From the NCBI GenBank assembly GCA_012797845.1, contig JAAZOH010000041.1, positions 1 to 51,759 on the forward strand: 51,759 bases of DNA. The letters are read 5' to 3'. The position numbers were made by a program, and so were the translations under genes. The notes below the pieces were generated by a model. The model had not been told where the DNA came from, did not search any database, and worked only from the letters and a program-made list of their open reading frames with translations. Source of the DNA: Candidatus Beckwithbacteria bacterium. GTDB lineage: Bacteria > Patescibacteriota > Microgenomatia > UBA1400 > UBA1449. Below, in pieces: positions 1 through 51,759 of this stretch. Each line of letters opens with the position of its first letter. Positions within the stretch are counted from its first letter, which is position 1.

Positions 1-1
1 A

Positions 2-535
2 GCTGGAAACATTACTGCTCAAGGAGCTTCTTTTGACAGCCTAACTACCCATGATGCTACCGTATCTGGATCGTTGTTTGCCTCGCTGATTGAAGCCGAA
101 GATGGTCTGACAGTTAATTTAGGTACCACTTCTAATGCTACCGATTCAGCTGACTTAGCCTCTAGTTTTAAAATCAAAAATGCTGGTGATACTGTAGCCT
201 CAATTGACGCTTCTGGCTCAGCTACTTTAGCCACTTTAACTACCAGTAAAATTAACATTCCTTCGGAAGATGCCACTAATCCAGAGGAGTTAAACGAAAC
301 AGAACTCAATCAAATTGCTAAATCAATTGGCATGGGTAAAATCAAAGCTGGCTTTATTAACGTAATTATTAAAGCTCCAGCTGTGACTAAAGATTCACTG
401 ATCTTTATAACTCCGACCAGCAATACTCCCCTACCTTTGGCAGTCACTGACAAAATCCCAAGAGAAACCTTTACCGTTTCTATCCCTCAAGCTACTACTA
501 ACGCCATTACCTTCAACTGGTGGATTATTAATTAG
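2..535 (+). CDS. C-terminal end of a large repetitive surface/fibre protein (5' partial)
   Basis: The frame is open from the window edge, so this is the 3' end of a longer gene. The visible 177 residues are rich in Ser, Thr, Ala, Asn and Asp and low in Cys and aromatics. They contain beta-strand-like units such as DASGSATLATLTTSKI, a pattern common in very large CPR surface or tail-fibre-like proteins. The last 60 residues form a terminal module ending NWWIIN, resembling the C-terminal cap often seen on such proteins (family recollection, not a search). It is probably exported and displayed on the cell surface, but its ligand cannot be told. It is followed directly by a strong bidirectional terminator and is convergent with the ferredoxin gene. 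Confidence 0.7.
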   Translation, partial: AGNITAQGASFDSLTTHDATVSGSLFASLIEAEDGLTVNLGTTSNATDSADLASSFKIKNAGDTVASIDASGSATLATLTTSKINIPSEDATNPEELNETELNQIAKSIGMGKIKAGFINVIIKAPAVTKDSLIFITPTSNTPLPLAVTDKIPRETFTVSIPQATTNAITFNWWIIN

Positions 536-549
536 AAAAACACAACAAA

Positions 550-573
550 AAGCGCGCTCAATAGAGCGCGCTT
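550..573. terminator. Bidirectional Rho-independent terminator
   Basis: A 10-bp stem (AAGCGCGCTC / GAGCGCGCTT) with the loop AATA lies between two convergent genes. On the minus strand it is followed by a T-rich tail, so it should terminate the ferredoxin transcript well. On the plus strand the tail is poorer (ATAAAGTTCTTG), but the stem closes the surface-protein gene. Confidence 0.85.
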
Positions 574-598
574 ATAAAGTTCTTGTTTTGGAAAATAA

Positions 599-787
599 TT
601 ATTCTCCCTCTTGAATCGCTCCTACTGGACAGACTCCTTTAGCTGCCTCAGCTTGAGCATCATCCATCGGCTCACCAATAAATTCTGACTTACCATCCTC
701 ACCAATCTTAAAATTGTTAGGGTAACTAGCTACACAAGTTTGGCAAGCAATACAGAGAGTTTTATCAACCTTGAGTTTTTTTGGCAT
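599..787 (-). CDS. Single-cluster [4Fe-4S] ferredoxin
   Basis: The 62-residue protein has Cys12-x2-Cys15-x2-Cys18 and a remote Cys53 followed by Pro. This is the ligand set of monocluster [4Fe-4S] ferredoxins of the Thermotoga/Desulfovibrio type; a two-cluster ferredoxin would have a fourth Cys where this one has Tyr22-Pro23. It is a small, acidic, cytoplasmic electron carrier. A terminator separates it from gdhA upstream, so it probably has its own promoter in 788-860, although no hexamer pair there is convincing. The partner enzyme is not visible; thioredoxin reductase and glutamate dehydrogenase are near but neither is an established ferredoxin partner. Confidence 0.9.
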   Translation of the reverse strand: MPKKLKVDKTLCIACQTCVASYPNNFKIGEDGKSEFIGEPMDDAQAEAAKGVCPVGAIQEGE

Positions 788-864
788 ATTTTGTAAAAAA
801 CTTTATAACCTTTTTATTGTAACAAGATTTAGATTTTGAAGCTAGTAATTAAGCATAGAAAAAA

Positions 865-891
865 TAGAGACGCGATGTTGTCGCGTCTCTA
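865..891 (-). terminator. Rho-independent terminator after gdhA
   Basis: An 11-bp perfect stem (TAGAGACGCGA / TCGCGTCTCTA) with loop TGTTG is followed on the minus strand by six T. It lies 45 bases beyond the gdhA stop and isolates the ferredoxin gene from the trxA-trxB-gdhA unit. Confidence 0.88.
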
Positions 892-936
892 CAATAAATC
901 TATATCAAACTAAGATCTAAGTTAAAGAAGTATTAC

Positions 937-2196
937 TTAGTTAAGCAACTCATGAGCTTCCAGTAAGCGCTTTAGAGCTACTACATAAGCAGCAATGCGC
1001 ATGCTCACTTTTCTACTCTGATATTCTTCCCAAACATTAGCAAAAGCCTGATCCATAATAGTTTTGAGTTTGGCAAAAACTTCTTCCTTCCCCCAATAGT
1101 AGCCTTGTAAATTTTGCACCCATTCAAAATAGCTGGTTACTACCCCGCCAGCATTAGCTAAGATATCGGGTACAACTATATTTTTTGAGTTTTTCAAAAA
1201 TTCCTGTTCAGCCTCAACAGTCATTGGACCGTTGGCTAGCTCTAAAACAACCGAGGCTTTGACTTTGCCAATATTAGTTTTAGTCAAAACCCCATCAATA
1301 GCCGCTGGTACTAAAATATCAACTGGTAAAGCCAGTAGTTCTTCATTACTAATTATTTTACCTTCATTACCAACACAGTCAGCTAAACTTTCTCCTTCCT
1401 GTAAACGGTTCATCACTTCTTCTGGATCAAGGCCACTATCAACATACAAACCCTCTCGGCTATTGGAAACCGAAACCACTTTGTACCCAGCTTGATTGGC
1501 AAAGTAGGCAAACCAGTAGGCTACATTTCCAAAACCTTGGACTGCCACTCGTAACTCTTTTGGTTTCTTACCAAGTTTGGCAGCTAACTGTTGCAGTACA
1601 TAAAACCCTCCTAACCCAGTAGCCTCTTCCCTACCTTGGCTCCCACCTAAAATAATCGGTTTGCCGGTAAAAGTAGCTCGAGGGTTTTGCAAACCCTGCA
1701 AGCCTTTTTGTGACAAATAGTGCTCATATTCATCAACCATCCAAGCCATAATCTGACCATTGGTATTGACATCTGGAGCTGGCACATCCAGCCAGGGCCC
1801 AATGTATGGCGCAAAAGCTTTACCATATTCACGAGATAAAGCCTCCAGTTCTTTGCTGCTTAATTTTTTGGGGTCAAGACTGATACCACCCTTGGCACCA
1901 CCATAGGGAATTCCCGCTACTGCTGTTTTAAAACTCATCCAGAGTGATAGAGCTTTTACTTCATCTTCTGATACATTTGTGTGATATCGGATACCACCTT
2001 TGTACGGACCTAGATATTTGTTGTGTTGGCTGCGAAAAGCCTTATAACTAACAGTCTTACCATTATCCATTTTAATAGTAAGGGTCTTTTTAATTACCCG
2101 ATCCGGAGTTTGCAAACTTGCAATCGTTTTGTCAGACAGCTCTAAAACCTGAGCTGCTTGAACCACTTGGGCTTTGGCTTCATCAAAAGCAGACAT
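937..2196 (-). CDS. gdhA: Glutamate (Glu/Leu/Phe/Val family) dehydrogenase
   Basis: The 419-residue length is typical of hexameric NAD(P)-dependent glutamate dehydrogenases, which interconvert glutamate with 2-oxoglutarate and ammonia. The N-terminal dimerisation/catalytic domain carries the glycine-rich substrate segment GPYKGGIRYH (63-72) and the catalytic lysine Lys102 in YGGAKGG. The PAPDVNTNGQIMAW motif follows, then a Rossmann domain with VQGFGNVA and a C-terminal AGGVVTSYFEWVQN helix. It is the last gene of trxA-trxB-gdhA, 77 bases after trxB, and is followed by a terminator. In an organism with few amino-acid pathways it may serve catabolism or redox balance; cofactor preference cannot be read safely. 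The start ATG has no clear Shine-Dalgarno sequence. Confidence 0.93.
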   Translation of the reverse strand: MSAFDEAKAQVVQAAQVLELSDKTIASLQTPDRVIKKTLTIKMDNGKTVSYKAFRSQHNKYLGPYKGGIRYHTNVSEDEVKALSLWMSFKTAVAGIPYGGAKGGISLDPKKLSSKELEALSREYGKAFAPYIGPWLDVPAPDVNTNGQIMAWMVDEYEHYLSQKGLQGLQNPRATFTGKPIILGGSQGREEATGLGGFYVLQQLAAKLGKKPKELRVAVQGFGNVAYWFAYFANQAGYKVVSVSNSREGLYVDSGLDPEEVMNRLQEGESLADCVGNEGKIISNEELLALPVDILVPAAIDGVLTKTNIGKVKASVVLELANGPMTVEAEQEFLKNSKNIVVPDILANAGGVVTSYFEWVQNLQGYYWGKEEVFAKLKTIMDQAFANVWEEYQSRKVSMRIAAYVVALKRLLEAHELLN

Positions 2197-2273
2197 AAAA
2201 ATATGAAGTATTTAGTGTTACGTATATATGACTAGCTACAAAACAATAAAGACTCCATGCTCCAAATTTATAA

Positions 2274-3251
2274 CTATTTTGTTTCTTGATTTTCTAAAAA
2301 CCGTTCAATGTCCAGTGCTGCCATCACTCCCATCCCAACCGCAGTCGTAGCTTGGCGGTAGCGAAAATCAACTACGTCACCAGCTGCAAACACTCCTTTT
2401 TTTGAGGTCATAGTTGGATAGCCATCCAGCCAAATATGTTCAATACTGTTAGCTGGTGACAAACCGGTTAGTGATGTTTTTATGTACCCTTTTTCATCAA
2501 TTTGGATATATTTAGAAAACAAATCAGTTTTGGGCATATGACCAATCGCATAGAAGAGGCCATCAGCTTCCACCACTTGTTTATCCTGGTTTTCATTATT
2601 TTTGAGAGTCAGCTTGCTTAAACGGCCTTCACCCCCAAGTTCGACAACTTCACTGTTCCACAAGATGGTTATTTTGGGATTTTGGTGAACCCGCTCTTGC
2701 ATCACTTTAGAAGCTTTCAGCTGATCGCGCCGCACTACCAAAAAGACCTCTTTGGCAAAGCGAGTTAAAGCCAAAGCGTCTTCACAAGCAGCGTCACCGC
2801 CGCCAACTACATAGACAATTTTATCTTTGTAAAAAGCTGCGTCACAAACTGCACAAGCCGATATACCTCGTCCAAAGAATTGGTTTTCGTTTGGCAAATT
2901 GAGTCTAATCGCTTCTGCCCCTGTTGAAATCAGTATTGTTTGCCCTAAAAACACTTCTTCGCCCCGCCATACTTCAAAGGGTGTTTTGCTAAAGTCAACT
3001 TTGTCTACTATACCATCAATAATTTGCGTCCCAAATTTTTCTGCTTGCGCACGCATTTGCATCATCAATCTTGGCCCATCAATCCCTTGGTCAAATCCAG
3101 GGAAATTTTCGACTTCTCTTGTAAACATCAATTGTCCTCCACTAGTATTACCAGCAAAAAGTAAGGGTTTGAGCTTAGCTCGAGCCAGGTAAATTGCAGC
3201 TGCGTACCCACTGGGACCAGAACCGATAATGATAACTTTGTGTTTTGTCAT
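2274..3251 (-). CDS. trxB: Thioredoxin reductase
   Basis: The 325-residue flavoprotein reduces thioredoxin with NADPH. The FAD-binding GSGPSGYAAAIYLARA motif begins at residue 10. The redox-active pair is Cys133-Ala-Val-Cys136, where Escherichia coli has CATC. A second dinucleotide-binding motif, VVGGGDAACEDAL, follows, and the C-terminal FAD motif GVFAAGDV precedes RYRQATTAVGMG. It lies 9 bases after trxA on the same strand, so enzyme and substrate are co-expressed. The upstream CsoR-like repressor and operator suggest the pair belongs to a metal- or thiol-stress response. No Shine-Dalgarno is obvious before the ATG. Confidence 0.95.
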   Translation of the reverse strand: MTKHKVIIIGSGPSGYAAAIYLARAKLKPLLFAGNTSGGQLMFTREVENFPGFDQGIDGPRLMMQMRAQAEKFGTQIIDGIVDKVDFSKTPFEVWRGEEVFLGQTILISTGAEAIRLNLPNENQFFGRGISACAVCDAAFYKDKIVYVVGGGDAACEDALALTRFAKEVFLVVRRDQLKASKVMQERVHQNPKITILWNSEVVELGGEGRLSKLTLKNNENQDKQVVEADGLFYAIGHMPKTDLFSKYIQIDEKGYIKTSLTGLSPANSIEHIWLDGYPTMTSKKGVFAAGDVVDFRYRQATTAVGMGVMAALDIERFLENQETK

Positions 3252-3260
3252 AGTAGTAAT

Positions 3261-3584
3261 TTACTTAGCTAAATCTTCTATCATAGCTCGTAAACCGGCT
3301 TCTCCTGGAAATCCAACTTTGCGATCTACTTCCTTGCCATCTTTAAACACAATCATGGTTGGAATACTCATCACTCCATATTGCATAGCTAGCTCCTGAG
3401 CTTCGTCAACATCAACCTTACCAATCACAACCTTATTACCCAGCTCATCAGCCAATTTGTCAATAATAGGAGCAGCCATTTGGCAAGGACCACACCACTG
3501 AGCATAAAAATCAATGACCGCCGGTTTATCGGCTTTTAAAACTTTTTCATCAAAATCTGTTTTGGTAAAATGAGGTGCTGCCAT
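3261..3584 (-). CDS. trxA: Thioredoxin
   Basis: The 107-residue protein has the full thioredoxin fold and active site Trp30-Cys31-Gly-Pro-Cys34. The conserved cis-proline segment MSIPTMIVFKDG and the Asp in VIDFYA are also present. It is the electron-donor disulfide reductase of the cytosol, recycled by TrxB encoded immediately downstream. It starts 54 bases after the CsoR-like gene and probably shares the transcript that begins at the CsoR operator. Confidence 0.97.
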   Translation of the reverse strand: MAAPHFTKTDFDEKVLKADKPAVIDFYAQWCGPCQMAAPIIDKLADELGNKVVIGKVDVDEAQELAMQYGVMSIPTMIVFKDGKEVDRKVGFPGEAGLRAMIEDLAK

Positions 3585-3638
3585 GATATTTTTACTAGAA
3601 ATAATAGCCAGTAAATTTTTACCAACAAAAACTCTAGT

Positions 3639-3902
3639 TTATTTAAAATTTAATAACTTATTAACAATATCTTCAAAATTAGTTTGATCGCGCTGACACT
3701 GAATTTTGCAAGATTCTTGAGCTAAAATTTTAGTTGCTATTTTGGTCAAAGCAGCTCGAACTGCCATAATTTGATTGATTGTTTCAACACAACCTTTATC
3801 TTCCTCAATCATTTTCTCAATACCTTCTACTTGACCTTTAGCCCGCCTGATTCGATCCAATAATAACTCTTTCTCGGATTTGTGTTTGCCACTTTGTAAC
3901 AT
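3639..3902 (-). CDS. CsoR/RcnR-family metal- or persulfide-sensing repressor
   Basis: The 87-residue all-helical protein matches the CsoR/RcnR/FrmR (DUF156) family: a basic first helix (DRIRRAKGQVEGIEKMI) and the CVETINQIMAVRAAL second helix beginning with the conserved Cys38. In copper sensors the other ligands are His and Cys at +25 and +29 from this Cys; here those positions are Glu63 and Ile67, while cysteines sit at 65 and 69. The ligand set is therefore shifted, and the inducer (Cu, another metal, or a sulfur species) is uncertain. The start codon lies inside a CsoR-like inverted repeat, which predicts autoregulation. It heads trxA-trxB-gdhA. The ATG has a G-run only one base upstream, so translation may be leaderless. 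Confidence 0.85.
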   Translation of the reverse strand: MLQSGKHKSEKELLLDRIRRAKGQVEGIEKMIEEDKGCVETINQIMAVRAALTKIATKILAQESCKIQCQRDQTNFEDIVNKLLNFK

Positions 3903-3917
3903 ACCCCCATAGGGTAT
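3901..3917 (-). promoter_or_regulatory. Candidate CsoR-type operator overlapping the repressor start codon
   Basis: Half-sites ATACCC and GGGTAT are separated by five bases (CCATA). This is the AT-flanked G/C-tract inverted repeat typical of CsoR-family operators. It overlaps the start codon of the CsoR-like gene, so a bound repressor would block its own transcript and the trxA-trxB-gdhA genes behind it. Confidence 0.7.
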
Positions 3918-3950
3918 ATCTAGATAGTAGTTTTGTCAAGGGGAAATCTG

Positions 3951-4685
3951 CTAAAACATCTCGTCGGGCACATCAGCAACCATGGTGCCTAGTTTTTCAC
4001 CACCCAAAACCCGACCCAGATCTTCAGCCTTAAAAACTAAAATGGGGATTTTTTCATTTTGGCAAATAGCAAAAGCGTTGCTATCCATGACTTTGAGATG
4101 CTTTTCTAAAGCGGTTTGATAGTTGAGATATTTATATTTTTGGGCTTCACTATTTTGATCAGGATCACTAGTATAAACTCCATCAGTGGTACTACATTTT
4201 AAAATAATATTGCAATTAAGTTCAGCTGCTCGTAAAGCGGCTGCTGAATCGGTAGTAAAAAAGGGGCTGCTAGTTCCGCCTGCTAAAATCACAATTCTGT
4301 TTTTTTCTAAGCGGGCGAGTGCGGTTTTGCGGTAAAACGTCTCAGCAACGGCATTCATTTGAATAGCAGTCATTAAGATAGCGGTGCGTTTTTTATCCAG
4401 TCGATTAATGGATTCTTCCAAAGCTAGACCATTCATGATGGTGGCTAACATGCCAATATAATCAGCTGTAGCTTTATCTACTTGCGTATTTGCTTCTCGA
4501 CCCCGATACAAATTACCACCTCCAACCACGATCGCCATTTCGTACCCAGTCCGCTCTCGCATTTCCAATAGACCCCGAGACACAGCATCCACTACATCAA
4601 AATTGAGTCCCTTTTCATTGGCTTGATTAAATGATTCGCCAGTTAGCTTAATCATGACGCGTTTGAAGGTAAAATCATGAGTCAT
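3951..4685 (-). CDS. pyrH: UMP kinase (uridylate kinase)
   Basis: A protein of the amino-acid-kinase fold that phosphorylates UMP to UDP. Visible motifs are RVMIKLTGESF near the N-terminus, VVGGGNLYRGRE (nucleotide site), AILMTAIQMNAVAE, and SSPFFTTDSAAALRAAEL (UMP and phosphate binding). The length (244 residues from the chosen start) is normal. Two in-frame ATGs occur two codons apart; the second (4685) is preferred because AAGGA lies 6 bases upstream of it but directly abuts the first. It follows lgt by 45 bases. In many bacteria pyrH sits with frr and tsf; here those are absent. Confidence 0.95.
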   Translation of the reverse strand: MTHDFTFKRVMIKLTGESFNQANEKGLNFDVVDAVSRGLLEMRERTGYEMAIVVGGGNLYRGREANTQVDKATADYIGMLATIMNGLALEESINRLDKKRTAILMTAIQMNAVAETFYRKTALARLEKNRIVILAGGTSSPFFTTDSAAALRAAELNCNIILKCSTTDGVYTSDPDQNSEAQKYKYLNYQTALEKHLKVMDSNAFAICQNEKIPILVFKAEDLGRVLGGEKLGTMVADVPDEMF

Positions 4686-4730
4686 ATACATTCCTTTTTT
4701 AAAATGGTAACTCCAAAGATTCTAGCAAAT

Positions 4731-5468
4731 CTATCTCCTTCTCCACAAGAGAACAATTCCACTGGCAATAAAAACAAGACTCATCCATTGGCCAGTAGTC
4801 AAAACCCCCAAGCGCCACGGATCAAGGCGTAAAAACTCCAAGCTAAATCTAATTAGACCATAACCAAAAAAATATATAGCAGTAAAAAAACCTATCTTGT
4901 GCTTGTATTTACTCTGCCACCATAAAACGCCCAGCAGAACAAGGTTTAATAAAGCTTCATAAGCAAATAAGGGGTGAAAGTGGGTAAAATTGATTAACTC
5001 AACTGGACGCTTGGCCAGGGGAATAAAAATAGCCCAAGGTAAAGTACTGGGTGGGCCAAAGAGTTCTTGATTATAAAAGTTGCCCAAGCGACCCACAGCT
5101 TGGGCTAAAGGCAAAGCAAAAACCAAAATATCGCTACTATATAAAAATAGAGAAATTTGCTTACTATACCAAAGATACAAAAGTAGCCCCAATAACCCAC
5201 CAAAAATTGCCCCAAAAATCCCTAGCCCCCCCTGCCAAAGATATAAAATTTTAGCAAGATCTTCTTGATAATAGACCCAATAATCAATTACATGGTAAAC
5301 TCTAGCTCCAACTACAGCCGGAATAGCTAGCCAAAGCAGCAGTTGATCCAAAGAAATGTGTTGGTATGTTTTATGAAAAGTCGTAAGTTGTTTTTGTACC
5401 TTCCCAGCTAATTCTATTCCCAGCCAAATACCCAAGCCAATTAACAACCCATATATATGCAATACCAT
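4731..5468 (-). CDS. lgt: Prolipoprotein diacylglyceryl transferase
   Basis: An integral membrane enzyme of 245 residues with about seven hydrophobic helices. It transfers diacylglycerol from phosphatidylglycerol to the lipobox cysteine of prolipoproteins. The family signature appears as VGRLGNFYNQELFGPP, with the conserved Arg and Asn. The GGLGIFGAIFGGLLG segment corresponds to the conserved glycine-rich helix, and the C-terminal YGLIRFSLEFLR to the conserved Arg/Glu helix. It starts 2 bases after the stop of the upstream membrane protein, so the two are translationally linked. Its presence implies that the cell makes lipoproteins. Confidence 0.93.
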   Translation of the reverse strand: MVLHIYGLLIGLGIWLGIELAGKVQKQLTTFHKTYQHISLDQLLLWLAIPAVVGARVYHVIDYWVYYQEDLAKILYLWQGGLGIFGAIFGGLLGLLLYLWYSKQISLFLYSSDILVFALPLAQAVGRLGNFYNQELFGPPSTLPWAIFIPLAKRPVELINFTHFHPLFAYEALLNLVLLGVLWWQSKYKHKIGFFTAIYFFGYGLIRFSLEFLRLDPWRLGVLTTGQWMSLVFIASGIVLLWRRR

Positions 5469-5470
5469 AA

Positions 5471-6046
5471 TTAGTAGATGGTTTTAATAAAAAACAATAC
5501 ATTGATTACAGTCATTACAATCAGATAAATTTGTAACTCTTGATCAGATATGGTTTTATTAATCTGCCAAAATAGCCAAGTTCGCAAATAGTCTTTATTA
5601 CTCACAAAGTCCTGCCACTCATCTAGAAGTAGATGTAAACCCAGCCCTAACACAAACCCCTTGCCAAATAGCGAAGAAGTGGAACTAATAGTAAAAAAAG
5701 CTAGTAAGACCCATACAACCTGAAATAGAGCCGAGCGAAAGGTAAGGTGTTTTTGCAAACGTTTGTTGTACATCAAAAGCTGCCAGCCTTTTTTGAACTG
5801 TTTTTTAGCAAAATAGGCTTTAACGTAGTAGGCCAATTCAGTATCTGGATTAGCAAAATACAGATCTACCAATCTATCAGCATACAAAACCATGTATCCC
5901 AAACCACCGCCACATATCCACAAACCTATCGGCAACCAGTATTGCCAATATATATAAAGCTGATTGCTAAATAGTCGAATCAGTAAGATGGCAACGCTAA
6001 TCGCGAAAACTGCAATGGTAGTGGGAATCTTGGGCAAGGTTTTCAT
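5471..6046 (-). CDS. Conserved-looking four- to five-helix membrane protein, function unknown
   Basis: The 191-residue protein has hydrophobic helices at about 10-28, 35-55, 105-122, 125-140 and 170-188. A basic cytoplasmic stretch, YFAKKQFKKGWQLLMYNKRL, lies between helices two and three. The third and fourth helices carry HLLLDEWQDF, an Asp/Glu-rich motif after a His that resembles membrane-bound metal-dependent hydrolases, but the match is too short to assign. It lies between a 101-residue hypothetical protein and lgt, 2 bases before lgt, so a role in envelope or lipoprotein metabolism is possible. I do not recognise the family. Confidence 0.7.
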   Translation of the reverse strand: MKTLPKIPTTIAVFAISVAILLIRLFSNQLYIYWQYWLPIGLWICGGGLGYMVLYADRLVDLYFANPDTELAYYVKAYFAKKQFKKGWQLLMYNKRLQKHLTFRSALFQVVWVLLAFFTISSTSSLFGKGFVLGLGLHLLLDEWQDFVSNKDYLRTWLFWQINKTISDQELQIYLIVMTVINVLFFIKTIY

Positions 6047-6070
6047 AGCTTATTTCTAAGTATAACCCAA

Positions 6071-6376
6071 TTAGATTTTCTTTTCTTTGCTCTTGATCTG
6101 TTTAAGCTTCCACATAAAAAGCCGAGATTTACTTTTAACATTAGTAGCATCGGTTACAAAAGAACGGGCTTGTTCTAAAAGTGATCTGGGCATGGTTTTG
6201 GCAAATTTAATATACATACTAACTCGCTTAAGATCATCAAGTTCCAAAGCTAAACGGTAACCATAATCCTGAAACTCTCGGCTAATATATTTACCACTAT
6301 TGTCTAAATCATGATTTTGAAGCAAGTCTCCCAAGCTTTGCATTTTGGAAGCTTGGCGTTTTGGAGCTGGTTTCAT
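6071..6376 (-). CDS. Small basic hypothetical protein coupled to pth
   Basis: A 101-residue soluble, Lys-rich protein, predicted mostly helical, with no signal peptide, membrane segment or cysteine. The ATG at 6376 is chosen over an upstream TTG because it overlaps the pth stop in the sequence ATGA, the usual arrangement for translational coupling. The central part (EFQDYGYRLALELDDLKRVSMYIKFAKTMP split around conserved-looking Tyr and Arg) and the basic tail suggest nucleic-acid or ribosome contact, but that is inference from charge and from the coupling to peptidyl-tRNA hydrolase. Confidence 0.72.
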   Translation of the reverse strand: MKPAPKRQASKMQSLGDLLQNHDLDNSGKYISREFQDYGYRLALELDDLKRVSMYIKFAKTMPRSLLEQARSFVTDATNVKSKSRLFMWKLKQIKSKEKKI

Positions 6377-6933
6377 AGACAATGGACTTCTTGGGTTTTT
6401 TCTAAAGCAGTGGCAAATAAAGCTGGTAATTGTGCCATTTCGGTCTGGCTAAAATCTTTTAAAACATAATTATCAGCCAAACTTAAACCCTGTTGTTTTA
6501 TGCTTTGATAGCCTAAACCAGCAATACCTAAACGTAATCGACAAAAGTCTGAAGTATGAAGCTGGTCAACAATATTGTTTACCCCGTTGTGTTGTTTAGG
6601 TCCTTTATTATGGCTTAGTTTATAGTGGCCAAAAGCTATGTCTAAGTCATCGTGAATAAGTAGTAAATCCTGATGAGGTTTAAGCTTATAAAAATCTATC
6701 AAAGCTTTTACAGCTATACCTGAATTATTCATGTATGTTTGTGGCTTAACCAGAAGTAGATCATCGGCATTATATTTTAACTGACAAACCAAGCTTTTGA
6801 ATTTTTCTTCATGGCAAAAACGAGCTTTGGGGTCAATTTTTTCTTGCAAAAAATCCACAAAGATAAAGCCAATATTATGACGGTTATAGCGGTGTTTTGG
6901 TTCCGGATTACCTAAACCAACTACTAGTTTCAT
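6373..6933 (-). CDS. pth: Peptidyl-tRNA hydrolase
   Basis: Pth releases peptides from peptidyl-tRNAs that have dropped off the ribosome. The 186-residue protein starts at MKLVVGLGNP; longer in-frame readings upstream would run into the preceding gene and lack homology. The conserved Asn9 and catalytic His19 (NRHNIGF) are present, as are the KPQTYMNNSG tRNA-contact motif and LLIHDDLDIAFG with its catalytic Asp. It starts 4 bases after the phosphoribosyltransferase stop and its TGA overlaps the next start (ATGA). Together with tmRNA-SmpB at 49-50 kb the window encodes two ways of dealing with stalled translation. Confidence 0.95.
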   Translation of the reverse strand: MKLVVGLGNPEPKHRYNRHNIGFIFVDFLQEKIDPKARFCHEEKFKSLVCQLKYNADDLLLVKPQTYMNNSGIAVKALIDFYKLKPHQDLLLIHDDLDIAFGHYKLSHNKGPKQHNGVNNIVDQLHTSDFCRLRLGIAGLGYQSIKQQGLSLADNYVLKDFSQTEMAQLPALFATALEKTQEVHCL

Positions 6934-6937
6934 ACAT

Positions 6938-7582
6938 TTATATTTTCTCACACAATATCTCAGCAACTTCTTCATCAGATACTTGTGGAAATTCCTGATA
7001 AAACTGACCAACTGCAAAAAACTGTTGCGGCACTTCCAAATAGTAAACTGCATCAACTTCTTTTTCCAGTAGTTGTAAGGTGTCTAAAGGTAAAACTGGT
7101 ACCGCAATCAAAACCTGGTGAGGATTTTGCTCCCAAACCTCTCGGGCTGCAGCAATAATAGTTGCTCCCGTAGCTGCCCCATCATCAGCAATAATCACTG
7201 TTTTGCCAGCCAAACTCAGAGTTGCTTGATTCTGGCGATACAAACTGGTGCGCCTATCAATTTCCTGCTGTTGCCTAGCTATTTCTTTTTCCAAATAGCT
7301 ATGATTGATGTGTAAGTCACTTAGAAGCTTTTCATTGAGATATAAGCTTCCTTTTAAACTTCCAACTGCTCCCAATGCTAATTCGCGATCACCGGAAGAT
7401 TGTAGTTTTCTGGTTACAATAATATCGTGCTGACAAGCTAAAGCTGTAGCCAGTTCCCGTCCTACTACCACTCCCCCTCTGGGGATACTTAAGACGATCA
7501 CCTCACTACCAGTAAAATCTTGCAAAACTAATTTTAGTTTTTGAGCCAGTTGTTGACCAGCTTGAGTTCTACTTACAAACAT
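6938..7582 (-). CDS. Predicted phosphoribosyltransferase (COG1926 type)
   Basis: The 214-residue protein has the type I PRTase fold. The PRPP-binding loop is VIIADDGAATGATI, with the two acidic residues followed by the Gly-Ala-Thr-Gly turn, and the N-terminal IPRGGVVVGRELA corresponds to the PPi loop. This family is widespread and often linked to stress or erythromycin-esterase-like domains; the nucleobase or other acceptor is unknown. It heads the pth-101aa-membrane protein-lgt-pyrH run, with a terminator immediately upstream at 7625-7646. A DNA or nucleotide salvage role would fit pyrH, but that is inference. Confidence 0.85.
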   Translation of the reverse strand: MFVSRTQAGQQLAQKLKLVLQDFTGSEVIVLSIPRGGVVVGRELATALACQHDIIVTRKLQSSGDRELALGAVGSLKGSLYLNEKLLSDLHINHSYLEKEIARQQQEIDRRTSLYRQNQATLSLAGKTVIIADDGAATGATIIAAAREVWEQNPHQVLIAVPVLPLDTLQLLEKEVDAVYYLEVPQQFFAVGQFYQEFPQVSDEEVAEILCEKI

Positions 7583-7624
7583 AGGTATTCTTATACTAAC
7601 ACATCATCCTACTTTGCCAACAAA

Positions 7625-7646
7625 AAGCCCCGTCAATGCGGGGCTT
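7625..7646 (-). terminator. Rho-independent terminator
   Basis: An 8-bp stem AAGCCCCG / CGGGGCTT with loop TCAATG is followed on the minus strand by TTTTTG. It terminates the DUF4870-like gene and separates it from the phosphoribosyltransferase unit. Confidence 0.88.
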
Positions 7647-7666
7647 GTATATTTCTTTTCAAGATA

Positions 7667-8038
7667 TTATTTTAATTGTTTTTTGGCAAATTCCCCTAAA
7701 ATCGGCACTACAAATTCTTCACCTTGATAAGTTTTGACAATTAAAACTAACCAGAGAATAAAAGAGCCAATCCCAATCAGTGGCATAATAATCCCTAGCA
7801 GAGCCGCCAGGGGACCAATAGCAAACATAACAGGCACAAGCACAACCACTAGTACCATATATAAAATATGGATAAAACCAAAGGTTACTAGGCTCTGCAT
7901 AGCATGAAATCTAATTTTTTTATTATCCTTTTCCAAAAGTAAAAACAACAAACCACTAACCCAACCCAAAACATAACACAGGGCTGCTTCGACATTTGGT
8001 TCTAGACCAGTAATAGTTTTAGAAGTTTTTTCAGCCAT
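7667..8038 (-). CDS. DUF4870/Tic20-like small membrane protein
   Basis: The 123-residue protein has about three membrane helices. It contains the family-like segment KKIRFHAMQSLVTFG after the first helix pair, where DUF4870 proteins carry a conserved Phe-His-Ala-x-Gln. The C-terminus is short, basic and cytoplasmic. The molecular function of the family is not established. It is separated from the next membrane protein (8088-8732) by 49 bases on the same strand and is followed by a strong terminator, so the two probably form a small operon. Confidence 0.8.
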   Translation of the reverse strand: MAEKTSKTITGLEPNVEAALCYVLGWVSGLLFLLLEKDNKKIRFHAMQSLVTFGFIHILYMVLVVVLVPVMFAIGPLAALLGIIMPLIGIGSFILWLVLIVKTYQGEEFVVPILGEFAKKQLK

Positions 8039-8087
8039 AATTTTTGTGAAATAAATTTTGAGCCAATAAATATATTGACTGTAAAAT

Positions 8088-8732
8088 TTATTCTGCTATT
8101 TGATTTTTATTAATAATACTGCGACTTGCTAACTGCCGATACACATAGGCTGAAGCTACCATTACCACTGGAACCGCCACTAGTAGGCCAACTACCAAAG
8201 CTAACAGTCCTAGGATTTCAACTCCAATCATGGTCAAGCCAAAAAGCAAAATCTGCCAACGACTGCCTTTGGTAATTTTGGCACTTTCTTTTAAGGCTTC
8301 GATTGGCCCTAAGTTTTTATCGATAATCACAAATGGCATATAAGCATATTTAATGGCCCACATAATACCAGGGACGATGAGAAGAACTAAACCTACAGTG
8401 ACTATTAAACCATACAGAATTGAAGCAAGAAAATACTTAACAATATATGGTAGGGTACTAAATAACTCATTAAATTCAGGTTTTTCTCCGTCAACAAAAG
8501 CCAGGGTAATCTTCATCATTCCTAAGCCAATCATCAGGCTAATAGCTGTTGAAATTAGCTGAAAGATAATGGTCAAAAAAACTGGACCATCTTCCAAGGC
8601 TTTAGTTACAAAACTACTCATAAAACTAATGCCAAATAGAATTAAAAGTAGGAGCAAGAAAAAGCCGAGATTTTGTTTAACAGTTTGCCAAGCAAAAGAA
8701 ACGGCTTCTGAAGTGGAAAATGCAGTTGCCAT
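8088..8732 (-). CDS. DUF975-like polytopic membrane protein
   Basis: The 214-residue protein has about six hydrophobic helices. The segment LLIVPGIMWAIKYAYMPFV followed by PIEALKESAKITKG resembles the conserved core of DUF975 / GPDPase-membrane-domain proteins (Pro-Gly-Ile then an Ala-x-x-x-Ser amphipathic helix). Such proteins sit in the inner membrane and have no agreed biochemical role. It is preceded by 84 non-coding bases and followed by the DUF4870-like gene on the same strand. Confidence 0.75.
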   Translation of the reverse strand: MATAFSTSEAVSFAWQTVKQNLGFFLLLLLILFGISFMSSFVTKALEDGPVFLTIIFQLISTAISLMIGLGMMKITLAFVDGEKPEFNELFSTLPYIVKYFLASILYGLIVTVGLVLLIVPGIMWAIKYAYMPFVIIDKNLGPIEALKESAKITKGSRWQILLFGLTMIGVEILGLLALVVGLLVAVPVVMVASAYVYRQLASRSIINKNQIAE

Positions 8733-8816
8733 ATGTGATTAAAACTTAGTAACTACTTTCATAGTAACAAAAACTTTGCTTGGAATACAAGTCTAATATA
8801 GAAAATTGCTAATAAC

Positions 8817-10127
8817 TTAAAATAGTCCTAGTTGAGATTGAGAGGGAGTATTGTCTGTCGCACCATTACCCCAGATTTTAACCGTTCCAAAGACACCATC
8901 ATACCCAGGTTCAACTACAATGTCACCAGACCGAACCTTGGCTATAGCTTGACCAAGTTTAGTTCCTCCAACACTTTCTATGGCCTTAATATCAACTTCC
9001 CGCAAAATAGCTAACTCAGATTTAAATTGATCAATCAGTTGATCATATAAGATAGCTACTGCTTTAGTATTAACTCCTTTTTCTAATATTTCAGCAATGA
9101 TTTCTTTAAGTGGTACTAACATCACATATGGGTTTGTACCTGACTGCTCTGCTTGATAATGAGTAATACCCTGCTTGTCTGTTTTTTTGACAATTTCCAC
9201 ATCCCGACTAGCCAACTGCTCCACTCGACCCATAACTCCTAAAGTCAAAGGTTTGCCACAAACATGACACATTTGCCCTCTACTCCGAGTTTCTTGTGGC
9301 AATTGCCTGATATTACATTTAGCATGACCATCGACATGATATTTGCCTTCTTCAGGATAAAATTCAATTGTTTCTTTGATTCGCCAATCACCTTTTTTCT
9401 GCAAAGCAGCTTTAAAATCTTGGTAGCTAAAATTTTCTTTGTTTTTGCTTTCAAAAATTGTTAATTCCCGGCCTAGTTTATCCGGACTATGAGCATCAGA
9501 AAAAGACACAATTGAACGATTATCAAATTCGGTAATCCGCCAGTTCATCGCTGGATCAGAAGATAGTCCGGTTTCTACTGCATAAATTTTCTCCGCATAT
9601 GTACCGCAGCATTCCCGCAAGCTATCAAAACCTGATTTAGAGCCTAAAAGTCCAAACCATGGCGTCCAAACATGAGCCGGAATGAGGATAATGTCTTCTG
9701 AAATGCCAAATAAAAGTTTGCATAGGTCAATTATCGATAAACCAATAATGGGCCGGCCATCAGACATCAGGTTGCAACCCCTATTTCTCATAGCTTCATT
9801 AATTTTCTTAACTGTCTCAAGATTAGGAGCAAACACTAAGATATGAATCCGCCGCCCCTTACCTCCTTGACTATAAATACAGGAAATTTCAGTTCCTAAA
9901 ATGTATAAAGCTCCTTCTGACTCTGATTTAACTCGGTAAATACCTTGTTTTGTTTCTTCCAGCTGACTCTCTAATTCTCGAATCCAAAGCGGATGAGTAA
10001 AATCACCAGTAGCCAGTAAATCAATTCCTTTAACTTTAGCCATTTTAGCCATAATTGGCAGTGTCATATTTTTAGAAACGGCTCGGGAATATTTAGAATG
10101 AAGGTGAAGATCTGCTACTAATTGCAT
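8817..10127 (-). CDS. PHP-family nuclease with zinc ribbon, EndoQ-like (COG1379)
   Basis: The 436-residue protein begins with the PHP metal-binding motif His8-Leu-His10 (DLHLH) and continues with TGDFTHP, GTEISC, IPAHVWTPWFG and SFSDAHSPDK, which supply the His/Asp/Glu ligands. A zinc-ribbon-like segment (HAKCNIR ... CHVCGKP) follows, then a helical C-terminal domain. This order matches endonuclease Q, known from Thermococcales, which nicks DNA 5' of deaminated bases and AP sites and binds PCNA. The protein ends QLGLF (432-436), a good match to the bacterial beta-clamp-binding pentapeptide. It diverges from the glycosyltransferase at 10180. The general COG1379 assignment is firm; the substrate is inferred. 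Confidence 0.85.
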   Translation of the reverse strand: MQLVADLHLHSKYSRAVSKNMTLPIMAKMAKVKGIDLLATGDFTHPLWIRELESQLEETKQGIYRVKSESEGALYILGTEISCIYSQGGKGRRIHILVFAPNLETVKKINEAMRNRGCNLMSDGRPIIGLSIIDLCKLLFGISEDIILIPAHVWTPWFGLLGSKSGFDSLRECCGTYAEKIYAVETGLSSDPAMNWRITEFDNRSIVSFSDAHSPDKLGRELTIFESKNKENFSYQDFKAALQKKGDWRIKETIEFYPEEGKYHVDGHAKCNIRQLPQETRSRGQMCHVCGKPLTLGVMGRVEQLASRDVEIVKKTDKQGITHYQAEQSGTNPYVMLVPLKEIIAEILEKGVNTKAVAILYDQLIDQFKSELAILREVDIKAIESVGGTKLGQAIAKVRSGDIVVEPGYDGVFGTVKIWGNGATDNTPSQSQLGLF

Positions 10128-10164
10128 AAGAGACAGCTTAACTTAATTTTGCAAAAAAAGAAAC

Positions 10165-10173
10165 TGCTACAAT
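10165..10173 (+). promoter_or_regulatory. Extended -10 promoter, leaderless, for the glycosyltransferase
   Basis: TGC-TACAAT ends 6 bases before the ATG at 10180. Transcription would start at or within a base or two of the start codon. No Shine-Dalgarno sequence is present. Confidence 0.6.
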
Positions 10174-10179
10174 AGTGTA

Positions 10180-11295
10180 ATGACTAAAAAAAGAGTTTTG
10201 ATTACCACAGTCAGAGAAGGACATAAAAGTATCGCTAACGCTATAGAAGCCTTATTGAGCCAACAATATCAAGTAAAACAAACTCCTGACAACTATTTCG
10301 ACATTCTCTTTAGACCTTATTCAAAATCGATTCAATTTTTTCCTTATATCATGTATATTCCTTTTTTTCTGGCAAAAAATGAGTATTTTAATAAGTTGAG
10401 TCGTCAAGCCTTCAAAAAAACTGCCTATCAAAAAACACTAAAAGACGTACTTTCATTTCAACCTCATTGTATTATTTCAACCTATTTTGGCTTTAATGAA
10501 GCTTTAAATCAGATCTGTAAAGCTAAAAAAATACCATGGTTTAATATTGTTACTGATCCTAGAATTGCACACTCAAATTTACTCGATAAAAAAACACTTA
10601 ATTTAGTTTTTGATCAGGAGTTATCTGATACAGCTCAACATGCATACAACATTGCAAAAGACAAACTTCTGGTTAGTGGTTGGTTTGTTCATCCCAAATT
10701 TTATCAACACGATAGTTCAGAACAAATGTGGCGGTTTTTTGACTTTAACCCTAAGGTGTTTACTATTTTAATTTGTGGTGGCAGCGAAGGCATGAGCGCT
10801 ATTTTAAAAATTTTACCAGCTTTTATTAATTCTCCCAAGCCAGTTCAGGTAATCATTGTTTGTGGTAAAAATAAAATCTTAGCAAGGTTAATTAAGCAAT
10901 TTTTAAGGAGTACTAAATCATTATTACCTCAAAGTCATAATGCAAATATTAAGGTGCTGGGTTTTACAACTAAAATGCCCGAACTTATGAGTATGGCTAA
11001 TTTAGTGGTAGGTAAGGCTGGCCCTAATTTGCTTTTTGAAGCAGTGGCAAGCCAGAAACCTTTCCTAGCCATTTCCCATATGCCTGGCCAAGAAGAACCT
11101 AATCTAAAGCTTATTAAAGATTTGAAACTTGGTTTTGTAGAAGAAAATCCTTTAAAAACTATTCCTTTGCTACACAAAATTATCACCTACCCCAGAATTT
11201 TAAAACGCTTTAGTCAAGGTATTACAAAAATAAGAAATCACAATCAAAAATCTGCTCAGGTTTTACAAACCTATCTCAAACAAAAATTAGGCTAA
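10180..11295 (+). CDS. GT28-type glycosyltransferase (MGDG synthase / UgtP-like)
   Basis: The 371-residue protein has the two-domain GT-B fold of processive diacylglycerol glycosyltransferases and MurG relatives. The N-terminal REGHKSIANAIEALL corresponds to the Gly-His-x-Ser-Ala membrane-lipid acceptor motif. The C-terminal half has ILICGGSEGMSAI and MANLVVGKAGPNLLFEAVA followed by MPGQEEPN, the usual sugar-nucleotide-binding signature of MGDG synthases. It would glycosylate diacylglycerol or a similar lipid at the cytoplasmic membrane face. It overlaps the convergent exchanger gene by 9 bases at the 3' end. Substrate sugar and acceptor are not readable. Confidence 0.85.
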   Translation: MTKKRVLITTVREGHKSIANAIEALLSQQYQVKQTPDNYFDILFRPYSKSIQFFPYIMYIPFFLAKNEYFNKLSRQAFKKTAYQKTLKDVLSFQPHCIISTYFGFNEALNQICKAKKIPWFNIVTDPRIAHSNLLDKKTLNLVFDQELSDTAQHAYNIAKDKLLVSGWFVHPKFYQHDSSEQMWRFFDFNPKVFTILICGGSEGMSAILKILPAFINSPKPVQVIIVCGKNKILARLIKQFLRSTKSLLPQSHNANIKVLGFTTKMPELMSMANLVVGKAGPNLLFEAVASQKPFLAISHMPGQEEPNLKLIKDLKLGFVEENPLKTIPLLHKIITYPRILKRFSQGITKIRNHNQKSAQVLQTYLKQKLG

Positions 11296-12279
11296 GCTAT
11301 ACTCTATAAAAAGAAAGAGCGCATAAAGCCCAACCAAAACTAGACCTTCCCAACGCTGCAATATTAATTTGGTTCTTACAAACAGCCACAGCAAGGCAAA
11401 GCCAAATAAAAACATGATAGAAGCTGTTAAAACTGAAGTACTTCCGGTACCCAAAGTCACCGGACTAATAAGGGCAGTTAAGCCTAAAATAAGCGTGGAA
11501 TTGGCAATTAAAGAGCCAAGTAAATCACCAAAAACCGCACTGACTTGTTTCTGTCGAGCAGCTCGAAGCTCCAAAGCCAGTTCTGGTAAAGAAGTCCCGA
11601 CTGCAATTAAAAATAGACCAATTAAAACAATGGGCATATGCAAATCTAAAGCAATTCGGGAGCCGGTTTGTACCACCACGTTAGCAGAGACAAGCAACAT
11701 GACAATTCCAAAAACAAAACTGCTTAACTGTTTTTTATCATAGCTTTTCCCCAATACATGCAACCATCGACCAACGTTTTTAATTTGCTTAGTAGCTTGT
11801 TTTGAAACATCCTGACGTTTGCTATGCAAAACCGTGGCATGGTAAAGCAAAAAGGCAAAAACTAGCAAGGCTCCGTCAGTTCTAGCTAGTTTGCCATCAA
11901 GTAGTAAAGTGAGAGGAAACATAAGAATTAAAAATGATTTTAAAACATCTTTTTTAATAAAGCCGTTGACTACTCGTAATCCACCCCCCAAAACCGCTAC
12001 CATTCCAATAACCAAAGTCACATCAGCTACATTAGAGCCGATTACCATTCCTACCACTAGTTTTGGTTTGCCAGCTATGGCACTAGAAAGAGCTACAAAT
12101 AGTTCTGGTAGTGAAGTAGCTACTGCTGAAAATAGCCCGGCTATAGCAAAAATCTCAACTTTACTCGATTTTGATAAAGCGTTTAAGGCAGTGATAATAA
12201 TTTGACTAGCTTTGGTCAGGAAAAACAGGGCCGCAAAAAACAGCAAAACATCTACTAAAGTAATAAAAAAACTTAGCAT
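11287..12279 (-). CDS. Sodium/calcium exchanger family protein (YrbG type)
   Basis: The protein (331 residues from the ATG at 12279; an upstream TTG is in frame but disfavoured) has about ten membrane helices arranged as two inverted halves. Each half carries an alpha-repeat: TSLPELFVALSSAI with GMVIGSNVADVTLVIG, and GTSLPELALELRAA with GDLLGSLIANSTLILG. The Glu in each SLPE motif and the Asn/Ser in GSN and SLIANS are the cation-binding positions of the NCX/CaCA superfamily. It would extrude Ca2+ or another cation against Na+, K+ or H+. The central loop (about 140-165) is short and basic. Confidence 0.92.
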   Translation of the reverse strand: MLSFFITLVDVLLFFAALFFLTKASQIIITALNALSKSSKVEIFAIAGLFSAVATSLPELFVALSSAIAGKPKLVVGMVIGSNVADVTLVIGMVAVLGGGLRVVNGFIKKDVLKSFLILMFPLTLLLDGKLARTDGALLVFAFLLYHATVLHSKRQDVSKQATKQIKNVGRWLHVLGKSYDKKQLSSFVFGIVMLLVSANVVVQTGSRIALDLHMPIVLIGLFLIAVGTSLPELALELRAARQKQVSAVFGDLLGSLIANSTLILGLTALISPVTLGTGSTSVLTASIMFLFGFALLWLFVRTKLILQRWEGLVLVGLYALFLFIEYSLA

Positions 12280-12353
12280 GGGCAGGGAAGTAGGCAATTA
12301 GTTACTAAATATAATGATAACAAGAGAAAGTTTGAAGTGTAAAGAGTATAAGC

Positions 12354-12602
12354 TTAAAAACGCCGACAACAAATACAATATCCACATTTTAATCCCGTTA
12401 CTTGTCCCATAACTCTTTGCTTAGGGCAAGTATTTGACTCAGGAGTCCACATTGATTCTATTATTCCCCCGCTATAAAAGCAGCCTAATTCTGTAAATTC
12501 TTGAGCCTTTCTTTGAGGAGAGTACAGATTATATTGGTAAACAAAAAAACCAATGAGCAATAATAAAAATACTCCCAATACTCCAATTATAAATTTGTTC
12601 AT
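12354..12602 (-). CDS. Small single-pass membrane protein with Cys-rich C-terminus
   Basis: From the ATG at 12602 the product has 82 residues: a Met-Asn-Lys start, one hydrophobic helix (about 4-24), and an exposed tail with Cys near 40 and 57 and a final CGYCICCRRF cluster. The upstream in-frame start at 12638 would overlap the preceding glycosyltransferase and adds nothing hydrophobic. The closely spaced cysteines could bind a metal or form disulfides outside the membrane; no motif is decisive. It follows the GT4 gene by 28 bases and may be the last gene of that operon. I do not recognise the family. Confidence 0.6.
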   Translation of the reverse strand: MNKFIIGVLGVFLLLLIGFFVYQYNLYSPQRKAQEFTELGCFYSGGIIESMWTPESNTCPKQRVMGQVTGLKCGYCICCRRF

Positions 12603-12630
12603 AACATGATTATAGAAATGAAAAAAGGCC

Positions 12631-13731
12631 TTATGCAAGAGTCAGTTGTGTGATTTTATTTTTAAATATTTCTTCATCAAATCTAAGAGCGTTATTTTGC
12701 AAATCTTTTTTACTATAATGTTTTTTGTCAAATCTCTTAATCGCTTTAACCAAACTACTAATACTATAATCTCTAAAAAATTCTCCAGTTTTACCATCAA
12801 TTACTGTTTCTTTATAACCACCTCCATAGTAGGCAATAACAGGTGTTCCAGCTGCCTGGGCTTCAACTAAAGTCATACCAAAATCTTCATCTTGGGCTAA
12901 GGCTAGAAAGGCTTTGGCTTGACCGTACAGTTGCCATAGTTTAGCATCAGGCACTCGACCTAAAAACTCAATATTATCTGCCTTAAGCTTGCTAAGTTTG
13001 TCTTCTTCCCAAGCAAGACCAGCTGTTTCACCTACAATCTTTAGAGAAAATTTGAGCTGTCTGGCTGCTTGCATAGCTAAATCAATTCCTTTTGAACCAA
13101 CTACGCGAGAAACGATTAGGTAAAAATCCTGTTTTTTGATATTTTTTGTAACCCGCATAATTTCTCGAACTTTAATAGGTGGGTAAACAATAATTGAATC
13201 ACGATGATAAAAACGCTTAACCCGGTCTTGGACATTAGCAGAGTTAACAATAAAACTATCTGGTCTTTGAGCCGCTTGGTAATCATATTTTTTCAAAAAG
13301 CCATTAACTAGCTTGGCATAGATTCTAATCGGAAAATAGCGTTGCCATTCAATTGAAGTTGGCAAGCCATATAAATAACGAGGCGGAGTATGGCAATAGC
13401 AAATATGTTTGGTTGGGGACTTGGTTTTAATGCCTTTAGTGATATACCAAGAAGCCGAAGAGATCACCATGTCAAAGTCGCTAAAATCAAAGCTTTCCCA
13501 AATAACTGGGGCTAAAAACCTTAGCGGACTATACAACTTGCCTCTTTTCAAAAGTGGAGCCAACCAGGATTCAATGATTTTTTTATCGTTAAAATGTTGC
13601 CAAGCCGAAGAATCTTTAGTCGCAAAAGCCGTATATATAGGAGCTTGCGGAAACATATTAGAAAGAGTTTGTAACACTCGTTCTGCTCCTCCATACTCAT
13701 TAAGATAATCGTGAACCAAGACAATTTTCAT
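12631..13731 (-). CDS. GT4-family glycosyltransferase
   Basis: The 366-residue protein starts MKIVLVHDYL with the GGAERVL motif of GT4 enzymes; the longer reading upstream invades the exonuclease gene and is rejected. The nucleotide-sugar domain has YLIVSRVVGSKGID, the IEFLGRVPDAKLWQLYGQA segment and AQDEDFGMTLVEAQAAGTPVIAY split over the conserved Glu-x7-Glu pair that holds the UDP/GDP-sugar. It is cytoplasmic or membrane-associated and likely builds a surface glycan; the sugar is unknown. It begins 4 bases after the exonuclease stop and belongs to the trpS-ftsH-kch-exo operon. Confidence 0.92.
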   Translation of the reverse strand: MKIVLVHDYLNEYGGAERVLQTLSNMFPQAPIYTAFATKDSSAWQHFNDKKIIESWLAPLLKRGKLYSPLRFLAPVIWESFDFSDFDMVISSASWYITKGIKTKSPTKHICYCHTPPRYLYGLPTSIEWQRYFPIRIYAKLVNGFLKKYDYQAAQRPDSFIVNSANVQDRVKRFYHRDSIIVYPPIKVREIMRVTKNIKKQDFYLIVSRVVGSKGIDLAMQAARQLKFSLKIVGETAGLAWEEDKLSKLKADNIEFLGRVPDAKLWQLYGQAKAFLALAQDEDFGMTLVEAQAAGTPVIAYYGGGYKETVIDGKTGEFFRDYSISSLVKAIKRFDKKHYSKKDLQNNALRFDEEIFKNKITQLTLA

Positions 13732-13735
13732 AGAT

Positions 13736-14710
13736 TTAAAACAGACCCATTTGATTATCAGCAGTTTTTTTCTTGGTTTTTTTAGGAGCTGCTTCACCAC
13801 CCATAGTGTCCTGCACCATTTCTTCCCAACTGTCTCCAGGTAAGCGCTTCAGCAAACTTCTAAATTCTAATTGCAAAAACAGCTCTTCAGCTTCTTCGCG
13901 GTTATAGTCGGTAAGTCGGCTCTTGGCTTTATCAAAGGTGATGGGAACATTAATTATAATTGTTGCTAGTTCTTTGGAAAGTTTTGCTATATCTCGATCG
14001 ATTTCCAATTTGTCTTTTAAAGAACCCGAGATCTCACTTAAATGCTGGTAAATTGTTTCCATGCTGCCATATTTAGTAATTAGTTGAGTAGCAGCTTTTG
14101 GCCCTATGCCTTTAACTCCTGGAATTTCGTCACTACTGTCACCCACTAAAGCTTTGTAATCAATGAGTTGTTTGGGTTTAAAACCATATTCTTTTTCAAA
14201 AATTTCTTGATCAAAGGTTTTTTCCGGGATTCGACCTCGGGATGGAAAGTAAACTGATGTTTTAGCTGAGATGAGTTGCAAGGCATCTCTATCACCGGTC
14301 ACAATAGTAATGGCTTCAAAACCATTTTGTTCAGCTTGATACGATAGAGTTCCCAAAACATCATCAGCTTCATACCCTTCGATCCCAAATTGGGGAATAT
14401 TTAACACTGAAACCACTTCTTTGGTACGTTTAATTTGACCAGCTAGTTCTTCATCCATTTTGGGTCGGGAGGCTTTATAACCTTTAAACTGCTTGTGTCT
14501 AAAAGTTGGCGCCTTTTCATCAAAAGCCACAATGGTGTGAGTTGGTTGCAGTTTTCTAAACACTGTTAGCAAAGTACTAGTAAAACCATAAACCGCATTG
14601 GTTAGTTCACCCTGACTGGTTCGCAGGGTTTGGGGAAATGCATGATAGGCTCGATGCAATAAAGCATTGCCATCAAACAACACTAGTTTTTCGGAATGCA
14701 CGTCAGACAT
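13736..14710 (-). CDS. Stand-alone 5'-3' exonuclease (PolA N-domain type) with C-terminal clamp motif
   Basis: The 324-residue protein corresponds to the 5'-nuclease domain of DNA polymerase I without the polymerase. Motifs: LVLFDGNALLHRAY, the arch helix TFRHKQFKGYKASRP, YEADDVLGTL and VTGDRDALQL for metal binding, and the helix-three-turn-helix VGDSSDEIPGVKGIGPKAA. It would remove RNA primers and flaps. A Lys-rich linker (TKKKTADN) leads to the terminal QMGLF, close to the beta-clamp consensus QL[SD]LF, so it is probably recruited to the clamp encoded at 30.9-32.0 kb. It lies 6 bases after the K+ channel gene. Confidence 0.92.
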   Translation of the reverse strand: MSDVHSEKLVLFDGNALLHRAYHAFPQTLRTSQGELTNAVYGFTSTLLTVFRKLQPTHTIVAFDEKAPTFRHKQFKGYKASRPKMDEELAGQIKRTKEVVSVLNIPQFGIEGYEADDVLGTLSYQAEQNGFEAITIVTGDRDALQLISAKTSVYFPSRGRIPEKTFDQEIFEKEYGFKPKQLIDYKALVGDSSDEIPGVKGIGPKAATQLITKYGSMETIYQHLSEISGSLKDKLEIDRDIAKLSKELATIIINVPITFDKAKSRLTDYNREEAEELFLQLEFRSLLKRLPGDSWEEMVQDTMGGEAAPKKTKKKTADNQMGLF

Positions 14711-14716
14711 GAAGTA

Positions 14717-15151
14717 TTACTTTTTACTAAGACCATCCTTAACTAAATAATCTACTTTAGATTTGAGCTCATCTACTTTAGTCATAAGCTCATCCAGTTC
14801 CTGAGAAATTTTAGCATTATTACGCAAGGTCCGGCGGTGCGCATAGAAAGAGGCTACTAAGGCAATTACAGTTGAAAATAGGGCAATTCCAGAAAACATT
14901 AAAATTACCCCAACCACCTTGCCTCCAAAAGTCACTGGCACAAAATCACCATAGCCAGTAGAACTGACGGTTACTAAAGCCCACCATAAACCATCTCCAA
15001 AGCTAGTAATAGTAGCTTGATCGTGAGAATATTCCAAAAAAGGAACAATAATAGCTGAAACTAATACTAAAATTAAACCAAGAAGGAGAAATTTTTGGAT
15101 TTTATAAATGGTAAATAGTTCTCGTAGCAGCAGTTTAGTACGCGTAGACAT
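14717..15151 (-). CDS. Two-helix potassium channel
   Basis: The 144-residue protein has TM1 at about 22-40, a pore helix, the selectivity filter Thr65-Gly-Tyr-Gly-Asp69 (TVSSTGYGDFVP) and TM2 at about 78-103. The C-terminal 40 residues are a heptad-like coiled coil (ISQELDELMTKVDELKSKVD) that could tetramerise the channel. There is no RCK/TrkA-N domain, so gating ligands are not apparent. It sits 7 bases after ftsH and 6 before the exonuclease in the same operon. Confidence 0.93.
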   Translation of the reverse strand: MSTRTKLLLRELFTIYKIQKFLLLGLILVLVSAIIVPFLEYSHDQATITSFGDGLWWALVTVSSTGYGDFVPVTFGGKVVGVILMFSGIALFSTVIALVASFYAHRRTLRNNAKISQELDELMTKVDELKSKVDYLVKDGLSKK

Positions 15152-15158
15152 ACAAATA

Positions 15159-17057
15159 TTAGACAGTCTTTTTCTTCATTATAGCTTCAAAGTCTTCCCG
15201 CTCCAATGTTTCTTTTTCAATCAGCTTAGCAGCTACTGCATCCAGTTTACTTTTGTGACCTTTAAGAGTTTTCAGGGCTCGTTGATAGGCTTCATCAACG
15301 ATCTTTTTCATTTGGGTATCAACCTGGGATTGCATGGCTTCTGATAAATCTGATTGAATAACTGTCCCTCGACGATAATTGATCTGCTCGGATTGAGAGC
15401 TTAAATTAATTGGTCCCAAAGCAGACATACCATAATCAACTACCATCGCTCGGGCTATTTTAGTTACCTGCTCAATGTCCGAAGAAGCCCCACCAGTCAT
15501 TTCTTTAAATTCTAATTCTTCAGCTGCTCGTCCTCCTAAGAGCATGACTGCTTTATCCAGGAGCTCTGATCTGGTTTCCTGATATTTATCCCGTTCGGGC
15601 GGTACTTCAGTTTGACCCAAAGTCATACTCCGGGAAATAATCGAGACCCGATGAACTGGATCAGTATATTTCATATAGAAAGCACAAACTGCATGACCAG
15701 CCTCATGATAAGCTGTCATCCGTTTTTCTTCATCTGATTGGAGGCGCCTCTTCTGTGGACCAAGTTTGACTTTAGTAGCTGCTTCTTCAATATCGCCATA
15801 GTTAATTTCTTTTCGATTGGCTCTAGCTGCATTGATGGCCGCTTCGTTGAGCATGTTTTCTAAATCTGCTCCAGAAAAACCAACTGTCCGGCGAGCTACC
15901 ATGTTCCACTTAATATCTTTAACAAAAGGTTTGCCTTGAGCATGAATATGCAAAATGTTTTGACGGCCTTCAATATCTGGTAAATCCAGATAAACCCGAC
16001 GGTCAAAACGACCCGGTCGCAGCAGTGCATTATCCAGTAAGTCACCTCTATTGGTAGCTGCCAAAACAATAACATTATCTCTAGGAGTAAACCCATCCAT
16101 TTCTACTAAAATTTGGTTGAGGGTTTGTTCCCGCTCATCATGACCACCAGTAAGAGAAGTGCCTCGTTGCCGACCAATGGCATCAATTTCATCAATAAAA
16201 ATAATGGCTGGTGAAGCTTTTTTAGCAGTTTCAAATAAATCCCGCACCCGAGAAGCGCCTACTCCAACCAGCATTTCCATAAATTCCGAACCAGCCATGG
16301 ATAAAAATGGCACTCCAGCTTCTCCGGCTACGGCTCGAGCCAGCAAAGTTTTCCCGGTGCCGGCTGGACCAACTAGCAAAACTCCTTTGGGAGTTTTGGC
16401 TCCTAATTGTTGGTATTTTTTAGGATGCTTTAAAAAGTCGACAATTTCTTCTAGCTCTTGCTTAACCTCATCCACTCCTCCCACGTCTTTAAAGCGAATG
16501 TTTTGCTTACCTTTCATAAACACCTTGGCTTTGTTTTTACCAAAAGAAAACACACTATCTTGAGCTCCTCGCATTTGCCGGAAAATAAAAAAGAAGATAA
16601 CTGCTGTTAAAATAACTGGTAATAACAGTTCTAAAATACTACCTAAGGTTTTTAAGCCTGATTGGTTTTTGATAGTTAGCTCAACGGCAGTTGGTTTAAT
16701 GCCAGCATCTTGTAAAATTGCTACCGCTGTATCTAAGGGCTCTTTGCGGGTCAGAACTTGGGTTTCATCTTTATATATAGCCGTAATTACATCACCCTCA
16801 ACAGATAATGAGTTGACTTTTTTATTTTGAATATCTTGTAAAACTTTAGACAAAGGAGCTTCGTCATTAACAGGGGAAACAAACAAAACAATGAAGAAAA
16901 AGAGGGCAAAAACTACTAACAGCCATTTACCCAGGTTTTGCATATTAAATTTAAACTTAAGCTCAATTTTTTTCTCAACTGGCTTTTGAACTGATTGTTT
17001 GGAATTGGGTTTTGATCCAACTGGTTTAGTTTGCTTTTTAGTTGTATGTTTTGCCAT
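15159..17057 (-). CDS. ftsH: ATP-dependent zinc metalloprotease FtsH
   Basis: The 632-residue membrane AAA+ protease degrades misfolded membrane proteins and short-lived regulators. TM1 lies at about 41-62, after a basic N-terminus, and TM2 at about 137-158. Walker A is GPAGTGKT, Walker [12 protein letters not shown], the second region of homology [21 protein letters not shown], and the zinc site HEAGH. The pore loop [15 protein letters not shown] is present. Length and order are standard. It starts 8 bases after the tRNA-binding protein and is part of the operon from trpS to the GT4 gene. Confidence 0.97.
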
Positions 17058-17065
17058 GAATTTGC

Positions 17066-17401
17066 TTAGCGGATAATAGTACCGTTGGAGACTTTTTTAT
17101 CAGGTGTGAGCAGGGCAATTTCTTCATCGCCACCAGCCAATACCATTCCTTGTGATTCCATACCCATCATTTTTTTAGGTTCTAAATTAGAGATAACAAT
17201 AACCTGCCGACCAACTAATTGTTCTGCTTTATAGTGTTGAGCAATACCAGCAATAATTTGGCGCTGGCCAATCTCTGAACCTAAATCAATTTGCAACTTA
17301 ATCAATCGCTCCGAACCTTCAACTATTTCAGCCTCTAAAATTGTACCGACCCGAAGATCTAATTTAATAAAATCTGGAAAAGAAATTTGGTCTTTTATCA
17401 T
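17066..17401 (-). CDS. Stand-alone tRNA-binding domain protein (MetRS C-terminal / CsaA type)
   Basis: The 111-residue OB-fold protein has the signature FIKLDLRVGTILEAE near the N-terminus, RQIIAGIAQHY, and the C-terminal NLEPKKMMGMESQGMVLA. These match the C-terminal domain of bacterial methionyl-tRNA synthetase and free-standing relatives such as CsaA and Trbp111, which dimerise and bind tRNA. An extended -10 promoter lies 7 bases before the chosen ATG, so the gene can be expressed apart from trpS. The upstream in-frame start at 17437 lies within 12 bases of trpS and is less likely. It may support a split MetRS or act as a tRNA chaperone. Confidence 0.88.
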   Translation of the reverse strand: MIKDQISFPDFIKLDLRVGTILEAEIVEGSERLIKLQIDLGSEIGQRQIIAGIAQHYKAEQLVGRQVIVISNLEPKKMMGMESQGMVLAGGDEEIALLTPDKKVSNGTIIR

Positions 17402-17408
17402 GCCAGGT

Positions 17409-17417
17409 AGTATAGCA
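17409..17417 (-). promoter_or_regulatory. Extended -10 promoter, leaderless, for the tRNA-binding protein
   Basis: On the minus strand TGC-TATACT is followed by 7 bases and the ATG at 17401. It is the same arrangement as upstream of prgI at 26836-26844. Confidence 0.6.
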
Positions 17418-17448
17418 GTATATGGGGAAAATAGCAAACTTAAAAGCG

Positions 17449-18438
17449 CTATACTAACCCCATTTTTGCTTTAGTTTCGTCTAGGGTTTGACTGGCAATA
17501 GCTCGAGCTTTTTGGGTCCCTTCAGCAATTACCCGATCCACGTAGTCCGGATTTTGTTCCAGCTCTCGGCGTTTAGCTTGGATGGATTGAAGCTCATTGT
17601 AAATAGCTTGAGCTAGTTCTTTTTTCAAATCACCATAACGGATCCCTTCATTTCTATATTGTTGTTCATATTGCTCACGTTTTGATTTACCTTGGAATAG
17701 TTCCACAAAGGTTAATAAATTAGCTACACCACCAACTCGGGGAACTTGATTACCTTTACCACTATCGGTTGGAGCAGCTGCCAGTTTTTTACTAATTTCT
17801 TCTAGGCTATCTGTTAAATTGATGTAGCTACCCTCAACTGACTTACTCATTTTTCCCTCTCCAGTTAAACTCGGTACATAACCAGTTTTAGTCGCAAACC
17901 GGATTGGTTCAGGAAAGTCAGTTCCATACATATCGTTCATTTTCCGGGCAATTTCCCGAGTTACTTCTAAATGAGGTTCTTGATCAACTCCTACTGGAAC
18001 CAAACCAGCTTTATAGGTCAAAATGTCAGCTGCCATTAAAATTGGATAGTTTAGCAAAGCCATAGTGACTGCATCTGGGTGCTGTTTAACTTTTTCTTTA
18101 AAGGTCGGCAAGTGTTGCATTCGAGCAATAGTTACTACTGAAGAAAATAGGTTAGTTAAATAAGTGTGTTCAGGCACTAGTGATTGCTTGGTAATAATAG
18201 CTTTAGCCGGATCCAAACCGGCTGCTAAATAATCGACAACAACTTCTCTAGCAGTTTGAACTAGATTTGTATGATTATATGGAGTGGTAATAGCATGCAA
18301 ATCCATCACCATATAGAGACATTCATAATCTGGATTTTCTGAAAGTTCTATATAACCCTTAACTGCTCCTAAGTAATTACCTAAGTGCAATCGGCCAGTA
18401 GCCCTGGTTCCAGAAAAAACACGTTGTTTATTGCTCAT
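17449..18438 (-). CDS. trpS: Tryptophanyl-tRNA synthetase
   Basis: The 329-residue class I synthetase charges tRNA-Trp. It begins SGTRATGRLHLGNYLGA, with the HIGH-type motif HLGN, and has the KMSKS loop as GEGKMSKSVEG. The Trp-pocket helix around LLNYPILMAADILTYK and DQEPHLEVTREIARK are conserved, and the length is normal. AAGGAG lies 6-8 bases before the ATG, so translation uses a canonical ribosome-binding site. It starts 9 bases after the frameshifted racemase, so it should be co-transcribed with it and with the attenuator-like leader. Confidence 0.96.
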   Translation of the reverse strand: MSNKQRVFSGTRATGRLHLGNYLGAVKGYIELSENPDYECLYMVMDLHAITTPYNHTNLVQTAREVVVDYLAAGLDPAKAIITKQSLVPEHTYLTNLFSSVVTIARMQHLPTFKEKVKQHPDAVTMALLNYPILMAADILTYKAGLVPVGVDQEPHLEVTREIARKMNDMYGTDFPEPIRFATKTGYVPSLTGEGKMSKSVEGSYINLTDSLEEISKKLAAAPTDSGKGNQVPRVGGVANLLTFVELFQGKSKREQYEQQYRNEGIRYGDLKKELAQAIYNELQSIQAKRRELEQNPDYVDRVIAEGTQKARAIASQTLDETKAKMGLV

Positions 18439-18447
18439 ATATACTCC

Positions 18448-19150
18448 TTATTCAAAATAATATTTAACAATTAATGCTCTAGCTAATACATCTAAAGAGT
18501 TTATTGATGGTATTACATATTTCTTTGGAAATACTAAGGGTAATTCAGTACACCCTAAAATAATTGCATCAACTTTTCGTTTAGTTAATTCATTGGCAAT
18601 TGCCACTAACTCTCTTTTAGATTCTTTTACTTCCCCATTAATAATCCTTTTAATAATTTTACCAAGTTTTTTAATTGATGTTTGGGAGGGTAAAACTACT
18701 TTAACTTGGTTTTGATTCATTTTATCTTGATACAACTTTGTTTGAATTGTTGTTGGTGATGCCAGTAAACCTATTCTTTTATAAGCACGAAGCTTAATTT
18801 CATTAACTACAGCATCAATCATGGAAACAAAAGGTTTGTTTGTTTCATTTTGTAAATCCGACAATAGCAAATGCGCGGTATTGCAAGCAACAGCTAAATA
18901 TGAAACGGGTATTTGAGATAATCTTAGTACTCGATCTTGCAAAATATGTAAGGCTTTTTTTTCATTTCTTTTATTGGAAATAAAATCTGGAACAGGAATT
19001 GAGTCGATAATTATTTCTGGATAGTCATTGTTATTGGCTACGCCAAAGATACTCCCGACTTGCCTCAATCATCAATTGATAAAGTTGAGCTGAAGCATCG
19101 GGCCCCATACCACCCAATATGCCAATAATTTTATTGTTTGTTTTTTTCAT
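18448..19150 (-). CDS. Aspartate/glutamate racemase family protein requiring a +1 frameshift
   Basis: Two frames encode one protein. Frame 1 (19150-19031) gives the N-terminus IIGILGGMGPDASAQLYQ and stops after 39 codons. Frame 2 (from about 19046 to 18448) continues with GVANNNDYPEI, IPVPDFISNKR, the first catalytic Cys in AVACNTAH and the second in ILGCTELPLVF. Joined at CTT-TGG they give about 233 residues, the usual length for Asp/Glu racemases, with nothing missing. The enzyme would make D-Asp or D-Glu for peptidoglycan. The join lies at a prfB-like recoding site, so programmed frameshifting is proposed; a fresh mutation or sequencing error is the alternative. It lies between an attenuator-like leader and trpS. 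Confidence 0.75.
19042..19056 (-). promoter_or_regulatory. Candidate programmed +1 frameshift site (prfB-like, with UGG in place of UGA)
   Basis: Minus-strand sequence GGGAG-TAT-CTT-TGG-C. A Shine-Dalgarno-like GGGAG lies three bases before the slippery CTT. In prfB of Escherichia coli the site is AGGGGG-TAT-CTT-TGA-C. Slippage of the Leu tRNA from CUU to UUU joins the two racemase frames exactly. Confidence 0.6.
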
Positions 19151-19196
19151 ATATCCTTTCATAAAATTTAATAAATAGCTAAACAAGTCATAAAAA

Positions 19197-19268
19197 AACC
19201 TCCTTAAAGGAGGTTGTAGTTTTTTTGTATATTATTTGTTTTTTAGACCATGAAAAACTCAACCTCCT
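19197..19268 (-). terminator. Attenuator-like terminator/antiterminator pair
   Basis: The terminator on the minus strand is AACCTCC-TTTAA-GGAGGTT followed by seven T (19197-19215). Its 5' arm CAACCTCCT (19208-19216) is also perfectly complementary over 9 bases to AGGAGGTTG at 19260-19268, so the two structures exclude each other. A third segment, AACCTC at 19301-19306, can pair six bases with that antiterminator arm. The result is a 1:2, 2:3, 3:4 pairing series like that of amino-acid operon attenuators, placed before the racemase and trpS. Confidence 0.65.
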
Positions 19269-19320
19269 GTAAACAGTGGTTGACATACCAAGAGCTAGAT
19301 GAGGTTTGGTATTTATTCAT
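19243..19320 (-). CDS. Candidate leader peptide, 25 codons
   Basis: A short ORF begins 9 bases after an extended -10 promoter, so it would be translated almost leaderless. Codons 7-10 are four consecutive Ser codons (TCA TCT AGC TCT) and codon 11 is the only Trp codon (TGG), followed by Tyr. Segment 1 of the attenuator (AACCTC) lies in codons 5-7, and the antiterminator arm lies in codons 18-20. A ribosome stalled at the Ser/Trp codons would cover segment 1 and free the antiterminator. Coding status rests on position and codon content only. Confidence 0.5.
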   Translation of the reverse strand: MNKYQTSSSSWYVNHCLQEVEFFMV

Positions 19321-19329
19321 AAGAGTTAT

Positions 19330-19338
19330 ATTATATCA
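19330..19338 (-). promoter_or_regulatory. Extended -10 promoter of the leader-racemase-trpS transcript
   Basis: Minus-strand TGA-TATAAT is a consensus extended -10 element with a weak A-rich -35 region. It lies just beyond the 3' end of the interrupted tRNA (19363) and 9 bases before the leader ATG. Confidence 0.65.
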
Positions 19339-19380
19339 AATTTTTACTTATTAGTTTTTTTGTACCAGCGGGTGGGTTCG

Positions 19381-19410
19381 CCACTCAAAGAGCGGTCACT
19401 CTTGGAGTGA
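19381..19410 (-). other. 30-base hairpin inserted in the T-loop of the interrupted tRNA
   Basis: The insert separates T55 from C56 of an otherwise perfect TTCGAAC T-loop. It folds end to end into a 12-pair stem (one T-G pair at the base, one C-T mismatch) closed by the six-base loop TGACCG. The terminal bases pair with each other, so the T-arm could be extended without disturbing the rest of the tRNA. Confidence 0.7.
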
Positions 19411-19430
19411 AACCACCAACCTTAGCCTTA

Positions 19431-19580
19431 CCTGCCCGCAATGCTAAAGCGCCGTTTTGAAAAACAAACTTAATTACAAATAAATTTTGTACCAGGGGTG
19501 GGATTCGAACCCACAACCTTAGCCTTATGAAGACTCTGCTCAGACCATTGAGCTACCCTGGCATAGCTTTTGCAGGCGGG
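19431..19580 (-). other. 150-base structured insert in the anticodon loop, carrying a second tRNA
   Basis: The insert begins CCCGCCTGC and ends GCGGGCAGG on the minus strand. These ends pair over nine positions (seven Watson-Crick, one T-G, one C-A mismatch), an imperfect terminal inverted repeat. A further complementary pair inside, GCAAAAGC with GCTTTAGC, provides an alternative or extended stem. The complete tRNA at 19490-19562 lies between these arms. Without that tRNA only 77 bases remain, too short for a group I intron. Confidence 0.7.
19490..19562 (-). tRNA. tRNA with CAT anticodon (Met or Ile2), complete, nested in the interrupted tRNA
   Basis: A 73-base canonical tRNA without encoded CCA. 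Acceptor GCCAGGG / CCCTGGT (G1-U72 wobble), TA at 8-9, D-arm GCTC-AATGGTCT-GAGC with GG in the loop, anticodon stem GAGTC / GGCTA (27-43 is a G-A mismatch) with loop TTCATAA, variable AGGTT, T-arm GTGGG-TTCGAAT-CCCAC, discriminator A. It lacks the three G-C pairs of initiator tRNA, so it is an elongator Met or a lysidine-type Ile2 tRNA. Its anticodon arm is identical to that of the surrounding interrupted tRNA, which indicates duplication. Confidence 0.88.
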
Positions 19581-19620
19581 TGAAGACTCTGCTCTACCAC
19601 TGAGCTACGCTGGCAAAAAA

Positions 19621-19695
19621 TGAAGCATGAATCAAGAATCATGAATTAAAAACTGTTAATCTAGCCATTATTCATCATTCACAATCCATGCTTCA
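19621..19695. repeat. Palindromic intergenic element next to tRNA genes (copy A)
   Basis: Perfect 9-base terminal inverted repeats TGAAGCATG / CATGCTTCA (19621-19629 and 19687-19695) flank an imperfectly palindromic interior. The segment TGAATCAAGAATCATGAA at 19628-19645 recurs with one change, inverted, at 51131-51148 beside tRNA-Ser. It encodes nothing visible. Confidence 0.7.
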
Positions 19696-19702
19696 TCTTG
19701 TG

Positions 19703-19776
19703 TAGCGGGTCCCCGGTAACGCTCCAGAGGTTAGGTGAGGTTATGAGCCTCACGGGATACTTACCCCCCACCCGCT
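19703..19776 (-). ncRNA. tRNA-like cloverleaf with CAT in an initiator-type anticodon loop
   Basis: Seventy-four bases can form four stems. The acceptor is AGCGGGT / ACCCGCT, the D-like arm GGG-TAAGTAT-CCC, and the anticodon arm GTGAGG-CTCATAA-CCTCAC. The T-like arm is CTCTGG-AGCGTTA-CCGGGG. The anticodon loop CTCATAA and GCGGG acceptor core recall initiator tRNA-fMet. However, T8, the D-loop GG and the TTC of the T-loop are missing. It is therefore a degenerate or specialised tRNA-like RNA rather than a normal tRNA. It lies between ftsB and the palindromic element, on the same strand as the other CAT tRNAs. Confidence 0.45.
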
Positions 19777-19890
19777 ATAACAGGCTATATCTTATCAAAA
19801 TTTACTTCAAATGGCAATGAAATCTGAGATTAATTTTTTAAATCCTATAAGTTAAAGCTTAAAATAAGAGCTTAACGAATTATTTTAAAC

Positions 19891-20262
19891 CTAAAAAAAC
19901 AGTTGCCACCATAATCGCCATGTTGGTGTTATGATCTGGGCCATTTCTTCACTGGCATGATATTTATACAGTTTTTCCTCGCTTTTATTTTGCAGCGTTG
20001 ACGGCAATACCACTAAAGCTTCCCCTGGTTTAACCAATTTAAGCTTATCCCGTATCTGTTTTTCCAAAAAATCAGAACTCTGAGTTTTGTTTTGACCAAA
20101 AAACAATTCTTGCTTTTGTTTTTGCAGTTGCTTGACCTTTGTCTGAGCATCACTAAGCCGCTGTTGAGCTTTAACCATATCAAAACTATTTTGAATAATA
20201 CTAACAATAAGGAGTATAATAGATATCACAATTACTGCTGATAGTATTGTTTTAGCGTGCAT
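19891..20262 (-). CDS. FtsB/DivIC-like septum formation initiator
   Basis: From the ATG at 20262 (preferred over an in-frame TTG two codons upstream) the protein has 123 residues. It has one N-terminal membrane helix (about 6-24), a coiled coil (about 30-62, AQQRLSDAQTKVKQLQKQKQ) and a short globular segment with the family-like QIRDKLKLVKPGEALVVLP. These are the features of FtsB/DivIC, which bridges FtsL and FtsQ in the divisome. The C-terminus ends in a Trp-rich segment (TWRLWWQLFF). It diverges from the Xer recombinase gene, separated by 72 bases. Confidence 0.85.
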   Translation of the reverse strand: MHAKTILSAVIVISIILLIVSIIQNSFDMVKAQQRLSDAQTKVKQLQKQKQELFFGQNKTQSSDFLEKQIRDKLKLVKPGEALVVLPSTLQNKSEEKLYKYHASEEMAQIITPTWRLWWQLFF

Positions 20263-20334
20263 TGACAAAAATCCCCTATTAGGTTATTATAAGCTATTCC
20301 AAAATTAATAGATACCTGTCTTTAGAAGATATTC

Positions 20335-21195
20335 ATGGCTATTACTTTATCACAAACCCAAACAAATTTTATCGACTTTTTACAAAAAAAAGGTCGGGCT
20401 AGTGCTACTATTTTGGCTTATGGTAATGACATCAATCAGTTTATTGATTTTTTACACAAGCAAAATATTAACGAGTTAAGCACTATCAGCAAAGATCATA
20501 TCGAGAGTTTTAAGAACTCCCTTCTTGATCAGGGCTATACTACCAAATCAGTGGCCCGCAAGCTTAATTCTATCAAAACCTATTTCCGCTTTTTAGAGTC
20601 ACAAAATCTGATTAGTGCTAATCCTAGCCAGGGAGTAGCTCATCCCAAGTATGTTTTAACTCCACCTCGGATTTTAACTAAAATGGAATATCGTAGTTTA
20701 AGAGATGTGTGTCGAAACGATCCTAGAATGTATGCCATTGTTGAGCTTTTCTTACAAACTGGCATTCGGATCAGCGAGTTAGCTCGTCTTACGCTCGAGG
20801 ATGTTAAAAACAGCAAAATTACTATTGGAGCTTACGAATCTCATATTGACCGCACTATTCCATTAAACAAATCAGCCAAAGCTGCTATTGATCTTTGGTT
20901 GGAAACTAGACCTCAATCTGACAGCAAAGCCTTGTTTATCACTAAAACTGGCCGACCTTTTCAGGTTCGAAATATTAGAACTGCCTTGGATCGCTATTTT
21001 AAATTAGCTGATATTGCCAACGCTACGGTTAATGATTTGCGCCACACCTTTATTGCCCATCAGTTAAAAGCTGGTACACCACTAACCCTAGTTTCCAAAC
21101 TAGCTGGCCACAAACGACTTTCCACTACTGAGAAATATTTGGAGTTTATTAAAGAAAAAAACAACTCCGAAAACATGCATTTGGAAGAGCTTTAA
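20335..21195 (+). CDS. Tyrosine recombinase of the XerC/D type
   Basis: The 286-residue protein has an N-terminal SAM-like core-binding domain (about 5-90) and a C-terminal catalytic domain. Arg145 (TGIRISEL), Arg236 and His237 (NDLRHTF), His259 (AGHKRLSTT) and nucleophile Tyr268 are visible. Two usual catalytic positions differ: the first His of HxLRH is Asn233, and no Lys occupies the beta-hairpin segment (GAYESHIDRTIPL). It is the only recombinase in the window and probably resolves chromosome dimers. It diverges from ftsB, another division gene, and overlaps the convergent hydrolase gene by 4 bases. Confidence 0.9.
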   Translation: MAITLSQTQTNFIDFLQKKGRASATILAYGNDINQFIDFLHKQNINELSTISKDHIESFKNSLLDQGYTTKSVARKLNSIKTYFRFLESQNLISANPSQGVAHPKYVLTPPRILTKMEYRSLRDVCRNDPRMYAIVELFLQTGIRISELARLTLEDVKNSKITIGAYESHIDRTIPLNKSAKAAIDLWLETRPQSDSKALFITKTGRPFQVRNIRTALDRYFKLADIANATVNDLRHTFIAHQLKAGTPLTLVSKLAGHKRLSTTEKYLEFIKEKNNSENMHLEEL

Positions 21196-22181
21196 TTACG
21201 CTTGCTTTCATAATTCCAAATAACGTGAGAAATTTTAGGCAACAGATCTTGAGCCTCAGTTTCTTTAATCCCATCAGTTAAAATGCAAATCGAATAAGGA
21301 TTTTGAGCTATCACTAAGCCACAATCACTCCACACCTGAATTTGATTACCAATCTTATGAACTACTAGAGTTTCTTCCGGCACCCCTTTGGAAATTCGAT
21401 CTTCAAAATCAGTGTTTGATAAGGCTTTTATAAATAGATTTTTTAAATTTTTATCTTGAAATAAAAAGTCGAGATAAATATTGCTAAATAGTTCACCCAT
21501 ATCTTTTGGAGAAGTTTTATTGTCTACAATATTGGTTTGACTCATGTGGCGACTATCAATAAAAGCTTGGATTTGGGATCGACCCACCTTCCTAGCGATA
21601 GCGTTTGTAGCTGTGTTGTCACTTTGTTTGCCCATTGCCATAATAAGTTCTTCATAGGTATAAGGCTTACCAGCATCTTCATATTGGATTGAACCTGTTC
21701 CTTCTTCTTTATCATTATCATTGAGACGATAGATATCACTTAGACTAAACTTGCCTTGTTCTACTCCATGTAAGTAAGATACCAAAATAGGGACTTTGTT
21801 GATTGAAGCAGCTGTAAAAGAAAAATCATCATTGCGCCCATAACTTTCCCCTGTTAATAGTGACTGGACATACCACCCATACATTCCTTGCTTCCCTTGA
21901 ACCAAACCATCAATAGCTGTTACTACTTCATCAGCTGAGGTATAAATAATTCCTTCATTTTGAGTATTAGAGTTTTTACTAGCAGAGGGTTTGGAATCGG
22001 GTTTTTCTTGGCTAAATTCATAAACCTGAGGAGCTAAAATTTCAGTCGAACTAAGGCTGTTTGTCAAAACATACAGCAACACACCCAAAACCATAATTCC
22101 AAGACCAATTTTAATATAAGGTGGTTTGGGGTTTTGGAAAGCAGATCTAGATAAGTAATGTTGCCTATTATAGTCTTGCAT
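21192..22181 (-). CDS. Membrane-anchored class A beta-lactamase-like serine hydrolase
   Basis: The 329-residue protein has a cytoplasmic N-terminus, one signal-anchor helix (about 25-43), a Ser/Pro-rich linker and an extracytoplasmic penicillin-binding-type domain. The nucleophile motif SxxK is seen in TAASINKVPI, the SDN motif in GKQSDNTATN, while the KTG triad position reads HKIGNQ. The Glu166-type omega-loop residue of true beta-lactamases is not obvious. It may be a D,D-peptidase or esterase acting on the wall rather than a resistance enzyme. It is the last gene of the pgk operon, 24 bases after the kinase. Confidence 0.85.
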   Translation of the reverse strand: MQDYNRQHYLSRSAFQNPKPPYIKIGLGIMVLGVLLYVLTNSLSSTEILAPQVYEFSQEKPDSKPSASKNSNTQNEGIIYTSADEVVTAIDGLVQGKQGMYGWYVQSLLTGESYGRNDDFSFTAASINKVPILVSYLHGVEQGKFSLSDIYRLNDNDKEEGTGSIQYEDAGKPYTYEELIMAMGKQSDNTATNAIARKVGRSQIQAFIDSRHMSQTNIVDNKTSPKDMGELFSNIYLDFLFQDKNLKNLFIKALSNTDFEDRISKGVPEETLVVHKIGNQIQVWSDCGLVIAQNPYSICILTDGIKETEAQDLLPKISHVIWNYESKRN

Positions 22182-22205
22182 GAGTGGGCTTATTGTAGCA
22201 AGGAA

Positions 22206-23156
22206 CTACTTCTGAAGTTTAGCTAGCTTTCTCTGGGCATCTGGCCAAAAAAGCAGTCCTTCTTTGGGACCAATTTGGCGAACAACCGAAGCTGCATTTA
22301 AAGCAGCTAACTGTAGGGCAGTTTTAACACTAAGTCCATGAATTCGCCCCGCTACAAAAGCTGAGCCAAAGGCATCTCCAGCTCCTGTTTCTTCTTTAGC
22401 TTTGGCTTTAAAGGCTTTTTGGGAAATAATTTCCCTGTCACTGGTATATACTTTCGAACCCCGACGACCATCAGTAATAACTACCAAGCCTACTCCTAAA
22501 TCAAAAACCGATTCAGGCTTGATTTCTGTTTGACCAAGCAGAGTTTGAGCCTCCTGGAGATTGAGAAGCAAAACCTCCATTTTGGGTAGCAATTTTTTAA
22601 AACTGCTTTTTTTCTTTAGCTCACCATTTCCAGGATTACAAGCTACTAAGATCTGTTTTTTGCTCGCTTCTTCTATAACTTGCTCCAAAAAAGCAATATC
22701 ACCCCCCAAACTACTGACATAAAACCATTTAGCATGTAATCGATCCCAATCAACTTGTTTTTTAGAGAGAAGGTTACTAGCTCCTCGGTGTACCAAAATA
22801 GTTCGTCCTCCATCGCTCCCGACCAAAGCTACTGAGCTGCTAGTCATTTTTTGAGCCGAGCCCTGGATGTGAACTAAACTCACCCCCTCCTCTTCTAATT
22901 TAGCTCGCACAATTGCTCCCCAGTGGTCTCTACCTACACAGGCAATGATCCCTGCCTGCAAAGCCAAACGCTCAAAACAAACTGCAGCATTAGTAGCTCC
23001 ACCTCCCGTGGTTACAACATATGTATCAATGGTGATTTTTTTACCATAACGCTGACAGAGCATTACTCCATCTTTTTGCTTTTGAAGCAAAAACTCATCA
23101 GACAATAAGTAGGTATCATAAAAAGCTGAACCAAAAGTAATAACATCAAATAGCAT
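22206..23156 (-). CDS. PfkB-family carbohydrate kinase (ribokinase-like)
   Basis: The 316-residue protein has the ribokinase fold: an N-terminal GGGATNAAVCFERL segment (substrate lid and sugar site), the mid-region SDGGRTILVHRGASNLL, and the C-terminal ATP and catalytic motif EETGAGDAFGSAFVAG with the catalytic Asp. The family phosphorylates ribose, fructose-6-phosphate, adenosine, tagatose-6-phosphate or similar; the substrate cannot be read from the sequence. Its position behind transketolase and ribulose-phosphate epimerase favours a pentose or ketohexose phosphate. It follows the transketolase C-subunit by 11 bases. Confidence 0.9.
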   Translation of the reverse strand: MLFDVITFGSAFYDTYLLSDEFLLQKQKDGVMLCQRYGKKITIDTYVVTTGGGATNAAVCFERLALQAGIIACVGRDHWGAIVRAKLEEEGVSLVHIQGSAQKMTSSSVALVGSDGGRTILVHRGASNLLSKKQVDWDRLHAKWFYVSSLGGDIAFLEQVIEEASKKQILVACNPGNGELKKKSSFKKLLPKMEVLLLNLQEAQTLLGQTEIKPESVFDLGVGLVVITDGRRGSKVYTSDREIISQKAFKAKAKEETGAGDAFGSAFVAGRIHGLSVKTALQLAALNAASVVRQIGPKEGLLFWPDAQRKLAKLQK

Positions 23157-23167
23157 AGGCGGTATTT

Positions 23168-24097
23168 TTACAAAATTTGGCTAATTTTTTGCCAAATCCC
23201 AGTCTGGTCAAGTTGGTATTTGGCTAACAAATCAGGTTCTGAGCCTGACTCTGTAAATCTATTATAAATACCATGACAGGTGGTTGGTACAGGCAATTTT
23301 TGCGAGAGGAGCTGGCAAATCAAAGATCCCAACCCCCCGGTTATCTGATGATCTTCAACTACTAAAACTTTTTTGGTTTTAGCAGCTGAACTTAAAATTA
23401 GTTCTTCATCAAGTGGTCTAATAGTTGAAAGTTTTAATAGTTCAATTCCAACTTCGGAGTGTTGCCGAGCTAACTCTAAACAATCACTCACTAGCCTGCC
23501 AGTAGTAATAACTGTTAGCTTATCTCCTAGTTGCAAACATTCCCCTCTACCAATTACAAATTCTTGATTGGGATCAGTAATGGCTACTATTTCAGACTTA
23601 CTCAGGCGGATGTAGACCGGACCAGGATAGTTAGCTGCAGCTGCCACGCAATTTTTCGCTTCATTAAAATCACAAGGCGATATGATAGTCAGATTGGGCA
23701 AGCAAGCAGTGATAGCAATATCTTCCAAACCCTGATGAGTAGCTCCATCACCCCCATTTGATAAACCACTATGATGACCAGCGATTTTAACACCCAGATT
23801 GCTGTAGCAAACTGAAACCCGCAACTGGTCCCAATTGCGACCTGGATTAAAAACCGCAAAAGAGTTAACAAAAGGAGTTTTGCCAGCCAAAGCCAGCCCA
23901 GCAGCTACCCCCATCATATTTTGCTCAGCCACCCCACATTCTACAAATTGATTTGGTAAGGTTTTAGCAATTTGTAAAACCCGGGTACTTTCAGCCAAAT
24001 CAGCTGTTAAGGCCACGATATTGACATCTGTTTTAGCTAGCTCCAACAAGCCTTGACCATAACCATCTCGAGTTGATTGCTTATTTTGAACGTTCAT
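23168..24097 (-). CDS. Transketolase, C-terminal subunit
   Basis: The 309-residue protein carries the pyrimidine-binding and C-terminal domains of transketolase. Visible are VALTADLAESTR, FVECGVAEQNMMGVAAGLA with the catalytic Glu that activates thiamine diphosphate, GHHSGLSNGGDGATHQGLEDIA, and the C-terminal domain VVEDHQITGGLGSL. It pairs with the N-terminal subunit encoded just upstream; the two genes overlap by ATGA, which couples their translation. Split transketolases are common in archaea and CPR. The complex transfers two-carbon units among pentose, hexose and triose phosphates. Confidence 0.95.
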   Translation of the reverse strand: MNVQNKQSTRDGYGQGLLELAKTDVNIVALTADLAESTRVLQIAKTLPNQFVECGVAEQNMMGVAAGLALAGKTPFVNSFAVFNPGRNWDQLRVSVCYSNLGVKIAGHHSGLSNGGDGATHQGLEDIAITACLPNLTIISPCDFNEAKNCVAAAANYPGPVYIRLSKSEIVAITDPNQEFVIGRGECLQLGDKLTVITTGRLVSDCLELARQHSEVGIELLKLSTIRPLDEELILSSAAKTKKVLVVEDHQITGGLGSLICQLLSQKLPVPTTCHGIYNRFTESGSEPDLLAKYQLDQTGIWQKISQIL

Positions 24098-24933
24098 ACA
24101 TTTTTCTTCAATTTTTTCTCCAGGGCTCGCAATTCTTGCAATGCTTTTTTGGCTTCTTCTTGATTGGGAGTTTTACCATGCCAGGCAAAATCATGCTCCA
24201 TAAAACTTACTCCTTTACCAGGCACAGTTTTGGCAAGCAAAAGCTTGGGTCTGCCCTTTTTGGAAACTAGTTCTTTTATTTTTTTATCAATCTGTGTAAA
24301 ATTATGACCATTAACAGTAACTGCTTCCAATCCAAATGCTCGATATTTTTTGAGCAATGGCTCAAGAGGCAAAACTTGAGAAATTGAGCCCCCAATTTGA
24401 ATGTCGTTGCGATCAATAATAAAAATTAGATTATCTAGTTTGTATTTAGCGGCCAATAAATACGCTTCCCACACCTGACCCTCTTGTTGTTCACCATCAC
24501 TACTTATACACACTACTCGCCAAGGTTTGCGATCCTTCTTGGCAGCCAGTGCCAAACCCACTGCCACCGAAACTCCTTGCCCCAAAGGGCCAGAGCTATT
24601 TTCAATCCCTGGCAAATCGCCTACATGAGGATGACCCTGCAATCTTGAATTTATTTGTCGAAGCGTAGACAACTCTCCTTTATCAAAATAACCAAAATCG
24701 GCCAGAGTAGCATAAAGCGCTGGACACAAATGACCAGCCGATAAGACTAGGCGATCCCGTTCTGGCCAAGAAGAATTAAGTGGGTTGTAATACAAAAAAT
24801 CACTATATAAGTAAACCAAAATATCAGCAATGCCTAAAGAACCAGCAGGATGGCCAGAACCAGCCTTGGCAAGCATGGTGATAATATCTTGGCGAATCAA
24901 ATTGGCAGCAAGGGCCAATTGAGCAGGTTTCAT
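24094..24933 (-). CDS. Transketolase, N-terminal subunit
   Basis: The 279-residue thiamine-diphosphate-binding half has GSGHPAGSLGIADILVYLY at the N-terminus, GHLCPALYATLADFGYF, SSGPLGQGVSVAVGLALA and the diphosphate/Mg2+ motif SSDGEQQEGQVWEA followed by IFIIDRNDIQ with the Mg-binding Asn. The end, KTVPGKGVSFME and HDFAWHGK, contains conserved substrate His residues. It follows rpe by 4 bases and overlaps the C-subunit by 4. Substrates supplied by rpe in the same operon make a non-oxidative pentose-phosphate module. Confidence 0.95.
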   Translation of the reverse strand: MKPAQLALAANLIRQDIITMLAKAGSGHPAGSLGIADILVYLYSDFLYYNPLNSSWPERDRLVLSAGHLCPALYATLADFGYFDKGELSTLRQINSRLQGHPHVGDLPGIENSSGPLGQGVSVAVGLALAAKKDRKPWRVVCISSDGEQQEGQVWEAYLLAAKYKLDNLIFIIDRNDIQIGGSISQVLPLEPLLKKYRAFGLEAVTVNGHNFTQIDKKIKELVSKKGRPKLLLAKTVPGKGVSFMEHDFAWHGKTPNQEEAKKALQELRALEKKLKKNV

Positions 24934-24937
24934 GCTT

Positions 24938-25570
24938 TTATTTTAGCGTAAGTTCCTGCAGCTGGGTAAGCCTATTTTCAAAATCTGACCATAAAAAAGA
25001 ATTGACATTCAAAACATCAGCCCCAGCTTTTATACAAGCCTCAGCACTTTCCAAATCAATGCCCCCATCTATTCCAATTTCCATAGTAGGAATTTTACTT
25101 TTAATCTCTTTTATTTTTTCCAAAACCGAAGAATGAAATTTTTGTCCAGCAAAACCAACCGGAATAGCCATTAAAAGAATGTGGTCTAATAATGACAATG
25201 CTTCGAGATTAAGTTTTGAAAGTGGTGTATTTACATCAAATGCCAAACCAGCTTTTACACCAACTTTTTTGATTTTTGCTAAAAAAGCTATTTGGTCATC
25301 AAGAGCCTCTATTTGGCTAATAATAAGATGCGAATGCTGAGAGATAATTTGATCAACCCACTCTAATGGCTTAGTTACCATAAGATGAATATCAAAATGA
25401 ACATCAGTTGGCAAAGGAGGCCAATTTTCAGGAAGCAGGGTTTGATTGTCTCGAAATTGCTTTTCAATAACATCAATTTGAATTCGATGAACTCTGTTTT
25501 GAGCTTGCTCTATTTTACTAGCAAAACTTTGAGAGGTTGTCTCCAAAATGGTGGGAACAATAATCGCCAT
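24938..25570 (-). CDS. rpe: Ribulose-phosphate 3-epimerase
   Basis: The 210-residue TIM-barrel protein interconverts ribulose-5-phosphate and xylulose-5-phosphate. The order of motifs fits: VPTILE, HRIQIDVIEKQF (metal Asp), HFDIHLMVTKP (metal His), KVGVKAGLAFDVNTPL, LLMAIPVGFAGQKF and EIGIDGGIDLESA with the catalytic Asp. The canonical MSV(E/N)PGF(G/S)GQ motif is present in the altered form MAIPVGFAGQKF. The final phosphate-binding AGADVLNVNSFLW is intact. It lies 5 bases after pgk and 4 before transketolase. Confidence 0.9.
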   Translation of the reverse strand: MAIIVPTILETTSQSFASKIEQAQNRVHRIQIDVIEKQFRDNQTLLPENWPPLPTDVHFDIHLMVTKPLEWVDQIISQHSHLIISQIEALDDQIAFLAKIKKVGVKAGLAFDVNTPLSKLNLEALSLLDHILLMAIPVGFAGQKFHSSVLEKIKEIKSKIPTMEIGIDGGIDLESAEACIKAGADVLNVNSFLWSDFENRLTQLQELTLK

Positions 25571-25575
25571 GAATA

Positions 25576-26772
25576 TTATTTGTTTTGCAAAACATCAATA
25601 CCAGGCAAGCTGCCTTTTTCAATATATTCAAGCATAGCTCCACCACCGGTGGAGATATGGCTGATATTTTGCAAATGATCATGTCCTTTAATGCTACTCA
25701 GCGTATCGCCTCCACCCACAATATCAACAGCGTGTTTATTAGCCACAATGGCATGATAAATGGCTTCTGTCCCTTTAGTAAAAGCCTTGGCCTCATTGGC
25801 TCCCACTGGGCCATTCCAAATAATAGTTTTGGCCTGAGCAATAACTTCACAAAAGTCTTTTATAGTCTGGGGGCCGATATCTAAAGCCTGAAGTTGCATT
25901 GGGATTTGGTCAACAGTAACTACCCCTTCTTTTTTACCGGCCACATAACTTCCTACCACCACATCACTGGGTAAAAATAGCTTAGTGTTTACCCGAGTTG
26001 CTTTCCAGATTAGATTTTGAGCCAGACGCAAACTTTCCTTAGAGTAAACTGAGCGCCCCACCTTATAGCCAAACGCTTTTAAAAAAGTATTAGCTACTCC
26101 ACCACCCAAAAGCATATAGTCAGCCTTGGTCATAAGTCGTTCTATCATGGGAATTTTGGTAGTGGCTTTGGCACCCCCCAAAATCACCACAAAGGGAGAT
26201 TGTGGATTTTCTAGAGTATCACCAATCATGGTAATTTCTTTTTCCAATAAAAATCCGGCTACGGCTGGTAAAAATTCAGCAATTCCTACCACAGAAGCAT
26301 GAGCTCGATGACAAGCCCCAAAAGCATCGTTGACAAAGATGTCTCCGAGATGCGCTAATTCTGCAGAAAATATGCGGTTATTAAGCTCCTCTTCCTTATG
26401 ATATCTAATGTTCTCCAATAGCATTATCTCACCATGAGTTTTAGACAAAATTTGTTCTTGATCTTTTTTGCGCAGATAGTTTGGCACCAATACTACCGCC
26501 TGCCCCAATTCTCTGGTTAAAAATTCAGCCACGGGCTTGAGTGAAAAATCTGGATCGCCATCTTTTTGGGGCTGGCCCAGATGAGCAATAATCACTAGTC
26601 GCTTTGGTTTTTGCTTTAAGATATAAAGAAGGGTTGGAAGAGATTGGCGAATCCTGGTGTCATCAGCAATAACTAATTTGCCTTGTTTTTTTTCCAAAGG
26701 CACATTGTATTCCATTCTAGCTACAACAGCCTTATTGGTAAGATTAATATCTTTGATGGTTTTTTTGTTCAT
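25576..26772 (-). CDS. pgk: Phosphoglycerate kinase
   Basis: The 398-residue two-lobed kinase makes ATP from 1,3-bisphosphoglycerate. The N-lobe has VVARMEYNVP (normally RxDFNVP), IIAHLGQPQ and MLLENIRYHKEE; the substrate His motif is CHRAHASVVGI. The C-lobe has VILGGAKATTKIPMIERL, MLLGGGVANTFL and the nucleotide loop VGGGDTLSSI followed by HISTGGGAMLEYIE. It is the first gene of the operon and has a well-formed promoter. The Asp-to-Glu and Phe-to-Tyr changes in the first motif are conservative. Confidence 0.96.
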   Translation of the reverse strand: MNKKTIKDINLTNKAVVARMEYNVPLEKKQGKLVIADDTRIRQSLPTLLYILKQKPKRLVIIAHLGQPQKDGDPDFSLKPVAEFLTRELGQAVVLVPNYLRKKDQEQILSKTHGEIMLLENIRYHKEEELNNRIFSAELAHLGDIFVNDAFGACHRAHASVVGIAEFLPAVAGFLLEKEITMIGDTLENPQSPFVVILGGAKATTKIPMIERLMTKADYMLLGGGVANTFLKAFGYKVGRSVYSKESLRLAQNLIWKATRVNTKLFLPSDVVVGSYVAGKKEGVVTVDQIPMQLQALDIGPQTIKDFCEVIAQAKTIIWNGPVGANEAKAFTKGTEAIYHAIVANKHAVDIVGGGDTLSSIKGHDHLQNISHISTGGGAMLEYIEKGSLPGIDVLQNK

Positions 26773-26780
26773 ATAGTTTT

Positions 26781-26809
26781 ATTAAAGAGTTTTGCCGAGC
26801 AACTGTCAA
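26781..26809 (-). promoter_or_regulatory. Sigma70-type promoter of the pgk operon
   Basis: A consensus -35 TTGACA and a -10 TTTAAT are separated by exactly 17 bases. The -10 element ends 8 bases before the pgk ATG, so the mRNA would have almost no 5' leader. Confidence 0.75.
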
Positions 26810-26835
26810 TTATCGTTTCCTCAAATCTCACATCT

Positions 26836-26844
26836 TGCTATACT
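26836..26844 (+). promoter_or_regulatory. Extended -10 promoter, leaderless, for prgI
   Basis: TGC-TATACT is followed by 7 bases and the ATG at 26852. It diverges from the pgk promoter within 70 bases. No Shine-Dalgarno precedes the ATG. Confidence 0.6.
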
Positions 26845-26851
26845 TACTACT

Positions 26852-28015
26852 ATGGACCAACACCCAATCCCCCAAAATGTCACCCAATATCAATTTCGCC
26901 TAATTGGTGACATGACTATTAAGCAGTTTGCTTTTTTGGGTGGAGGAATTGTTTTAGCTTTTATCACCACCAAGGCCCCTTTGGTTCCAGCCTTATTTCG
27001 CTGGCCTTTGGCGGGACTTTTTGCTGGGATTGGAGCAGCCACTGCCTTTGTTCCCATGGAGGAAAGATCGCTTGATGTTTGGATTGTTAATTTTTTTAAA
27101 GCTATTTATCGCCCAACTCAATTCCTTTGGCAAAAAAAACCGGCCTTACCAGATTTTTTTTCTTTTTCAACGAAAAATACCAATGCTCCGATTCCAGATA
27201 TTAGCCCAGCCGATCGAAACAAACTTAACTCCTACCTGGAGTCACTCAAACAAAGTCCTCAAAATTCTATCGACAAATTTGAACAACAACGGCTCAATCA
27301 AATTCAACAGATCCAAGGTGGGGGGGCTGTACTTGTAAATAGCTTAAAAACACCCAGCCAAACCAGCGTTCAACCACCTAGTCAATTTGCACCACGAACC
27401 GCCCAAAACATAAGTCGATCACCGACACCCCCTGCTTTTCAAACGCCAAAACCAATACCAGCCACTACTCAAACACCAAATCCGGGTCCCAAAATTCCCC
27501 CCCTAAAGCCCATCATTCCACAAAAAAAAGAGCCACAAATAAAACAAAGTCTGGTTTTCAGCCAAACGCCACCACTGGAACCAAAACCAGTGGTGGTAGA
27601 AAAGGCTGAGCCGCTAAGCCCTCCAATAAACTTGCAAAGCCTAAAACCAGAGCAACCAGCTAAACCTAAAAAGTCCAATAGTCCTCAATACCTTAGCGAT
27701 GTGCAAATGCCTATAAGTCCCGATGTGGCCAATGTAGTCATTGGTATGACGCTAACCAAAGATGAGCATCTGTTGCCAGGAGTAATTCTGGAAATTAAAA
27801 ATCATCGAGATATCCCCGTCCGAGCCGTTAAGTCGAATCAGCTTAGTCAATTTTTCATTGCCACCCCATTAAAAAACGGCAAATATACCATAGAGGCCGA
27901 ACATAACGATTATAGTTTTGATACAATTACCATAGAGGCCAAGGGAGAAATTATCCCCCCGTTAAAAATTATTTCCAAAGAAGTCTACCAAACCACCACA
28001 ACCAACAATCAATAA
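26852..28015 (+). CDS. PrgI-family protein with long Pro/Gln-rich region and C-terminal beta domain
   Basis: From the ATG at 26852 the product has 387 residues. Residues about 1-100 match PrgI proteins of Gram-positive and CPR type IV secretion clusters: a short N-terminus (VTQYQFRLIGDMTIKQF), two adjacent membrane helices (about 28-70) and a basic amphipathic segment. A long Pro, Gln, Thr and Lys-rich region (about 125-275) follows. The C-terminal domain (about 280-380) resembles an Ig-like or carboxypeptidase-regulatory fold (LLPGVILEIKNHRDIPVRAV, TIEAKGEIIPPLKI). It is the first gene of a three-gene unit ending in a VirB4 ATPase and is thought to sit at the membrane base of that apparatus. 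Confidence 0.8.
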   Translation: MDQHPIPQNVTQYQFRLIGDMTIKQFAFLGGGIVLAFITTKAPLVPALFRWPLAGLFAGIGAATAFVPMEERSLDVWIVNFFKAIYRPTQFLWQKKPALPDFFSFSTKNTNAPIPDISPADRNKLNSYLESLKQSPQNSIDKFEQQRLNQIQQIQGGGAVLVNSLKTPSQTSVQPPSQFAPRTAQNISRSPTPPAFQTPKPIPATTQTPNPGPKIPPLKPIIPQKKEPQIKQSLVFSQTPPLEPKPVVVEKAEPLSPPINLQSLKPEQPAKPKKSNSPQYLSDVQMPISPDVANVVIGMTLTKDEHLLPGVILEIKNHRDIPVRAVKSNQLSQFFIATPLKNGKYTIEAEHNDYSFDTITIEAKGEIIPPLKIISKEVYQTTTTNNQ

Positions 28016-28030
28016 CACTTATTTTTAACC

Positions 28031-29047
28031 ATGACAAGCACTGCCAATCTCCCCATTAAAGCCAGTACCCAAGACCACCTTGACATTGAAGACATTCAGG
28101 ATGATGTGGTTATTCTCAAAACTGGCGCTTGCGCCCTAATTCTTCAAGTTACCGCAATCAATTTTGGACTTTTGTCAGAAGAGGAACAAGACGCCATCAT
28201 CTTTGCTTATGCCGGTCTTCTCAACTCTCTCACTTTTCCTATCCAGATTTTGATCCGCTCCACCATTAAGGATATTACCGACTACCTACACCTCATCAAA
28301 GAACAAGAGTTTAAACAAAAAAAGCCCTTACTCTTAGAACAGCTTAAAAAATACCGCTCTTTTGTAGAATCTATTGTTAAAGAAAACCAGGTTTTGGATA
28401 AAAAATTTTATGCAGTCATCCCCTTCACAACTCTTGAGCTGGGATTGGTCAATACTCTGGGTAGCTCATTTCAAAAAACTAAAAAATTGCCATATCCCAA
28501 AAACTATATTTTAGAAAGAGCAAAAATGAACCTATACCCCAAGAGGGATCATTTGTTCCGACAATTTGCCAGACTTGGTCTTCAGGCCAAACAATTAAAC
28601 ACCCAGCAAATTCTTGAGTTGTTTTACAATCTCTATAATCAAGAAAATGTTGGGCAGCATTTTGTGGACACCAAAAACTATCAAATCCCCATAGTTCAAA
28701 CCGACCCCAGCAAACAAAATCCAACCTCTCTCGGGGGGCCCACTTTTTCACCTACTAGTTCAAGCATGCCCACAACCCCCTTTCCTAGATCAAATAAAGC
28801 CATAGAAACGACAGAGCCAAAACAATCAATGCAAACAACCCAAAACGCAGCCCTAAAACCAGTGGTCAACCCAACTCATTTTCAGCCTCAAACACCCAAA
28901 TCAACAATAAATAGATCCGAAGTCCAAAACCCATCCCAGCACCCAGCGCTCACCACACCCCCATCGTCACCCAATCCACCTAGCACACCAATAGAAGCAA
29001 CTGACAAAAATGTCTCTGGTTTTAATTATGATAGTAGTGAAATATAA
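28031..29047 (+). CDS. TraC/VirB4 N-domain-like protein with Pro/Thr-rich tail
   Basis: The 338-residue protein has a folded N-terminal region (about 1-215). Its segments VVILKTGACALILQV and FAYAGLLNSLTFPIQILIRS resemble the N-terminal domain found in VirB4/TraC ATPases and in stand-alone TraC-like proteins of CPR genomes. No Walker motif is present. The C-terminal 120 residues are low-complexity (Pro, Thr, Ser, Gln). It lies 15 bases after prgI and 2 before virB4, so it probably assembles with both. The assignment rests on context and weak motif similarity. Confidence 0.7.
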   Translation: MTSTANLPIKASTQDHLDIEDIQDDVVILKTGACALILQVTAINFGLLSEEEQDAIIFAYAGLLNSLTFPIQILIRSTIKDITDYLHLIKEQEFKQKKPLLLEQLKKYRSFVESIVKENQVLDKKFYAVIPFTTLELGLVNTLGSSFQKTKKLPYPKNYILERAKMNLYPKRDHLFRQFARLGLQAKQLNTQQILELFYNLYNQENVGQHFVDTKNYQIPIVQTDPSKQNPTSLGGPTFSPTSSSMPTTPFPRSNKAIETTEPKQSMQTTQNAALKPVVNPTHFQPQTPKSTINRSEVQNPSQHPALTTPPSSPNPPSTPIEATDKNVSGFNYDSSEI

Positions 29048-29049
29048 CT

Positions 29050-30900
29050 ATGTTTAACTTTTTGCCCAAAAAACCAAAATCAGAAACCACACCCAAAACA
29101 AACGACCCCAAACAAACCCTTGTTCGCGGCCTCACCTCTATTCAAGACATTATTGCCCCAGCCTCAATTGAGGTAGATTTTACCAATCTAAAAATTGGTC
29201 AACTACTCTATCGAACCCTATTTGTGGCTGGTTATCCCAGGTTTGTAAACGCCAATTGGCTGTCTCCCTTAATTAACTTCAATCACCCCTTAAATATTAG
29301 TATGTATATATATCCTGTAGATGGGAAAGGAATTTTAGATGATTTAAAAAAGAAAATTGGTGAAATGGAAGCTGAAATCCAAACCGATCTACAAAGGGGT
29401 AAAATTGCTAACATTTCCACTCAAGTTCAATTGGAAGATGCTCGCAATCTACAAGAACAGCTCGCCAAAGGCTCTGAACGCTTTTTTCAATTTGGACTCT
29501 ACGTCACCATTACAGCCAGAGACGAAAAGGAACTAGAAACAGTAACTAAACAAGTTCAATCCATGCTTGGTTCATTGCTTATTATCTCCAAACCGGCTAC
29601 CCTCCAAACCGAAGATGGCTTTAAAACCACTCTCCCCTATTGTGAGGATCGCCTCCAAATCCATCGCAACATGGACACCACCAGCTTAGCCTCAACCTTT
29701 CCATTCACCTCATCTGAGCTAACCGACAACAAAGGAATTATGTATGGTATCAATGCCCATAACGATTCCTTGATTATTTTTGACCGCTTTAGCCTAGAAA
29801 ATGCCAATAGCGTGGTTTTTGCTAAATCCGGAGCAGGAAAATCTTATCTTGTAAAACTAGAGAGTTTGCGTTCCATGTTTTTTGACACCGAAGTCATTGT
29901 CATAGACCCAGAGGCAGAATACAACGATCTCTGCAAAATTGTGGGAGGAGAACAAATCGATTTCTCTTTCAATTCCCCTGCGCGCATCAACCCCTTTGAC
30001 TTATCGCAAATCTATAATGAAGAAGAGAACGAGCTGGGTTTAAAAATTTTATCACTTCATTCTTTGTTTAAAATCATTATGGGCAATATGAATGCTATTG
30101 AAGAAGCTATTTTAGACAAAGCCCTAGTTTTAACCTACAAACAAAAAGGTATCACTCCGGACCCTAAAACCCAAAAAAATGCCCCGCCTTTATTAGAAGA
30201 CTTATATAAAGTGCTGATTGGCATGGAGGAAGAAAGGGCTGCTTCGCTGGCTGCTCGAATTGAAAAATATGTTAAGGGTAGTTTGCGCGGCATTATTGAC
30301 CAACCATCCAATATCGATCTTCGCAACCAATTTACCACCTTCAACATTAAAGAGCTCAGTAACGAGCTGCGCCCTATAGCCATGTTTATTATCCTTGATT
30401 ACATCTGGACCAAAATCAAACAAGATTTAAAGCGACGCCTCTTAGTAGTTGATGAGGCCTGGTATCTCATGCAACACCCCGACTCAGCCTTGTTTTTATA
30501 TGGCATGGCCAAGCGGGCTCGAAAATATTATCTAGGAGTCACCACCATCACCCAGGATGTTGAGGATTTCCTAACAACCGACATGGGCAAGGCTATTGTC
30601 ACCAACTCCTCTATTCAAATGCTTTTAAAGCAGTCAACTGCCGCCATTGACAAATTGGCTAAAGTTTTCTACCTATCCCAGGGAGAGCGCAATCTCCTAC
30701 TCTCAGCGGGCATTGGGGAAGGTTTATTTTTTGCGGGCGCCAATCATGTGGCTATGCGAGTCGTGGCCTCTCCAGATGAACATAAACTTATAACTTCGAA
30801 TCCACAAGAAATTTTAGCCATGCGCCAAAGCCAGGGTCAACAACAGCCTTCTGATCAAAAAACAGAAATAGACAAGGCCCTAGAGAGCCTTGGATACTAA
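29050..30900 (+). CDS. VirB4/TraC-type conjugation or secretion ATPase
   Basis: The 616-residue protein has an N-terminal TraC-like domain (about 20-190) and a C-terminal FtsK/HerA-type ATPase. Walker A is FAKSGAGKS (258-265 region), followed by VIVIDPEAEYNDL; Walker B is RRLLVVDEAWYLM and the C-terminal motif includes VTTITQDVEDFL and IVTNSSIQMLLKQS. It should power pilus assembly or substrate transfer at the inner membrane. No relaxase or coupling protein is in the window, so DNA transfer is not demonstrated. The stop codon overlaps the convergent dnaN stop by 4 bases. Being on + left of oriC, it is transcribed towards the origin. Confidence 0.93.
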   Translation: MFNFLPKKPKSETTPKTNDPKQTLVRGLTSIQDIIAPASIEVDFTNLKIGQLLYRTLFVAGYPRFVNANWLSPLINFNHPLNISMYIYPVDGKGILDDLKKKIGEMEAEIQTDLQRGKIANISTQVQLEDARNLQEQLAKGSERFFQFGLYVTITARDEKELETVTKQVQSMLGSLLIISKPATLQTEDGFKTTLPYCEDRLQIHRNMDTTSLASTFPFTSSELTDNKGIMYGINAHNDSLIIFDRFSLENANSVVFAKSGAGKSYLVKLESLRSMFFDTEVIVIDPEAEYNDLCKIVGGEQIDFSFNSPARINPFDLSQIYNEEENELGLKILSLHSLFKIIMGNMNAIEEAILDKALVLTYKQKGITPDPKTQKNAPPLLEDLYKVLIGMEEERAASLAARIEKYVKGSLRGIIDQPSNIDLRNQFTTFNIKELSNELRPIAMFIILDYIWTKIKQDLKRRLLVVDEAWYLMQHPDSALFLYGMAKRARKYYLGVTTITQDVEDFLTTDMGKAIVTNSSIQMLLKQSTAAIDKLAKVFYLSQGERNLLLSAGIGEGLFFAGANHVAMRVVASPDEHKLITSNPQEILAMRQSQGQQQPSDQKTEIDKALESLGY

Positions 30901-31997
30901 GAGGCCTTAACCGGCATAATGATGTGAATAAAATTGGGATCCGCCTCGCTCGTAATTTTAGCCGGAGCCAGTGGTCCATTGAAAGAAATGGTAACCCCCT
31001 CTTTTCCAGCCACTCCTAAATATTCCAAAAAGTAGCGAAAATTAAAGGCAATCTTGATTTTTTCCCCTCTAAATTTACTCTCCATCAACACTTCGCTTTG
31101 ACCCAAGGCACTCTCCTGGGTATATATTTGTAATTGCTTATCCAGCTCCCATACCATAATATTAGCGCTTTGCCTGGCAAAAACCGCAATTTGGCGAATA
31201 GCATTTTGCAGATCTTCTCCTCCTATTTGCAAAAGCCCCCCTTCGGTTTTGGGCATAATTTTTTCATAATCTGGAAAGTCGCCATTAATCACCCTAATTG
31301 CAATTAAGGTTTCCCCTCTCTCAAACCAAGCCTGACCACCCTTGGGATCATAGCCAAAAACCAATTCATCGCCCTCAACCCCCCTCACAAATGAGAGAAT
31401 GGCTTTGGCTGGCACAATAAAAGAAAAGTCTTCCCCTCCCCCAATCTTAAGCTCAATCAAACTCAGTCGATATCCGTCTGTACCAACAATACCAAGCTTG
31501 CCCTTTTTGTTTTGCAAAAGTAGACCAGTCAACACGGGACGACTCTCATCAATAGAGCTGGCAATACTAGCTTTTCTAATGGCATCAACAAAAACCTCAC
31601 TTTTAATCCCTACCCCACCCCCTTTTCCACTCAAAGAAAATTTAGGAAAATCCTTGTCGCTCCCCAAACTAAAACTGGCCCTACTCCCCTTCTGAAAAAC
31701 CAATAGCTTATCATTTTTTTTCTGCAACTCCATGTCCCCCTCCCCTAGCGTTTGCACATAATCAAATAGTTGTCCACCATTTATTACAAACGACTCATCT
31801 TGTTCATATTTATCTACTCGACTTTTAACCTTTACCTGAGTAGAGGAGGTAAAATCCGTCGACCTCATCACAAGAACATCTTTGCTTATTTGCAATAAAA
31901 TTGAACCAGATAGCGTTGGATGATTGGGATTTTTACTGGTATTATTAACTGTCTGCAAACACCTTGAAAAATCTACTTGGTTGATGATTAATTTCAT
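30897..31997 (-). CDS. dnaN: DNA polymerase III beta subunit (sliding clamp)
   Basis: The 366-residue protein has three repeated clamp domains: MKLIINQVDFSRCLQTV, VDAIRKASIASSIDESRPVLTGLLL with VGTDGYRLSLIE, and the third ending PNFIHIIMPVKAS. The C-terminal I-x-x-I-M-P-V-K segment is part of the peptide-binding groove that receives QL[SD]LF-type tails. Two proteins in this window, the EndoQ-like nuclease and the 5' exonuclease, end with such tails. It follows dnaA on the same strand across a 223-base intergenic region rich in DnaA-box-like sites. Confidence 0.96.
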   Translation of the reverse strand: MKLIINQVDFSRCLQTVNNTSKNPNHPTLSGSILLQISKDVLVMRSTDFTSSTQVKVKSRVDKYEQDESFVINGGQLFDYVQTLGEGDMELQKKNDKLLVFQKGSRASFSLGSDKDFPKFSLSGKGGGVGIKSEVFVDAIRKASIASSIDESRPVLTGLLLQNKKGKLGIVGTDGYRLSLIELKIGGGEDFSFIVPAKAILSFVRGVEGDELVFGYDPKGGQAWFERGETLIAIRVINGDFPDYEKIMPKTEGGLLQIGGEDLQNAIRQIAVFARQSANIMVWELDKQLQIYTQESALGQSEVLMESKFRGEKIKIAFNFRYFLEYLGVAGKEGVTISFNGPLAPAKITSEADPNFIHIIMPVKAS

Positions 31998-32220
31998 AAA
32001 ATTCCTTTCTTGTTCCTGTCTTGCTTATTTTGCCTTTGTTTTTTATTTTTTTCAACTCGTTTTAGTAGTAGGCTTGTGGATAGGTGGAAAAACACCATCC
32101 CTACCCATATGGGAACCTGTGGAAAAACTGTTGAAAACAATTGGATAATCAGTTTGGGGTTGTTGAAAAAAACTCATTACAAATAATTCTTTGTGTATAA
32201 GTGGAAAAGTTTTCCACAAC
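31998..32220. other. Candidate oriC, dnaA-dnaN intergenic region
   Basis: AT-rich, non-coding. Sites matching TTATCCACA in eight of nine positions (either strand) occur at 32075-32083, 32118-32126, 32192-32200 and 32210-32218, and another at 32221-32229 touches the dnaA stop. A T-rich tract lies at 32036-32060. The two halves of gene order change direction here, which fits the origin. Confidence 0.7.
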
Positions 32221-33609
32221 TTATCCATATATTTGTTTACGAATTGTGGAAAACTCTAATTGCATTTCCTCTGATTGACTAACTTCTTTGGAAATCTTTT
32301 CCACAGCATGCATAACAGTAGTGTGATCTCTGCCCCCAAACATACGCCCAATTTCCATAAGGGGAATATTGAGATCTGTTTTGAGGAGATACATGGCGTA
32401 TTGTCGAGGGACAACAATTGGGCGAGCGCGCTTGGGGCCAAACAGGGTTGTTAGGGGGATGTTGAAGTGCTTGGAGACCGCCTCAACTATTTCTTTGGGA
32501 TTGGCATGATTTTGAATGGTGGGTTCGTGGCCATACTCATCCTGTTTTTGCAAAAGTTGTAAGGCTAATTCACTTGATGTTTCCTGATTTTTTAAATCAG
32601 CTATGGCAAAAAGCTTGATTAAAAAACCCTGAAGTTTGCGAGTTGAAGTAATGTGGCTGGCGATAGTTTGAGCAACATCCATGGGGAGGTCTTGTTTCAT
32701 TTGTTTGGCTTTAATAAGTAGGATTGCGGTTCGTAGTTCAAAGTTTGGTGCCTGAATGTCTATAGTTAGCCCTTCTTCAAAGCGAGATCTAAGCCGATCT
32801 TCTAGAAGTTTTATTTCATGAGGGGGGCGATCTGAGGTTAAGATAACTTGGCCGCCAGCTCCCTGTATGGCGTTAAAAGTGTGAAAAAACTCTTCTTGAA
32901 CCGTGTTTTTTCCAGCAATAAATTGAATATCATCAATCATGAGAAGTTTGGCTTTGCTGTATCTAGATCTGAAATCAATGGTTTTTTTTAGTCTAATAGC
33001 CTCAATGATTTCGTTGGTGAATTGCTCTCCAGCACAATAAAGAAGCTTGTAGTTGGGATTTTTTTCCAAGATTCTAATGCCAACTGCTTGCATAAGGTGG
33101 GTTTTGCCCACACCAACGTCGCCATATAAAAACAGGGGATTGTAGGCCTTGCCCGGATTCTTGGCAACCGCCGTGGCTCCCGCATAAGCTACCTCATTGG
33201 TGGGGGAGACAGCAAAATTTTGGAAGGTATAATCTGGTTTGAGTTTGGTTTTGGCAACTGCTTCTTTAAATAGGTTTTTTTGAGCTTGGTTGGCTACTAA
33301 ATTAGTTGTTTCTGGGCTAAAAAGCGATGGGGTGTTGGGATCAGCTTCTTTGGGTGTTTGAATATTAACCCTAAGATCGCACGGGGTTTTTAAGATTTTT
33401 TGGAAAATAGTGGTTAAAACCTCTTGATGTTTTTGCTCAATGGTTTTTTTGGAAAAAGCATTGGGGGCAGAAATGGTGATGATAGTTTTACCATCCTGAT
33501 TTTTGGTTTGAGCAATAAAAACCCCCCTAAAAAAGACCCCAATATTAGAGGTTGAAAGATGATTTTTAAGCTCAATGAGTGTTTCCTGCCAAAGCTTGTT
33601 TTTATCCAT
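32221..33609 (-). CDS. dnaA: Chromosomal replication initiator DnaA
   Basis: The 462-residue protein has all four DnaA domains: an N-terminal DnaB/DiaA-contact domain, a variable linker, the AAA+ domain and the DNA-binding domain. Walker A is LYGDVGVGKTHLMQ, Walker B KLLMIDDIQFIAGK, with sensor motifs ILTSDRPPHEI and LEDRLRSRFEEG (arginine finger). The C-terminal signature PRQYAMYLLKTDLN and GRDHTTVMHAVEKI binds DnaA boxes. The start has no clear Shine-Dalgarno. A perfect DnaA box lies 30 bases upstream, so it is probably autoregulated. Confidence 0.98.
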   Translation of the reverse strand: MDKNKLWQETLIELKNHLSTSNIGVFFRGVFIAQTKNQDGKTIITISAPNAFSKKTIEQKHQEVLTTIFQKILKTPCDLRVNIQTPKEADPNTPSLFSPETTNLVANQAQKNLFKEAVAKTKLKPDYTFQNFAVSPTNEVAYAGATAVAKNPGKAYNPLFLYGDVGVGKTHLMQAVGIRILEKNPNYKLLYCAGEQFTNEIIEAIRLKKTIDFRSRYSKAKLLMIDDIQFIAGKNTVQEEFFHTFNAIQGAGGQVILTSDRPPHEIKLLEDRLRSRFEEGLTIDIQAPNFELRTAILLIKAKQMKQDLPMDVAQTIASHITSTRKLQGFLIKLFAIADLKNQETSSELALQLLQKQDEYGHEPTIQNHANPKEIVEAVSKHFNIPLTTLFGPKRARPIVVPRQYAMYLLKTDLNIPLMEIGRMFGGRDHTTVMHAVEKISKEVSQSEEMQLEFSTIRKQIYG

Positions 33610-33734
33610 AATGTTTTTATCAAAAACAAACTATCAAGTTATCCACAATTCGTCAAGGGTTTTCCACACTTACTAATTGGTAAAAAAGCAATCTCGTGGT
33701 ATGATAGCAACTGATTAAAAAATCTAGTTTACTT
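33610..33734. other. dnaA-rpmH divergent intergenic region with DnaA boxes
   Basis: A perfect DnaA box TTATCCACA lies at 33639-33647 and an eight-of-nine match, TTTTCCACA, at 33660-33668. A -10-like TATGAT (about 33700-33705) points towards rpmH. The region may be the second half of a bipartite origin and the control region of both divergent transcripts. Confidence 0.65.
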
Positions 33735-33893
33735 ATGTCAAAACGAGTCTATCAACCCAAAAAGAAAAAACGAATCCGCACTCATGGTTTTATGGAGCGG
33801 ATGAGCACTAAGTCTGGTCAAGATGTCTTAAAAAGGAGACGCCAGGCTGGTCGCAAAAAACTTACTGTAGCCAAAAAACTGTGGCATAAGTAG
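33735..33893 (+). CDS. rpmH: Ribosomal protein bL34
   Basis: The 52-residue, very basic protein starts [19 protein letters not shown] and continues [19 protein letters not shown] to [10 protein letters not shown]. These are the conserved L34 features (KR-x-YQP-x-x-RKR, HGF, RM-x-T, GR). It is a 50S subunit protein. It is followed 8 bases later by rnpA, the standard order next to dnaA. Confidence 0.96.
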
Positions 33894-33901
33894 GTAGCGC
33901 A

Positions 33902-34207
33902 ATGCCCACCAAATTACCCAACCCCCAGATTGTTTATTTGCTTAAATATGGTCAAGTAAGACGGGGGAAATTGGTAGGGATTCATTTTAAAAAAGGGGAG
34001 GATGTGTTGCGTTGGCAAGTGATTCTTGGCTCGGGAATAGGTAGTGCCCATCAGCGCATTCGCTTAAAAAGACGCTCAAAAGCTTTGATTAATATATTTT
34101 TAAAAACTCAAGAACCCAGGTTTGGTGATTATTTGTTTATTGTTAAAAAACAAGCTGAAACAGCTAGTTTTCAGGAGTTAAAACAAGACTTAGAAAGAAT
34201 TTTTTAA
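33902..34207 (+). CDS. rnpA: Ribonuclease P protein component (divergent)
   Basis: The 101-residue basic protein lies in the invariant rpmH-rnpA-yidC position. The segment SAHQRIRLKRRSKALINIFL corresponds to the RNR motif helix of RnpA (normally AVKRNRIKRLLRE), here without the exact RNR sequence. The N-terminal GKLVGIHFKKG and the following strand fit the central beta sheet. It would assist the RNase P RNA in trimming tRNA 5' ends, including the nested tRNAs and tmRNA of this window. Identity rests on synteny plus weak motif agreement. Confidence 0.82.
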   Translation: MPTKLPNPQIVYLLKYGQVRRGKLVGIHFKKGEDVLRWQVILGSGIGSAHQRIRLKRRSKALINIFLKTQEPRFGDYLFIVKKQAETASFQELKQDLERIF

Positions 34208-34257
34208 AGCAATGCATCATCTGTGTTATGATGATCTGTATTATATTTTTGTAAACT

Positions 34258-35055
34258 ATGTCTCTTTGGACCACTTTTTTATACCAGCCGCTAATTAATC
34301 TTCTGATGTTTGTTTACCAATCTGTTGGTGGCGGTTTGGGGGTAGCTATTATCACTATGACCGTTTTAATTAGAGCTGCTTTGCTACCTCTTACCATGCC
34401 TAGTCTTAAGTCAACTCAAAAGATGCAGGAGCTTAAACCGGAGCTAGATAAACTCAAAGAAAAACACGGCAAAGACAAACAGGCTCTAGCTCAGGCGCAA
34501 ATGGATTTATATAAGCAACATGGAGTTAACCCCTTGGGTGGATTTTTACCCATGATTGTCCAATTGGTAGTATTAATTGCGCTTTTCCAGGCGTTTAACA
34601 ACGTGTTGCGGGCTAATGGAAATACTATTGCTCAACTAAATCAGATTTTATACCCATTTAATCAATTAGCTAAAAACACAGTGCTGCAAACCAAGTTTTT
34701 CTATCTTGATGTGACCAAACCAGATGTGATTAGTTTGGGTAATGCTCTTAAACTAGGTTTTATTACTATTGGTAAGCTACCCGGCCCCCTCTTGCTTTTG
34801 GCAGCAATAAGTCAATATTTTTCTTCTAAAATAACCATGCCCAAAGCTGCAAAACAACAAACAAACACAAAATCAGACTCACCAGAAGATATGGCTATGT
34901 CTATGCAAAAACAGATGCTTCTGTTTATGCCGGTTATGACTATTTTAATTGGTCTTAATTTTCCTTCTGGTCTGGTGCTTTATTGGCTAACTTTTTCTGT
35001 TATGATGGTGGCGCAACAGACATTGCTTAAAAAAACTAAAAAAACAAAGGAGTAG
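34258..35055 (+). CDS. yidC: Membrane protein insertase YidC/Oxa1
   Basis: The 265-residue protein is of the short type without the large periplasmic domain. It has about five membrane helices: the first at about 8-38, a basic cytoplasmic hairpin (LKSTQKMQELKPELDKLKEKHGKD), then LGGFLPMIVQLVVLIALFQAF and three more, ending in a Lys-rich tail (LLKKTKKTKE). The hydrophilic-groove Arg is present in TVLIRAALLPLT. It inserts membrane proteins with or without SecYEG. It is 50 bases after rnpA and 3 before jag. Confidence 0.95.
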   Translation: MSLWTTFLYQPLINLLMFVYQSVGGGLGVAIITMTVLIRAALLPLTMPSLKSTQKMQELKPELDKLKEKHGKDKQALAQAQMDLYKQHGVNPLGGFLPMIVQLVVLIALFQAFNNVLRANGNTIAQLNQILYPFNQLAKNTVLQTKFFYLDVTKPDVISLGNALKLGFITIGKLPGPLLLLAAISQYFSSKITMPKAAKQQTNTKSDSPEDMAMSMQKQMLLFMPVMTILIGLNFPSGLVLYWLTFSVMMVAQQTLLKKTKKTKE

Positions 35056-35058
35056 ATT

Positions 35059-35511
35059 ATGGTCCAAGATGATCAAATTTTTCTCACTACTGCCAAAGAA
35101 TTACTAACCCTTTTGGGTATTGAAGCAAAAATTTCTCTTCACGAAGAAGATGAGGGGGTGGTTTTAGAAATCGATAATGAGGAAAGTGGGATTTTAATTG
35201 GGTATCATGGTGAAACTTTGCAAGCCCTGCAAATAATTTTATCGCAACTAGTTTATAAAAAAACAGGGGAGTGGCAAAAATTTACCATTGATGTGGGAGG
35301 ATATCTTCAAGGGCGGAAAGAGCAATTGTACAACATGGCTGATCGCGCTGTTGATCAAGTGAGAGCTACAGGCAAATCTCAATCACTACCATATTTGTCA
35401 GCCAAAGAGCGGCGCCTAATTCACACCTATTTATCTCAAGTGGAAGGAATTAAAACAGAATCAATTGGCGAAGATGAAGCTAGGCGTCTTGTGGTTTTCC
35501 CTCAATCATAA
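35059..35511 (+). CDS. jag: Jag/KhpB-like KH and R3H RNA-binding protein
   Basis: The 150-residue protein has a KH-like domain (GILIGYHGETLQALQIILSQLV, about 48-75, with the GxxG loop as GYHG) and a C-terminal R3H domain (LSAKERRLIHTYLSQ, about 115-130). The N-terminal Jag domain is absent or reduced. It binds RNA and is linked to cell elongation and YidC function in other bacteria. AAGGAG, 7 bases before the ATG and overlapping the yidC end, gives a clear ribosome-binding site. Confidence 0.92.
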   Translation: MVQDDQIFLTTAKELLTLLGIEAKISLHEEDEGVVLEIDNEESGILIGYHGETLQALQIILSQLVYKKTGEWQKFTIDVGGYLQGRKEQLYNMADRAVDQVRATGKSQSLPYLSAKERRLIHTYLSQVEGIKTESIGEDEARRLVVFPQS

Positions 35512-35562
35512 TTAGTCTTCTGCTTGGTTTATATCTACTTTCTGGCTAAAATAAGAGCCAAG

Positions 35563-36855
35563 ATGTTGCCAGTTTTTTTGCTAAAATTTTTTAAAACAAA
35601 TAAATTCAGACTAGATATTTTTTTGACTTATGTGTTGGTGCTAGTTATGCCCACCCAACTAGCTAAACACTTTTGGCCTCAATCAGTTTTGCTCAATGGT
35701 TTAAGAGTTGATTATTTAAGTCTGAATCTGAGTGTGGTGGATATAATTTTATTACTCCTTTTGGGAGTATTTTTATATCAAGTGCTTTCTTCTAAGGCCA
35801 AGGTGGTAGTGTACAAGCCTTGGCTGTTATTAGCTGTTACCATATTTTTATGGAATCTATTGCAACTTTTTTGGGTTCCGCTCCAGCTTTCACACCTGCT
35901 TTTTTCCATGCGCTTATTTGTGCTGATTTTAGTTTCAGCTTTTGTGAGTCGTATTAAATGGCAAGAGCATATAGTTGCTCTTTTATTTTTTGTGCAATAT
36001 GTTTTATTGCTACTACTTTCACTAATGCAAATAAGTTTAGGTCGTAGCCTTCAGGGGATTTGGTATTTTCTAGGCGAACGGTATTTGACCATAAGTACAC
36101 CAAGTATTGCGCTGGCACAAGTGGGTCAGCAACTGTGGTTGCGTCCCTATGCTACTTTTTCTCACCCCAATGTTTTGGCTGGTTATGTGTGCTTGAGCCT
36201 GGTTTTTTTACTATTTTGGCAAACGAAAACGGTGGGGCAAAAGATGGTTCAACTTTTAGCTATTGGTATTGGGATGCTATTAATCTTACTTAGTTTCTCG
36301 CAAGCAGCCTGGTTTGTACTGGCAATGATTGTTCTAATGTTTTTAGGAAAACCTTTTTTAAAACACTTAGCTGATAAGGGGTATTCCTGGTTTTGGTTTG
36401 GATTGATCTTAATTAGTTTGCTAATTCCATTTTTGCTTCTGGTTCTTGGCAACTTTTTTAGAGCTGAAGAACTACTGGTTCGGAATCAGCTTTTTGAAAC
36501 CTTTTGGAAAGCTTTGCCCAAAGCTTTACTTGGTGGTTATGGTTGGTGGGGATTTTTAGCTAAGCTTCCGCAATCAGCTAATTTGGTATTAAACAGATCT
36601 TGGTTACAACCAGCACATCATGTTTGGTGGAGCCTCATTGGATCAGTTGGTTTGTTGCCAATGGTGATCTTATTTTTTTACCATCAAAAAATAAGCCTGG
36701 TTTTTAAAAGCAGTTTTAAAAGCGTGGCATTGTTGGTGACAGTTATGTTATTGGGAAGCTTTGATCACTATTTGATAACCCAGCAACAAACTTTGGTTTT
36801 ACTATTTTTTCTCATTGCCTGGTTGGTAAAAAGTGAAAAACCGGCTCAGACGTGA
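35563..36855 (+). CDS. O-antigen ligase/polymerase-like membrane protein
   Basis: From the ATG at 35563 (an in-frame TTG 39 bases upstream is less likely) the protein has 430 residues and about ten to twelve membrane helices. The central motif RPYATFSHPNVLAGYV, just before a helix, and the larger external loop around QSANLVLNRSWLQPAHHVWW with conserved His match the Wzy_C / WaaL superfamily. Such proteins polymerise or ligate undecaprenyl-linked glycans outside the membrane. Glycosyltransferases elsewhere in the window and UppS at 42.3 kb could supply substrates. Confidence 0.85.
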   Translation: MLPVFLLKFFKTNKFRLDIFLTYVLVLVMPTQLAKHFWPQSVLLNGLRVDYLSLNLSVVDIILLLLLGVFLYQVLSSKAKVVVYKPWLLLAVTIFLWNLLQLFWVPLQLSHLLFSMRLFVLILVSAFVSRIKWQEHIVALLFFVQYVLLLLLSLMQISLGRSLQGIWYFLGERYLTISTPSIALAQVGQQLWLRPYATFSHPNVLAGYVCLSLVFLLFWQTKTVGQKMVQLLAIGIGMLLILLSFSQAAWFVLAMIVLMFLGKPFLKHLADKGYSWFWFGLILISLLIPFLLLVLGNFFRAEELLVRNQLFETFWKALPKALLGGYGWWGFLAKLPQSANLVLNRSWLQPAHHVWWSLIGSVGLLPMVILFFYHQKISLVFKSSFKSVALLVTVMLLGSFDHYLITQQQTLVLLFFLIAWLVKSEKPAQT

Positions 36856-36946
36856 ATAGCTAAAGCATGAAACATACTCCGAAAAAGATGACGTATTACA
36901 GGATTTAAGCCAATCATCTTCTGGCTAAAGCTCAAAGCCGTATGGT

Positions 36947-37405
36947 ATGATGCAAAGCATGATTAATCTACAAGCCACTGATCAAGTCAAAATTTTTTCT
37001 GATGGAGGAGCGCGAGGCAATCCCGGACCGGCCGCTACTGGCTATGTAGTAATAGTAGGGGAAGAGGTAGTTTGGGAAGATAAAAATTATCTTGGTGAAA
37101 CTACTAATAACGTGGCTGAGTATGAAGCTATTAAACAAGCTTTGTCTAAAATAGCCTCGCTACCATTATTGCCCAAAAGCATTGATTGTTTTTTAGATTC
37201 TGAACTAGTAGTTAAGCAGCTTAAGGGTGAATATAAAATCAAACAAGCTCACTTGGCGCTTCATGCAACCCAGGTCTATCAGCTTATAAAGCAAATGAAA
37301 GAACGAGGTTGTGCTCAAATTAGCTTTAATTATGTTCCCAGAACCCAGAACAAAGCTGCTGATGCTTTGGTTAATCAAGCTTTGGACGCTCAAGCTAAAT
37401 TATAG
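36947..37405 (+). CDS. rnhA: Ribonuclease HI
   Basis: The 152-residue protein has the RNase H fold with all four carboxylates: Asp19 (FSDGGARGNPG), Glu58 (NNVAEYEA), Asp84 (FLDSELV) and Asp139 (NKAADALVNQALD). The shorter basic-protrusion-free layout resembles the Rv2228c/YpdQ type. It degrades RNA in RNA-DNA hybrids and is probably housekeeping. Two adjacent ATG codons open the frame; either could be used. A TATGGT-like element lies directly upstream, so the transcript may be nearly leaderless. Confidence 0.93.
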   Translation: MMQSMINLQATDQVKIFSDGGARGNPGPAATGYVVIVGEEVVWEDKNYLGETTNNVAEYEAIKQALSKIASLPLLPKSIDCFLDSELVVKQLKGEYKIKQAHLALHATQVYQLIKQMKERGCAQISFNYVPRTQNKAADALVNQALDAQAKL

Positions 37406-37566
37406 TTTAGTAGGCAGGCCTGTTCACGTTCACGCCTGTTATTTAGCATTTTTCCGAATTTTTCTCCTAAAATCACCGAGGTAATAACCCAAACAGGATA
37501 AGACTTGTCACCATCAGGGGTTCTAGCGTATGATAGTAGGGACGATATCGTTATAATTTTCTGCCC

Positions 37567-40500
37567 ATGTCCAGCCATACTACCTCTTCATCTCGAACCG
37601 ATGATAATTTAATCCATTGCCTTATTGCCGGAGGAGCTGGGTTTATTGGTTCTCATTTGTGTCAAATGCTGCTGGATCAAAACTGTGCGGTTTATTGTGT
37701 GGATAATTTTTCCACAGGTCGTAAAGCCAATATTGAGACTCTTACTAAAAGCCCCAACTTTACTTTTATTGAACATGATCTCAATGAGCAAGCTCCGCTC
37801 AAGGTTGATCACCAACTAGATTACATATTCCACGTAGCTGGAATTGAAGCTTATACCAATGGTCTGGATGCTGACATGGATACATTGCTGGTGAATTCAT
37901 TTGGAGCCAAAACCTTATTGGAGCTAGCTCGTGAACACCGGGCTAAATTTCTACTAGGCTCAGCTGAGCAGATTTATGGTCAAAACGGTTTAGGGGTTGG
38001 TTTTAGTAACTACTTTGGTGACAGTCGGGCTCAACAAGGTCAGCAAGTGTTTTTAGAGGCTAAGCGGTTTTCAGAAGCTCTAACCGTTGAATATGCTAAA
38101 GAGCAACAAATTGATGCCCGAATTGTGCGCCTGGCTTTTTTGTTTGGCCCCAAAATGAACCTACATTCAGGTAATATGTTAGCCAAGATTTTATTGGGCG
38201 CTGTTAAAGATGGGGTGGTGGGATTACCGAATGATGGCATGGCAGTTTTGTACCCAACTTTTATTACTGATGCAGCTTATGGTCTTATCAAAGCTATGTT
38301 TTCTCAGAGCTCAAAAGGCAAGATTTATGGCTTAATCAATCCCCAGCCAGTAACGCTTTTAAATCTGGCTTATCAAATCAGGGATACACTTAAAAGAGAT
38401 ATTAAAATCAATTTTTATCCTAATGAAAAATTACCACCAAACCCCATTATTGCTCAAGAAATTTTAAAAAGTCAGGAAGCCTTGGGATGGTATCCAAGAG
38501 AAAACCTTAACTCTGGTATCAAAAAAACCCTGGATTGGTTAGAGGGCGAGGGTTTGGTAAATACACCTCGAAAAGAATTAGTGACAGAGATTGTAAATGA
38601 ACCTAAGCCCCAAAAAATATCAGCCCCTGAGCCAGTGGTAAAAACAACCTATCAAGAAAAAATCAAACCATTGCAAGTAGCTCCACCTATTCAAAGTAGT
38701 TCTGAGTTAGTAGTCAAATCAGAACCAGTGGTCACCACTGTCCAGCCGACTGTTTCTAAAAAAGGTTGGTTGTGGGAGATTAAACATAAGAAAATCCAAG
38801 CCTCTTTAAGCCAGGTTCAAAATCAAGACAAACACCATGTTTTTAAGTTGAGCTATCTCTTGATTATTTTTGGCATTTTGCTTTTACTTGGTATTGGTTT
38901 GGGGCCAAGATTAGGGCTAGCTATGTTAACAAGCCGTGGCGGGGCCCAAACAAATTTAGTGCAAAACTTGCTAAAAGAGGAAAATATAGAACAAGCTAAA
39001 TCAGCTTTAGCTAAATCTAAACAAACCTTGGCTCAGGCCCGGTCAATCCAAAACTTATTTACCTGGCAACAAGACTTGTTTGGTGTCAAGCTAGGCGATG
39101 AGGTTACTACCTATTTACAGTATGGTAGTAGAGCCAATGCTATTTTAGATAGCCTGCTCCAAGTTAAAAGCCAAACCCAAAATTTGGCAGAAATTGTATT
39201 TGGGGACCAAACTGGTGACCCCAAAGAAGCGCTGCAGCAATTACAGTTAAATTTATCAGAAGCTAATCAAAACCTAAGTCTGCTCCAAGCAGACCAAGCC
39301 TTGAAAGAACAAAATGATAACTTTTCAGTTCAAAGTCTAGCTATGAAAGACCAAGTGGTAGCTATGAATGAAATGGTTAGTATTTTGCCTGACTTGCTAG
39401 CTTTTGACTCCAAGAAAACCTGGTTAATCTTATTACAAGATGAGCATGAGTTACGATCTACTGGTGGCTTTATTGAAGGAGTAGCGCTTCTTACTATGGA
39501 TCAGGGAAAATTGGCTGATTTTCAGACTATGGATGTTTATAGTTTAGACCAACAACTTAAAGGAGCGGTTGAACCGCCAACAGAAATCAAAGACTACTTG
39601 AAAGAACAGGCTTGGTGGTTGCGCGATTCCAACATAAACCCTAATTTTCCTGAAAGCGCAGCTCGAGCAGCTTGGTTTGTGCAAAAAGAACTAGGTATTA
39701 AGGCTGATGGAGTTATGGCTGTTAATTTAGCTTTTTTCCAAAAATACTTAGCTCAAAGTGGAGAACTTTTTTTGCCAGAATTTGATGAAAAAGTAAGCAG
39801 TGGCAATATTATGGAGCGGGCTCAACAGCATGCAGAAATTACTTTACTAGATGAAGATAAAAATAACACCTCAAAAAGTTTTTTGGTAAGCCTGGCTAAA
39901 CATAGTTTTGAAAGAATAAAAGGCCAAATTGGTAGTTTTGATGACGTGGTGCTGTCAATGCATCAAGCTTTGGGAGAAAATGATTTACAAATTTGGTTGC
40001 CAGACACAAACTCAGCTTCTTTTATGGATGAAGTCGGATGGGATGGTTCACTGCGTTCAACGCCAACACAACTGGTAGAATTTGGCACCATTGACTTGAG
40101 TGATTTTTTGGCCACATTTGAGGCCAATTATGGTTTTAATAAAACCAATTACTATATGAAGCGCTCTATTGAGCATGATGTAGCTATCAATGAAAAAGGG
40201 CAAGTCCAAGCTGAAACCAGGTTATCTTTACAAAACTCAAGTACTACAGAAGCCTGGCCAGGGGGCACTTATCAAGTATTAGTCAAAACCTATATTCCGG
40301 CTGATAGCAAGGTAAGCCAAGTTTGGGTGGGGGATAGTGTCCAAAATCTTAAAAAGATTGGTTCTAAGCAAGTCGCTATTAGTAGCGAGGGTGGTAAAAA
40401 TCTAGTAACGCTTTTTCTGAAAGTTTTGCCCCAGCAGACCCAGATTGTCCAAATAGATTACCAGCTATCCGATGGTTTGCCGATTGGACAAGAAAGTAGT

Positions 40501-40686
40501 AACTATGCGCTGTATGTTCAAAAGCAGTCAGGCATTACTGATTTACCCATAACAGTGCACATAACATATCCAGATAGTTTACAGGTAGCTAAGTTATCTC
40601 ATAAAGCCCAGTTATCTCCTGGCGCATTGGATATTTCTCTAGACACTAATAAAGATGCAGTTGTAGCTGTTTCTTTTTCTCCCTAA
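37567..40686 (+). CDS. Fusion of an SDR-type epimerase domain (Tyr lost) with a DUF4012 domain
   Basis: The 1039-residue protein has four parts. Residues 15-330 form an extended SDR domain with Gly22-x2-Gly25-x2-Gly28 (NAD binding), CVDNFSTG, and Ser132. The catalytic YxxxK reads Phe162-x3-Lys166, so dehydrogenase or epimerase chemistry is unlikely. Residues about 335-420 are a Pro/Val/Lys-rich linker, 425-450 one membrane helix, 460-590 coiled-coil-like. The remainder is DUF4012 (LILLQDEHELRSTGGFIEG, QAWWLRDSNINPNFPESA), probably outside the cell. DUF4012 proteins are common in CPR and near glycan genes. The cytoplasmic SDR may act as a sugar-nucleotide sensor. A TATAAT lies 9 bases before the ATG. 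Confidence 0.85.
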   Translation: MSSHTTSSSRTDDNLIHCLIAGGAGFIGSHLCQMLLDQNCAVYCVDNFSTGRKANIETLTKSPNFTFIEHDLNEQAPLKVDHQLDYIFHVAGIEAYTNGLDADMDTLLVNSFGAKTLLELAREHRAKFLLGSAEQIYGQNGLGVGFSNYFGDSRAQQGQQVFLEAKRFSEALTVEYAKEQQIDARIVRLAFLFGPKMNLHSGNMLAKILLGAVKDGVVGLPNDGMAVLYPTFITDAAYGLIKAMFSQSSKGKIYGLINPQPVTLLNLAYQIRDTLKRDIKINFYPNEKLPPNPIIAQEILKSQEALGWYPRENLNSGIKKTLDWLEGEGLVNTPRKELVTEIVNEPKPQKISAPEPVVKTTYQEKIKPLQVAPPIQSSSELVVKSEPVVTTVQPTVSKKGWLWEIKHKKIQASLSQVQNQDKHHVFKLSYLLIIFGILLLLGIGLGPRLGLAMLTSRGGAQTNLVQNLLKEENIEQAKSALAKSKQTLAQARSIQNLFTWQQDLFGVKLGDEVTTYLQYGSRANAILDSLLQVKSQTQNLAEIVFGDQTGDPKEALQQLQLNLSEANQNLSLLQADQALKEQNDNFSVQSLAMKDQVVAMNEMVSILPDLLAFDSKKTWLILLQDEHELRSTGGFIEGVALLTMDQGKLADFQTMDVYSLDQQLKGAVEPPTEIKDYLKEQAWWLRDSNINPNFPESAARAAWFVQKELGIKADGVMAVNLAFFQKYLAQSGELFLPEFDEKVSSGNIMERAQQHAEITLLDEDKNNTSKSFLVSLAKHSFERIKGQIGSFDDVVLSMHQALGENDLQIWLPDTNSASFMDEVGWDGSLRSTPTQLVEFGTIDLSDFLATFEANYGFNKTNYYMKRSIEHDVAINEKGQVQAETRLSLQNSSTTEAWPGGTYQVLVKTYIPADSKVSQVWVGDSVQNLKKIGSKQVAISSEGGKNLVTLFLKVLPQQTQIVQIDYQLSDGLPIGQESSNYALYVQKQSGITDLPITVHITYPDSLQVAKLSHKAQLSPGALDISLDTNKDAVVAVSFSP

Positions 40687-40734
40687 ATCTGATAAAATGC
40701 CTTCGTTTTACAAGCTATATATAAAGGAGACAGT

Positions 40735-41406
40735 ATGGCAGTTAAATTAAACCTCAATGCTCAAAAACGAGAAGTTTTTGGTCGTAAAGTTAAAAACCTA
40801 CGTAAAGAAGGTAAAGTTCCAGCCAATATTTATGGTACTAAGGTAAAATCCCAAGCCATTACTTTAGACATAACCGAATTCAAGCAAGTTTTCAAAGAAG
40901 CTGGAGAAACCACCATTATTAACATACAAATTGATGATGAAAAAGAAACCAGGCCAATCTTGGTTCATGAAGTTCAAGTTCATCCGGTTGATCGACAGGT
41001 TTTGCACATTGATTTACGCCAAGTTGATCTTAAGCAAAAAATCAAAGCTTTTGTGGGAATTGAATTAATGGGTGAAAGTCCGGCTCAGGCTTTGGGCGGA
41101 GTAGTTATTACTCTTAAAGATGAATTAGAAGTGGAAGCTTTACCAACTGATTTACCAGAAAACTTTACTATTGATATTAGCAAGCTTAAAGAAATTGGTG
41201 ACACTATTTTGGTTAAGGATTTAGAGTACGATAAGGAAAAAGTTCAGATTTTAGCTGAAGCAGATGAAGCTTTGGTTAAAGCTGAAGAACCTCAAAAAGA
41301 AGAGCCAGAAGAAGCTCCTGCTCCAGTTGAAGGAGAAGCTACTGCTGAAGGTGAAACCACTGAAACCAAAGAAGAAAAAACTGAAGAAGCTGCTAAAGAA
41401 GCGTAA
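40735..41406 (+). CDS. rplY: Ribosomal protein bL25 (general stress protein CTC type)
   Basis: The 223-residue protein has the N-terminal 5S-rRNA-binding domain (KREVFGRKVKNLRKEGKVPA, VHPVDRQVLHIDL) and the C-terminal TL5/CTC domain (LPENFTIDISKL, GDTILVKDL). The last about 40 residues are an acidic Glu/Ala/Thr tail (after position 180), as seen in some CTC proteins. AAGGAGA lies 6-8 bases before the ATG. A TATAAA/TATATA element upstream suggests its own promoter. It is convergent with the membrane protein at 41410, only 3 bases apart. Confidence 0.94.
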   Translation: MAVKLNLNAQKREVFGRKVKNLRKEGKVPANIYGTKVKSQAITLDITEFKQVFKEAGETTIINIQIDDEKETRPILVHEVQVHPVDRQVLHIDLRQVDLKQKIKAFVGIELMGESPAQALGGVVITLKDELEVEALPTDLPENFTIDISKLKEIGDTILVKDLEYDKEKVQILAEADEALVKAEEPQKEEPEEAPAPVEGEATAEGETTETKEEKTEEAAKEA

Positions 41407-41409
41407 GTG

Positions 41410-42237
41410 CTAGTTCAGTTGCTGAAACCTCTTGGGTAGTAGGGGATAAAGCCACATCGCAAAATCCAGGCTATTATGACTGGCTTTGTCTTGCCAGAGC
41501 TGCGCCTCTGTTTTAGCCTTTAGAAGCCAAAGTTGCCACAAATAAGGATTTTTTTCTAGTTGTTGATTAATTTTATTTAGTAAGTCACGCTGAGTTTTAG
41601 CTGCGCTTATATATTTTTTAGTCTCTTCCATGTTGTCTGTGAAAAAAGGAATTGTGTTAATAAGTCTAAAACTTGTCTGGGACCTATTAAAATAAGTTTG
41701 GGCTAATTGTTCATAACCTAAGTCATACAGCTGTTTGCTAATAGTGGTGTAGGTAAGAGGCCAAGTAGGGTAAAAATTAAGGGTTTGAAGTAGATTGCTT
41801 TGAGGGTGTTTACTAAAACGTTGGTTTTCAAAGTAGGTATTGCCAGCTAGGAAAAAGAGTATTAGTAATACCATACTTACCCAGCGGATTTGCCATATAA
41901 AAATAGATAAACCCGTAACTCCTTGGTAAAAAAAGTTCCAAATACCAGTAATTAAGCTAAAAAACAATGCAATTATGGTTTGTAAGGCCTTTCCGCCTAA
42001 TAAAAAATAGTTTTTTATTCCTTTGGCAGCGTTTTTAAGCAATAATTTTGTCTTATCTGGAAAGTTTTTATCTTTGATTATTTGCCATTTTTGCTTTATA
42101 TATTCGTTAATTTTTTGAATAACGTTAGTAGTTTTTTGTTTTAATTCCTGGGTTTTTTCAAGGCGTTGTTCTTTCTCTTCTTGTTTTTTCTTTAGCTCAG
42201 CAATGATTTGGCGACGGGGTTTAAATTTAGGAGACAT
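41410..42237 (-). CDS. Hypothetical protein with Lys-rich coiled coil and membrane helices
   Basis: From the ATG at 42237 (an upstream TTG is rejected) the product has 275 residues. The first 85 are strongly basic and coiled-coil-like (ELKKKQEEKEQRLEKTQELK). Two or three membrane helices follow (about 90-150). The C-terminal 130 residues are outside or peripheral and contain TPR-like helical pairs (YDLGYEQLAQTYFNRSQ; NPYLWQLWLLKAKTEAQLW). No enzymatic motif is seen. It follows uppS by 38 bases. I do not recognise the family; a scaffold for envelope enzymes is a guess from its layout. Confidence 0.7.
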   Translation of the reverse strand: MSPKFKPRRQIIAELKKKQEEKEQRLEKTQELKQKTTNVIQKINEYIKQKWQIIKDKNFPDKTKLLLKNAAKGIKNYFLLGGKALQTIIALFFSLITGIWNFFYQGVTGLSIFIWQIRWVSMVLLILFFLAGNTYFENQRFSKHPQSNLLQTLNFYPTWPLTYTTISKQLYDLGYEQLAQTYFNRSQTSFRLINTIPFFTDNMEETKKYISAAKTQRDLLNKINQQLEKNPYLWQLWLLKAKTEAQLWQDKASHNSLDFAMWLYPLLPKRFQQLN

Positions 42238-42275
42238 AGTTTTTATTCTAACCAATTATGAAGTAAAACAGAAGT

Positions 42276-42974
42276 TTAAGCGCCAAAGCGGCGCTGACGT
42301 TTAGCAAAGTCAGCAAGTGCTTTATCAAATTCTTTGGTGTCAAAATCAGGCATTAACACATCTGTGAAATAAAATTCAGCATATTGAGATTGCCAAAGCA
42401 GGTAACCAGATAATCTTTGGGCACCACCGGTGCGGATAATCAAATCTGGATCCGGTAAATCGATGGTATCTAGGTATGTATTAAAATCCGCTTCAGTTAA
42501 CTTGGCAATTTCTGGTCTGGATTTATCTTGAACCAGTTTTTTAATAGCTCTAACGATTTCATCCCGCCCACCATAATTTAAAGCAATAGTGACTACTAAT
42601 TTAGTATTATTGCGAGAATCGTATTTTAGTTTTTCAATTGAAGTAACTAATTTGGGCGGTAGTTGTGATAAATCACCAATAGTATTCAGTCTAATACCAG
42701 CTTGGTTATATTTATCAACATTTTTTTGTAACACCTGCTCTAATAGTTTAAAAAGACTGTTGCAAAAGCGTCGACCCCGTTTCCAATTTTCCGTAGAAAA
42801 AGCCCAAAAAGTGACATAAGGGATACCTAATTTAAGACAATGAAAAACTAAATCATCAATGGTTTGATTGGCAACTTTGCTATGGCCAGTGATCGCTGAT
42901 CGTTTATGAAGTGTAGCCCAGCGACGATTACCATCCACAATAAAGGCTACGTGCTGAGGAAGAAGTTGATTCAT
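42276..42974 (-). CDS. uppS: Isoprenyl (undecaprenyl) diphosphate synthase
   Basis: The 232-residue cis-prenyltransferase condenses isopentenyl diphosphate into the C55 lipid carrier for wall and surface glycans. The first motif is HVAFIVDGNRRWA with the catalytic Asp; next come VTFWAFSTENWKR, ALNYGGRDEIVRA, and the C-terminal DLIIRTGGAQRLSGYLLWQSQYAEFYFTD. Standard UppS has RTSGEQRLSNF; the RTGG version is more like archaeal and CPR enzymes. It follows the pilin-like gene by 19 bases on the same strand. Confidence 0.94.
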   Translation of the reverse strand: MNQLLPQHVAFIVDGNRRWATLHKRSAITGHSKVANQTIDDLVFHCLKLGIPYVTFWAFSTENWKRGRRFCNSLFKLLEQVLQKNVDKYNQAGIRLNTIGDLSQLPPKLVTSIEKLKYDSRNNTKLVVTIALNYGGRDEIVRAIKKLVQDKSRPEIAKLTEADFNTYLDTIDLPDPDLIIRTGGAQRLSGYLLWQSQYAEFYFTDVLMPDFDTKEFDKALADFAKRQRRFGA

Positions 42975-42993
42975 GATATCAGAGCAGCTACCA

Positions 42994-43356
42994 TTAAAAA
43001 CCTAATTTTAACCCAAACATAATCTGCAAAATTTGCATGACCCAATAGGCTATAAAAATAATAGCAAAGCCAATCAAAGCTGAAACAATCATACCTTGAC
43101 CCTGTTTTACTTTATCGGGATTTCCGACTGAAACCAAGAGAGTAAAACCACCAAAAATGAGCATACCAAAAAGAATTAGACCGGCAAAGGCCATAACATA
43201 AGGAAGAAGAAGGGAGATTATCATACCAACCTTGTTGCTGCCAGACCACTGAGCAGCTTTTGATCCATCTGTTGTTAAAGGATCATAAATTTCTACCCCA
43301 GAAGCTCCAGGAAGTGTTAACCAAAATTTTGAAACGGTTTGTTTATTTATTTTCAT
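42994..43356 (-). CDS. TrbC/VirB2-like two-helix pilin protein
   Basis: From the ATG at 43356 (the upstream reading overlaps the previous gene) the product has 120 residues. Two hydrophobic helices (about 45-73 and 85-110) are joined by the basic loop GNPDKVKQGQGMIVSA. This loop is homologous to GDPEKLKQAKEIIVSA in the upstream gene, so the two arose by duplication. The pattern is that of VirB2/TrbC pilin subunits in CPR genomes. It probably forms filaments or a membrane channel with the PrgI-VirB4 apparatus encoded at 26.8-30.9 kb, although 12 kb separates them. Confidence 0.78.
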   Translation of the reverse strand: MKINKQTVSKFWLTLPGASGVEIYDPLTTDGSKAAQWSGSNKVGMIISLLLPYVMAFAGLILFGMLIFGGFTLLVSVGNPDKVKQGQGMIVSALIGFAIIFIAYWVMQILQIMFGLKLGF

Positions 43357-43360
43357 ATTT

Positions 43361-44503
43361 TTAACTAAAACCAGGGATTTGTAAAACATCAACACCAATA
43401 ATGCCCAATAAATAGGTGGCAAAAATAATAAAAAATAAACCAGCAATAGCAGATACAATAATTTCTTTAGCCTGCTTTAGCTTTTCTGGGTCACCAGCAG
43501 AAGTAATCATTAAAAATGAACCAAGACCAATTAAGAGAAAGGCTATTCCTCCCGCTAGACCGATTGCAAATTTAAACACCCAAGCAATAAATGGTTTTAA
43601 TTCATAGGGGATACAACCAATAGCAGTCTCCATGCCGTCATCATTGCCGTCACTATCTGTATCGCAGGTATCAGGTTTTATGGGAATAGGGTCAACGTCA
43701 GTGCTATTTGGATTAGTTGTACTACCAGTAATCTTGGGGGTAGTTTTTTTATCTTCTTCAGTGCAATACTCCTTTTTTAATATGGTTTGACTACAAACAC
43801 TTTGGACAATTACGCCCTGTTCTGTTTTTATGGCAAACTCATTTTCTTTCTCATTAATCCAGTATGGTGTCCAATCATTTATATTAATTGTGCTTGAGAA
43901 AGAGCCGTTTTGTGCTTGAACCTTGACTATGTTTGTGTTGTTTAAATAAATTTCAACCAAACCATTAAACGATTGGTTATCAACAACTAGATTATTAGAA
44001 GATATAGATATAGAAGTATTATTGTTATCTATACAACCACTGGGAGAAAGAGTGATATCGCAATTGTCGGGCAAAGCTAAATCGGTTTCAATTTTGTAAA
44101 AAATTTCACAAAGACCTAGACCTGTAGTGAGATTATGTAATGTAACCCACCTATTTCCATTATCTAATTCGGTAATTCCAAGAGCACCTTGTCTACTAAA
44201 AGCACTATCTCCATCTCCATCGCTATGAATAATGACGTTTAAGTTTTGAGATGGGTGGAAGGGATTAGATGTATGACCTTCAATTGTAATAGAATATTGG
44301 TCATCTGGATCAAGACTATTAGAAATTATTTGAAAAATCAATTCACTCTCTTGCCCAGAAATAATAAGATCTTTATCTATGGTTATATAGTTTAAATCTC
44401 GACAATCGGGTAATGCGGCAAACGCATTACCTTGAAAAATAAACAAAAACAAGCAATAAAAAAACAAAATTCGTATGAATATAGTGAGACTATTTAGCTT
44501 CAT
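43361..44503 (-). CDS. Secreted protein with C-terminal TrbC/VirB2-like pilin domain
   Basis: The 380-residue protein has a signal peptide (about 1-29, ending NAFA-A), an extracellular Asn/Ser/Asp-rich beta region with eight or so cysteines (about 30-260), and a calcium-binding-like DTDSDGNDDGME segment (about 285-297). The C-terminus has two membrane helices (about 312-335 and 350-372) joined by GDPEKLKQAKEIIVSA. The C-terminal module matches the next gene, so this is a pilin-like subunit carrying a large exposed domain, possibly an adhesive tip. It lies 4 bases before that gene and diverges from the SpoIID gene. Confidence 0.75.
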   Translation of the reverse strand: MKLNSLTIFIRILFFYCLFLFIFQGNAFAALPDCRDLNYITIDKDLIISGQESELIFQIISNSLDPDDQYSITIEGHTSNPFHPSQNLNVIIHSDGDGDSAFSRQGALGITELDNGNRWVTLHNLTTGLGLCEIFYKIETDLALPDNCDITLSPSGCIDNNNTSISISSNNLVVDNQSFNGLVEIYLNNTNIVKVQAQNGSFSSTININDWTPYWINEKENEFAIKTEQGVIVQSVCSQTILKKEYCTEEDKKTTPKITGSTTNPNSTDVDPIPIKPDTCDTDSDGNDDGMETAIGCIPYELKPFIAWVFKFAIGLAGGIAFLLIGLGSFLMITSAGDPEKLKQAKEIIVSAIAGLFFIIFATYLLGIIGVDVLQIPGFS

Positions 44504-44553
44504 GATAATTTGGAGTCAATCAAAAGTTCTATAGTGTATTATATAGTTAATTT

Positions 44554-46293
44554 ATGTTGAAAAGCAAAAAGACCCTCTGTTTATTGTTTGCAATTTTTGT
44601 TTGTTGTGGTTTTCTCTTTAGAAATGTGGAGCTGGTCAAAGCTGATGAGCTGGAAGACATTGCCCGGCAAATTGCGGAGTTAGAAAAAGCTAAACAGCAA
44701 AGCGAAGATGCAACCAAACCTTTAGAAGCAGAAGTAACCAGATTGGAACAGAAAATTACAAATATCCAAACCTCTCTTGCTCAAGCTGCGGCCAATATTG
44801 AAAAATTAGAAACCAGTATTGACCAGCGGGAAAAGGACTTTGATCATCAGTATCAAATTTTAACTAGTCGGGTTGAACAATTTTATAAACGCTTGCGCCA
44901 ACCACCCGAGCTACTTCTGCTTTTTTCAAGTAGTAACGCTTCTCAACTGACTAGAGAACTAAGCTACCGTCGCAGTGTAACTGAAGAAGACAAAAAAATC
45001 ATTGCTCAAATTTCTCGGGACCTATCTAGTTTAGAAAAAGATAAACAAAAAGTTGAAAATGATAAGGCTTATTTAGAGAAGCTGCGAGGACAGCTAGCAA
45101 CCCAAACTGACTTTTTTAAAGGAGAAATTGAAGGTGCTAGGGCTTATCAGGAAGACTTATCTCAGAAGATTACCGAACTGACTCAAAAACAGAAAGAACT
45201 GCTAGCCAAAAAAACGGCAACCTTCCAAATTTCAGTTGGTAACGTACCTCTAGCTGATGATCCAGCTTCCAGACCAGATTATAACCCAGGCTTTTCACCA
45301 GCTTTTGCAGCTTTTTCATTTGGAGCACCTCATTTTAAAGGCATGAGTCAGTATGGAGCCTTTGGTCGAGCCAAGGAGGGTCAGTTGGTTGAGGAGATTT
45401 TGAAAGCATATTATGGTAATGGTGTTGAAATCAAAAAAGATTATGATCCCAATACTCAAATTAATGTAGAAGGTTATGGCAATTTCTCACTTGAAGATTA
45501 TGCTAAACGGATCTATGAAATGCCTGGCAGTTGGGGTGATGAAAACGGTATGGAAGCTTTGAAAGCCCAAGCCGTAGCAGCTCGGAGTTACGCTTTAGCC
45601 CGAATGCAATCATCTGGCTCAATTTGTGCTAGTGAATCTTGTCAAGTTTTTAAGTCGGAACCAAAAGGCGGTAACTGGGAAGCGGCAGTTGATGCAACTC
45701 GTGGTTGGGTTTTGATGGCTAATGGTCAGCCTTTTTCAGCTTGGTATGCTTCTACTTCTGGTGGTTATCAGGAATCATATAGTTTTAATGGTTATTCAAC
45801 TCCTGGTTTTTGGGATACTAAAAATGGTCGGTCAGGTTGGACATCTGATGCTTATGAAAAAATTGCCGATTCGCCCTGGTTTTATAAAGGCTGGTATAAA
45901 ACCCGCGGCGGAACTAGTTGTGGTCGTTCACATCCCTGGTTATCTCAGGAGGAAATGGCAGATATTGTTAATGCCGCTATTGTTTATAGTAGTGACGAAT
46001 CAAGCCAAAGCCATTTATCTCAAGAAGACTCGAGCTGTTTTGGTGAAGCTATCCCAGATACTTGGTCTAAGGATCAGCTTAAAAGTGAAGCTAATGGCCA
46101 CGGGGGAGCGGTAACTAGTATTAGTTCGGTGTCAATTACTTATAGTGAAGATGGTACTACCTCGCAAGTTGTTTTTAATACCAATAGAGGCGCAGTTCCT
46201 ATTGATGGTCAGAAATTTTATAAAGTTTTTAATTTGCGGGCGCCCGGAGCTATTCATTTGACATCAGGGCTTTTTAACATTGAAAAGAAGTAG
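44554..46293 (+). CDS. SpoIID/LytB-domain protein with N-terminal coiled coil
   Basis: The 579-residue protein starts with a signal peptide or anchor (about 8-30), then a long coiled coil (about 32-225, resembling the CwlO/PcsB N-domain). The SpoIID domain (about 255-565) shows HFKGMSQYGAFGRAKEG, MEALKAQAVAARSYALARM, AAVDATRGWVLM and WYASTSGGYQES. SpoIID domains are lytic transglycosylases that cut denuded glycan strands; the coiled coil in CwlO-like proteins answers to FtsEX. It probably remodels peptidoglycan during growth or division. A TATAGT lies 6 bases before the ATG, so the mRNA may be leaderless. Confidence 0.88.
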   Translation: MLKSKKTLCLLFAIFVCCGFLFRNVELVKADELEDIARQIAELEKAKQQSEDATKPLEAEVTRLEQKITNIQTSLAQAAANIEKLETSIDQREKDFDHQYQILTSRVEQFYKRLRQPPELLLLFSSSNASQLTRELSYRRSVTEEDKKIIAQISRDLSSLEKDKQKVENDKAYLEKLRGQLATQTDFFKGEIEGARAYQEDLSQKITELTQKQKELLAKKTATFQISVGNVPLADDPASRPDYNPGFSPAFAAFSFGAPHFKGMSQYGAFGRAKEGQLVEEILKAYYGNGVEIKKDYDPNTQINVEGYGNFSLEDYAKRIYEMPGSWGDENGMEALKAQAVAARSYALARMQSSGSICASESCQVFKSEPKGGNWEAAVDATRGWVLMANGQPFSAWYASTSGGYQESYSFNGYSTPGFWDTKNGRSGWTSDAYEKIADSPWFYKGWYKTRGGTSCGRSHPWLSQEEMADIVNAAIVYSSDESSQSHLSQEDSSCFGEAIPDTWSKDQLKSEANGHGGAVTSISSVSITYSEDGTTSQVVFNTNRGAVPIDGQKFYKVFNLRAPGAIHLTSGLFNIEKK

Positions 46294-46300
46294 CCTATGC

Positions 46301-46306
46301 TACAAT
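46301..46306 (+). promoter_or_regulatory. Extended -10 promoter before the PH-domain gene
   Basis: TGC-TACAAT (TGC at 46298-46300) lies 11 bases before the ATG at 46318, giving a leader of about five bases. It is the same motif as at 10165-10173. Confidence 0.5.
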
Positions 46307-46317
46307 AAAGTCTAGAT

Positions 46318-46995
46318 ATGCCGGAAATTTATTCTGCTAGTGCTAAACAAGCAAACCCAACCAGTCAAGCTAAAAAATCCCAGCCTCAAAGTCAACAGAT
46401 TTTGAAGGATATCCAGTCTGAATTAGTTAAAATCCAAACGGGTGTATTGTCTGGCTTTAAAACTTTCCCAACTAAAGTCAAATTTGAAACTCAGGAAGAT
46501 CAAGAAAAAATTATCTTGTTGCTGAGACGACATTTTATCACCAATGTTTCCTGGATTGTAACTAGCTTTATTATGGTTTTAGCTCCATTTATAGCACCTT
46601 ATTTGGGTATACTTTCTTTTCTACCGACTCGTTTTCAATTGGTAACTTTTATGTTCTGGTATTTATTTGTCATTGCCTATATTTTAGAAAACTTTTTATC
46701 CTGGTATTTTAATGTTTATATTATTACTGACGAACGAGTAGTTGATGTGGATTTTTATTCTCTAGTCTATAAACGGATTTCTGATTGTAAAATTGATAAA
46801 ATTGAAGATGTTACTTTTACTCAAGGTGGCTTGCTGCAATCAGTTTTTAACTATGGTTGGATCAATATTCAAACTGCCGCTGAAATCACTGAATTTGAGT
46901 TTGAAGCTGTACCCAGACCAGCTCAGGTAGTCAAAGTATTAAATCAATTGCTAGTACAAGAAGAGCAAGAAAAAATTGAAGGGAGAGTACGTTAA
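46318..46995 (+). CDS. Membrane protein with bacterial PH (bPH2/YdbS-like) domain
   Basis: The 225-residue protein has a Gln/Lys/Ser-rich cytoplasmic N-terminus (1-60), two membrane helices (about 75-97 and 103-128), and a C-terminal bPH2 domain: YIITDERVVDVDFYSLVYKR, ISDCKIDKIEDVTFTQGGLLQSVFNYGWINIQ interrupted by the usual turn, then a final helix (PRPAQVVKVLNQLL). Proteins of this type sit at the membrane and have no agreed function. It is 2 bases before the next small membrane protein and probably co-transcribed with it. Confidence 0.85.
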   Translation: MPEIYSASAKQANPTSQAKKSQPQSQQILKDIQSELVKIQTGVLSGFKTFPTKVKFETQEDQEKIILLLRRHFITNVSWIVTSFIMVLAPFIAPYLGILSFLPTRFQLVTFMFWYLFVIAYILENFLSWYFNVYIITDERVVDVDFYSLVYKRISDCKIDKIEDVTFTQGGLLQSVFNYGWINIQTAAEITEFEFEAVPRPAQVVKVLNQLLVQEEQEKIEGRVR

Positions 46996-46997
46996 AT

Positions 46998-47222
46998 ATG
47001 GCAAATCCAGTAATTCTACCAGACACTGTTTGGCTTGTTGTAAAGTATATTTACTTAGCTGTGCTACTGTTGTTTACCTTCTTTTCAATTATTGTCGTCA
47101 GACAAATTCACCTCATGACAGCTACACTTAATGGAAGTATCGATGCTCCGCTTAAAATTGTTGGCTATTTGTATTTAATGTTAGTTATTATTGTTTTCTT
47201 CTTAGCACTCATATTGTTGTAA
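46998..47222 (+). CDS. Small two-helix membrane protein
   Basis: The 74-residue protein has two hydrophobic helices (about 10-34 and 50-73) with a short loop RQIHLMTATLNGS containing the only charges. It resembles the short two-helix proteins often found in CPR genomes (DUF5657-like, from memory). It starts 2 bases after the PH-domain gene, so expression is linked. No catalytic residues are visible. Confidence 0.7.
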   Translation: MANPVILPDTVWLVVKYIYLAVLLLFTFFSIIVVRQIHLMTATLNGSIDAPLKIVGYLYLMLVIIVFFLALILL

Positions 47223-47261
47223 TACAATAAATAGGTAGTAATAACTCAGCATAGCGATCTC

Positions 47262-49010
47262 ATGCCCAAAATAGTCTTTCATCTCTTTGGTCAAAGCGAT
47301 TTGACTAAAGTTCAATCTAAGCAGCAAACAATACTTTTACAGCTTCATCAATCCTCTATGCTTGTTTGGCTTTTGATTGGTAAAACAGAACAAATACTGG
47401 TACCTAGTTCAGAAGATCTTCAAAAAGAGATAGTCCAATACTTACCTGGGAACTTAACTATTTTTTATCAAAATCTTGTCAAAAAACTAGCCAAACCGAT
47501 TTGTTTACTGGCTATTAAAAAAGATAAAAAACCCACAACCTTACAATGTTTTGGAGATGTCCATTTTCAGGTTTTACTGTATCGGAATCAAAAGCTTAGT
47601 CAGTTGCCAATGAGTCCAATGGGTTTAAGTGGGGAATTTATGACAGGCGATACATTACTTTGGGGTACGAGCGATTTTATAAAACTTACTACTCAGCATA
47701 TTCAATTAGCTTTGCACAGCAATTCATGGCTAGAGCTGGCCAAAATACTTGGTCATGATTCCTCAAAAATAGGAGGCATTGTGCAATATTTGAGCAAGAC
47801 TCCACCTTCTTTTCCTAAAATTCCCAATCTTACAAAATTGCGGTTTAATCCTCAAGATATTAAATATAAGCTTTTTGATCAAACAAACTATATATCAAAG
47901 CGCCAAGGAACTTTTTCCAAAAAACGCCGGATAGCTTTAGGAATAGCTTTTTTATTTTTACTCTTGCTTGGAGGTAGTTTAGGTTTGGGTTATTGCAAAA
48001 AAATGCAATTTAATCAAGAAAAACAAGAGCAACAGCTAGCAGAGGCAATTACCTATAAGCTCAATCAAGCCACCTCTTTACAAAACCTTAATCCCAACAG
48101 GGCTAAAACTCTCCTTAATGAAGCCAAACAAATTTTAGAAGAATATGAGCAAAACACAGACCAAGCTACTCAAATCAAGAGCTTGCAGGAAAAATTGGAC
48201 GAAGCTTATGCTCAAGTTGCTAGACAACATCAAGTTAGAGAACCGGAAATCTTTTATGATCTTAGTCTGTTTCGGGATGGCTTTTCACTCTCGCAAATGT
48301 CTTTATCCGAAGATGACTTAGTATTACTTGATCAAGATAATCAAGTTTTAGCCTTACTTAATGTTGAGAGTAAGGCTATTAAAATTTTAGCTGGTAAAGA
48401 TTTAGTTTTTACCGATACAACTTTGGCTTCAATTCCGGCTTGGGTATTTTTAGCCTCAGATAGTAAAATTCAAATTATTGATAAACAAAGCGGGAAGCAG
48501 TTGCAAAGCTTTCGCCTCAGCAAAATCACCATTGATCAAATATTAGGCTATAGCAATAACGTGTATGTATTAGACAAAAACTTGGGCCAACTTTGGCGTT
48601 TTCGAGGCATAAAAGATAGTTTAGCTGAACCAGATGCCTTTTTCTCGCAGGAGCAAGATTTACAGGAAATTAATGATTTTGCGATTGATGGCTCGGTTTG
48701 GCTACTACGAGCTGATGGGGGAGTTGAGCAGTACACAATGGGTTTGCGGGATGCTTACTATCCTAGTTTTAGTTTAGATGTGCCACTTAAAAACCCACAG
48801 CGAATTATCACAGATGAAGACTGTAAAAACCTTTATATCTTAGATCAGGCTAACAATAGAATTGTGGTTATTTCTAAACAAGGAGAATATGTGGGGCAAT
48901 ATCTTTGGGATAAAATCCAAGAAATTGATACTATCACGGTTTCAGAAAACTTGGGCAAAATCCTGCTTGGTCTAGATGATAAGATATATGGAATTGACCT
49001 GCAGAAATAA
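47262..49010 (+). CDS. Bitopic protein with cytoplasmic domain and beta-propeller-like exterior, unknown
   Basis: The 582-residue protein has an N-terminal soluble domain (about 1-210) with no recognised motif, a basic stop-transfer (SKKRR) and one membrane helix (about 226-245). A helical hairpin or coiled coil follows (about 250-320, with NPNRAKTLLNEAKQILEEY). The C-terminal region (about 330-582) has repeated beta units such as DDLVLLDQDNQVLAL, DSKIQIIDKQSGKQL and NLYILDQANNRIVVISKQGEYV, like NHL or PQQ-type propeller blades. The topology suggests a sensor or adhesion protein that passes a signal across the membrane. It precedes smpB by 25 bases. Confidence 0.72.
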   Translation: MPKIVFHLFGQSDLTKVQSKQQTILLQLHQSSMLVWLLIGKTEQILVPSSEDLQKEIVQYLPGNLTIFYQNLVKKLAKPICLLAIKKDKKPTTLQCFGDVHFQVLLYRNQKLSQLPMSPMGLSGEFMTGDTLLWGTSDFIKLTTQHIQLALHSNSWLELAKILGHDSSKIGGIVQYLSKTPPSFPKIPNLTKLRFNPQDIKYKLFDQTNYISKRQGTFSKKRRIALGIAFLFLLLLGGSLGLGYCKKMQFNQEKQEQQLAEAITYKLNQATSLQNLNPNRAKTLLNEAKQILEEYEQNTDQATQIKSLQEKLDEAYAQVARQHQVREPEIFYDLSLFRDGFSLSQMSLSEDDLVLLDQDNQVLALLNVESKAIKILAGKDLVFTDTTLASIPAWVFLASDSKIQIIDKQSGKQLQSFRLSKITIDQILGYSNNVYVLDKNLGQLWRFRGIKDSLAEPDAFFSQEQDLQEINDFAIDGSVWLLRADGGVEQYTMGLRDAYYPSFSLDVPLKNPQRIITDEDCKNLYILDQANNRIVVISKQGEYVGQYLWDKIQEIDTITVSENLGKILLGLDDKIYGIDLQK

Positions 49011-49035
49011 TACAGGAAATATGCGGAAATAATTT

Positions 49036-49479
49036 ATGAAAATCATCAATCGTAAAGCTAGATTTAACTATGAGCTGCTGGACCGGTTTGAAACTGGAAT
49101 TGTGTTAACTGGAGCCGAAGTCAAAAGTGCTAAGGCTGGTCATGTATCTCTGGCCCAGGCCCATGTGCGCTTAATGGGTGGAGAGCTGTTTTTAATCAAT
49201 GCCACTATTTCTCCTTACAAATTTGCGGGCAATCAGGATGAGCAAGAACCGAATCGGATCAGAAAACTTTTAATGCACAAAAGCGAACTATTATCTTTGA
49301 CTAAAAAAATGGAAAGTAGTAATTTGACTCTAGCGCCAACAGCTATGTACACCAAACACCATAAAGTTAAAGTAGAAATTGCCTTAGCGCGGGGTAAAAA
49401 ACAGCATCAGAAAAAACAGAAAATAAAAGAGCAGGATTTGGATCGGGAAGCTCAAAAAATATTAAAGACTATTACTTAA
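49036..49479 (+). CDS. smpB: SsrA-binding protein SmpB
   Basis: The 147-residue OB-fold protein has NRKARFNYELLDRFETGIVLTG split over its first strands, EVKSAKAGHVSLAQAHVRL, the tRNA-mimicking INATISPYKFAG and the basic C-terminal tail beginning ARGKKQHQKKQKIKEQD. It binds tmRNA and delivers it to stalled ribosomes. The tmRNA gene lies 430 bases downstream, so the trans-translation pair is adjacent. The 3' end overlaps a convergent small ORF by 8 bases. Confidence 0.96.
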   Translation: MKIINRKARFNYELLDRFETGIVLTGAEVKSAKAGHVSLAQAHVRLMGGELFLINATISPYKFAGNQDEQEPNRIRKLLMHKSELLSLTKKMESSNLTLAPTAMYTKHHKVKVEIALARGKKQHQKKQKIKEQDLDREAQKILKTIT

Positions 49480-49729
49480 AAAATTGCATAAGAAATGCAG
49501 CGCTAACAATCCTTTCTTTTCCACTTGGTTCAATGATTCTGCATTTTAGCCCAAAACTTCCATTATGAATAACTTCTAAAACTTGAATGTCTGTGTCTGG
49601 GATTATAAAAGGCCCTTTTCCTTTAAAGTCATGCACAAGAACTGGTTTAATTAAGCTTAATAAATTGCCCCTTCTGTCCTCTGTTTGAGCCATATTGGGA
49701 GTATTATTTTTTGTTACAACATCTTTCAT
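49472..49729 (-). CDS. Small hypothetical protein between smpB and tmRNA
   Basis: The 85-residue protein is soluble with a beta-rich centre (KPVLVHDFKGKGPFIIPDTD, then IQVLEVIHNGSFGLKCRII) and a hydrophobic C-terminal end. The strand pattern recalls an SH3-like or small barrel protein, but no family is recognised. It has no good Shine-Dalgarno and is convergent with smpB, overlapping it by 8 bases. It could be a real lineage-specific gene; codon content and Gly/Asp turns favour coding. Confidence 0.55.
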   Translation of the reverse strand: MKDVVTKNNTPNMAQTEDRRGNLLSLIKPVLVHDFKGKGPFIIPDTDIQVLEVIHNGSFGLKCRIIEPSGKERIVSAAFLMQFFK

Positions 49730-49907
49730 TGCTGATTAGGTGTAATCAACGGGAAATTTTGCACTCTGAGATTCCATAATAAAAAATAAAAATATTTATC
49801 ATTTACACACAATACATTGTACGTCAATTATAGTGTGTTGTTGTATGTAAAAAATTGACAAACAAAGTATAATAAGTGCGATATTACATATTGTTTTATG
49901 TATATAT

Positions 49908-50335
49908 GGGGATGTTTAGAATCGATGGTTTTGCTCATTAAAAACTGGCACGCCGACATTAAATAGTTGTCGTTAAACAGATTTAAAAAAATAAGTGCTG
50001 ATAAACAAGTCAACACAAATCGAGGTCGAACTTTAGCTGATAAGGCTAAAGATGCTGTTAATTCAGCTTTTGACTTTGGTTTCCGAACACCAGCTTTTGC
50101 TCTAGCAGCTTAATTTGGTTTAGGACATCTTAGCTCACTTTTCCTGAGGGAGTCGAGCTAGGGTGAAAACAAACTTCAGGTGTAAGACTAGTCTGGTCAG
50201 CTAGCCCGAAACTTTTGACCAAACTAGCAAGCTATGAATTGCTTGTTATTCACCTTGCTAGTATCTTAACAAGCTATGCGTGTAGAAAGTTTTTAGTAAC
50301 ACAATCAGACGAGGGTGCAATTCCCTCCATCTCCA
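49908..50335 (+). ncRNA. ssrA: tmRNA (SsrA)
   Basis: The tRNA-like ends pair as GGGGATG / CATCTCC, including the G3-U70 wobble that makes alanyl-tRNA synthetase recognise tmRNA, with discriminator A50335 and no encoded CCA. The T-arm is GAGGG-TGCAATT-CCCTC; the loop has TGC where TTC is usual. The tag reading frame (50036-50113) ends ALAA-stop. At 428 bases it is longer than the usual 350-400. Pseudoknot-forming G/C-rich segments lie between the tag and the 3' end (50130-50280). It rescues ribosomes stalled on broken mRNAs together with SmpB. Confidence 0.93.
50036..50113 (+). CDS. tmRNA-encoded proteolysis tag (25 residues)
   Basis: The resume codon is most likely GCT at 50036, giving a peptide that starts ADKAKDAVNSAF and ends TPAFALAA before TAA. 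A resume codon at the in-frame GCT three codons later would shorten the tag to 22. The ALAA terminus is the signal read by ClpXP and similar proteases. It is much longer than the 10-11-residue tag of Escherichia coli. Confidence 0.8.
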   Translation, partial: ADKAKDAVNSAFDFGFRTPAFALAA

Positions 50336-50360
50336 CAAAATTGCTACACTGGATAATACT

Positions 50361-51074
50361 ATGCAGCTTAGCAATTTTTTTCTTGACTTCCTTTTTCCAC
50401 CTACCTGTCTTTCTTGTGGTAAGTTTGCTGAAGTTTTGTGCTCCAAATGTTTAGCTCAAATTCATGAGCAGGAACAGTTGATCTGTCCTTTTTGTTTGCA
50501 AACTAGTCTGTATGGCCAAAAACACAGTAAGTGTAAAGGTAACCTTGACGGTTTGGTCGCAATTTGGTCGTATAAGGGCGTAATCCAAAAAGTGATTAAA
50601 TCAGTTAAATATCGATACTACTGGGCTTTTTTTGATAAAATTATCCAGCTATATTTGTTGTACCTGCAAAAACCAAAGTATCAAAGACTTCAAAAGTATT
50701 TGGAGCAAAAACCAATTGTAATTCCGGTGCCATTACATAAGTTTAAACAAAAACAGAGAGGCTTTAATCAAGCTGAGATAATTGGTAAAACCCTGGCTAA
50801 ATATTACGATTTGCCATTTTCCAAACAAATACTTATTAGAATCGTTAATACCAAACCGCAATCAGAACTATCTAAAAAAGAAAGAGCTGTAAATATCAAA
50901 AATGCTTTTTTTGCTTCTGGTAAAGTTTTACAAATAAGCTCTAAACCACTGAAAGACAAACAGATTTTACTGGTCGATGACGTGTGGACAACGGGCTCAA
51001 CTATGCAGACTTGTGCTCGAATCTTGAAAAAACTGGGAGCAAGCAAAATCTGGGCTCTGACGCTCGCAAGATAA
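50361..51074 (+). CDS. comF: ComF-family phosphoribosyltransferase-like protein
   Basis: The 237-residue protein has an N-terminal four-cysteine zinc finger (CLSCGKF ... CSKC, then CPFC) and a type I PRTase domain with IVIPVPLHKFKQKQRGFNQA and the PRPP-like motif ILLVDDVWTTGSTMQTCARIL. ComF supports natural transformation, binding single-stranded DNA or helicase partners in other bacteria. No other competence gene is in the window. It begins 25 bases after the tmRNA 3' end; ATAATACT just before the ATG could be a -10 region. Confidence 0.93.
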   Translation: MQLSNFFLDFLFPPTCLSCGKFAEVLCSKCLAQIHEQEQLICPFCLQTSLYGQKHSKCKGNLDGLVAIWSYKGVIQKVIKSVKYRYYWAFFDKIIQLYLLYLQKPKYQRLQKYLEQKPIVIPVPLHKFKQKQRGFNQAEIIGKTLAKYYDLPFSKQILIRIVNTKPQSELSKKERAVNIKNAFFASGKVLQISSKPLKDKQILLVDDVWTTGSTMQTCARILKKLGASKIWALTLAR

Positions 51075-51094
51075 GATATAATACAAAAGAATCA

Positions 51095-51161
51095 TGAAGC
51101 ATGAATTATGAATAATGGTTTTGAGCCCCCTTCATAATTCTTGATTCAAAATTCATACTTC
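51095..51161. repeat. Palindromic intergenic element next to tRNA-Ser (copy B)
   Basis: Left arm TGAAGCATGAATTATGAAT and right arm ending ATTCATACTTC form an imperfect inverted repeat. The segment at 51131-51148 matches 19628-19645 of copy A on the opposite strand in 17 of 18 bases, and both copies begin with the identical TGAAGCATGAAT. It lies between comF and tRNA-Ser, again directly beside a tRNA. Confidence 0.7.
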
Positions 51162-51168
51162 TGATTTC

Positions 51169-51253
51169 GGAAGGGTGGCAGAGCGGTCAATCGCAACGGT
51201 CTTGAAAACCGTGCCAGTTTACTGGCCCGTGAGTTCGAATCTCACCCCTTCCG
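51169..51253 (+). tRNA. tRNA-Ser (TGA)
   Basis: Eighty-five bases with acceptor GGAAGGG / CCCTTCC, discriminator G as in all bacterial tRNA-Ser, anticodon loop CTTGAAA with anticodon TGA, a long variable arm (GCCAGTTTACTGGC core) and T-arm GTGAG-TTCGAAT-CTCAC. CCA is not encoded. It reads UCA and, by wobble, UCG/UCU. Confidence 0.96.
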
Positions 51254-51292
51254 CACACATCTACTATAGTAAATTTTCAAACCTCAATATAT

Positions 51293-51640
51293 ATGTCACC
51301 CATTATACTTGCATGGGTAGCCTCTGTTACCTATGGCCTATATACTATTACCGCCAAACTTATTGGTAAATATCAAATTAAAAATTCTTATCAATTTTCA
51401 TTTTTTTCCATACTTTTTAGTAGCATTATTATGTCTGTAATCGCTTATTTATATGGTGGGAGATTAGCAGTGTCGTGGCCATATATTATTTTTGCTGCCT
51501 TGGCGACTGTAATCGGAGAAACTCTTTATCTTATAGCCTTAAAAACTTTAGATGTTTCAGTTATGTCTCCTCTTTTTAATATTAGAGTAGCTATTACTGT
51601 AATTCTTAGCTTTTTCATTTTAAATGATACCGCTCATTAA
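51293..51640 (+). pseudogene. Truncated EamA/DMT-superfamily transporter
   Basis: The 115 residues hold the first half of an EamA protein: four membrane helices, the first with the typical AWVASVTYGLYTITAKLIG, the third with GETLYLIALKTLDVSVMSPLFN and the fourth ending LSFFILNDT. Intact members have about 290 residues in two such halves. The frame breaks off after LNDT-Ala-His, exactly where a hairpin and an IS200-like transposase gene begin, so an insertion has cut the gene. The remainder should lie beyond the element, outside the window. Confidence 0.75.
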
Positions 51641-51643
51641 TCC

Positions 51644-51659
51644 CTAGTCTTTAGACTAG
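51644..51659 (+). mobile_element. Subterminal hairpin of an IS200/IS605-type element (left end)
   Basis: CTAGTCT-TT-AGACTAG is a perfect 7-bp stem with a two-base loop, 33 bases before the transposase ATG. IS200/IS605 elements have such imperfect or perfect hairpins near their ends, recognised by TnpA as single-stranded DNA. The exact left boundary is not visible; it lies near 51625-51643. Confidence 0.65.
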
Positions 51660-51692
51660 AGGTGAAAGATTAGTTCTGGCATAATTTCTGGT

Positions 51693-51759
51693 ATGGGACT
51701 CAAATATTGGATGGGTGCTCATACCAAGCATAGGTTGCTTTACCATCTAGTATTCATGC
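51693..51759 (+). CDS. tnpA: IS200-family Y1 (HUH) transposase TnpA, N-terminal fragment
   Basis: The 22 visible codons begin MGLKYWMGAHTKHRLLYHLV, very similar to the start of IS200/IS605 TnpA proteins (GAHTxxxxxYHLVW). The frame is open at the window edge. A TGG-CATAAT element ends 7 bases before the ATG, again in leaderless arrangement. The catalytic HUH motif and Tyr lie beyond the window. The truncated EamA gene immediately upstream is the likely insertion target. Confidence 0.82.
   Translation, partial: MGLKYWMGAHTKHRLLYHLVFM

Follow-up and report, generated by a model that had tools for sequence, protein, structure and literature searches.

A gene on the reverse strand of a Candidatus Beckwithbacteria contig encodes a protein that we consider, with a probability of about 0.8, to be a bacterial endonuclease Q (EndoQ) and a putative lesion-nicking enzyme tethered to the sliding clamp through its last five residues, QLGLF. 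The window, i.e. the whole stretch of DNA analysed, consists of positions 1 to 51,759 of the forward strand of contig JAAZOH010000041.1 (assembly GCA_012797845.1). Its relevant features are listed in Table 1.

Table 1. Location of endoQ, of the regions of its product and of the genes of its presumed partners in the window.
Feature	Positions	Strand	Characteristics
endoQ-like gene	8817..10127	-	ORF of 436 aa, ATG start; matches to PDB sequences and, as a predicted structure, to solved structures
PHP nuclease domain, residues 1-255	9363..10127	-	Ligands D6, H8, H10, D42, E80, H95, H152, E185, D211, H213
Zinc-ribbon region, residues 264-305	9213..9338	-	Predicted ligands H268, C271, C287, C290
C-terminal helical domain, residues 337-402	8922..9119	-	Model pLDDT > 90
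Disordered linker, residues 423-431	8835..8861	-	Low pLDDT; variable among homologues
Terminal QLGLF, residues 432-436, putative beta-clamp-binding motif	8820..8834	-	Consensus QL(S/D)LF
Pol I-type 5'-3' exonuclease	13736..14710	-	324 aa, ends in QMGLF; PF02739 (E 2.2e-53), PF01367 (E 8.3e-31)
dnaN, beta sliding clamp, presumed partner	30897..31997	-	TIGR00663 (E 2.1e-66); three DNA_pol3_beta domains

Identification of the EndoQ protein

The sequence-only reading had assigned this ORF to an EndoQ-like nuclease, and both sequence and structure comparisons bear this out. A phmmer search of PDB sequences returned exclusively PfuEndoQ/Endonuclease Q entries, the best being 5zb8 (E 4.7e-55), and the alignment of residues 4-418 with residues 4-382 of 5zb8 covers the whole length of EndoQ at 36% identity to the Pfu protein. 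The NCBIfam profile TIGR00375 was also matched (E 1.2e-49), with a score of 169.7 bits that lies below the trusted cut-off of 326.6 bits and leaves the protein outside the family at that threshold. None of the homologues from 379 Patescibacteria genomes passes this cut-off, while two of the three control genomes matching TIGR00375 exceed it; judged by these scores, the Patescibacteria EndoQ is a divergent branch outside strict TIGR00375 membership. Pfam profiles gave no match to the window protein.

An AlphaFold2 model generated with 70 homologues as input had a mean pLDDT of 93.8 and a pTM of 0.92. When it was compared to solved structures, for which Foldseek was also run, the closest were 5zb8 (Z 49, rmsd 2.2 over 383 residues) and 7k30, an EndoQ with dU-DNA (Z 47), followed at a distance by the next-best PHP protein (Z 17). 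The similarity to EndoQ is full-length, including the PHP domain, the zinc ribbon and the C-terminal domain; this last domain shows a weak resemblance to HhH-type domains (Z 5-6 only). In a quick tree a very long branch set all bacterial EndoQs apart from the Pfu protein, and the EndoQ of the window was sister to that of Shapirobacteria inside a Microgenomates group.

Metal ligands and zinc ribbon

The PHP domain and the zinc ribbon noticed in the earlier reading are both present, and the full alignment, in which a loss of ligands would have told against the assignment, showed that no ligand is lost. The ten PHP ligands of the window protein align, in the order of Table 1, with Pfu D6, H8, H10, D42, E76, H84, H139, E167, D193 and H195. 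All ten are invariant when 73 Patescibacteria homologues are aligned with Pfu EndoQ, and among homologues from many bacterial phyla nine are kept in 70/70 and H8 in 69/70. The set includes D211, the equivalent of Pfu D193, which the alignment shows as Asn in the 7k31 protein (D193N).

The four predicted zinc ligands occupy the positions of Pfu C249, C252, C268 and C271. They form a His-Cys-Cys-Cys tetrad of residues that are all usual zinc ligands, rather than a strict set of four cysteines, as the first Cys of the Pfu protein is replaced by His. This His was found in 70/70 bacterial homologues and appears, from the alignment, to be a hallmark of the bacterial EndoQ branch.

Two Patescibacteria EndoQ genes (L024:181-2724 and L115:1480-4107) are interrupted by inteins with LAGLIDADG_3 and intein splicing domains. 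In both cases the insertion point is exactly between PAH and CWTPW, adjoining the equivalent of His152 of the active site.

The C-terminal tail

The beta-clamp-binding consensus is QL(S/D)LF (PMC9690074), and the window EndoQ, whose sequence ends in TPSQSQLGLF, carries a pentapeptide close to it at the very end of a flexible segment, as the sequence-only reading had pointed out. Residues 423-436 are the sole long stretch of the model with pLDDT < 50, and the linker upstream of the motif differs freely among homologues in both sequence and length. The motif itself is conserved. We searched the last ten residues of 188 distinct homologues whose C-terminus is complete for Qxx[LIM][FLI] or its hexapeptide form and found it in 152, belonging to many bacterial phyla (119 of them have Qxx[LI]F). 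Shuffled tails would give about 2 matches in 188, and among 342 neighbouring ORFs of these loci there was one match, solely in the loosest class; a chance origin of the motif was thus ruled out. Alignment A2 shows the Q in 59 of the 63 rows that have a residue at its position, the L in 63/63 and the F in 56/66, and of 27 homologues whose loci bear the names of other phyla (Omnitrophota, Bipolaricaulota, Thermodesulfobacteriota and others), 23 carry the motif. Conservation of the pentapeptide, on which the earlier reading had made its proposal depend, therefore extends to close and distant homologues. Roughly one homologue in five has no recognizable motif, and some have no tail whatever.

Five EndoQs (L148, L180, L181, L188 and L193; 1038-1168 aa) from Syntrophaceae, Gemmatimonadota, Desulfobacterales and other hosts carry a UvrD/Rep helicase fused C-terminally; the UvrD domains were demonstrated in one of the five. 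Their C-terminal ends are QLKLF, QLRLF, QLGLFD, QLSLF and QMVLFE. The motif may have arrived together with the helicase, and since it could be helicase-derived we use these fusions as supporting evidence only.

The conservation of the motif beyond a variable linker, the disorder of the tail, the existence of other proteins of the same genome with this ending (see below) and the UvrD-fused EndoQs support the clamp-tether reading, and QLGLF is probably the beta-clamp tag of the window EndoQ. Such a tag is common to EndoQs of many bacteria and is no peculiarity of the Beckwithbacteria organism. The proposal that the tether had been re-invented for the bacterial clamp is supported as far as the tether goes; the direction of a switch between PCNA and the beta clamp, and with it the word "re-invented", cannot be read from these data.

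Tail-less EndoQs were found in two genomes, G178 (L031) and G108 (L069), that have no DnaN match; G178 is one contig and 99% complete. Genomes G072 and G314 are also without a DnaN match, yet their EndoQs retain the tail. The coincidence of tail loss with a missing DnaN match is a lead only.

Clamp and repair proteins of the same genome

A dnaN gene had been placed near 30.9 kb, and it was found there. Alignment of its product with other clamps showed that two segments, TDGxRL and FPDY, are retained, as is the C-terminal MP; we take these to be positions of the peptide cleft, after E. coli beta. Genes coding for a TrsD/TraD-like protein and a CD1110-type VirB4 conjugation ATPase (28031-30900, + strand) are convergent with dnaN, near dnaA.

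A scan of the DNA of the whole assembly for Q[LMIVF]x[LF]F followed by a stop identified 42 sites, against 20 for the reversed control pattern. Only three of the 42 terminate ORFs of at least 60 aa, namely EndoQ and two exonucleases. One is the Pol I-type enzyme of Table 1, which NCBIfam describes as DNA polymerase I / 5'-3' exonuclease and which is a likely downstream flap nuclease. The other is an RNase H-fold 3'-5' exonuclease that ends in QIGLF (C38:69318-70720) and directly adjoins xth, the gene for ExoIII, a possible second clamp-linked repair pair. The confinement of this ending to three proteins, all of them DNA nucleases by family, fits a clamp tag.

The repair repertoire of the genome includes UDG, EndoQ, ExoIII and an ATP-dependent DNA ligase; Nfo and EndoV are absent. 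Within the window, endoQ adjoins no gene that stands out as a partner in repair. The link to the ligase, which in the window genome is encoded on another contig, comes from relatives: in about 15 Patescibacteria genomes endoQ is preceded, on its own strand, by a gene for an ATP-dependent DNA ligase (L068, L073, L078, L136, L120, L121 and about nine more loci; TIGR00574 for the two tested), with a gap of 12-24 nt in three genomes and of up to 1.7 kb in the others measured.

Distribution of EndoQ and UDG among Patescibacteria

The earlier view that EndoQ is rare in bacteria cannot be maintained. It is present in 101 of the 379 Patescibacteria genomes, and an alignment-based search of GTDB contigs yielded > 500 confirmed EndoQ stretches, unlike a search of genome contigs with the single protein, which recovered no relative. 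No homologues were found in viral contigs, phages or plasmids, and a mobile origin of endoQ was discarded for this reason.

Uracil is among the commonest DNA lesions, and bacteria are usually assumed to deal with it almost universally by means of UDG. UDG (PF03167) was found in 286 of the 379 genomes, Nfo in 163, EndoV in 3 and DnaN in 363. EndoQ and UDG occur together in 26 genomes, EndoQ only in 75, UDG only in 260 and neither in 18, which corresponds to an odds ratio of 0.024 (Fisher, p 3e-39); at least one of the two is thus present in 361/379. The exclusion persists when each family is represented by a single genome (median p 4e-16), and inside the families that vary it is modest (Mantel-Haenszel (CMH) odds ratio 0.34, p 0.02), so that the signal comes mostly from differences between families and the raw value is inflated by relatedness. 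Three of the 18 genomes with neither gene belong to one family (f92).

EndoQ and Nfo show no association across the 379 genomes (odds ratio 0.92, p 0.8), and the idea that EndoQ substitutes for EndoIV (Nfo) was rejected on this ground. EndoV was rejected as a partner of EndoQ given its occurrence in three genomes only and its absence from that of the window.

Across Patescibacteria as a whole, EndoQ appears to take the place of uracil-DNA glycosylase; it does not do so in the window genome, which has both. A broader proposal, to which we give even odds, is that a clamp-tethered EndoQ pathway including the clamp, the 5' exonuclease and an adjacently encoded ATP-dependent DNA ligase replaced glycosylase-based uracil repair in Patescibacteria, and perhaps in other phyla, with repeated switches between UDG and EndoQ. 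If true, there would be a glycosylase-free uracil route in a large part of bacterial diversity. The 75 genomes with EndoQ and no UDG match make non-glycosylase uracil repair in bacteria directly testable.

Proposed role of the window EndoQ

From the homology, fold, metal ligands, conserved tail motif and genome repertoire observed here we infer the following lesion specificity, clamp binding and order of the pathway. A multinuclear metal site would lie in the PHP domain, which together with the zinc ribbon would form a pocket that accepts an AP site or a flipped-out base deaminated to uracil or hypoxanthine, and the nick would be placed 5' of the lesion. QLGLF, on its floppy tail, would dock in the peptide cleft of DnaN and keep the nuclease at replicated DNA, as the counterpart of the PIP box-PCNA tether of Thermococcales. 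To finish the patch, the Pol I-type 5' exonuclease, which has the same kind of putative clamp tag, could be joined by a polymerase and the ATP-dependent ligase encoded elsewhere in the genome.

The lesion preference could have shifted, given the sub-cut-off TIGR00375 score and the 36% identity to Pfu EndoQ. In bacteria, the main substrate of an EndoQ-fold, clamp-tethered nuclease might be AP sites or a lesion other than uracil, in which case the enzyme would act as a general AP endonuclease. AP-site DNA is a good substrate of Pfu EndoQ (PMC11354406), the bacterial family is divergent from the archaeal one, and the window genome encodes a UDG, a source of AP sites, and no Nfo. However, ExoIII is present in the same genome, and an AP endonuclease would be predicted to exclude Nfo across genomes, whereas it is UDG that is excluded; we regard this explanation as unlikely.

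It is less likely still that the terminal QxxLF is a C-terminal degradation signal, a docking motif for another partner or an accident. The clamp tag is proposed from sequence, and the motif is missing from about 20% of the homologues. Against this, shuffled tails and background ORFs speak against chance, a general degron would be ill-suited to an ending that is confined genome-wide to three DNA nucleases, and QLGLF both fits the published consensus (PMC9690074) and lies at the site of the proven PIP box of archaeal EndoQ (PMC4858679). That the protein is a PHP phosphoesterase with another job, such as an RNA or nucleotide phosphatase of the RNase AM or TrpH-like kind, is highly improbable, as the shared PHP fold accounts for Z scores of at most 17 over the PHP part only, against 47-49 over 383 residues for EndoQ structures, the zinc ribbon and C-terminal domain are those of EndoQ, and the UvrD fusions and DNA ligase neighbours point to DNA repair.

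Comparison with known systems

EndoQ was described from P. furiosus in 2015, when bacterial homologues were mentioned (PMC4357722), and T. kodakarensis EndoQ binds PCNA and is stimulated by it in a PIP-box-dependent manner (Shiraishi et al. 2016, PMC4858679). Beta-clamp consensus motifs in the C-termini of bacterial EndoQs were noted in the same 2016 paper, so the novelty that the sequence-only reading implied for the motif does not stand: the idea of a clamp tether in place of the PCNA one was published there for other bacterial EndoQs, and the activity of a bacterial EndoQ is known from Bacillus. We found no earlier description of the broad conservation of the tag, the exclusion of UDG or the ligase neighbourhood, and in the open literature (subscription journals being outside the scope of the search) no paper on EndoQ in Patescibacteria.

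The window EndoQ resembles the Pfu and Tko enzymes (5zb8, 7k30; PMC4357722, PMC4858679) in its architecture along the whole chain, in the PHP ligands, the zinc ribbon and the C-terminal domain, and in having a putative clamp tag at the extreme C-terminus. It differs in the tag, which is of the beta-clamp type instead of the PIP boxes QRTLLQYI of Pfu and QRSITEFL of Tko (archaeal C-termini taken from PMC4858679), in its predicted His-Cys-Cys-Cys zinc site where Pfu has four Cys, and in insertions relative to Pfu around residues 81-92, 160-166 and 305-335. The Bacillus EndoQs (B. pumilus and the B. subtilis homologue; PMC6202378, PMC4357722) are also bacterial and are compared here through the cited papers; as cited in PMC6202378 from Shiraishi 2017, the B. 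pumilus enzyme acts on U, Hx, X and AP sites.

The UDG superfamily (PF03167) presumably shares with EndoQ the task of uracil repair, and the two are nearly mutually exclusive among the 379 Patescibacteria genomes. In Archaea their distributions are not associated, yet EndoQ has been suggested as a UDG replacement in some orders (PMC6202378). UDG has an unrelated fold and removes the base, whereas EndoQ nicks the backbone. With a PIP box in archaea and a probable beta-clamp tag in bacteria, EndoQ would illustrate neatly how a single repair enzyme can be adapted to two different sliding clamps.

What the first reader, a model, noticed from the sequence alone, without database searches (positions are those of the whole stretch)
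19042..19056. prfB-like +1 frameshift site with Trp codon UGG replacing UGA, one gene upstream of trpS
The racemase is encoded in two frames joined at GGGAG-TAT-CTT-TGG-C. Established: prfB of Escherichia coli uses AGGGGG-TAT-CTT-TGA-C, where slow decoding of UGA by RF2 promotes +1 slippage of CUU to UUU. Here the Shine-Dalgarno-like element, spacing and slippery codon are the same, but the A-site codon is UGG. Inference: shortage of charged tRNA-Trp would stall the ribosome at UGG and raise frameshifting. The following gene is trpS, and frameshifting avoids an early stop and so affects translation (and perhaps polarity) into trpS. Full-length product joined this way has normal racemase length and both catalytic cysteines.
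Basis: partly seen in the sequence, partly recalled or inferred. Interest (0 to 1): 0.9.

Follow-up and report, generated by a model that had tools for sequence, protein, structure and literature searches.

The report
Probable tryptophan-sensing frameshift in racemase gene
A small uncultivated bacterium seems to make one of its enzymes only when ribosomes slip by one base at a tryptophan codon, which would let the gene switch on when tryptophan runs short; a related bacterium has the same slip site, but no experiment has yet tested it.

Summary
A minus-strand amino-acid racemase is encoded in two frames joined at GGGAG-TAT-CTT-TGG-C (19056-19042); trpS follows. It is not a sequencing slip: another genus of the same family (Ca. 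Beckwithbacteria) has the identical 23-base stretch and the same +1 break. Both pieces are under purifying selection (omega 0.11 and 0.22; about 8 stops per lineage expected under neutrality, none seen), so it is no pseudogene, and reinitiation cannot make the whole enzyme in the relative.

The Trp reading gains support. The window operon starts with a one-Trp leader peptide before a switchable terminator; relatives carry similar Trp leaders (12 of 39 loci, window included, 0.67 expected) or T-boxes with UGG in the specifier loop (7 loci). The racemase is normally Trp-free and trpA is absent. Best explanation: a prfB-type +1 programmed frameshift with a 'hungry' UGG in place of UGA. A 2016 review says no example of starvation-specific hungry-codon recoding is known.

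Limits: two genomes, one with an IS30 in the gene; moderate Shine-Dalgarno; 16S tail unseen; no experiment. A second family shows another conserved frame break in the same gene.

The parts
19330..19335 (-). TATAAT-like -10 hexamer just upstream of the leader peptide (by eye; no scored -35 on this strand)
   Evidence: sequence; the promoter scan does not list it
19243..19320 (-). leader peptide ORF MNKYQTSSSSWYVNHCLQEVEFFMV with one Trp codon (19290-19288)
19258..19268 (-). antiterminator 5' strand AGGAGGTTGAG; pairs with 19217-19207 at -15.5 kcal/mol
19192..19217 (-). terminator AACCTCC-TTTAA-GGAGGTT + T run (hairpin -10.5 kcal/mol)
19031..19150 (-). 0-frame ORF of the racemase: N-terminal 35 residues, then W-R-S-Q and TAA
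   Evidence: omega 0.11 against G001
19052..19056 (-). SD-like element GGGAG, three bases upstream of the slip codon
   Evidence: -6.2 kcal/mol with a canonical anti-SD
19046..19048 (-). slip codon CTT (CUU to UUU)
   Evidence: tRNA-Leu(GAG) present
19043..19045 (-). A-site codon TGG (Trp), followed by C at 19042
   Evidence: one tRNA-Trp(CCA) found
18448..19044 (-). +1-frame ORF of the racemase (198 codons and stop) with both catalytic Cys motifs
   Evidence: omega 0.22 and 0.31 against G001 in two parts
17449..18438 (-). trpS, tryptophan--tRNA ligase, with a strong SD (AAGGAG)

Best explanation
The racemase is expressed through a programmed +1 ribosomal frameshift of the prfB type in which the slow A-site codon is the sense codon UGG. 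The ribosome pairs with the GGGAG element and holds tRNA-Leu on CUU; when Trp-tRNA is scarce the A site stays empty, tRNA-Leu slips from CUU to UUU, GGC is read next, and the full 233-aa enzyme is made. When Trp-tRNA is plentiful most ribosomes read UGG and stop four codons later at UAA. The site is a second, translational Trp sensor below a transcriptional Trp attenuator in the same racemase-trpS operon. Shown by sequence: the two-frame gene, the conserved site, coding selection on both pieces, the Trp-regulated operon context. Inferred: that slipping occurs, that its rate follows Trp-tRNA charging, and any effect on trpS.
For: Same break and 23 identical bases in another genus. Omega 0.11 before and 0.22 and 0.31 after the site; 8.3 stops per lineage expected under neutrality, none seen. 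prfB layout: purine block, 3 bases, CTT-T, C after the A-site codon. tRNA-Leu(GAG) and one tRNA-Trp(CCA), ordinary loops. Racemase Trp-free in 20 of 22 intact homologues printed, so the only Trp codon of the gene is at the slip site. Window leader with a Trp codon and alternative terminator/antiterminator folds; W[YH] leaders at 12 of 39 loci, 0.67 expected; UGG specifier loops in 7 T-box leaders. trpA absent in 7 of 7 genomes, controls 14 of 14.
Against: Only two genomes have this site. In G001 the gene also carries an IS30-type insertion, so the enzyme is dispensable there or the gene is on its way out. SD pairing is moderate and 2.8% of in-frame positions are as strong; CTT TGG is not avoided elsewhere. 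Conservation of the site's codons alone is weak (P about 0.11). The 16S 3' end was not seen. Many start codons in the window lack an SD. No expression data.
Confidence: 0.62

Rival explanations
1. Programmed +1 frameshift that is constitutive: the SD and CTT give a fixed fraction of full-length racemase, and UGG is merely a somewhat slow codon with no regulatory role.
For: All evidence for the break and its selection applies equally. UGG before C is also required by the +1 codon GGC (Gly), so it may be a by-product.
Against: The operon is Trp-controlled by two other means in relatives and by a leader in the window, and the gene otherwise lacks Trp.
Confidence: 0.2
2. Tolerated indel: an ancestral one-base change was never removed because the slippery context lets enough ribosomes through; low racemase level is sufficient and nothing is regulated.
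For: The G001 copy is interrupted by an IS30-type element and G002 of the same family has no racemase match; both suggest a weakly needed enzyme. Site codon conservation is modest.
Against: The break has lasted through dS of about 0.77 with omega near 0.24 and has not reverted; a random indel would hardly land on a prfB-like element (0.02 expected per window).
Confidence: 0.1
3. Two cistrons: the short ORF ends at UAA and ribosomes reinitiate in the +1 frame, giving a separate C-terminal protein.
For: In the window a TTG at 19068 could start the +1 ORF.
Against: G001 has no ATG, GTG or TTG in the +1 frame between the last stop and the site (read). The N-terminal piece holds nine residues invariant in 11 homologues and strand 1 and helix 1 of the fold, and is under strong selection.
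Confidence: 0.04
4. Assembly or sequencing error, or a pseudogene.
For: Both genomes are fragmented assemblies and reads could not be inspected.
Against: Identical break in two genomes that differ at about half of synonymous sites, no long homopolymer at the site, no stops, omega 0.11-0.31.
Confidence: 0.03

Closest known systems
prfB (release factor 2) +1 programmed frameshift
   Same: Purine SD-like block, three-base spacer, CTTT slip site, C after the A-site codon, site near the 5' end of the gene, product of the 0-frame useless alone (passages of PMC12421855 and PMC5009743).
   Different: A-site codon is sense UGG, not UGA; the gene is a racemase; the signal would be Trp-tRNA, not RF2. The genome's own prfB has no shift site.
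Ty1/ABP140 +1 frameshift in yeast (CUU-AGG-C)
   Same: CUU slip, slow sense A-site codon with a scarce tRNA, GGC read next in the +1 frame (PMC5009743 passage).
   Different: Eukaryotic, no SD element, permanently scarce tRNA rather than a changing amino acid supply.
Hungry-codon frameshifting in starved E. coli (Gallant and others)
   Same: Slipping provoked by an unfilled A site.
   Different: There it is an error seen in laboratory constructs; the review says no natural starvation-specific product is known (PMC5009743 passage).
Ribosome-mediated trp attenuators and T-box leaders
   Same: They sense Trp-tRNA upstream of this same operon in the window and relatives.
   Different: They act on the leader RNA; the shift site acts on translation inside the enzyme gene.

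Membership tests
prfB-type +1 programmed frameshift | SD-like block three bases upstream of CTTT | tested here: met
   GGGAG-TAT-CTT-T, window and G001; SD weaker than prfB (-6.2 against -8.7)
prfB-type +1 programmed frameshift | in-frame stop codon as A-site codon | tested here: not met
   the codon is TGG; the 0-frame stop TAA comes four codons later
prfB-type +1 programmed frameshift | gene encodes RF2 and the product controls the shift | tested here: not met
   gene is TIGR00035 racemase; own prfB is an unbroken ORF elsewhere
hungry-codon (sense codon) +1 frameshift | slip-prone P-site codon beside a sense codon whose tRNA can become scarce | tested here: met
   CTT-TGG; single tRNA-Trp(CCA) among 38 tRNAs read; no trpA
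hungry-codon (sense codon) +1 frameshift | frameshift rate rises when that aminoacyl-tRNA is limited | not testable with these tools
   needs a reporter experiment
ribosome-mediated Trp attenuator (window leader) | leader ORF with Trp codon before mutually exclusive antiterminator and terminator | tested here: met
ribosome-mediated Trp attenuator (window leader) | tandem Trp codons | tested here: not met
   one Trp codon in the window leader; one in nearly all related leaders, two in G632
T-box leader (G001 and six other relatives) | score over the Rfam gathering threshold | tested here: not met
   51.4 bits for G001 and 31.2 for G003 against 93; the T-box core and a short Stem I with UGG loop are seen by eye in 7 loci
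aspartate/glutamate-type amino acid racemase | TIGR00035 score over cut-off and two catalytic Cys | tested here: met
   143.7 against 93.1 bits; C89 and C200 invariant in 11 sequences; substrate not tested

The most novel reading that the evidence does not exclude
First natural bacterial gene whose full-length product is made by hungry-codon frameshifting: a sense-codon (UGG) relative of the prfB switch that reports Trp-tRNA charging, stacked under a transcriptional Trp attenuator or T-box. The trick may have arisen more than once in the same gene, since family f17 breaks the racemase at another place, in two of three genomes with GTT-TGG-C three bases after GGAAAGG.
Probability: 0.5. Interest if true: 0.93.

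Novelty: new variant of a known kind. Interest (0 to 1): 0.82.

Why it matters
A 2016 review of recoding says that starvation frameshifting could make special products but that no examples are known (PMC5009743, passage). This locus is a concrete, cheaply testable candidate. If true, it shows that the prfB switch can be retuned from a release factor to an amino acid by changing its A-site codon, and that reduced Patescibacteria without trpA put two Trp sensors, one transcriptional and one translational, into one operon.

Tried and rejected
Sequencing error and pseudogene: rejected by G001 and by selection. Reinitiation: G001 has no start codon in the +1 frame before the site (read). Transcriptional slippage: the longest run at the site is TTT, so not pursued. 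A frameshift-suppressor tRNA: 38 distinct tRNAs read, all with 7-base anticodon loops (several expected tRNAs are missing from the assembly). Borrowing from prfB: the genome's prfB has no shift site. Site conservation as proof on its own: weak, P about 0.11. More relatives: the order gave only G000 and G001 with this break among 88 genomes, 20 of them with a match; a class draw of 373 and a phylum draw of 379 gave no further one of this type; the genome-contig scan gave 2 loci, one with the site. Anti-SD: own 16S is cut at a contig end. The order search around G272 repeated the family search and added nothing. T-box loop scripts missed loci and were rerun. The GGTGGNAC hit counted as a T-box for G632 is a leader with two Trp codons on inspection, so T-box loci are 7, not 8. 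The W[YH] leader motif was chosen after seeing several leaders, so the 12-of-39 count is partly post hoc; 2 of 41 loci were dropped because the start was not found. Papers: seven searches gave no report of a bacterial Trp-codon programmed frameshift, a trpS-racemase T-box or a trpS-racemase leader (listings only, apart from passages read in PMC5009743, PMC12421855 and PMC7583486).

Full report
Observation. On the minus strand a gene starts at ATG 19150 and runs 39 codons to TAA 19033-19031. Its codons 34-36 are TAT CTT TGG, preceded by GGGAG and followed by C. Dropping one base after CTT gives an open frame to 18448. The joined protein is an amino acid racemase (TIGR00035; PDB relatives 2zsk and 1jfl). 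It aligns without a gap at the junction to 10 intact homologues, and the 0-frame part holds nine invariant residues, GGMGP included. In an AlphaFold model (mean pLDDT 88.7) strand 1 and helix 1 come from the 0-frame piece and the junction lies at the end of helix 1. Neither piece is a whole enzyme.

Real, not an error. The relative G001 (same family, other genus; Ca. Beckwithbacteria AS27yjCOA_127, L006) has the same break at the same sequence: 23 identical bases, the longest identical run in the compared stretch. Omega is 0.11 for the piece before the site (35 codons), 0.22 (120 codons) and 0.31 (76 codons) after it, with overall dS about 0.77; 10 of 14 differences before the site and 42 of 80 after it are at third positions in the respective frame. 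A neutral simulation expects 8.3 stops per lineage; none of 2000 runs had zero. Against this, the G001 gene is interrupted further on by an IS30-type element, and its end, followed by a trpS of another lineage, is on another contig, so the enzyme may not be essential there. The third family genome has no racemase match. More distant homologues are unbroken, among them G003, 48% identical.

Why a frameshift. A one-base break with coding selection on both sides needs the two frames to be joined. The +1 frame of G001 has no ATG, GTG or TTG between its last stop and the site, so reinitiation cannot give the whole protein (read). The site has the prfB layout: purine block, three bases, CTT, T, and C after the A-site codon (compared with passages of PMC12421855, and PMC5009743). 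tRNA-Leu(GAG), the expected reader of CUU, and one tRNA-Trp(CCA) are present with ordinary loops. Weak points: a moderate SD (-6.2 against -8.7 kcal/mol for prfB with a canonical anti-SD; 2.8% of in-frame positions are as good), CTT TGG not avoided elsewhere (13 in 48 ORFs), and an unseen 16S tail. The strong SD of trpS (AAGGAG) suggests that the lineage does use SD pairing.

Why tryptophan. First, the racemase is Trp-free in 20 of 22 intact homologues printed (one per genome; exceptions G032 with two Trp and G416 with one), and trpS is Trp-free in the three counted. Five of 38 window ORFs of 200 aa or more lack Trp, so its lack in one protein is only mildly unusual; that it holds across the racemase family is the point. 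Second, the window operon begins with a 25-aa leader with one Trp codon (19290-19288). Folding gives an antiterminator when a ribosome waits at that codon and the terminator when it has reached the leader's stop. Third, a short leader ORF with W followed by Y or H stands before the racemase at 12 of 39 loci, the window included, with 0.67 expected from shuffles (the motif was partly chosen after the fact); G632 has a leader with two Trp codons. Fourth, seven other loci, G001 among them, have T-box leaders whose short Stem I carries UGG in the apical loop; a review says that short Stem I's hold the specifier there (PMC7583486 passage). They score below Rfam's threshold. The own genome uses such leaders for glyS and thrS (gene names by eye). 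Fifth, trpA is absent in 7 of 7 genomes, controls 14 of 14.

How it would work. With Trp plentiful, transcription mostly ends in the leader, and ribosomes that do enter the racemase mostly read UGG and stop at once. With Trp short, the leader ribosome stalls, the operon is transcribed, and at the shift site the ribosome waits at UGG and slips. The full racemase is then made without using Trp, and continuous translation reaches trpS. The sequence shows the anatomy and its selection; slipping, its dependence on Trp-tRNA and the effect on trpS are inference. What the racemase does for Trp supply is unknown; salvage of a D-amino acid is a guess.

A second case. In family f17 three genomes in three genera (G113, G272, G314) break the same gene at one loop (query residues about 140-150), with omega 0.07-0.25 on both sides where it could be computed. 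G272 and G113 read GGAAAGG-TYA-GTT-TGG-C and need +1; G314 needs -1 and has TGG nearby. Their relative G383 is unbroken. The exact shift point there is not fixed by the sequence, and the review says CUU is by far the most efficient slip codon (PMC5009743 passage), so this is suggestive only.

Known or new. The parts (prfB layout, hungry codons, attenuators, T-boxes) are known. Their combination in a sense-codon, amino-acid-sensing frameshift was not found in seven paper searches, and the 2016 review states that no examples are known (PMC5009743 passage). I call it a new variant of a known kind.

Noticed in passing
L058 (G113), L057 (G272), L056 (G314): The same racemase gene is broken at a different, shared place (loop after SGLFQ) in three genera of another family, both sides under purifying selection; TGG stands in the 0-frame near each break.
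   Followed up: partly
L030, L031, L032, L037, L038, L040, L041, L056, L057, L011, L055, window 19243-19320: Short leader peptides with W followed by Y or H (several ending in N-stop) before the racemase, with a terminator after them: an apparently undescribed Trp attenuator family.
   Followed up: partly
L006, L009, L007, L039, L043, L045, L069: T-box leaders with short Stem I and UGG in the apical loop before racemase-trpS, all below the Rfam threshold where scored.
   Followed up: partly
L056 2123-2193: In G314 a tRNA with anticodon CCA (Trp) lies downstream of the racemase, and no trpS was found in the fetched stretch.
   Followed up: no
L061 and window 17449-18438: The two family members have trpS of clearly different lineages behind the same shifted racemase, as if trpS had been replaced.
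   Followed up: no
window 19340-19480 and 19560-19790: Around tRNA-Met (19489-19562) lie tRNA-like fragments that ARAGORN and Rfam do not call as genes.
   Followed up: no
G122:C7:32567-33252: A second racemase copy in G122 with three in-frame stops, apparently decayed, beside an intact one.
   Followed up: no
window 49908-50338: tmRNA gene (RF00023, 114 bits).
   Followed up: no

Follow-up and report, generated by a model that had tools for sequence, protein, structure and literature searches.

A predicted leader-peptide attenuator reading tRNA-Trp charging ahead of a racemase-trpS operon in Candidatus Beckwithbacteria

The racemase-trpS operon on the contig analysed here (a stretch of 51,759 nt, referred to throughout as the window, from a draft assembly of an uncultured Candidatus Beckwithbacteria lineage) is very probably controlled as E. 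coli trp is, by transcription attenuation through a translating ribosome, and the attenuator would read the charging of tRNA-Trp. The leader and its operon lie on the minus strand and consist of the following features, in the coordinates of the window:

19330..19338, minus strand: extended -10 promoter TG-TATAAT (TGATATAAT), with TG at 19338-19337 and TATAAT at 19335-19330 (from the sequence)
19243..19320, minus strand: leader ORF MNKYQTSSSSWYVNHCLQEVEFFMV, 25 codons and a TAA stop, ATG at 19320 (from the sequence and the comparative detector)
19301..19306, minus strand: segment 1, AACCTC, able to pair with GAGGTT of segment 2 (from the fold with the stop-codon footprint masked; shuffles are often as good)
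19288..19290, minus strand: Trp codon UGG (TGG in the DNA), codon 11, the proposed regulatory codon (Trp is common to the detected leader-like ORFs, 16/16)
19253..19269, minus strand: segment 2, the 5' arm of the antiterminator, CAGGAGGTTGAGTTTTT, beginning CAGGAGGTTGAG at 19269 (from the shuffle test)
19208..19216, minus strand: segment 3, CAACCTCCT, common to antiterminator and terminator (from sequence, pairing and folding)
19192..19204, minus strand: segment 4, AGGAGGTT (19204-19197), with the T run to 19192, together AGGAGGTTTTTTT; 3' arm and tail of the terminator
19031..19150, minus strand: 0-frame N-terminal part of the racemase, MKKTNNKIIGILGGMGPDASAQLYQLMIEASREYLWRSQ and a stop (from the sequence and comparison with homologues)
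19042..19056, minus strand: putative programmed +1 frameshift site GGGAG-TAT-CTT-TGG-C, prfB-like (identical in a sister genus; homologues are in one frame there)
18448..19044, minus strand: +1-frame remainder of the racemase, Asp/Glu racemase PF01177 (profile match)
17449..18438, minus strand: trpS, tryptophan--tRNA ligase (TIGR00233, 290 bits, above the cut-off)
17066..17437, minus strand: tRNA-binding-domain protein of the MetG C-terminal/CsaA type (PF01588, TIGR00399), the last codirectional gene ahead of ftsH

The original prediction had placed an extended -10, a 25-codon ORF with Ser and Trp codons and a set of complementary segments at 19197-19338, and the sequence confirms each of these parts. 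The leader ATG lies 9 nt past the -10 hexamer, and the leader ORF is probably leaderless. The ORF has a single Trp codon, directly preceded by a run of Ser codons (codons 7-10, TCA TCT AGC TCT), and the distance from the Trp codon to segment 2 is 18 nt. Segments 3 and 4 make up an intrinsic terminator with an 8-bp stem (19215-19197), a 3-nt loop and the T run behind it.

From these parts and their positions, together with the predicted switch and the comparative pattern, we infer the start of transcription, the translation of the leader and its response to Trp. Transcription would start ~7 nt past the -10, and the mRNA would therefore have its 5' end on the leader AUG or close beside it. With ample Trp-tRNA, the ribosome would pass the UGG at codon 11, reach the stop codon and cover segment 2; with segment 2 covered, segments 3 and 4 would form the terminator and transcription would end ahead of the racemase. 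Under a shortage of Trp-tRNA, the ribosome would wait at codon 11 and leave the downstream segment 2 free to pair with segment 3, and RNA polymerase would continue into the racemase and trpS.

Folding of the window leader with the ribosome treated as a nucleotide mask, a single-sequence calculation in which kinetics are ignored, switches as this scheme expects and bears out the amino-acid attenuation logic (2:3 versus 3:4) proposed at the outset. When the ribosome is masked as stalled at the Trp codon, the 2:3 antiterminator has P 0.99 and the terminator P 0.00, and when it is masked at the stop codon, the terminator has P 1.0 and 2:3 P 0.0. The 2:3 duplex (CAGGAGGTTGAGTTTTT with AAAACTACAACCTCCTT) has an energy of -19.6 kcal/mol, equalled by 0/300 shuffles. 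Among the originally proposed pairings, 2:3 and 3:4 are thus supported, but the 6-bp pairing of segments 1 and 2 only poorly, as 53/300 shuffles were as good or better; masking only the stop-codon footprint gives a predicted fold that holds 1:2 beside the terminator. The unmasked free-RNA ensemble is dominated by the 2:3 antiterminator (P 0.97), and termination in the window copy is therefore expected to require that a ribosome arrives at the stop codon. Because of this preference, and because segment 1:2 is no better than chance, termination without translation is predicted to be weaker by default than in E. coli. The stall model leaves the terminator at P of at least 0.95 in several relatives (e.g. 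G045, G064, G069b, G034, G033 and L116), so this simple model of the ribosome is best regarded as crude.

For the comparative survey, racemase homologues were collected from the order, the class, the phylum and GTDB contigs, trpS was searched across the order, and the upstream DNA was taken. The relatives comprise Ca. Beckwithbacteria AS27yjCOA_127 (G001) and other Patescibacteria, including Levybacteria, Daviesbacteria, Pacebacteria and Dojkabacteria; in G002, from the same family, the racemase is absent and no trpS match passed the cut-off. We assembled 23 leaders with Trp codon(s) and a terminator before trpS or racemase operons, with peptides such as MSNSDTTANTSWYRS, MYTQIQKTFGFSWWTL, MTRTTARSSWWASLK, MNTKSSLVYWYYKTN and MKVQTSTYWYYEMN or, in Dojkabacteria, MKNNTNVQLTLNNWWNPQTWRE; visual inspection of the sequence added three further Trp leaders, in G314, G272 and G122. 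A detector blind to amino acids, which requires a -10 (≤1 mismatch) 5-12 nt before an ATG, an ORF of 8-30 codons and, as terminator, a perfect stem of at least 6 bp within 90 nt, found 16 leader-like ORFs in 104 trpS/racemase upstream regions, every one with Trp and five with Trp-Trp. By comparison, 15 sets of dinucleotide shuffles of these regions yielded a mean of 0.07 leader-like ORFs, with 0 containing Trp, and the same detector found 0 on the opposite strand of the 104 regions.

Comparison of segments 1-4 in relatives, suggested as a check along with the original prediction, speaks in its favour: 2:3 and 3:4 hairpins are found in the 23 leaders, and segments 2 and 3 covary. Segment sequences vary among genomes, with the complementarity of partners kept, and when segment 3 was swapped between leaders the summed 2:3 energy of the true pairs was reached in 0/20000 permutations. 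Across ten related leaders, 91% of the 2:3 helix is paired, and double changes of the types C-G/U-A and G-C/U-A occur; the 8 double-change cells give a covariation score reached by 0/500 shuffles, in a test made on 9-nt segments cut and joined by hand, from relatives only and with no close copy of the window leader among them. Segment 2 starts 10-22 nt past the last Trp codon of the run in the 23 leaders, which is about the downstream reach of a ribosome. The -10 hexamer (≤1 mismatch) ends 6-12 nt before the ATG, and no SD is present, in most of the 23; because of this arrangement, leaderless initiation may be routine for such leader ORFs. A leader with a single Trp codon had been considered a non-standard case for trpS, a view that the survey does not sustain, since in 13/23 leaders Trp codons stand singly and not side by side, and attenuators have been predicted before trpS and leuS in Streptomyces (PMC1262725).

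In searches against Rfam, the window leader gave no family at gathering score. The Trp_leader model (RF00513, gathering cut-off 41 bits) had no match in the window and scored 28-29 bits, under the cut-off, in two relatives (L084 and L086). Low-score matches of the window leader to miRNA and sRNA families were dismissed as chance. The original observation that T-box consensus elements are missing is confirmed, with no T-box (RF00230) match in the window leader even at E 10 and no specifier or T-box sequence.

Several other explanations of the leader have to be weighed against attenuation. The GGAGG in the hairpins could act as a Shine-Dalgarno sequence, with the leader switching access to it and not transcription, an alternative already raised with the original prediction. 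Segment 4 indeed contains GGAGG, followed by T7-ATG, and at L096 the racemase itself starts at the ATG directly behind the terminator, and there the hairpin may do both. In the window, however, the ATG behind the terminator opens a 7-codon ORF only, and the racemase begins ~40 nt later (ATG at 19150) behind its own AAAGGA site; most relatives have a terminator stem without GGAGG (e.g. AAACTCGC..GCGAGTTT) and keep the T run. We therefore give translational control only a slight chance. It is fainter still, to the point of being hardly credible, that the hairpin is a mere terminator of the upstream tRNA-Met transcript, with the ORF and the complementary segment being accidental. The tRNA-Met gene is codirectional and does end ~150 nt before the leader promoter, but leader-like ORFs with promoter and terminator are nearly absent from shuffles and from the opposite strand, all that were found have Trp, and a plain terminator would give the 2:3 segment no role.

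Sensing of serine, or of serine and Trp jointly, would fit the four Ser codons directly before the Trp codon, where a waiting ribosome would cover segment 1 too, and Ser or Thr is often found ahead of Trp in relatives. We nevertheless consider it very improbable: conservation of the Ser codons did not hold up, as the run is absent in relatives and Trp is the one residue shared by every leader, trpS and not serS lies downstream, and the T-boxes before the same operon carry UGG specifiers. Judged by these sequences, Trp, and not Ser, is the regulatory codon. The proposal that the leader reads Trp charging is accordingly upheld by the invariable Trp in the detected ORFs, by trpS downstream and by the UGG T-boxes found at the same operon.

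T-boxes precede racemase-trpS in G001 (same family, sister genus; E 9.5e-9) and G003 (E 0.0015), and both are full length, yet under the Rfam gathering score. As read from the sequence, the T-boxes of G001, G003, G108, G219 and G183 have UGG in the loop of a very short first stem, and UGG short-stem T-boxes stand before trpS alone in G010, G087 and G017. Other racemases are preceded by trpR (PF01371) or by trpG (L094, read from sequence). Because the same operon follows UGG T-boxes in G001 and G003, or trpR elsewhere, the signal would be Trp in all three designs. At L096 (2523-2900), trpR ends ..TSWWQNLSSHMGG and a stop, followed by a segment 2/3/4 set ahead of the racemase, and its tail seems to double as a Trp leader, combining repressor and leader peptide in one ORF. 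The window genome also has T-boxes before glyS (G000:C25:4657-4842, L072) and thrS (G000:C29:20319-20502, L073), two genes identified by N-terminal sequence; a single cell thus has both designs for sensing tRNA.

Some further observations concern the same operons. Before racemase-trpS, Trp T-boxes take the place of the window's leader peptide, and short-stem-I UGG T-boxes, under the gathering score where scored, were seen at L003, L007, L092, L167, L170, L128, L206 and L207. The window TrpS (17449-18438) is only 34% identical to its syntenic counterpart in the sister genus G001 (L004), so it seems that the type of synthetase, like the regulator, was replaced at this locus. The racemase is found repeatedly beside Trp signals, namely trpS, trpR, trpG, a Trp T-box or a Trp leader (L088, L096, L101, L107, L110, L084, L099 and others), and its repeated ties to trpS, trpR, Trp T-boxes and Trp leaders hint at a role of this Asp/Glu-type racemase in Trp metabolism. 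At L093 (1664-1800), a second leader (MNKDLKTLKNFWFFYFTR and a stop) with a terminator precedes other genes and has a weak match to RF01859 Phe_leader; attenuators for Phe or aromatic amino acids may exist in this group too.

The racemase gene of the window is read in the 0 frame from 19150 to about 19046 and in +1 for the rest, while homologues read through in one frame. The stretch that holds the candidate site is GGGAGTATCTTTGGC. In GGGAG-TAT-CTT-TGG-C, an internal SD-like stretch, a 3-nt spacer, CTTT, a slow codon and the downstream gene in +1 match the parts and spacing of the prfB (RF2) +1 frameshift motif (PMC12421855). We suggest, tentatively and at somewhat less than even chances, that the operon reads charged tRNA-Trp twice, by attenuation in the leader and by a racemase that would be completed only through a +1 slip at a hungry UGG (CUU UGG C). 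As for the earlier idea that a frameshift site reads Trp together with the leader, the prfB-like site, identical in G001, stands, whereas the shifting itself is predicted and its dependence on Trp at this UGG is something that we only infer.

Among 72 racemase loci scanned for broken frames, some of them duplicates of one genome, breaks were found in the window, G001, G415, G113, G272, G314 (where the shift differs) and G122 (in a copy that looks decayed); the phylum-wide racemase search gave no further frameshifted copies. L154 and L160 were flagged for a TAA inside the match, which is the normal stop at the gene end. The junction is AGG-TAT-TTT-TGG-C in G415 and, at another point of the racemase gene, AAAGG-TYA-GTT-TGG-C in G113 and G272. 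Slippage is expected to be harder on GUU than on CUU. In three lineages, G000 (the window genome)/G001, G415 and G113/G272 (window 19042-19056 on the minus strand, L003 ~630-650, L088 ~1365, L226 and L224), an NTT-TGG junction follows a purine-rich stretch plus 3 nt, an arrangement that resembles prfB-type +1 frameshifting in which UGG takes the part of the slow codon. The prfB gene of the window genome is full length and in one frame, not itself frameshifted. A search with the pattern GGNNNNTAT was uninformative, as its spacing is wrong for a frameshift site.

Ordinary gene decay or an assembly error, devoid of regulatory meaning, could also break the frame, and we hold this to be unlikely, if with an appreciable share of the probability. 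The two pieces of the G001 racemase lie at two contig ends, next to an IS30-like gene, G122:C7 holds the decayed-looking copy, and a one-base insertion into the Phe-Gly stretch TTTGGC makes TGG automatically, so that the TGG codon is weak evidence in the window and in G415; the G113/G272 junction is not explained by such an insertion. Against decay, the site is identical in two genera and has the prfB parts at prfB spacing, and both halves of the gene show a third-codon-position excess, differences between G000 and G001 by codon position being 2/2/10 before the site and 28/21/50 after it in the +1 frame. The same excess in both racemase halves is seen in G113, G272 and G314, whose operons also have Trp leaders.

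The proposed attenuator shares with the E. coli/enterobacterial trp attenuator (RF00513) Trp codon(s) in a short ORF, the alternative of 2:3 and 3:4, and Trp-related genes downstream. It differs in controlling racemase-trpS and not trp biosynthesis, with a single Trp codon, a weak segment 1 and probably no 5' UTR or SD, and in being missed by the Rfam model. The Streptomyces trpS2/leuS attenuators (PMC1262725) are likewise classical attenuators directly ahead of an aminoacyl-tRNA synthetase gene, but belong to another phylum; the racemase is the first gene in the window, and no frameshift is reported in Streptomyces. In Sinorhizobium meliloti the trpL transcript begins at the leader ATG and is leaderless (PMC7298713), a likeness claimed for the design only, with trpL controlling trpE(G). 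The Trp T-box (RF00230) senses tRNA-Trp charging too and stands at the equivalent position ahead of racemase-trpS in G001, G003 and others, whereas the window leader would work by a translated ORF. The racemase site resembles that of prfB (PMC12421855) in its purine-rich internal SD, the 3-nt spacer TAT, the CTTT slippery site and a C after the slow codon, but has UGG (Trp) for UGA and lies in the racemase gene of an operon predicted to be Trp-regulated.

In the open-licence literature we found no report of Trp-codon attenuators, leader peptides or T-boxes in Patescibacteria/CPR, and a Trp-codon leader attenuator is apparently undescribed in these bacteria. The comparison suggests that Trp leaders are a common control of trpS in reduced Patescibacteria genomes, exchanged at one and the same operon with T-boxes and TrpR from relative to relative; the rewiring of a single regulatory input could readily be studied in such a natural series. 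What could be genuinely new is the racemase frameshift. Atkins et al. 2016 (PMC5009743) knew of no examples of hungry-codon frameshifting making a starvation-specific trans-frame protein; a Trp-dependent UGG frameshift would, if true, answer this open question, and the racemase would be the first natural case of starvation-induced frameshifting that yields a full-length protein.

Other RNA features lie near the leader. Folding showed a conserved RNA of cloverleaf-like shape, whose anticodon-like loop CUCAUAA resembles that of an initiator tRNA, at 19698-19782 (minus strand) in the window and at 1191-1270 (minus strand) in L003; it is reported by neither ARAGORN nor Rfam. An intact tRNA-Met gene (19562-19489) is flanked on both sides by tRNA-Met-like fragments (window 19359-19440 and 19579-19615), which look as if they were partial duplications.

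Follow-up and report, generated by a model that had tools for sequence, protein, structure and literature searches.

Introduction

Transfer RNA genes are usually regarded as stable, and as landing sites that integrating elements restore. In a genome of Candidatus Beckwithbacteria, a preliminary description noted a tRNA gene interrupted twice by hairpin-forming inserts, one of which carries a second complete tRNA. Such a locus raises the question of whether the outer gene is spliced and used, is kept to assist the tRNA inside it, or has been lost and replaced. The genome, 1.28 Mb in 46 contigs, is rated 100% complete, and the window analysed here is one whole contig (C41) of 51,759 nucleotides. 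From comparisons of this locus with the rest of its genome and with other genomes, we favour, with a probability of roughly 0.6, the reading that the window holds a broken elongator tRNA-Met gene which has been replaced from inside by a tRNA of the same anticodon.

Structure of the locus

Three tRNA pieces lie on the minus strand at 19363-19614, split by inserts of 150 and 30 nt. The features, in the direction of the gene, are as follows.

19581-19614, minus strand: outer elongator tRNA-Met, 5' part; 34 nt, ending in TTCA at position 35
19431-19580, minus strand: insert 1, bounded by a hairpin, in the anticodon loop between positions 35 and 36; 150 nt, holding a complete tRNA-Met
19572-19580, minus strand: left arm of insert 1, CCCGCCTGC; the same 9-mer stands at the same end in other genomes
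19490-19562, minus strand: intact elongator tRNA-Met (CAT) inside insert 1; detected with ARAGORN and Rfam RF00005 (63.5 bits)
19431-19439, minus strand: right arm of insert 1, GCGGGCAGG
19411-19430, minus strand: outer tRNA-Met, middle part, from the 3' side of the anticodon loop to the start of the T-loop; identified from the joined-exon tRNA
19381-19410, minus strand: insert 2, a T-loop hairpin; 30 nt, with a close second copy in a tRNA-Glu of the same genome
19363-19380, minus strand: outer tRNA-Met, 3' part; identified from the joined-exon tRNA

Joining 19581-19614, 19411-19430 and 19363-19380 yields a 72-nt elongator tRNA-Met (CAT), which ARAGORN calls only after removal of both inserts. 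In the usual tRNA numbering, insert 1 falls at 35/36 and insert 2 in the T-loop. Exon joining, ARAGORN and RF00005 together confirm the arrangement first described, a tRNA broken by two hairpin inserts with a complete tRNA in one of them. The outer tRNA had also been called perfect and canonical; it is indeed recognised by ARAGORN as a 72-nt tRNA, but it has a G-A mismatch at the base of the anticodon stem. This mismatch is common to the outer and the nested tRNA-Met, which are 90% identical. The ends of each insert pair with each other, as had been proposed: the end arms of insert 1 are more stable than 500 of 500 shuffles and the hairpin of insert 2 more stable than 498 of 500, although the pairing of the insert 1 arms includes one C-A mismatch and one G-U pair. 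The exact junctions do not follow from ARAGORN by itself, which accepts 113 of 169 shifted junctions as some tRNA; what sets them is the position of the hairpin ends, together with retention of the CAT anticodon and the identical junction in other genomes.

Insert 1 contains no integrase gene, and no direct repeat flanks its junctions. A group I intron had been discounted on length, and rightly so, since the insert is far too short and no group I core is matched by Rfam in the window or at the locus. A mis-joined tandem array, likewise set aside in the preliminary description, is ruled out because the outer halves pair with each other and the nesting recurs in other genomes.

Directly upstream of the locus, at 19700-19785 on the minus strand, is a GC-rich stretch with complementary ends (AGCGGGT...ACCCGCT) that matches no Rfam family at the curated threshold and may be a small RNA not yet recognised. 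A tyrosine recombinase of the phage integrase family, probably a housekeeping enzyme of the Xer type, is encoded at 20335-21195, about 700 bp from the locus. Elsewhere in the window, 49908-50338 matches tmRNA over 431 nt, about 57 nt beyond the 374-position model.

Transfer RNAs and hairpin families of the genome

An RF00005 scan of the assembly found 39 tRNAs, among which the nested tRNA-Met is the only one with a CAT anticodon. Initiator, Phe, Tyr and Asn tRNAs were found on none of the contigs, and ARAGORN run with introns allowed found no interrupted forms of these four in the approximately 321 kb of the genome that it covered. A tRNA-Thr(TGT) is cut by a contig end, so that assembly gaps explain at least some of the absences.

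Stripped of its tRNA, insert 1 is a hairpin that recurs alone in the same genome, within the anticodon loop of a tRNA-Arg(CCG); the arms CCCGCCTGCAAAAGCTATGC...GCATTGCGGGCAGG match those of that solo hairpin (CCCGCCTGCAAAAGCTATGCTTTAAGCATTGCGGGCAGG). Another solo copy of this family lies in a tRNA-Leu(TAA) relic. The second copy of insert 2, 90% identical over 39 bases, interrupts a truncated tRNA-Glu in the D-loop. Both families therefore have the mark of mobile palindromes, one hairpin at several sites of a genome. The suggestion of two hairpin-type mobile insertions is thus well supported, as other copies of both families were found in the genome and all of them sit in broken tRNAs.

The genome contains a second nest at C26:1687-1915 (L339), where a complete tRNA-Arg(CCG) lies within the variable region of a tRNA-Arg(CCG), here without pairing arms. 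This outer tRNA also bears the solo hairpin in its anticodon loop and a further hairpin in its T-loop. Upstream of each of the genes for Leu(CAG), Leu(TAG), Ala(GGC) and Ser(CGA) stands a relic with one of its loops interrupted by an insert; that at Leu(TAG) forms a weak hairpin only. With Leu(TAA) included, a hairpin-broken relic stands beside an intact copy for at least 8 of the 38 tRNA genes checked.

Recurrence in other genomes

A search of 89 relatives with the locus found a Thr-in-Thr nest in G088 with identical insert ends and position, and a Met-in-Met nest in G005 with different hairpins. When the class was scanned with a pattern consisting of the insert ends around a T-loop motif, 10 of 374 genomes matched, and the reversed pattern matched none. 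A search of related genomes for the same inserts in tRNA loops, proposed at the outset as a check, thus found them in G088 and at further loci in the class, the phylum and GTDB. The GTDB-wide scan for the end pattern returned 86 stretches, of which about 30 were judged real in an uncurated reading. Those with a tRNA inside belong to Patescibacteria, except for one from an Ignavibacteria bin and two more from genomes named only 'bacterium'; the remaining stretches, with no tRNA inside, look like chance matches. A relaxed scan of the phylum, which also recovered inserts with their ends in the opposite orientation to the tRNA, found about 20 loci with tRNA cargo in 19 of 380 genomes. A scan of IMG/VR produced a single match, and it holds no tRNA.

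Altogether the scans added about 45 tRNA-carrying inserts, nearly all of them in Patescibacteria; counts of independent loci are approximate, since the same genome may occur in more than one collection (for example L132/L237 and L152/L238). Each of the 45 parsed inserts has a tRNA remnant of the same strand around it or next to it, and none of them is a free-standing intergenic tRNA cassette. Most are inserted at 35/36, others at 34/35, 36/37 or 37/38 or in the D-loop, D-stem or T-loop; outer copies with long loop inserts were parsed partly by eye. Of 56 genomes, 12 have solo hairpins with ends of the insert 1 type, most of these hairpins lying outside tRNAs. One solo hairpin breaks a tRNA-Cys in G632, where an intact copy is close by. 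At two related loci, L111 and L152, the nest has three levels; the innermost tRNA body is common to both, with the anticodon TGT in one and CGT in the other, matching the outer copies where these are readable. We found no report of nested same-anticodon tRNAs in the open-access literature, to which the search was confined, subscription papers and preprints being outside its scope.

Anticodon and condition of outer and nested copies

In 22 of 24 confidently rebuilt outer tRNAs, the anticodon is that of the nested tRNA. The two exceptions, Trp CCA to CTA and Ile GAT to AAT, each have one base changed in the outer copy, and a third outer change (Gly GCC to GTC) belongs to a copy with long loop inserts that was left out of the 24. 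This rule is the main regularity across dozens of loci and lay beyond what the preliminary description could see. The nested types include Met, Thr, Val, Ile, Gly, Ala, Glu, Arg, Trp, Pro, Lys and Gln.

Nested copies are intact, whereas outer copies range from perfect to ruined. The mean number of stem mismatches is 0.17 in nested and 0.88 in outer tRNAs (Wilcoxon p = 0.003), and the outer copies omitted from this comparison are mostly worse: truncated in L225 and L234, left with a six-base anticodon loop in L080 and L228, and, in L107 and L135, rebuilt in the T-arm by hairpins. About one third of the rebuilt outer copies, that of the window among them, have essentially complete stems. As the nested copies are intact and the outer ones often decayed, selection appears to act on the nested gene, with the outer one at best optional.

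Nested and outer tRNAs share 60-90% identity, and a nested tRNA is on average no nearer to its own outer than to outers of the same anticodon in other genomes. The nested copy is therefore either foreign or long diverged, and duplication of the outer tRNA in situ is unsupported in general. At the window, the 90% identity makes a recent duplication of the outer tRNA-Met possible.

Proposed replacement of a broken gene from inside

The reading we favour, the replacement of a broken gene from inside, draws on hairpin families that reside in broken tRNAs, on the recurrence of the nests, on agreement in anticodon and strand, and on intact nested copies within decaying outer ones. Small mobile hairpins would insert into the loops of tRNA genes, and insert 1, by entering the anticodon loop, would have killed the outer tRNA-Met gene. 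The break would have been survived because the apical loop of the hairpin held a complete tRNA of the same anticodon, placed behind the same promoter by its orientation in the direction of the outer gene. The nested tRNA-Met would then be the working gene, expressed from the outer promoter and released by ordinary RNase P and RNase Z processing, and the outer tRNA-Met an unused relic. The T-loop hairpin would be a second insertion, tolerated since the gene was already dead. Lineages would persist in which an intact tRNA of the same anticodon lies inside or just behind the broken gene; the route by which that tRNA arrived we can only infer. Our candidate for the enzyme that would open the target is a GIY-YIG nuclease, since genes of this kind are strongly associated in the phylum with tRNA genes and their relics, far beyond what chance would give. 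The comparisons suggest that loss of tRNA genes to small mobile hairpins, with replacement in place, has happened repeatedly in these bacteria.

Several observations count against replacement. About one third of the rebuilt outer copies, again including that of the window, keep their stems as a used tRNA would, and solo hairpins are mostly outside tRNAs whereas tRNA-carrying ones are found only in tRNAs. No intact autonomous element, with nuclease and tRNA within one arm pair, was found among the loci searched; the nearest case, L327, has a GIY-YIG pseudogene and lacks a right arm. The anticodon match could reflect either survival or a nuclease that targets one tRNA and brings its replacement, and for neither do we offer more than a candidate mechanism. 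Random insertion followed by survival only is hard to reconcile with the data: it is strained by the lack of intergenic tRNA-carrying inserts, and it should admit mismatched anticodons because several of the matched ones (C34 types) are formally dispensable.

Alternative explanations

A sharper form of replacement from inside, compatible with it, would be a natural cleave-and-rescue drive, in which a GIY-YIG homing nuclease is directed at one particular tRNA gene and its element supplies, as a substitute, a diverged copy that the nuclease cannot cut; the window would be a derivative without the nuclease. A nuclease with its own replacement tRNA would explain the anticodon match directly. At 12 of the 30 GIY-YIG loci inspected, the gene is followed directly by a tRNA on its own strand, for which chance would give about 0.3% per locus. 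Genomes with nests average 6.2 GIY-YIG genes against 2.9 in the ten others searched (p = 0.004), a comparison based on a hand-chosen sample. In several cases a tRNA 5' fragment and an intact copy of that tRNA enclose a GIY-YIG gene: this is so for Glu and Leu in the present genome and for Glu in L308, Cys in L319, Asn in L328 and Tyr in L334. GIY-YIG genes also stand beside the nests L227, L235 and L239, and a GIY-YIG pseudogene follows the nested Gly in L327. The divergence of nested from outer tRNAs fits as well. However, a GIY-YIG neighbour is found at only a minority of nests and is absent from the window locus. At the Glu and Leu loci of the present genome (C32:14871-15295, L031, and C44 at about 6080-6480, L186), both at hairpin-broken tRNAs, the intact tRNA repeats the 5' end of the relic exactly; the rescue copy is thus undiverged there, which argues against this explanation. 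GIY-YIG genes may also merely settle near tRNAs, and their cutting specificity is putative. We regard such a drive as a tentative and rather unlikely proposal.

At L334 (G103), two tandem tRNA-Tyr 5' fragments surround the GIY-YIG gene and an intact tRNA-Tyr follows. In both fragments the same hairpin takes the place of seven anticodon-arm bases.

A new class of intron in bacterial tRNAs, cut at the hairpin base by a nuclease, with the exons joined by RtcB or another ligase so that both tRNAs are made, is in our estimation an unlikely explanation of the inserts. The intact outer stems at the window, and inserts that lie in loops with their ends paired, speak for splicing. An EndA-like endonuclease and an RtcB ligase had been named as the enzymes to look for. 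RtcB is indeed encoded in this genome, and it is rare among the 89 relatives, where only four others have it, including the nest-bearing G005 and G009; in RtcB-bearing genomes, the outers examined (Met and Arg here, and those of G005, G009 and G147) are well paired on our reading. EndA (PF01974), the archaeal-type endonuclease, was absent from all 14 nest-bearing or related genomes searched, while four archaeal controls were positive. As a marker of splicing, RtcB was striking among the relatives but faded over the class, where it occurs in only 3 of 11 nest-bearing genomes against 33 of 363 others (Fisher p = 0.08). Outer copies that are truncated, have six-base loops or carry changed anticodons (CTA, AAT, GTC) would be useless or toxic if spliced; the nested tRNA in tRNA-Arg has no pairing arms; and the tRNA-Cys of G632 is broken by a solo hairpin with an intact copy close by. 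With EndA missing, RtcB absent from most nest-bearing genomes and several outers mutated, the intron class offered in the preliminary description is left unsupported. Splicing is possible most of all in RtcB-bearing genomes with intact-looking outers.

That the outer tRNA is kept as a scaffold or leader, its fold guiding the processing or expression of the nested tRNA, seems to us very improbable: relics upstream of an intact tRNA do keep their 5' end, and the outer tRNA of the window keeps its whole fold, but in other genomes an intact nested tRNA often sits in an outer copy that is truncated or rebuilt. An assembly or binning artefact, conceivable in an assembly of 46 contigs, is refuted by the same arrangement in dozens of independent assemblies and by the second nest in this genome, and we give it next to no credence.

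Implications

In this phylum of minimal bacteria, tRNA genes seem to have been lost and replaced over and over at the same spot, with the anticodon kept and the body not. If the link to a nuclease is true, nature would have in these nests its own version of engineered cleave-and-rescue drives; successive drives would leave Russian-doll tRNA genes behind and turn over the tRNA genes of Patescibacteria rapidly. If splicing is true, they would represent a new class of bacterial intron. Under either reading, the outer tRNAs are missed by gene finders.

Comparison with known systems

Integrative elements at tRNA attachment sites often use the anticodon loop, carry an integrase, and keep a working tRNA because recombination restores its 3' part. 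Here, in contrast, a whole tRNA lies between the two halves, in an insert of about 110-150 nt with no recombinase gene. Archaeal tRNAs with bulge-helix-bulge introns, and split tRNAs, may have several inserts per tRNA, at unusual loop positions and with paired ends. The present loci resemble them in having multiple loop inserts in one tRNA, with ends paired, and differ in the absence of EndA, in the nested same-anticodon tRNA and in the many decayed outer copies.

REP families with RAYT (Y1) transposases are short imperfect palindromes in many copies (PMC3733652). In the present genomes, no matching arms flank the Y1 genes inspected, save isolated motifs at two loci (L266 and L271). The presence of Y1 transposases does not track the nests, and a Y1/RAYT transposase was rejected as the mobiliser for want of such an association.

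The rRNA genes of CPR bacteria contain insertions that are not introns, some of them coding for GIY-YIG proteins and most of them at the top or base of an rRNA stem-loop (PMC11270868); the main text of that paper does not mention tRNAs. These are the same bacteria, and L329 (G649:C1) is one such insertion, a GIY-YIG gene in 16S rRNA with a perfect inverted repeat, ATGCCACACCTCTTA...TAAGAGGTGTGGCAT, at its bounds. The rRNA insertions differ from the nests in that replacement of a broken gene is not involved.

Palindromic mobile elements that form hairpins lie inside genes in Rickettsia. Repetitive hairpin-forming elements are also found in the mitochondria of sponges and fungi (PMC2800124). The inserts described here are like both in being short GC-rich hairpins, of several families per genome, that reside in RNA genes. 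They are different in that some of them contain a complete tRNA, which matches the interrupted gene in anticodon, and in that the nests have up to three levels.
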